Below are positions 1 through 13,692 of a DNA stretch of 13,692 nt, in pieces. This DNA comes from Streptomyces katrae (lineage in GTDB: Bacteria; Actinomycetota; Actinomycetes; Streptomycetales; Streptomycetaceae): the NCBI RefSeq assembly GCF_000966975.1, contig NZ_JZWV01000409.1, positions 1 to 13,692 of the forward strand. The letters run 5' to 3'. Both the position numbers and the translations under genes were made by a program. The notes under the pieces are model-generated. The model had not been told where the DNA came from and made no database searches. It was given only the letters and a program-made list of their open reading frames with translations. Positions within the stretch are counted from its first letter, which is position 1, and every line of letters begins with the position of its first letter.

Positions 1-1452
1 GGAGGGGAACAGGAACGGCAGCTCGAAGCCGTGCGCCGCTCCGTAGGGGAAGCCGGGGTTCTGCGGCAGGCCCGCAGGTACGGGTGGTTCCGGCTCACCG
101 AACTCGTAGCCGTACAGGGGGAGTCCCGGCGCGTGGGCGGCGACGGCCCGGCCGGCCGCCAGTGTCGTGCACGCCAGGGAGCGGTCCGTGAGCACCGTCG
201 CCCAGGCCAGTGCCGGCGTGGGATAGCCGGCCGCGGGGTACTGCGCCTCGACGGCCGGGGCCGCCGTGCTCCCGAAGGCGTCCACGAGACGGGCGCGGTA
301 CTCGGCATCGGTGCCGATCGGGAAGGCGGCGAGGGACAGCCCGACGAACATGCGCATCTCGTCGCGGTTGGTTCCCTGGATCAGCGGAACCCGGTGGAAG
401 CGTCCCTCCCTCAGCGCCTCCGCCGGCGCCGCGGGCAGCAGCGCGTTGCCGTACGCGGGCCGGTTGAACGACTGCATCAGCTCCGCGGTGGCGAGCCGCT
501 CCGTGCTCTGCCCGCGCAGGCAGGCCACCACGTCCTCGTCCCGCCCTGCCGTGCAGCCCAGCCGCCGGGCGGCCTGCGCACCGGCCGCCTGGACGTCGCG
601 CTGCGCGGCGAAGGGCTCGTACGCCGGCGAACCGGGCCCGAGGGCCCCCCGGGGGAAGGACATCGAGCAGGAGCCGCTCTGGAGGACGGCCCGCTGGAAC
701 AGCCCGGCCGCCGCCGGTGAGGTGAGGTGCGCACAGATGCCGAGCGCGCCCGCGGACTCGCCGACCAGGGTGACCCGGTCCGGATCGCCCCCGAAGCGCA
801 CGGCGTTGGCGCGCACCCAGCGCAGGGCGGCCTGCTGGTCCGCCAGGCCGAACGGCGGGGCGGAGCCGAGGCCGGGGTGTCCGAAGTAGCCGAAGATCCC
901 CAGCCGGTAGTTGACGGTGACGACGACGGCGCCGCCCCCGGCCGCGAGCCGCCCGGCGTCGTAGTCACCGCCGGAACCGCCGAGGAAGGCACCGCCGTGC
1001 AGCCACACCAGCACGGGCCGCCCGGCCGCGGGCCGCACCGGAGCGGGCGCCGTGACGTTGAGGTAGAGGCAGTCCTCCGCCCCGGCGACCGCGCCCGCCG
1101 CCGCCCCCGGTGGCGGCATCTGCACACAGCGCGGAGCCGCCGCCCTCGCGTCCCGTACGCCGTGCCACGCGGCGGCGGGTGCGGGCGGCCGCCAGCGCAG
1201 TCCGCCGACGGGCGGAGCGGCGTACGGGATGCCGTCGAAGGTGGCGTACGAGCCGTGCGCCGCGCCGCGTACCGGCCCGTGATCGGTCCGTACGACGGGA
1301 TCGGGACCGCTCCGGTCAGCCGCCGGCAGGGCGGCGGCCGGGGCGGCCGTCATGGCGGCCAGGCTCGCGAGGGAGCAGAGCAGGGCGAGGAGCGCCGTGA
1401 CGGGTCCGCCTCTGCGGCGTCGCCGGCTTCCTGGTGCCGTGGTCGGGGGCAT
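1..1452 (-). CDS. Secreted type-B carboxylesterase (para-nitrobenzyl esterase family), C-terminus off the left edge
   Basis: This is an alpha/beta-hydrolase that would cleave carboxylic esters outside the cell. I read it directly from the minus strand: ATG at 1452 opens 484 codons with no stop before the window edge. The N-terminus has a run of arginines (residues 10-14), a hydrophobic stretch and an APAAA-type cleavage region near residue 40, so it looks exported. Family landmarks are all present: the oxyanion-hole segment LHGGAF (151-156), nucleophile Ser233 in GESAGA, the acid Glu365 in GTNRDE, and His474 in AAHGFELPF. Family length is about 500-540 residues, so only the C-terminal tail is missing. 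A weak ribosome site (GAGAAGG) lies 10-16 nt upstream of the ATG. It is divergent from a MerR regulator that probably controls it. The physiological substrate cannot be read from the sequence. Confidence 0.93.
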   Translation of the reverse strand, partial: MPPTTAPGSRRRRRGGPVTALLALLCSLASLAAMTAAPAAALPAADRSGPDPVVRTDHGPVRGAAHGSYATFDGIPYAAPPVGGLRWRPPAPAAAWHGVRDARAAAPRCVQMPPPGAAAGAVAGAEDCLYLNVTAPAPVRPAAGRPVLVWLHGGAFLGGSGGDYDAGRLAAGGGAVVVTVNYRLGIFGYFGHPGLGSAPPFGLADQQAALRWVRANAVRFGGDPDRVTLVGESAGALGICAHLTSPAAAGLFQRAVLQSGSCSMSFPRGALGPGSPAYEPFAAQRDVQAAGAQAARRLGCTAGRDEDVVACLRGQSTERLATAELMQSFNRPAYGNALLPAAPAEALREGRFHRVPLIQGTNRDEMRMFVGLSLAAFPIGTDAEYRARLVDAFGSTAAPAVEAQYPAAGYPTPALAWATVLTDRSLACTTLAAGRAVAAHAPGLPLYGYEFGEPEPPVPAGLPQNPGFPYGAAHGFELPFLFPS

Positions 1453-1500
1453 ACGTGTCCGCCCTTCTCGGTCGTGGTGGGGCGGCAGGTGCCGCACGGG

Positions 1501-1539
1501 GCCCGGCCCGGCGCTCAACGGGCGCGCGCCCGGCCGGGC
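1501..1539 (-). other. Strong stem-loop in the esterase 5' leader
   Basis: Arms GCCCGGCC (1501-1508) and GGCCGGGC (1532-1539) pair perfectly. After one C/C mismatch the stem continues with GGCGC (1510-1514) against GCGCC (1526-1530), giving 13 pairs around an 11-nt loop. It begins about 7 nt after the transcription start predicted for the esterase. No U-tract follows, so a 5' stabilising hairpin or attenuator is as likely as a terminator. The structure is seen; its role is inferred. Confidence 0.45.
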
Positions 1540-1552
1540 TCGGTCGCGGATT

Positions 1553-1584
1553 ACGCTAGGACCTCCCGCGCGCTGGAGGTTCAA
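1553..1584 (-). promoter_or_regulatory. MerR-type operator and long-spacer promoter facing the esterase
   Basis: The inverted repeat ACCTCC-N8-GGAGGT spans 1561-1580. On the minus strand a -35 box TTGAAC (1579-1584) and a -10 box TAGCGT (1553-1558) flank it with a 20-bp spacer. An over-long spacer filled by the operator dyad is the hallmark of MerR-activated promoters, where the activator untwists the DNA. Predicted start near 1546 leaves a leader of about 94 nt before the esterase ATG. On the plus strand overlapping bases read TACGCT (1552-1557), a possible -10 for the merR gene, which would place the dyad over its start site and allow autorepression; its -35 is poor. Confidence 0.6.
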
Positions 1585-1590
1585 GGGGCT

Positions 1591-2508
1591 GTGACGCAGA
1601 CCACGTGGAGCATCGGTGAGCTCGCCGACGGAACCGGGGTCCCCGTGAAAACCCTCCGCTACTACTCCGACAGCGGTTTGCTGCCCGTCGCCGCCCGCAG
1701 CGCGGGCGGGCACCGCCGCTACGGACCCGAGGCGTGGGAACGGATCCGGCTCATACGCCGGCTGCGCGCGCTGGACACTCCGATCGCCACCGTCACACGG
1801 GTGGTCACGGGCGAGTGCTCCCTGCACGAGCTGGTGGAAACCGAGCTGGAGGCCGTGCAGGAACGACTCGTCGAACTGCGCTGGCGGCAGGCCACCCTCA
1901 AGGCCCTGGACGACTGCCCGAGCGAAGAACGGCTGCACCGCCTGGAGATCCTCGCCCGGGTGCAGCGGCTCCCGGAGGCGCACCGCGCCCTCACCGACCA
2001 CTGGTTCCGCGAACTGTCCGGGACCATGCCCCGCCACCGCCTGGAGCGCATGGTCGCCATGCTCTCCCCGGAGCCGCCGAACGACCCCGGCCCGCACTCC
2101 GCGCTGGCCTACGCCGAACTCCACCTGCTCATCTCCAGCCCCGCTTTCACCCGCTGGACGCAGGACCACGAGGAGGAGATGCGCGGCGCCCCGGCGCTCT
2201 ACGCGGAGTTGGACGACGCCGCCGCCCTGACGGCCGCCGCCGTGTTCCAGGGCCGGCCGCCCCACGCCGGGGCGGCGGTCGACGCGTTCGTCTCCGCCCA
2301 CGCACGGGCCCTACGCGAGCTCGACACACCCGCTTTCCGCACGTTCCTGCACGGGCTGGCGTCGCGCTCCTCGGGATTCGACCCCCGCCTGGAACGCTAC
2401 TGGGGCCTCGTCGACACGGTCACCGGCGGCCGGGGCCTGAACATGACGGTCGCACACCGGTGGCTGACCGAAGGCCTGTCGAAGTCACTGACGGCCACGG
2501 CCCGTTAG
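1591..2508 (+). CDS. MerR-family transcriptional regulator with long uncharacterised effector domain
   Basis: This is a DNA-binding regulator of 305 residues, starting at GTG 1591 behind GGAGG at 1575-1579. The N-terminal winged helix-turn-helix is clear: WSIGELADGTGVPVKTLRYY (residues 6-25), then GGHRRYG (39-45) in the wing, then a helix rich in R and L. A charged helix around residues 77-105 should be the antiparallel dimer coiled coil. The remaining 200 residues are helical, with several Trp and His, and I do not recognise them as a named ligand domain; they probably sense a small molecule. The open frame continues far upstream of 1591, but that part is low-complexity and antisense to the esterase. 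The ribosome-binding site lies inside the operator's right arm, so regulator binding and its own expression are likely linked. Its stop is 1 nt from the convergent P450 stop. Confidence 0.92.
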   Translation: MTQTTWSIGELADGTGVPVKTLRYYSDSGLLPVAARSAGGHRRYGPEAWERIRLIRRLRALDTPIATVTRVVTGECSLHELVETELEAVQERLVELRWRQATLKALDDCPSEERLHRLEILARVQRLPEAHRALTDHWFRELSGTMPRHRLERMVAMLSPEPPNDPGPHSALAYAELHLLISSPAFTRWTQDHEEEMRGAPALYAELDDAAALTAAAVFQGRPPHAGAAVDAFVSAHARALRELDTPAFRTFLHGLASRSSGFDPRLERYWGLVDTVTGGRGLNMTVAHRWLTEGLSKSLTATAR

Positions 2509-2509
2509 G

Positions 2510-3712
2510 TCACCCCAGCAGCACCGGCAGGGTGCGCAGCCCCCGGTGGCGGGGGTTGCGCCACCACTGGGGGCGGGCCGTCGGGGTGGCCAGGCGGAGG
2601 GTGGGGTGGCGGGTGAGGAGGGTGGTGAAGGCGGTTTCGGCCTGGAGGCGGGCCAGGGGGGCGCCGAGGCAGTGGTGGATGCCGTGGCCGAAGGCCAGGT
2701 GGCCGGTCGCCGGGCGGGAGGGGTCGAAGCGGTCCGGGTCGGGGAAGACGGCGGGGTCGCGGTTGGCCGACAGCATGGCGATCTGGACGAAGTCCCCGGC
2801 GGGGATCGTCGTGCCGTCGATCGTCACCGGCTCGGTGGCGTAGCGCATGGTGGCGATGGAGAACGGGCTCTCGTGGCGCAGGACTTCCTCGATGAAGGCA
2901 CCCGTGCGCGAGGGGTCGGCGCGGAGTGCGGCCAGTTCGCGGGGGTGGGTGAGCAGGGCGTGGACGCCGTTGGAGATGAGGTTGGCGGTGGTCTGGTGGC
3001 CCGCCGCCACCAGCAGGAAGCTCATGGAGGTGATCTCCCGCTCGCTGAGCCGGTCCCCGTCGTCGTGGGCGTGGATCAGTGCGGTCAGCAGGTCGTCGCC
3101 GGGGTGGGCGCGCTTGTGGGCGAGCAGGGCCCGGATGTGTCCCACCAGGGCCTCGGCGGTGGGGACGGAGACCTCCCCGTCGCCCTCTTCGCCGTTGAGG
3201 GTGGCCGCCCAGGCCTCCAGGATGTGCCCGGCCCCCTCGGAGGCGCCGAGCAGGTCGAAGACGACGGCGAGGGGGAGGGGGACGGCGAAGTCCCGGACGA
3301 GGTCGGGCTCGGGGGTACGGGCCAGGCCGTCCAGGAGGCGGTTCACGTGGCCTTCGACCACCGGCCGCAGGGCCGCCACCCGGCGTGCCGTGAACGCCTG
3401 CTGGACCAGCCGGCGCAGCCGGGTGTGGGCGGGCGGGTCGGAGTTGAGCATGTGCGCGGTCAGCGCGCGGCCCGGGCCCGGACCCTCCTCGGAGCCGTCG
3501 CGGCGGTCGAAGGCCTCGGTCGCGGCGTTCTTGCTCAGCCGGGGGTCGGCGAGGGCGGCCTTGCAGGCGGCGTGCCCGGTGACCACCCAGCCCTCCAGCG
3601 GGGCCTCGCCGAGGATCCGCACCCGGTGCGCCCCGCCCTCCAGCTCCCGCCAGCGGCGGTAGGCGGGGTGGGGGTCGTCGAAGAAGGAGACCGGGACCTG
3701 TTCAACGGACAC
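2510..3712 (-). CDS. Cytochrome P450, second oxidase of the atropopeptide-like operon
   Basis: This is a soluble bacterial class I-type P450 of 400 residues, the normal length for the family. The I-helix motif is AGHQTT (237-242), the K-helix ExxR is E276-R279, and the heme loop is FGHGIHHCLG (341-350) with Cys348 as the axial ligand. The acidic residue usual before the I-helix Thr (AG-x-E/D-T) is Gln240 here, which may alter proton delivery. The start is GTG at 3712, with GAAGG about 10 nt upstream, and it overlaps the end of the preceding P450 gene by 11 nt (3702-3712), so the two should be translationally coupled. By position it is most likely a tailoring oxidase for the peptide made by this operon (hydroxylation or a further crosslink). 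No ferredoxin or ferredoxin reductase is encoded nearby, so electrons must come from partners elsewhere. The substrate is inference. Confidence 0.93.
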   Translation of the reverse strand: MSVEQVPVSFFDDPHPAYRRWRELEGGAHRVRILGEAPLEGWVVTGHAACKAALADPRLSKNAATEAFDRRDGSEEGPGPGRALTAHMLNSDPPAHTRLRRLVQQAFTARRVAALRPVVEGHVNRLLDGLARTPEPDLVRDFAVPLPLAVVFDLLGASEGAGHILEAWAATLNGEEGDGEVSVPTAEALVGHIRALLAHKRAHPGDDLLTALIHAHDDGDRLSEREITSMSFLLVAAGHQTTANLISNGVHALLTHPRELAALRADPSRTGAFIEEVLRHESPFSIATMRYATEPVTIDGTTIPAGDFVQIAMLSANRDPAVFPDPDRFDPSRPATGHLAFGHGIHHCLGAPLARLQAETAFTTLLTRHPTLRLATPTARPQWWRNPRHRGLRTLPVLLG

Positions 3713-4760
3713 GCCGTGCCGCCTTCGTGAGCCGTACGTCCTCCACCCCGAGGAGCCCGACCAGCGGTACCTTCGCCTTCCGCTGCGCGGGGTCGACCTC
3801 CAGTCCGGTACCGCGGATCAGGTCCAGCAGCAGTTCCGCGAGCGGCATGACCATGTGCCGGCCCCAGCAGCGCTCGGAGGAGTGCCCGAACGGCAGGTAG
3901 CCCGGGGCGGTCTCGGGGTCGAGGCGGTCCCACCGCCCGGGCCGGAACGCGTCGGGCTCCTCCCACAGGGCGGGGTCGCGGTGCGACAGCAGGGGCAGGA
4001 CGAGTACGTCGTCCCCGGCGCCGATGCGCGCGTCGAGGGCTCCGTACTCGGGCGAGGCGTAGCGCAGGATGTTCCAGGACGGGGGCAGCAGCCGGGCGGC
4101 CTCGTGGAGGATGTTCCGGTTGGGGGTGTCCGCGTCGAAGGGCGAGCCCAGCCAGAGGGCGTTCGCGACGAGGGTGGAGACGGTGAAACAGACGGGCGCG
4201 GCCGCCCTCCGGTAGATCCCCATCGCATGGCGGCGGTCGTGGTAGCCGTCCGCTTCGGCCAGCAGGCCGGCAATTCCGCTCGATGTCGTCCCGGGTTTTT
4301 TCCGCCAGGGGACGGCCGCGCCGGCGGCTATCACCGACCAGGTGAGTTTCGGGGTCAGCTCCAGGTTCCGGCTCATCAGAATGCGCAGTCGGCGCGGATC
4401 GCCGCCGAGAATGAGGTCGCGGAGGAAAAGGTGCCCGGTGAGGGGCCACGGGCCGGTGAGGTCGACTTCCTTCGGCAGGGGCCCTTCCAGGGCTTCCCTG
4501 ACGTCCCGCCCGATGACCCGCATCACCGCGGCGGCCTCGGTGCGCCCGATGGACCGGCCGTGCAGCGGCTTGAAGGTGGGGCGTTCGGTCTCGGTGGCCC
4601 GGCGGGCGGCGAGGATCCGGTCGGCGAGGGCGTGGCCGGCGACGCCCATGGTGTCGGGCTCCAGGCGGAAGGCGTCCTCGCCGGTGTACTCGCGCAGCAG
4701 GGCGGCGAGCCGGGGCGCGAAGACCGTGGTCCGGGCGGCCGGGAGGGGGGAGAGGGGCAT
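3702..4760 (-). CDS. Short divergent cytochrome P450, predicted atropopeptide crosslinking enzyme
   Basis: This is a 352-residue P450, about 50 residues shorter than typical. Landmarks are ExxR at E220-R223 (HEAARLLPP), the PERF-like segment FRPGRW (272-277), and the heme loop FGHSSERCWG (291-300) with Cys298. The usual second Gly of FGxGxRxC is Ser295-shifted (GHSS), and no AGxxT I-helix motif is visible; the equivalent region reads APVCFTVST (188-196). The start ATG at 4760 has GGAG 7 nt upstream. It lies 65 nt downstream of the AWYFWY precursor on the same strand. In the tryptorubin/atropopeptide family one P450 installs the carbon-carbon and carbon-nitrogen bonds between aromatic side chains of the core peptide, and this gene is the natural candidate for that role here. 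P450 assignment is firm; the substrate rests on gene context. Confidence 0.88.
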   Translation of the reverse strand: MPLSPLPAARTTVFAPRLAALLREYTGEDAFRLEPDTMGVAGHALADRILAARRATETERPTFKPLHGRSIGRTEAAAVMRVIGRDVREALEGPLPKEVDLTGPWPLTGHLFLRDLILGGDPRRLRILMSRNLELTPKLTWSVIAAGAAVPWRKKPGTTSSGIAGLLAEADGYHDRRHAMGIYRRAAAPVCFTVSTLVANALWLGSPFDADTPNRNILHEAARLLPPSWNILRYASPEYGALDARIGAGDDVLVLPLLSHRDPALWEEPDAFRPGRWDRLDPETAPGYLPFGHSSERCWGRHMVMPLAELLLDLIRGTGLEVDPAQRKAKVPLVGLLGVEDVRLTKAARRVR

Positions 4761-4790
4761 ACGGAGGCTCCGATGGGCCGTCGGTGCCGT

Positions 4791-4811
4791 CCCGGCCGGC
4801 GGGCGGCCGGG
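4791..4811 (-). other. Stem-loop between precursor gene and crosslinking P450
   Basis: CCCGGCCG (4791-4798) and CGGCCGGG (4804-4811) form a perfect 8-bp, all-GC stem with a 5-nt loop. It lies in the 65-nt gap after the precursor stop codon and about 30 nt before the P450 start. No U-tract follows. Its position suits a partial terminator or RNA-processing barrier that keeps precursor mRNA in excess over enzyme mRNA, a common arrangement in RiPP operons. The role is inferred. Confidence 0.5.
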
Positions 4812-4825
4812 GCGGCTCTGCCGGT

Positions 4826-4906
4826 CTAGTACCAGAAGTACCAGGCGCTCTTCTTGAGGCTCTTCTGACCGGAAACGGCATTACGGATGGCGAAAAGAAT
4901 CTTCAT
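4826..4906 (-). CDS. Atropopeptide-type RiPP precursor peptide, core AWYFWY
   Basis: I found this 26-codon gene by reading the minus strand upstream of the P450. ATG at 4904-4906 follows a strong purine-rich ribosome site (GGGAGAGGGGG) with 7-nt spacing; the stop is TAG at 4826-4828. The leader (residues 1-20) begins MKILFAIRNA and is basic, ending SLKKS. The last six residues are AWYFWY. Tryptorubin A comes from a precursor whose C-terminal hexapeptide is AWYIWY and is crosslinked by an adjacent P450, so this differs from that core only at position 4 (Phe for Ile). The predicted mature product is a rigid polycyclic hexapeptide with the leader removed after crosslinking. No peptidase gene is adjacent, so host proteases would trim it. 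The six T-ending codons all fall in the first 13 codons, unusual for this genome. Family assignment is confident; final structure and bond pattern are inference. Confidence 0.93.
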   Translation of the reverse strand: MKILFAIRNAVSGQKSLKKSAWYFWY

Positions 4907-5007
4907 CGCTGTGCCCCCTCTCCCATGAATGGCTTGTGGCCGCATTTAAGGATCACGGAACGCTGCCGGAGGCGTACCGGTGACGGTCCGCTGGAGAATG
5001 CGCGGCC

Positions 5008-5037
5008 ACCGTAGGCATCCGTCCCGCCGGGAAACAA
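5008..5037 (-). promoter_or_regulatory. Candidate sigma-70-type promoter of the RiPP operon
   Basis: On the minus strand TTGTTT (5032-5037) and TACGGT (5008-5013) are separated by 18 bp. The -10 fits the Streptomyces HrdB pattern TANNNT and the -35 keeps TTG. The predicted start near 5001 gives a leader of about 95 nt before the precursor ATG. It is the best-spaced pair I found in this gap, but such matches are common by chance. Confidence 0.35.
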
Positions 5038-5077
5038 CGATGCCCGGGACTTTATGTACGCTCCTACCAACACGGCC

Positions 5078-5110
5078 CGCGAATTCCAGCCGTCCGCCGC
5101 CGAATTCGCG
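5078..5110. repeat. Inverted repeat CGCGAATTC-N15-GAATTCGCG upstream of the RiPP promoter
   Basis: Perfect 9-bp arms at 5078-5086 and 5102-5110 are separated by 15 bp, with arm centres 24 bp apart, a little over two helical turns. The AATT cores stand out in GC-rich DNA. It sits about 40 bp upstream of the candidate -35 box, a suitable place for an activator or a looping regulator. The binding protein is unknown. Confidence 0.5.
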
Positions 5111-5331
5111 CCGCACCGCGCCGAAGCCGCAGCGGCGGAACGCCCCCTCGCGTATCACGCGCACGGGGAAGAACCTGCGGGTGGCGGCGTGCGGCATGCA
5201 CGCCCCGAGCGCGGCACGGCAGCCGCCACCCCACGACCCGCACTCGTCAAGGCACAGGACCCTTGGCGTCCCCTCGCGACGAATCGCTCACCATCAGGGT
5301 GATCAACAGGTGACGAACCGTCAACACCTCG

Positions 5332-5793
5332 TTAGAGGTACACGCGTGGTTCCCGTTTCAGCAGGACTTTTCCCAGGGGCGCCGACGGGGCCGCCGGGGG
5401 CTCCTCCACCGCACGGTCGATCTCGCACCAGATGCGCTTGCCCGCGCCCTCGCGCTGCCAGCCCCACCGGTCCGCGAGCCCGTCCACCAGCTCCAGCCCG
5501 CGCCCGCCCGTGTCGTCGCCGGCGGCCTGCCGGCGGGCCGGGGCGCGGTCGCTGGCGTCGGTGACCTCCACCCGTACGCCCGGACCCCCCAGGAGCATCC
5601 GCAGCACGGCCGGACAGCCCGTGTGCACGACCGCGTTCGTGACCAGCTCGGAGATCAGCAGGATCAGCGTCTCGGCGAGCGGTTCGTCGTCCCCTATACC
5701 GGACCCCGCCAGCCGGGACCGCGCCCACCGGCGCGCCCGTCCGACCTCGGCGGGGTCGGGTCCTACCTCCAGCTGTACCTGAAGCACCTGCAC
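5332..5793 (-). CDS. RsbW/SpoIIAB-like ATP-binding protein (anti-sigma-type histidine kinase fold)
   Basis: This is a 153-residue HATPase_c protein, typical of the many small regulatory ATPases in Streptomyces that act as anti-sigma or switch kinases. The N-box is ELVTNAVVH (residues about 49-57), the G1 box is VEVTDASDRAP (about 75-85), and the G2 box is GGRGLELVDGLADRWGW (about 95-111). The product is cytosolic, with no membrane segment. The start is GTG at 5793; the ribosome site is weak, and GTG at 5787 is an alternative. No partner (anti-anti-sigma, sigma factor, or XRE/DUF397 gene) is adjacent, so its target cannot be named. A perfect dyad at 5840-5860 lies 47 bp upstream and is probably its operator. 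It is on the same strand as the RiPP operon but 425 bp away, and is probably an independent unit. Confidence 0.9.
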   Translation of the reverse strand: MQVLQVQLEVGPDPAEVGRARRWARSRLAGSGIGDDEPLAETLILLISELVTNAVVHTGCPAVLRMLLGGPGVRVEVTDASDRAPARRQAAGDDTGGRGLELVDGLADRWGWQREGAGKRIWCEIDRAVEEPPAAPSAPLGKVLLKREPRVYL

Positions 5794-5839
5794 CGCTCAC
5801 ACCATCCGAACCGGCGGACACTTCGCCTCGCGACAGGAT

Positions 5840-5860
5840 GGGATCACCGAGTGTGATCCC
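5840..5860. promoter_or_regulatory. Perfect inverted repeat GGGATCAC-CGAGT-GTGATCCC, probable operator
   Basis: Eight-bp arms (5840-5847 and 5853-5860) flank a 5-nt spacer. It lies 47 bp upstream of the ATPase start and about 75 bp upstream of a possible rightward small ORF. The 21-bp length and symmetry suit a dimeric helix-turn-helix regulator. As RNA it could also form a hairpin, but there is no U-tract. Confidence 0.5.
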
Positions 5861-5935
5861 CGTGCCGAGCAGCATGGTTGACATACAGTCACCAGAACAA
5901 GCGCTTCGGGCATATTCCAGCGCGAAGGAGTAGGC

Positions 5936-6073
5936 GTGGTGCATACTGTGCGGCACTCACGCCGCTCAACCACTCGCATCGTGGGAGCGTACCGGAGCAC
6001 ACCCCCCGCTCCGGGCCGGAACGGGGTGGGGGAAGGACACAAACCGATATCAACTCTCTGTAATCGGACATGA
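5936..6073 (+). CDS. Possible 45-residue basic small protein, unknown
   Basis: GTG at 5936 follows a good AAGGAG ribosome site (5925-5930, 5-nt spacing). The 45-codon frame reads VVHTVRHSRRSTTRIVG at its start and ends with TGA at 6071-6073. It has a basic N-terminal third and a Pro/Gly-rich middle. I do not recognise it. Against it: a near-perfect dyad (CCCCGCTCCGG-G-CCGGAACGGGG, 6004-6026, one mismatch) lies inside the frame and may mean the stretch is a structured RNA instead. It faces the end of an acyl-CoA dehydrogenase gene. Its good ribosome site is the main support. Confidence 0.35.
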   Translation: MVHTVRHSRRSTTRIVGAYRSTPPAPGRNGVGEGHKPISTLCNRT

Positions 6074-6113
6074 GTCCCGCGCCGTCCCACCCGTGCCCCG
6101 GTGTCACAGGCTG

Positions 6114-7103
6114 CTACCCCATCGCAGCCGCCTCCGCCTCGGCTACCGCCTCCTCCTCCGCTTCCGCCCCGAGGCGGGCCGCCAGGAGTTCCTCCGCCTC
6201 CGGCGCCGTGTGCCACTGCTCCGCCCGCACCCACGCCCGTTTCAGGTGCAGGTGCACGTCCGCCTCCCACGTGAAGCCCATCCCGCCGTGCACCTGGAGG
6301 CAGTCCCGGGCCCCGCGCACCGCCGCCTCGTCGGCGAGCAGCTTGGCGGCCGCGATCTCGGCCGCGTCACCCGTCACCGCCGCCGCGTACACCGCCGTAC
6401 GGGCCACCTCGGCGCGGACCAGCATCCGCGCGCACAGGTGCTTGACCGCCTGGAAGCCCCCGATCGGCTGCCCGAACTGCTCGCGCTCCCCCGCGTACCG
6501 CACGGCCAGCTCCACCGTCCGCAGCGCGCTGCCCAGCTGGAGCGCCGCCGTCAGCAGGGCCCCCGCCTCCCGGTACCCGGACGGCAGTACCCCGGAGGAC
6601 CGCCACAGCGGGGTCAGCGGGTCCACCGAGCGGACCGGCTCGCCGGCCGGGAGCCCCTCCGCCCCCAGGACCGCGTCGGCCTCCCCCAGGTACGCCACCA
6701 GCGGCCCGCCCAGGTCGAAGGCCGTCACGACCGCCGAGCCCGAAGCCGCCCCCGGGACCGCTCCGGCCGCCAGGTGCGTCGCCACCAGCGGCCCCGGCAG
6801 CAGCGCCCGCCCGGCCTCCTCGAAGACGAGCACCGCCTCCGGCAGGCCCAGCCCCACCCCGCCCTCGGACTCGGGGAGCCGGAGGGAGAAGAACCCCGCC
6901 TCACCGAGCTCCCGCCACAGCCGCCGGTCCACCACCGCCCCGGACGACACCACCCCGGACGACACCGCCCCCGACGACGCCACCCCGGACGACTCCGACG
7001 CCCGCACCGACTCCCGCAGCGCCTCCCGCCCGTACCGCCCCGCGAGCAGGTCGCGGATGCCCGCGCGCAGGTCCCGCTGGTCCTCCGTCAGCCGGAAGTC
7101 CAC
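6114..7103 (-). CDS. Acyl-CoA dehydrogenase, short subunit (FadE28-like partner)
   Basis: This 329-residue flavoprotein would help oxidise an acyl-CoA to the 2-enoyl-CoA. It opens MDFRLTEDQRDLRAGIRDLL, typical of the N-terminal ACAD helices, and near the C-terminus has the FAD-contact segment HGGMGFTWEADVHLHLKRA. It is short for the family (usually about 380), as are the non-catalytic subunits of heterotetrameric actinobacterial ACADs such as FadE28. Start is GTG 7103, 6 nt after the stop of the 384-residue partner, so the two are coupled. Residues 38-57 are four exact-length SSGxx units encoded by a 60-bp repeat (6933-6992), an insertion between the first helices. No Glu is obvious at the usual catalytic positions, consistent with the partner supplying it. 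The acyl substrate is unknown. Confidence 0.9.
   Translation of the reverse strand: MDFRLTEDQRDLRAGIRDLLAGRYGREALRESVRASESSGVASSGAVSSGVVSSGAVVDRRLWRELGEAGFFSLRLPESEGGVGLGLPEAVLVFEEAGRALLPGPLVATHLAAGAVPGAASGSAVVTAFDLGGPLVAYLGEADAVLGAEGLPAGEPVRSVDPLTPLWRSSGVLPSGYREAGALLTAALQLGSALRTVELAVRYAGEREQFGQPIGGFQAVKHLCARMLVRAEVARTAVYAAAVTGDAAEIAAAKLLADEAAVRGARDCLQVHGGMGFTWEADVHLHLKRAWVRAEQWHTAPEAEELLAARLGAEAEEEAVAEAEAAAMG
6933..6992 (-). repeat. Four tandem 15-bp units inside the short ACAD gene
   Basis: Four in-frame 15-bp units encode SSGVA, SSGAV, SSGVV and SSGAV in succession. Because the unit is a multiple of three, copy-number changes keep the frame. The segment falls in a surface loop between N-terminal helices where relatives are not expected to carry it. 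Confidence 0.7.
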
Positions 7104-7109
7104 GACCGC

Positions 7110-8264
7110 TCACCGCCCCTTCGGCAGGCCGAGGATCCGCTCGGCGACGATGTTCCGCTGGATCTGCGAGGTCCCCGCCGCGATCGTGTACGAGAGCGAC
7201 GAGAGCCGCTCAAGCGTCCACTCCTCCTCCAGGGACAGGGCGCCGGCCCCCAGCACCTCCGCCGCCGCGTCGTACAGCTCCTGCCGGGCGTGCGAGTACG
7301 CCAGCTTGAAGACGCTGCCCCCGACGCCGGGAACCCCGCCCGAACCCTGGGCCTCGCTGACGTTCCACTGCGTGAGCCGCCACAGCGCACCGAACTCCCC
7401 GTACAGCCGGCCCAGCCGGCGCCGCAGCACGGGGTCGTCCCAGCGGCCGTTGGCCTTCGCCGCCCGCGCCAGCGCGCCCAGGGTGCGCCGGCAGGCGACG
7501 ACCTCGCCGACGAAGGCGGTGCCCCGCTCGAAGGAGAGGGTCACCATCGTGACCCGCCAGCCGTCGTTCTCGGCGCCGACCCGGTTGGCGACCGGCACCC
7601 GGACCTCGTCGAGGAACACCTCCGCGAACTCGGCCGACCCCGCGAGGGTCCGCAGTGGCCGGACCGTGACGCCGGGGGCGTCCATCGGCATGGCCAGCCA
7701 GGAGATCCCCTTGTGCTTGGGCGCGGCCGGGTCCGTCCGTACGAGCAGCTCGCACCAGTCGGCGACCTCGGCGTGCGAGGTCCAGATCTTGGAGCCGGTG
7801 ACCACGTACGCGTCCCCGTCCCGGACCGCCTTCGTGCGCAGCGCCGCCAGGTCGGAGCCGGCGCCCGGCTCGCTGAACCCCTGGCACCACACCTCCTCCC
7901 CGCGCAGCACCGGCGGCAGCCAGCGCGCCCGCTGCTCGGCGGTGCCTTCGGCGGCGATCGTCGGTCCGGCGTGCAGCAGGCCGACGAAGTTGGCGCCGAC
8001 GTACGGGGCGCCGGCCCGCTCGGTCTCCTCCAGGAAGATCAGGTGCTGGGTCGGGGTGGCCCCGCGGCCGCCGGCGTCGACGGGCCAGTGCAGGCCCGCG
8101 TACCCGGCGTCGTACAGCCGGCGCTGCCAGCCGAGGTCGTAGGCGCGCCGGCCGGGCCAGTCGTCGGGCGAGGGCCTGGCGGGCAGTTCGGGCAGCACCT
8201 TGGCGAGCCAGGCCCGCAGCCGGGCCCGGAACTCCTGCTCCTCCTCGGTGTGGGCGAGGTCCAT
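7110..8264 (-). CDS. Acyl-CoA dehydrogenase, long catalytic subunit (FadE29/ChsE4-like)
   Basis: This 384-residue acyl-CoA dehydrogenase is full length. Landmarks are the N-terminal helix MDLAHTEEEQEFRARLRAWL, the flavin/substrate strand CQGFSEPGAGSDLAALRT (127-144), GSKIWTSHAE (157-166), and the C-terminal ending AAGTSQIQRNIVAERILGLP (362-381). In medium-chain ACADs the catalytic Glu precedes the Gly of this last motif (YEGT); here it is Ala363. Instead Glu246 in LSFERG lies on the helix used by isovaleryl-CoA dehydrogenase and by mycobacterial heterotetrameric steroid ACADs, so Glu246 is the likely base. The following gene encodes a shorter ACAD, together suggesting an alpha2-beta2 enzyme. 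ATG 8264 follows the amidohydrolase stop with one intervening base. The substrate may be a cyclic or branched acid, judging from the neighbours. Confidence 0.93.
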   Translation of the reverse strand: MDLAHTEEEQEFRARLRAWLAKVLPELPARPSPDDWPGRRAYDLGWQRRLYDAGYAGLHWPVDAGGRGATPTQHLIFLEETERAGAPYVGANFVGLLHAGPTIAAEGTAEQRARWLPPVLRGEEVWCQGFSEPGAGSDLAALRTKAVRDGDAYVVTGSKIWTSHAEVADWCELLVRTDPAAPKHKGISWLAMPMDAPGVTVRPLRTLAGSAEFAEVFLDEVRVPVANRVGAENDGWRVTMVTLSFERGTAFVGEVVACRRTLGALARAAKANGRWDDPVLRRRLGRLYGEFGALWRLTQWNVSEAQGSGGVPGVGGSVFKLAYSHARQELYDAAAEVLGAGALSLEEEWTLERLSSLSYTIAAGTSQIQRNIVAERILGLPKGR

Positions 8265-8265
8265 G

Positions 8266-9459
8266 TCAGACCAGGTCCAGGCCGAGCATGCGGATGGCGT
8301 TGCCGCGCATCAGCTTGTGGACGGTCTCGTCGTCCAGGCCCTTCACATGGTCGAGGGCGACCTCCTTGGTGTGCGGGAAGGTCGAGTCCACGTGCGGGTA
8401 GTCGGTCTCGAAGGTGGCATTGTCGCGGCCGACGACGTCCAGCGAGGCGATGCCGTGCTTGTCGCGGAAGAAGCAGCAGAAGATCTGCCGGTAGTAGTAC
8501 GTGGACGGCGGCTCGGGGATCAGGCCGCGGACCCCGCCCCAGGCGCGGTGCTCCCGCCAGACGTCGTCCGCGCGCTCCAGGGCGTAGGGGATCCAGCCCA
8601 TCTGGCCCTCGCTGTAGGCGAGTTTCAGCGTCGGGAACTTCACCAGGACCCCGCTGAAGAGGAAGTCCATCATCGAGGCCATGGCGTTGTTGAAGCTCAG
8701 CGAGGCCTGGACGGCGGGCGGGGCGTCCGGGGAGGCGGCGGGCATCTGCGACGAGGACCCGATGTGCATGTTCACGACCGTGCCGGTCTCCTGGCAGACG
8801 GCGAAGAAGGGGTCCCAGTAGCCGGAGTGGATAGACGGCAGCCCCAGGTGGGTGGGGATCTCGGAGAAGGTCACGGCCCGCACCCCGCGGGCGGCGTTGC
8901 GGCGGATCTCGGCCACGGCGAGGTCGATGTCCCACAGCGGGATGATGCACAGCGGGATCAGCCGGCCGCCGCTGTCGCCGCACCACTCCTCCACCATCCA
9001 GTCGTTGTACGCGCGCACGCAGGCGAGGGCGACCTCCTTGTCCTTGGCCTCGGCGAAGGTCTGCCCGCAGAAGCGGGGGAAGGTGGGGAAGCAGAGGGAG
9101 GCCTCGACGTGGTTGAGGTCCATGTCGAGCAGCCGCGCCTTGGGGTCCCAGCAGCCGCGGCGCATCTCCTCGCGGGTGATGCCCTCCAGGGTCATGTCGT
9201 CGCGGTCGAAGCCGACGGCGGCGATGTTGCGCTTGTACGGGAACTTGAGGTCCTCGTAGATCCACCAGTCCGTCGGCGGGCCGTCCGGGTCCATGGAGAT
9301 CACGTACTTGCCGCCGGTGTACTCCAGCTCGCCGATTCCGGCGGTCAGGGGCTTGGGGCCGCGGTCGCGGTACTTCGCGGGCAGCCACACGTCGAAGAGG
9401 TGGGCGGGCTCGATCACGTGGTCGTCGACGCTGATGATCCGAGGCAGTTCCAGGGCCAT
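8266..9459 (-). CDS. Amidohydrolase-2 family metal-dependent hydrolase/decarboxylase-like protein
   Basis: This 397-residue TIM-barrel protein belongs to the PF04909 amidohydrolase superfamily. Metal-site candidates are Asp12/His14 in VDDHVIEP (11-18), His232 in VNMHIG, and Asp353 in ETDYPHVDS. The family often has AHxG at the third barrel position, but here it reads YSEGQMGW with Glu284, so the site is somewhat divergent. Relatives hydrolyse or decarboxylate ring compounds, and in actinobacteria they often sit beside acyl-CoA dehydrogenases, but the reaction here is unknown. I place the start at ATG 9459, with GAGAAGGAG about 10 nt upstream; the frame extends to 9504, but that lies upstream of the predicted transcription start (about 9497). 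It is the first gene of a three-gene leftward operon. Confidence 0.92.
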   Translation of the reverse strand: MALELPRIISVDDHVIEPAHLFDVWLPAKYRDRGPKPLTAGIGELEYTGGKYVISMDPDGPPTDWWIYEDLKFPYKRNIAAVGFDRDDMTLEGITREEMRRGCWDPKARLLDMDLNHVEASLCFPTFPRFCGQTFAEAKDKEVALACVRAYNDWMVEEWCGDSGGRLIPLCIIPLWDIDLAVAEIRRNAARGVRAVTFSEIPTHLGLPSIHSGYWDPFFAVCQETGTVVNMHIGSSSQMPAASPDAPPAVQASLSFNNAMASMMDFLFSGVLVKFPTLKLAYSEGQMGWIPYALERADDVWREHRAWGGVRGLIPEPPSTYYYRQIFCCFFRDKHGIASLDVVGRDNATFETDYPHVDSTFPHTKEVALDHVKGLDDETVHKLMRGNAIRMLGLDLV

Positions 9460-9482
9460 GTGCTCGCGCTCCTTCTCCCAAA

Positions 9483-9499
9483 TCTGATGCATCGTCAGA
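9483..9499. promoter_or_regulatory. Operator-like palindrome TCTGA-N7-TCAGA over the amidohydrolase start site
   Basis: The core CTGATGCATCGTCAG (9484-9498) matches 12 of 15 bases with the second palindrome at 9562-9576. It covers the predicted start site of the leftward operon. Its size and TGA/TCA half-sites suit a TetR-family repressor; no such gene is in the window. Confidence 0.55.
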
Positions 9500-9502
9500 A
9501 AC

Positions 9503-9532
9503 AAGCTAGCCCCGCCACCCCTGGACCGACAA
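9503..9532 (-). promoter_or_regulatory. Promoter of the amidohydrolase/ACAD operon
   Basis: On the minus strand TTGTCG (9527-9532) and TAGCTT (9503-9508) are 18 bp apart, a good HrdB-type match (TANNNT). Predicted start is near 9497, giving a leader of about 38 nt to ATG 9459. Confidence 0.55.
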
Positions 9533-9550
9533 GCGCCGGAGCCCTACGCT
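9521..9550 (+). promoter_or_regulatory. Promoter of the acyl-CoA synthetase gene
   Basis: CTGGAC (9521-9526) and TACGCT (9545-9550) are 18 bp apart. The -35 abuts that of the leftward promoter, making a back-to-back pair. Predicted start is near 9557, about 55 nt before ATG 9612. Confidence 0.45.
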
Positions 9551-9561
9551 CTGCCGTTGAT

Positions 9562-9581
9562 CTGACTCACCGTCAGCTGAC
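9562..9581. promoter_or_regulatory. Operator-like palindromes CTGAC-N5-GTCAG and GTCAGCTGAC
   Basis: CTGAC (9562-9566) and GTCAG (9572-9576) form a perfect 15-bp dyad. The right arm is shared by a second perfect 10-bp palindrome, GTCAGCTGAC (9572-9581). It lies just downstream of the predicted start site of the synthetase gene, as expected of a repressor site, and resembles the palindrome at 9483-9499. Confidence 0.6.
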
Positions 9582-9611
9582 GTCGGGCGGTACGCCCAGG
9601 GGAGGTCCGCG

Positions 9612-11252
9612 ATGACGACGCCGGAACCGACGACGGAACCGACGACGGACACGACGCCGGACACGGCGCCGGCACCCGCGCCGGCGGAACCCGGAGCGGC
9701 GGCCGCCACCGCCGTCGAGCTGAGCCGCTCCCGCACCCTCTGGGAGCTGATCGCCCGCCGCGCCGCCCTCACCCCCGACGCCCCGGTCCTCATCGAGGCC
9801 GCCGACGACCCCGCCGCGGACCGCACCCTCACCTTCGGCGCCCTGCGCGACCGCGCCGAACGCGTCGCCGCCGGCCTCCACGACCAGGGCGTGCGCCCCG
9901 GCACGGTCGTCGCCTGGCAGCTCCCGACCCGCATCGAGACGGTCCTGCTGTCGGCCGCCCTCGCCCGCCTCGGCGCCGTCCAGTCGCCCGTGATCCCCTT
10001 CTACCGTGACCGCGAGGTCGCCTTCGCCCTGCGCTCCTCGGAGGCCGAGTACTTCGCCGTCCCCGGCACCTGGCGCGGCTTCGACCACACCGCCATGGCC
10101 GCCCGGCTCGGCGCGCGCGGCGTCTTCGAGGCGTACGCGGACGCGGACCTGCCCGACGGCGACCCGGCCGTGCTGCCCCCGCCGCCCGCCGACGGTACGG
10201 CCGTCCGCTGGATCTACTGGACCTCCGGCACCACCTCCGACCCCAAGGGCGTCCTGCACACCGACCGCTCACTGATCGCGGGCGGCTCCTGCCTGGCCCA
10301 CGCCCTGCGGCTGACCCCCTCCGACGTGGGCTCGATGGCCTTCCCCTACGCGCACATAGCCGGCCCCGACTACACGGTGATGCTGCTGCTGTACGGGTTC
10401 CCGGCGGTCCTCTTCGAGAAGTTCGCGATGCCGGACGCGCTGGACGGCTACCGCCGCCACGGGGTCACCATCGCCGGCGGCTCCACCGCCTTCTACTCCA
10501 TGTTCCTCACCGAGCAGCGCAAGGACCCCGCCATGCCCCTGCTCCCGAGCCTGCGCCTGCTCGCGGGCGGCGGCGCCCCCAAGCCGCCGGAGATCTACCA
10601 CGCGGTGGTGCGCGAGCTGGGCTGCCAGCTGACCCACGGCTACGGCATGACCGAGGTCCCGATGATCACCATGGGCTCCCCGGACGACACCCCCGAGAAC
10701 CTCGCCACCACCGAGGGCCGCCCCCCGGAGGGCATGTCCATCCGCGTCACCACCCCCGACGGCACCCCCCTGCCCGCCGGCACCGACGGCGAGGTCCGGC
10801 TGCGCGGCGAGGCGGTCTGCCAGGGCTACCTGAACCAGAAGGACGCCACCGGGGTCTTCGACTCCGACGGCTACCTGATCACCGGCGACCTCGGCCACCT
10901 CACCCCCTCCGGCCACCTGGTCCTCACCGGACGCAGCAAGGACGTGATCATCCGCAAGGGCGAGAACATCTCGGCGAAGGAGATCGAGGACCTCCTCCAC
11001 CAGCTCTCCGGCGTCGGCGACGTGGCCGTCATCGGCCTCCCCGACGAGGCGCGCGGCGAGCGCGTCTGCGCCGTGGTCGAGCAGCCGCCCGGAGCGGCCC
11101 CGCTGACCCTCCCCCAGGTCACCGCCTACCTCCGCGCCCAGGGCCTGTCCCCGTACAAGCTCCCCGAGCAGCTGGAACTGGTCGACGCCCTGCCCCGCAA
11201 CGACGCCCTGCGCAAGGTGCTCAAGTACCGGCTGCGCGAACGCTATTCCTGA
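9612..11252 (+). CDS. AMP-dependent acyl-CoA synthetase (cyclohexanecarboxylate-CoA ligase-like)
   Basis: This ANL-superfamily enzyme of 546 residues should activate a carboxylic acid with ATP and CoA. The P-loop-like A3 motif is YWTSGTTSDPKG (202-213), A5 is GYGMTE (343-348), the hinge region holds YLITGDLGHL (421-430) with Asp426, and GRSKDVIIRKGENI (440-453) carries Arg441. The catalytic C-terminal Lys is Lys535 in DALRKVLK; the Gly usually before it is Arg. The first 35 residues are a Thr/Pro/Ala-rich tail outside the fold. ATG 9612 has GGGGAGG 6 nt upstream. Divergent genes encode the amidohydrolase and dehydrogenases that would act on its product. The overall type resembles cyclohexanecarboxylate and medium-chain ligases, but the substrate cannot be fixed from sequence alone. 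Confidence 0.95.
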   Translation: MTTPEPTTEPTTDTTPDTAPAPAPAEPGAAAATAVELSRSRTLWELIARRAALTPDAPVLIEAADDPAADRTLTFGALRDRAERVAAGLHDQGVRPGTVVAWQLPTRIETVLLSAALARLGAVQSPVIPFYRDREVAFALRSSEAEYFAVPGTWRGFDHTAMAARLGARGVFEAYADADLPDGDPAVLPPPPADGTAVRWIYWTSGTTSDPKGVLHTDRSLIAGGSCLAHALRLTPSDVGSMAFPYAHIAGPDYTVMLLLYGFPAVLFEKFAMPDALDGYRRHGVTIAGGSTAFYSMFLTEQRKDPAMPLLPSLRLLAGGGAPKPPEIYHAVVRELGCQLTHGYGMTEVPMITMGSPDDTPENLATTEGRPPEGMSIRVTTPDGTPLPAGTDGEVRLRGEAVCQGYLNQKDATGVFDSDGYLITGDLGHLTPSGHLVLTGRSKDVIIRKGENISAKEIEDLLHQLSGVGDVAVIGLPDEARGERVCAVVEQPPGAAPLTLPQVTAYLRAQGLSPYKLPEQLELVDALPRNDALRKVLKYRLRERYS

Positions 11253-11264
11253 CGCGGGACCGCG

Positions 11265-11321
11265 ACGCCCTCGGGCCGGTCCGGCTCCTCCTCGGGGGAG
11301 CCGGACCGGCCCGTCGGGCGT
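11265..11321. terminator. Bidirectional hairpin terminator between convergent genes
   Basis: A perfect 17-bp stem joins 11272-11288 with 11297-11313 around an 8-nt loop, and ACGCCC (11265-11270) can pair further with GGGCGT (11316-11321). It begins 12 nt after the synthetase stop and ends 18 nt before the anti-sigma stop. There is no U-tract, as is usual for strong GC hairpin terminators in Streptomyces. Confidence 0.85.
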
Positions 11322-11339
11322 GCGGGGTCGGCGCCGGGC

Positions 11340-12566
11340 CTACAGCCGGCTCAGGGAGGCGGCGGCGAACAGCACGTCCCGGATCGCCTCCCGGTCGCCG
11401 GTCTGGCCGACCGCGGCCTCCTCCGGGGAGATGTGCCCGGCGGCCAGCTGGCAGAACTCCAGGCCGTCCAGGGCGACCTCCGCCACCGTGTGCTCCCGCG
11501 AGGGCTTCGCCGCCGGGGAGTCCAGGGCGATGTCCCAGCCTCCCCCGCCCGCGCCCTCGATCTCCAGGTGCAGGGTGCGCCCCGGAGCTCCCGCCGCGAC
11601 CAGCCCGCGCGCCGGCGCCGCCAGCCCCGAACGGCGGCGGCCGGCCAGCGCGCCGGGCAGCAGCCGGGCCGCGAGGTCGATCATGCGGTGCATGTGCGGG
11701 CCGGACGGCGGCTCGTACGGGTAGTCCACCGCCTCCGCGATGTCCCAGGCGTGCACCCAGCACTCGAAGGCCCGCTCCAGGAAGGCGTCCCCGAGGGGCA
11801 GCGCGAAGGCCCCGTAGTCCACGTCCAGTTCGGCCACGCCCCGGCCCGCGAAGGAGACCGTACGGACCAGGGTGTGCCCCTGCTCCCGCCAGGGTTCGCG
11901 GACCTTCCGGGTGGCCGGGGAGCCGGCGGACTTCCAGTAGTGCTCGGTACGGCCGGTGGGACCGCCGGACGGGGCCTGCGGTCCGAGCGGGTCGTCCAGT
12001 CCCAGGGCGGTGGCGACCAGCCCGTCGACCGTGAGCAGGTGCCCGATCACCCCCGCCACGGTGGTGCGGTGGCTGCGCCGGCGATCCTCCTCGAACCACT
12101 TGAGCCGCACGGGGGTGTCCCACTCCGACTCCCCGAAGTCCCGCAGCAGCGCGTCCAGCCGTGCGGTCTCGGTGTCGTACGGGTTCGCCCACACGGGTAC
12201 GGGGATCCGGGCCGGGCGCTTGCCCAGGCAGTCCTCCAGCACCCGCGAGCGCAGCAGCGGCTTCAGGTCGAGGCTCTCCTCCGGGTGCAGCAGACCGACC
12301 GCGTCGCGCAGCCGCAGCGCCTCCTCGGCGCAGGGGGCGCACTCGGTGAGGTGGTCCTCGACGGCCTGGGTCTCCTCGGCCGAGCAGGCGGCCAGCGCCC
12401 ACGCCCCGAGCAGGGACTTCAGTACGGCGTGCGAGGGCGGCGCGGACGGCAGGACCCCGGGCGGGTCGAGGTCGTCCCCGGCCGCACGCGGACCCGGTAT
12501 CAGCGCGGGTCCGCCCGCCGGGGGCTCGTACGCGTCGTCGGGGGTGTCATCGGTGGGTCCGGTCAT
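11340..12566 (-). CDS. Zinc-binding anti-sigma factor fused to an MDMPI/DinB-like domain
   Basis: This 408-residue cytosolic protein has three parts. A disordered Pro-rich N-terminus (1-45) leads into a ZAS anti-sigma zinc finger with HLTECAPC, the HxxxCxxC motif (His72, Cys76, Cys79), on a helix following WALAACSAEE. From about residue 130 a mycothiol-dependent maleylpyruvate isomerase-like fold follows: YDTETARLDALL, His176 in GVIGHLLTVDGL, and CWVHAWDIAEAV (269-280) with His272. A C-terminal beta-rich MDMPI-C-like region reads LHLEIEGAGGGGWDIAL. There is no transmembrane segment, so it senses something in the cytoplasm, perhaps redox or thiol state via the zinc site; this is inference. ATG 12566 overlaps the sigma stop by 4 nt (ATGA), which ensures coupled synthesis with its target. 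Confidence 0.9.
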   Translation of the reverse strand: MTGPTDDTPDDAYEPPAGGPALIPGPRAAGDDLDPPGVLPSAPPSHAVLKSLLGAWALAACSAEETQAVEDHLTECAPCAEEALRLRDAVGLLHPEESLDLKPLLRSRVLEDCLGKRPARIPVPVWANPYDTETARLDALLRDFGESEWDTPVRLKWFEEDRRRSHRTTVAGVIGHLLTVDGLVATALGLDDPLGPQAPSGGPTGRTEHYWKSAGSPATRKVREPWREQGHTLVRTVSFAGRGVAELDVDYGAFALPLGDAFLERAFECWVHAWDIAEAVDYPYEPPSGPHMHRMIDLAARLLPGALAGRRRSGLAAPARGLVAAGAPGRTLHLEIEGAGGGGWDIALDSPAAKPSREHTVAEVALDGLEFCQLAAGHISPEEAAVGQTGDREAIRDVLFAAASLSRL

Positions 12567-13141
12567 CGGGTGGTTCCGTATCCGCGTGGGCCGTATCCGG
12601 GCGGGGCGGTGTCCTCCCTCGGGAGGACGTTGGCGGTCGACAGCAGCTGGAGCCCGAGGCGCAGCCGGCGCCGTGCCTCGTCCTCGCTGATCTGCAGGTC
12701 GGCGGCGGCCTGCCGGTAGTCGCGGCGCTTGAAGTACGCGAGTTCCAGGGCGGCCCGCAGCGGTGCGGGCATGGAGGTGACGATGTAGTCGGCGCGGGCG
12801 GCGGCGTTGGCGCTGCGCACCTTCTGTTCGAGTTCCTCGCGCGAGCCCCGGCCCAGTTCGGCCTGACGCAGCCGGGCGACGGCCTGGCCCTGGGTGATCC
12901 GGGCGACCCAGGAGCGCATGGAGCCCTGCTTGGGGTCGTATGCGTCGGGGTTCTCCCAGATGTAGCCGAAGACCTCGCGGGTGATGCGGTCCGCGGCCTT
13001 CTCGTCCCCGAGCACCCGGTGGGCGAGGCTGTGCACGAGCGAGGCGAAACGGTCGTAGAGCTCCCCGAGGGCGGCGGCCTCACCGCGGGCGAGACGCTGC
13101 TGCATGCGGCGGTCCCAGCGCGGTGGAACGTCCTTCGCCAT
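12563..13141 (-). CDS. ECF-type RNA polymerase sigma factor
   Basis: This 192-residue sigma factor has region 2 at about residues 25-90 (LGELYDRFASLVHSLAHRVL onward, with SMRSWVARITQGQAVARLR) and region 4 at about 124-168 (MPAPLRAALELAYFKRRDYR, then QAAADLQISEDEARRRLRLG as the helix-turn-helix). Its recognition helix is atypical, lacking the common GTVKSRL. A Gly/Pro/Tyr tail follows residue 178. I chose ATG 13141 because GGAGG lies 4 nt upstream and the fold begins right after; the frame remains open to 13303, but those residues look non-coding. It is co-translated with the ZAS anti-sigma, which should hold it inactive. I see no convincing ECF promoter upstream, so autoregulation is unproven. 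Confidence 0.93.
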   Translation of the reverse strand: MAKDVPPRWDRRMQQRLARGEAAALGELYDRFASLVHSLAHRVLGDEKAADRITREVFGYIWENPDAYDPKQGSMRSWVARITQGQAVARLRQAELGRGSREELEQKVRSANAAARADYIVTSMPAPLRAALELAYFKRRDYRQAAADLQISEDEARRRLRLGLQLLSTANVLPREDTAPPGYGPRGYGTTR

Positions 13142-13409
13142 GGTGCCTCCAGCCGTGTGTCGACCCGTCAAATGTAGTCGCCACCGGCCGGAGCGCGCCG
13201 GTTTTGGGGGAACCTCCTCCGTAAGCGCGAACACCGTGCTAGCCGGACACACGTACGCGCCCCGGCGCGCTTCCCGTGCGCGGGTTCGATGCGGCCACCC
13301 CATGGACCGCTCCGCTTAACGCGCAGGCCATCGAGGGCTTACGCTCCTGCCTGTCTTGATCTGCACCTCAAGTGCACCCCAACGCACATGTGAAGGCGGA
13401 ACGCCGCAT
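13142..13409. promoter_or_regulatory. Divergent control region between sigma and EF-hand genes
   Basis: On the plus strand TTAACG (13316-13321) and TACGCT (13340-13345), 18 bp apart, form a plausible promoter for the EF-hand gene. Downstream of it two overlapping dyads, CTTGA-N8-TCAAG (13355-13372) and TGCAC-N5-GTGCA (13362-13376), look like an operator. On the sigma side ACCGGC-N8-GCCGGT (13183-13202) forms a small stem. No clear -35/-10 pair is visible for the sigma gene. Confidence 0.4.
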
Positions 13410-13692
13410 ATGGACAGCGCAGAGTACGAGCGCAAGATCGCATCCCGATTCGCCACCTTCGACCAGGACGGATCCGGCTACATCGACCGCGAGGACTTCA
13501 GTACGGCCGCCCGGGCGGTGCTGGCCGAATTCGGCGTCACCGCCCGCTCGGACAAGGGTCAGGCCCTCTTCGCCGGAGCGGAGGCGTTCTGGCAGGGCAT
13601 GGCGGGCATCGCCGACGTGGACGGGGACCAGCGCGTCTCCCGCGAGGAGTTCGTCACCGGGGCGGCGAAGCGGCTGCGGGACAACCCGGAGC
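13410..13692 (+). CDS. EF-hand calcium-binding protein (calerythrin-like), C-terminus off the right edge
   Basis: ATG 13410 opens 94 complete codons with no stop before the window edge. Two EF-hand loops are visible: Asp18-Asp29 (DQDGSGYIDRED, followed by Phe30) and Asp69-Glu80 (DVDGDQRVSREE, followed by Phe81). The first has Asp rather than Glu at loop position 12, which usually lowers calcium selectivity; the second is canonical. Spacing of about 50 residues between loops suits the four-hand calerythrin type of about 170-180 residues, as found in several Streptomyces Cab proteins, so two more loops are expected beyond the edge. There is no signal peptide; the protein is cytosolic. The ribosome site is weak (GAAGG about 14 nt upstream). 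It is divergent from the sigma operon and probably a calcium buffer or sensor; its partner is unknown. Confidence 0.9.
   Translation, partial: MDSAEYERKIASRFATFDQDGSGYIDREDFSTAARAVLAEFGVTARSDKGQALFAGAEAFWQGMAGIADVDGDQRVSREEFVTGAAKRLRDNPE

What the first reader, a model, noticed from the sequence alone, without database searches (positions are those of the whole stretch)
4826..4906. Unannotated 26-codon RiPP precursor with atropopeptide core AWYFWY
A tiny gene with a strong ribosome site ends in AWYFWY and is followed by a P450 on the same strand. Tryptorubin A, the founder of the atropopeptides, derives from a precursor ending AWYIWY modified by a neighbouring P450. The Phe at position 4 adds a fourth-position aromatic ring, so five of six core residues are aromatic, which could permit a different crosslink pattern or a new congener. 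At 26 codons it is below the size that gene callers normally report.
Basis: partly seen in the sequence, partly recalled or inferred. Interest (0 to 1): 0.95.

Follow-up and report, generated by a model that had tools for sequence, protein, structure and literature searches.

The report
Two-P450 atropopeptide cluster with Phe core
A 26-codon gene in a probable Streptomyces genome encodes a tryptorubin-family peptide precursor ending AWYFWY and sits just upstream of two cytochrome P450 genes on the same strand, which are predicted to stitch the peptide's aromatic side chains into a rigid four-bond cage; it is a new member of a known peptide family, not a new kind.

Summary
Window 4826-4906 (minus strand) encodes MKILFAIRNAVSGQKSLKKSAWYFWY and scores 54.3 bits against NCBIfam's tryptorubin-family precursor model NF038372 (cut-off 33). 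The next gene, 3702-4760, is an atropopeptide-type P450, 73% identical to a Streptomyces laurentii homologue. The core is recurrent: 10 of 394 genomes of the family carry it. Position 4 varies (F, I, L, G, H, A, R, V among 124 loci), so a new crosslink through Phe has no support here. Unexpectedly, Phe4 tracks with the second P450 (19 of 23 Phe4 loci, 7 of 101 others), and two of the four exceptions hold remnants of it. Shared ancestry explains part: one phylogenetic test is significant, another lacks power, and a syntenic cluster has Ile with the second P450. No product has been observed.

The parts
4826..4906 (-). atropopeptide (tryptorubin-family) precursor, 26 aa; leader MKILFAIRNAVSGQKSLKKS, predicted core AWYFWY
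   Evidence: sequence; NF038372 54.3 bits, cut-off 33; leader and KSLK-type motif in relatives
4914..4924 (-). purine-rich putative ribosome-binding stretch before the ATG
   Evidence: sequence; function not tested
3702..4760 (-). P450-1, atropopeptide-forming type cytochrome P450 (352 aa), heme Cys298 in FGHSSERCWG
   Evidence: Pfam p450; 73% to an S. laurentii, 72% to an S. jumonjinensis and 71% to an S. clavuligerus homologue; alignment A1
2510..3712 (-). P450-2, LauB2-type cytochrome P450 (400 aa), heme Cys348 in FGHGIHHCLG; overlaps P450-1 by 11 bases
   Evidence: Pfam p450; 66-68% to S. laurentii and Streptomyces sp. MMG1121 homologues; full-length relative beside P450-1 at 26 of 124 loci, the window included

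Best explanation
This is a compact three-gene atropopeptide cluster: a 26-residue tryptorubin-family precursor is predicted to be crosslinked on its AWYFWY core first by the adjacent family P450 (Trp2-Trp5 C-C, Trp2-Tyr3 C-N and Trp5-backbone C-N bonds) and then by a LauB2-type second P450, which would likely add a Trp5-Tyr6 aryl ether, giving what would be a Phe4 congener of laurentirubin after a host protease presumably cuts off the leader. Shown here: the precursor family, both P450 families, the gene order and its recurrence in relatives. Inferred from the characterised lau cluster: which bonds form and in what order. Untested: expression, protease, product. Phe4 is most likely an uncrosslinked side chain; why it tends to go with the second P450 is open. 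Expected [M+H]+ if right: 858.3246 (WYFWY minus 6 H) and 929.3617 (AWYFWY minus 6 H); 860.3402 and 931.3774 (minus 4 H) if only P450-1 acts.
For: NF038372 hit. P450-1 73% identical to S. laurentii P0089. P450-2 66-68% identical to S. laurentii P0136 and MMG1121 P0132; P0089 and P0136 are both listed on a contig of 23,510 bases, and PMC11450843 (introduction and results read) reports two-P450 clusters in S. laurentii and MMG1121, LauB1 giving tryptorubin B and LauB2 the fourth bond. In two genome samples, P450-2 relatives above a strict threshold all lie beside P450-1: 6 of 6 genomes with E <= 1e-130 among 392 of the genus and 12 of 12 with E <= 1e-110 among 394 of the family; the samples overlap, include the window, and only the best 4 candidates per genome were scored. 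Where no strand or distance was imposed (best two hits per locus printed), every P450-2 hit above 50% identity lay on P450-1's strand, downstream, within 128 bases; three weaker hits (28-38%) lay over 5 kb away. Pairwise distances of the two P450s over 26 loci correlate at r 0.91, 0 of 2000 permutations as high. At more distant loci only these genes persist, apart from weak acyl-CoA dehydrogenase matches (43% at L180, 26% at L015). The published laurentirubin masses 824.3401 and 895.3760 fit minus 6 H on WYIWY and AWYIWY, the arithmetic used for the prediction.
Against: No product, transcript or expression was seen. LauB2 itself was not identified by accession; P0136 is assigned by organism, contig length and the paper's description. 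At 66-68% identity the bond formed can differ; one P450 gave two non-overlapping bond patterns on one core in the varsorubin case (PMC11450843). The S. lavendulae relative of P450-2 (P0124) has Arg where the heme-ligand Cys should be, so the gene can lose function in close kin. No protease or transporter gene was seen among the ten neighbouring genes scanned; earlier characterised atropopeptide clusters are also said to lack a protease (PMC11450843).
Confidence: 0.75

Rival explanations
1. Only P450-1 acts on the peptide; P450-2 is inactive or serves something else, and the product is a Phe4 tryptorubin with three bonds (minus 4 H).
For: Most atropopeptide loci lack a full P450-2 (98 of 124); the S. 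lavendulae relative lacks the heme Cys; two Phe4 loci (L012, L142) hold only fragments of P450-2.
Against: In the two genome samples P450-2 relatives lie only beside P450-1 and share its history (r 0.91); the window's own copy keeps the heme motif FGHGIHHCLG, and all 26 census copies keep the Cys.
Confidence: 0.15
2. The Phe4 ring is itself a crosslinking partner, so the product has a new bond pattern.
For: Phe4 tracks with a second oxidase: 19 of 23 Phe4 loci against 7 of 101 others.
Against: P450-2 also goes with Ile4 (6 loci) and Val4 (1 locus), including the syntenic cluster L186; the lau peptides have Ile there; phenylalanine is harder to oxidise than Tyr or Trp (general knowledge).
Confidence: 0.07
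3. P450-2 is active but installs a different fourth change (hydroxylation or another bond) than the LauB2 ether.
For: Only 66-68% identity to the S. laurentii enzymes; P450-2's closest solved relatives by sequence include the tailoring hydroxylases PikC and TamI (their roles recalled).
Against: Same gene order, same cluster type and a core differing from lau at one position not known to be crosslinked.
Confidence: 0.15
4. The ORF is a chance reading frame.
For: Very short; no promoter found by the consensus scan.
Against: NF038372 E 1.1e-14; the same peptide architecture lies upstream of P450-1 at the other loci examined. Twelve relatives compared by codon differ by 0-7 synonymous bases and 1-6 replaced codons and all keep AWY[F/I]WY; this is no formal test of selection.
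Confidence: 0.01

Closest known systems
laurentirubin (lau) cluster of Streptomyces laurentii (PMC11450843)
   Same: precursor, family P450 and second P450 in one small cluster; P450s 73% and 66-68% identical to S. laurentii homologues; Tyr6 and Trp5, the ether partners, are present in the core
   Different: core AWYFWY here; the lau peptides carry WYIWY (PMC12352619, passages), so Phe replaces Ile at position 4; here the two P450 genes overlap by 11 bases; product not known
tryptorubin A/B (try/trp cluster)
   Same: NF038372 precursor family, KSLK motif, WYxWY core, family P450
scabrirubin, varsorubin, amyxirubin
   Same: atropopeptides made by a family P450
   Different: cores TWFIWYS and SWYQWL for the first two (PMC11450843; amyxirubin core not seen by me), and no second P450 reported for them in the sections read
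biarylitides and other P450-made RiPPs
   Same: P450-made aryl crosslinks in short ribosomal peptides
   Different: biarylitides come from a five-residue precursor (abstract in the listing); the aminopyruvatide P450 model ApyO scores P450-1 at 64 bits against a cut-off of 525

Membership tests
atropopeptides (tryptorubin family) | precursor matches the curated family model | tested here: met
   NF038372 54.3 bits, cut-off 33
atropopeptides (tryptorubin family) | KSLK or related motif between leader and core | tested here: met
   KSLK at residues 15-18 of 26; definition from PMC11450843, which places it at residues 17-20 of the putative precursors
atropopeptides (tryptorubin family) | conserved Trp at core position 2 | tested here: met
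   AWYFWY; definition from PMC11450843
atropopeptides (tryptorubin family) | adjacent family-defining P450 | tested here: met
   P450-1, 65 bases downstream; 70-86% identical to the 12 homologues aligned
atropopeptides (tryptorubin family) | product with P450-installed crosslinks | not testable with these tools
   needs expression and MS/NMR
laurentirubin-type (two-P450) atropopeptides | second P450 of LauB2 type next to the family P450 | tested here: met
   that P0136 is LauB2 is inferred, not read from an accession
laurentirubin-type (two-P450) atropopeptides | Trp5-Tyr6 aryl ether in the product | not testable with these tools
   needs NMR

The most novel reading that the evidence does not exclude
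Phe at core position 4 marks a recurrent class of two-P450 atropopeptides: the Phe ring shapes the cage so that the LauB2-type enzyme can close the fourth (ether) ring, so one core residue predicts a four-bond product from sequence alone.
Probability: 0.3. Interest if true: 0.55.

Novelty: new member of a known kind. Interest (0 to 1): 0.4.

Why it matters
In the paper read here, the four-bond atropopeptides rest on laurentirubin, with two further second-P450 cases cited but not readable by me. This cluster and 25 other distinct loci found here with both P450s show that the two-P450 type is recurrent, has its own second P450, and more often carries Phe than Ile at position 4 (19 against 6). 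That gives chemists a defined set of clusters for rigid caged peptides and a sequence rule (Phe4 with a LauB2-type P450) that can be tested by point mutation.

Tried and rejected
Structure prediction gave nothing usable: P450-1 with 13 close sequences reached mean pLDDT 34 and P450-2 67 with 11; no fold search was run. PDB sequence search gave only general P450s for P450-1 (best 1.3e-8) and, for P450-2, macrolide-type and other tailoring P450s (60 of 391 shown). Promoter and terminator consensus scans of 4740-5330 found none. Independent-pairs tests of Phe4 against P450-2 lacked power (1.8 pairs the same way, 0.1 opposite). The MerR gene (1648-2508, +) was considered as the cluster's regulator and set aside: no match at E <= 1e-15 in the 16 relatives compared. 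Flanking HATPase, acyl-CoA dehydrogenase and amidohydrolase genes match at high identity only in the closest kin (L126, L183, L186 of 16) and were set aside as cluster parts. Whether the AWYFWY core is already listed in the supplement of PMC11450843 could not be checked (no supplement look-ups allowed). Full-text searches for AWYFWY (0 papers) and WYFWY (7 papers, titles unrelated, not opened) do not settle it. The paper cited there for two other second-P450 cases (Angew 2024, e202314046) and the 2022 Angew atropopeptide paper are not held.

Full report
What is there. On the minus strand, 4906 to 4826 reads MKILFAIRNAVSGQKSLKKSAWYFWY and ends in TAG. After a gap of 65 bases, 4760 to 3702 encodes a 352-residue P450, and 3712 to 2510, overlapping it by 11 bases, a 400-residue P450. 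All three are on one strand. The contig belongs to a genome of 8,047,724 bases in 1873 contigs.

Is it more than chance. NCBIfam's tryptorubin-family precursor model NF038372 matches end to end with 54.3 bits against a cut-off of 33. Over whole genomes the model passes its cut-off in 42 of 392 genomes of the genus (44 of 392 at E <= 0.001) and gave no match in 14 control genomes. Twelve relatives compared codon by codon differ from the window by 0-7 synonymous bases and 1-6 replaced codons, and all keep AWY[F/I]WY; this is not a formal test of selection.

P450-1. Apart from the window's own protein, the best 119 listed relatives are 71-86% identical over 94-100% of the length (416 proteins at E <= 0.001 among 7996 scored candidates), and include S. 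laurentii (73%), S. jumonjinensis (72%) and S. clavuligerus (71%). PMC11450843 (introduction and results read in full; first part of the references; further passages) describes atropopeptide clusters in S. laurentii (lau) and S. jumonjinensis (jum), so P450-1 belongs with the family-defining enzyme. The heme motif is intact. In 394 genomes of the family, P450-1 relatives at E <= 1e-110 occur in 52 genomes and 8 of 17 genera.

P450-2. It is 66-68% identical to S. laurentii and MMG1121 proteins. [quoted passage not shown] P0089 (P450-1 type) and P0136 (P450-2 type) are both listed on a 23,510-base S. laurentii contig; that they are LauB1 and LauB2 is my inference. In the genome samples, P450-2 relatives lie beside P450-1 in 6 of 6 genomes (of 392, E <= 1e-130, neighbours) and in 12 of 12 (of 394, E <= 1e-110). 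The samples overlap and include the window, and only the best 4 candidates per genome were scored. More distant P450s (about 48-59%, Nocardia and others) were not examined for context.

Census. I pooled 80 P450-1-selected named loci (130 candidates, 80 kept by the tool), 44 NF038372-selected loci of the genus, two of them below the model's cut-off, the remaining P450-1-selected loci of the family sample (42 loci) and the window: 167. The seven loci were first fetched for their AWYFWY core, but all seven genomes are among the 52, all of which are in the pool. After removing copies with identical P450-1 residues, 131 remained. I dropped 3 in which my motif search found no precursor (L058, L074, L153; later showed cores AWYHWY, AWYIWY and AWYIWY behind motif variants; none has P450-2) and 4 with too little downstream sequence (L009, L028, L073, L159). 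Of 124, core position 4 is I 42, L 26, F 23, G 20, H 10, and A, R, V once each. A full P450-2 is present in 19 of 23 Phe4 loci and 7 of 101 others (6 Ile, 1 Val; none of 26 Leu, 20 Gly, 10 His). With the 3 dropped loci put back the second figure is 7 of 104. Of the four Phe4 loci without it, two (L012, L142) keep fragments of 105 and 132 residues at 73% and 62% identity just downstream of P450-1; two (L036, L044) show none. My definition of presence required the same strand and a downstream position; one search imposed neither and gave the same placement for every hit above 50% identity.

How far to trust the association. Fisher's test gives 4e-13, but the loci are related. On a quick maximum-likelihood tree Phe4 changes 8 times and P450-2 9 times. 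A dependent model of the two traits beats an independent one (likelihood ratio 18.9, 4 degrees of freedom, p 8e-4; 1.2e-3 when fragments count as present), but such tests can be misled by a few deep events. Independent pairs agree in direction (1.8 against 0.1) and are far from significant. An earlier tree of 99 loci had every P450-2 and every Phe4 inside one clade of 50 rows.

How it most likely works. By analogy with lau, the leader and KSLK motif would dock the precursor on P450-1, which would join Trp2 to Trp5 (C-C), Trp2 to Tyr3 (C-N) and Trp5 to the backbone (C-N). P450-2 would then join Trp5 to Tyr6 through oxygen, and a host protease would release the peptide, with trimming of Ala1. 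All bond assignments are inferred from PMC11450843. There laurentirubin with four bonds shows a loss of six hydrogens, which my mass table reproduces for WYIWY (824.3402) and AWYIWY (895.3774), and from which 858.3246 and 929.3617 follow for the Phe congener. Phe4 lies between the crosslinked residues. In a related system the corresponding position tolerates many residues: of the I25 variants tested with ScaB (A, L, P, Q, T, E, H, N, Y, R; Phe was not among them) only Arg failed (PMC12352619, passages).

Cluster borders and regulation. Among 16 relatives compared, the three closest (L126, L183, L186) share the right-hand flank (HATPase, acyl-CoA dehydrogenases, amidohydrolase). At the other 13 (P450-1 70-79% identical) only P450-1 with its precursor and, where present, P450-2 remain, apart from weak acyl-CoA dehydrogenase matches at L180 (43%) and L015 (26%); the MerR gene matched in none of 16. 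No protease, transporter or consensus promoter was seen.

Verdict. A genuine atropopeptide cluster, new as a member, of the laurentirubin (two-P450) type. The core AWYFWY was found in no paper text searched, but supplements could not be read and the published survey of 683 clusters may well include it. The chief surprise is the link between Phe4 and the second P450, which is suggestive and easily tested.

Noticed in passing
protein P0124 (S. lavendulae), alignment A2 column 401: The relative of P450-2 has Arg in place of the heme-ligand Cys (HHRLG instead of HHCLG), although it is otherwise 86% identical: a likely dead or repurposed second P450.
   Followed up: partly
L012 at 7322-7636 and L142 at 9237-9629: Fragments of a P450-2 gene directly downstream of P450-1 in two Phe4 loci: the second P450 has apparently been lost there while the Phe core stayed.
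   Followed up: partly
window 5332-5793 (-): HATPase_c_2 (anti-sigma-type ATPase domain) gene upstream of the precursor, matched in place only in the closest relatives.
   Followed up: partly
   Followed up: no
window 6114-11252: Two acyl-CoA dehydrogenase genes, an amidohydrolase and a divergent AMP-binding ligase form a separate neighbouring group, conserved in the closest relatives.
   Followed up: no
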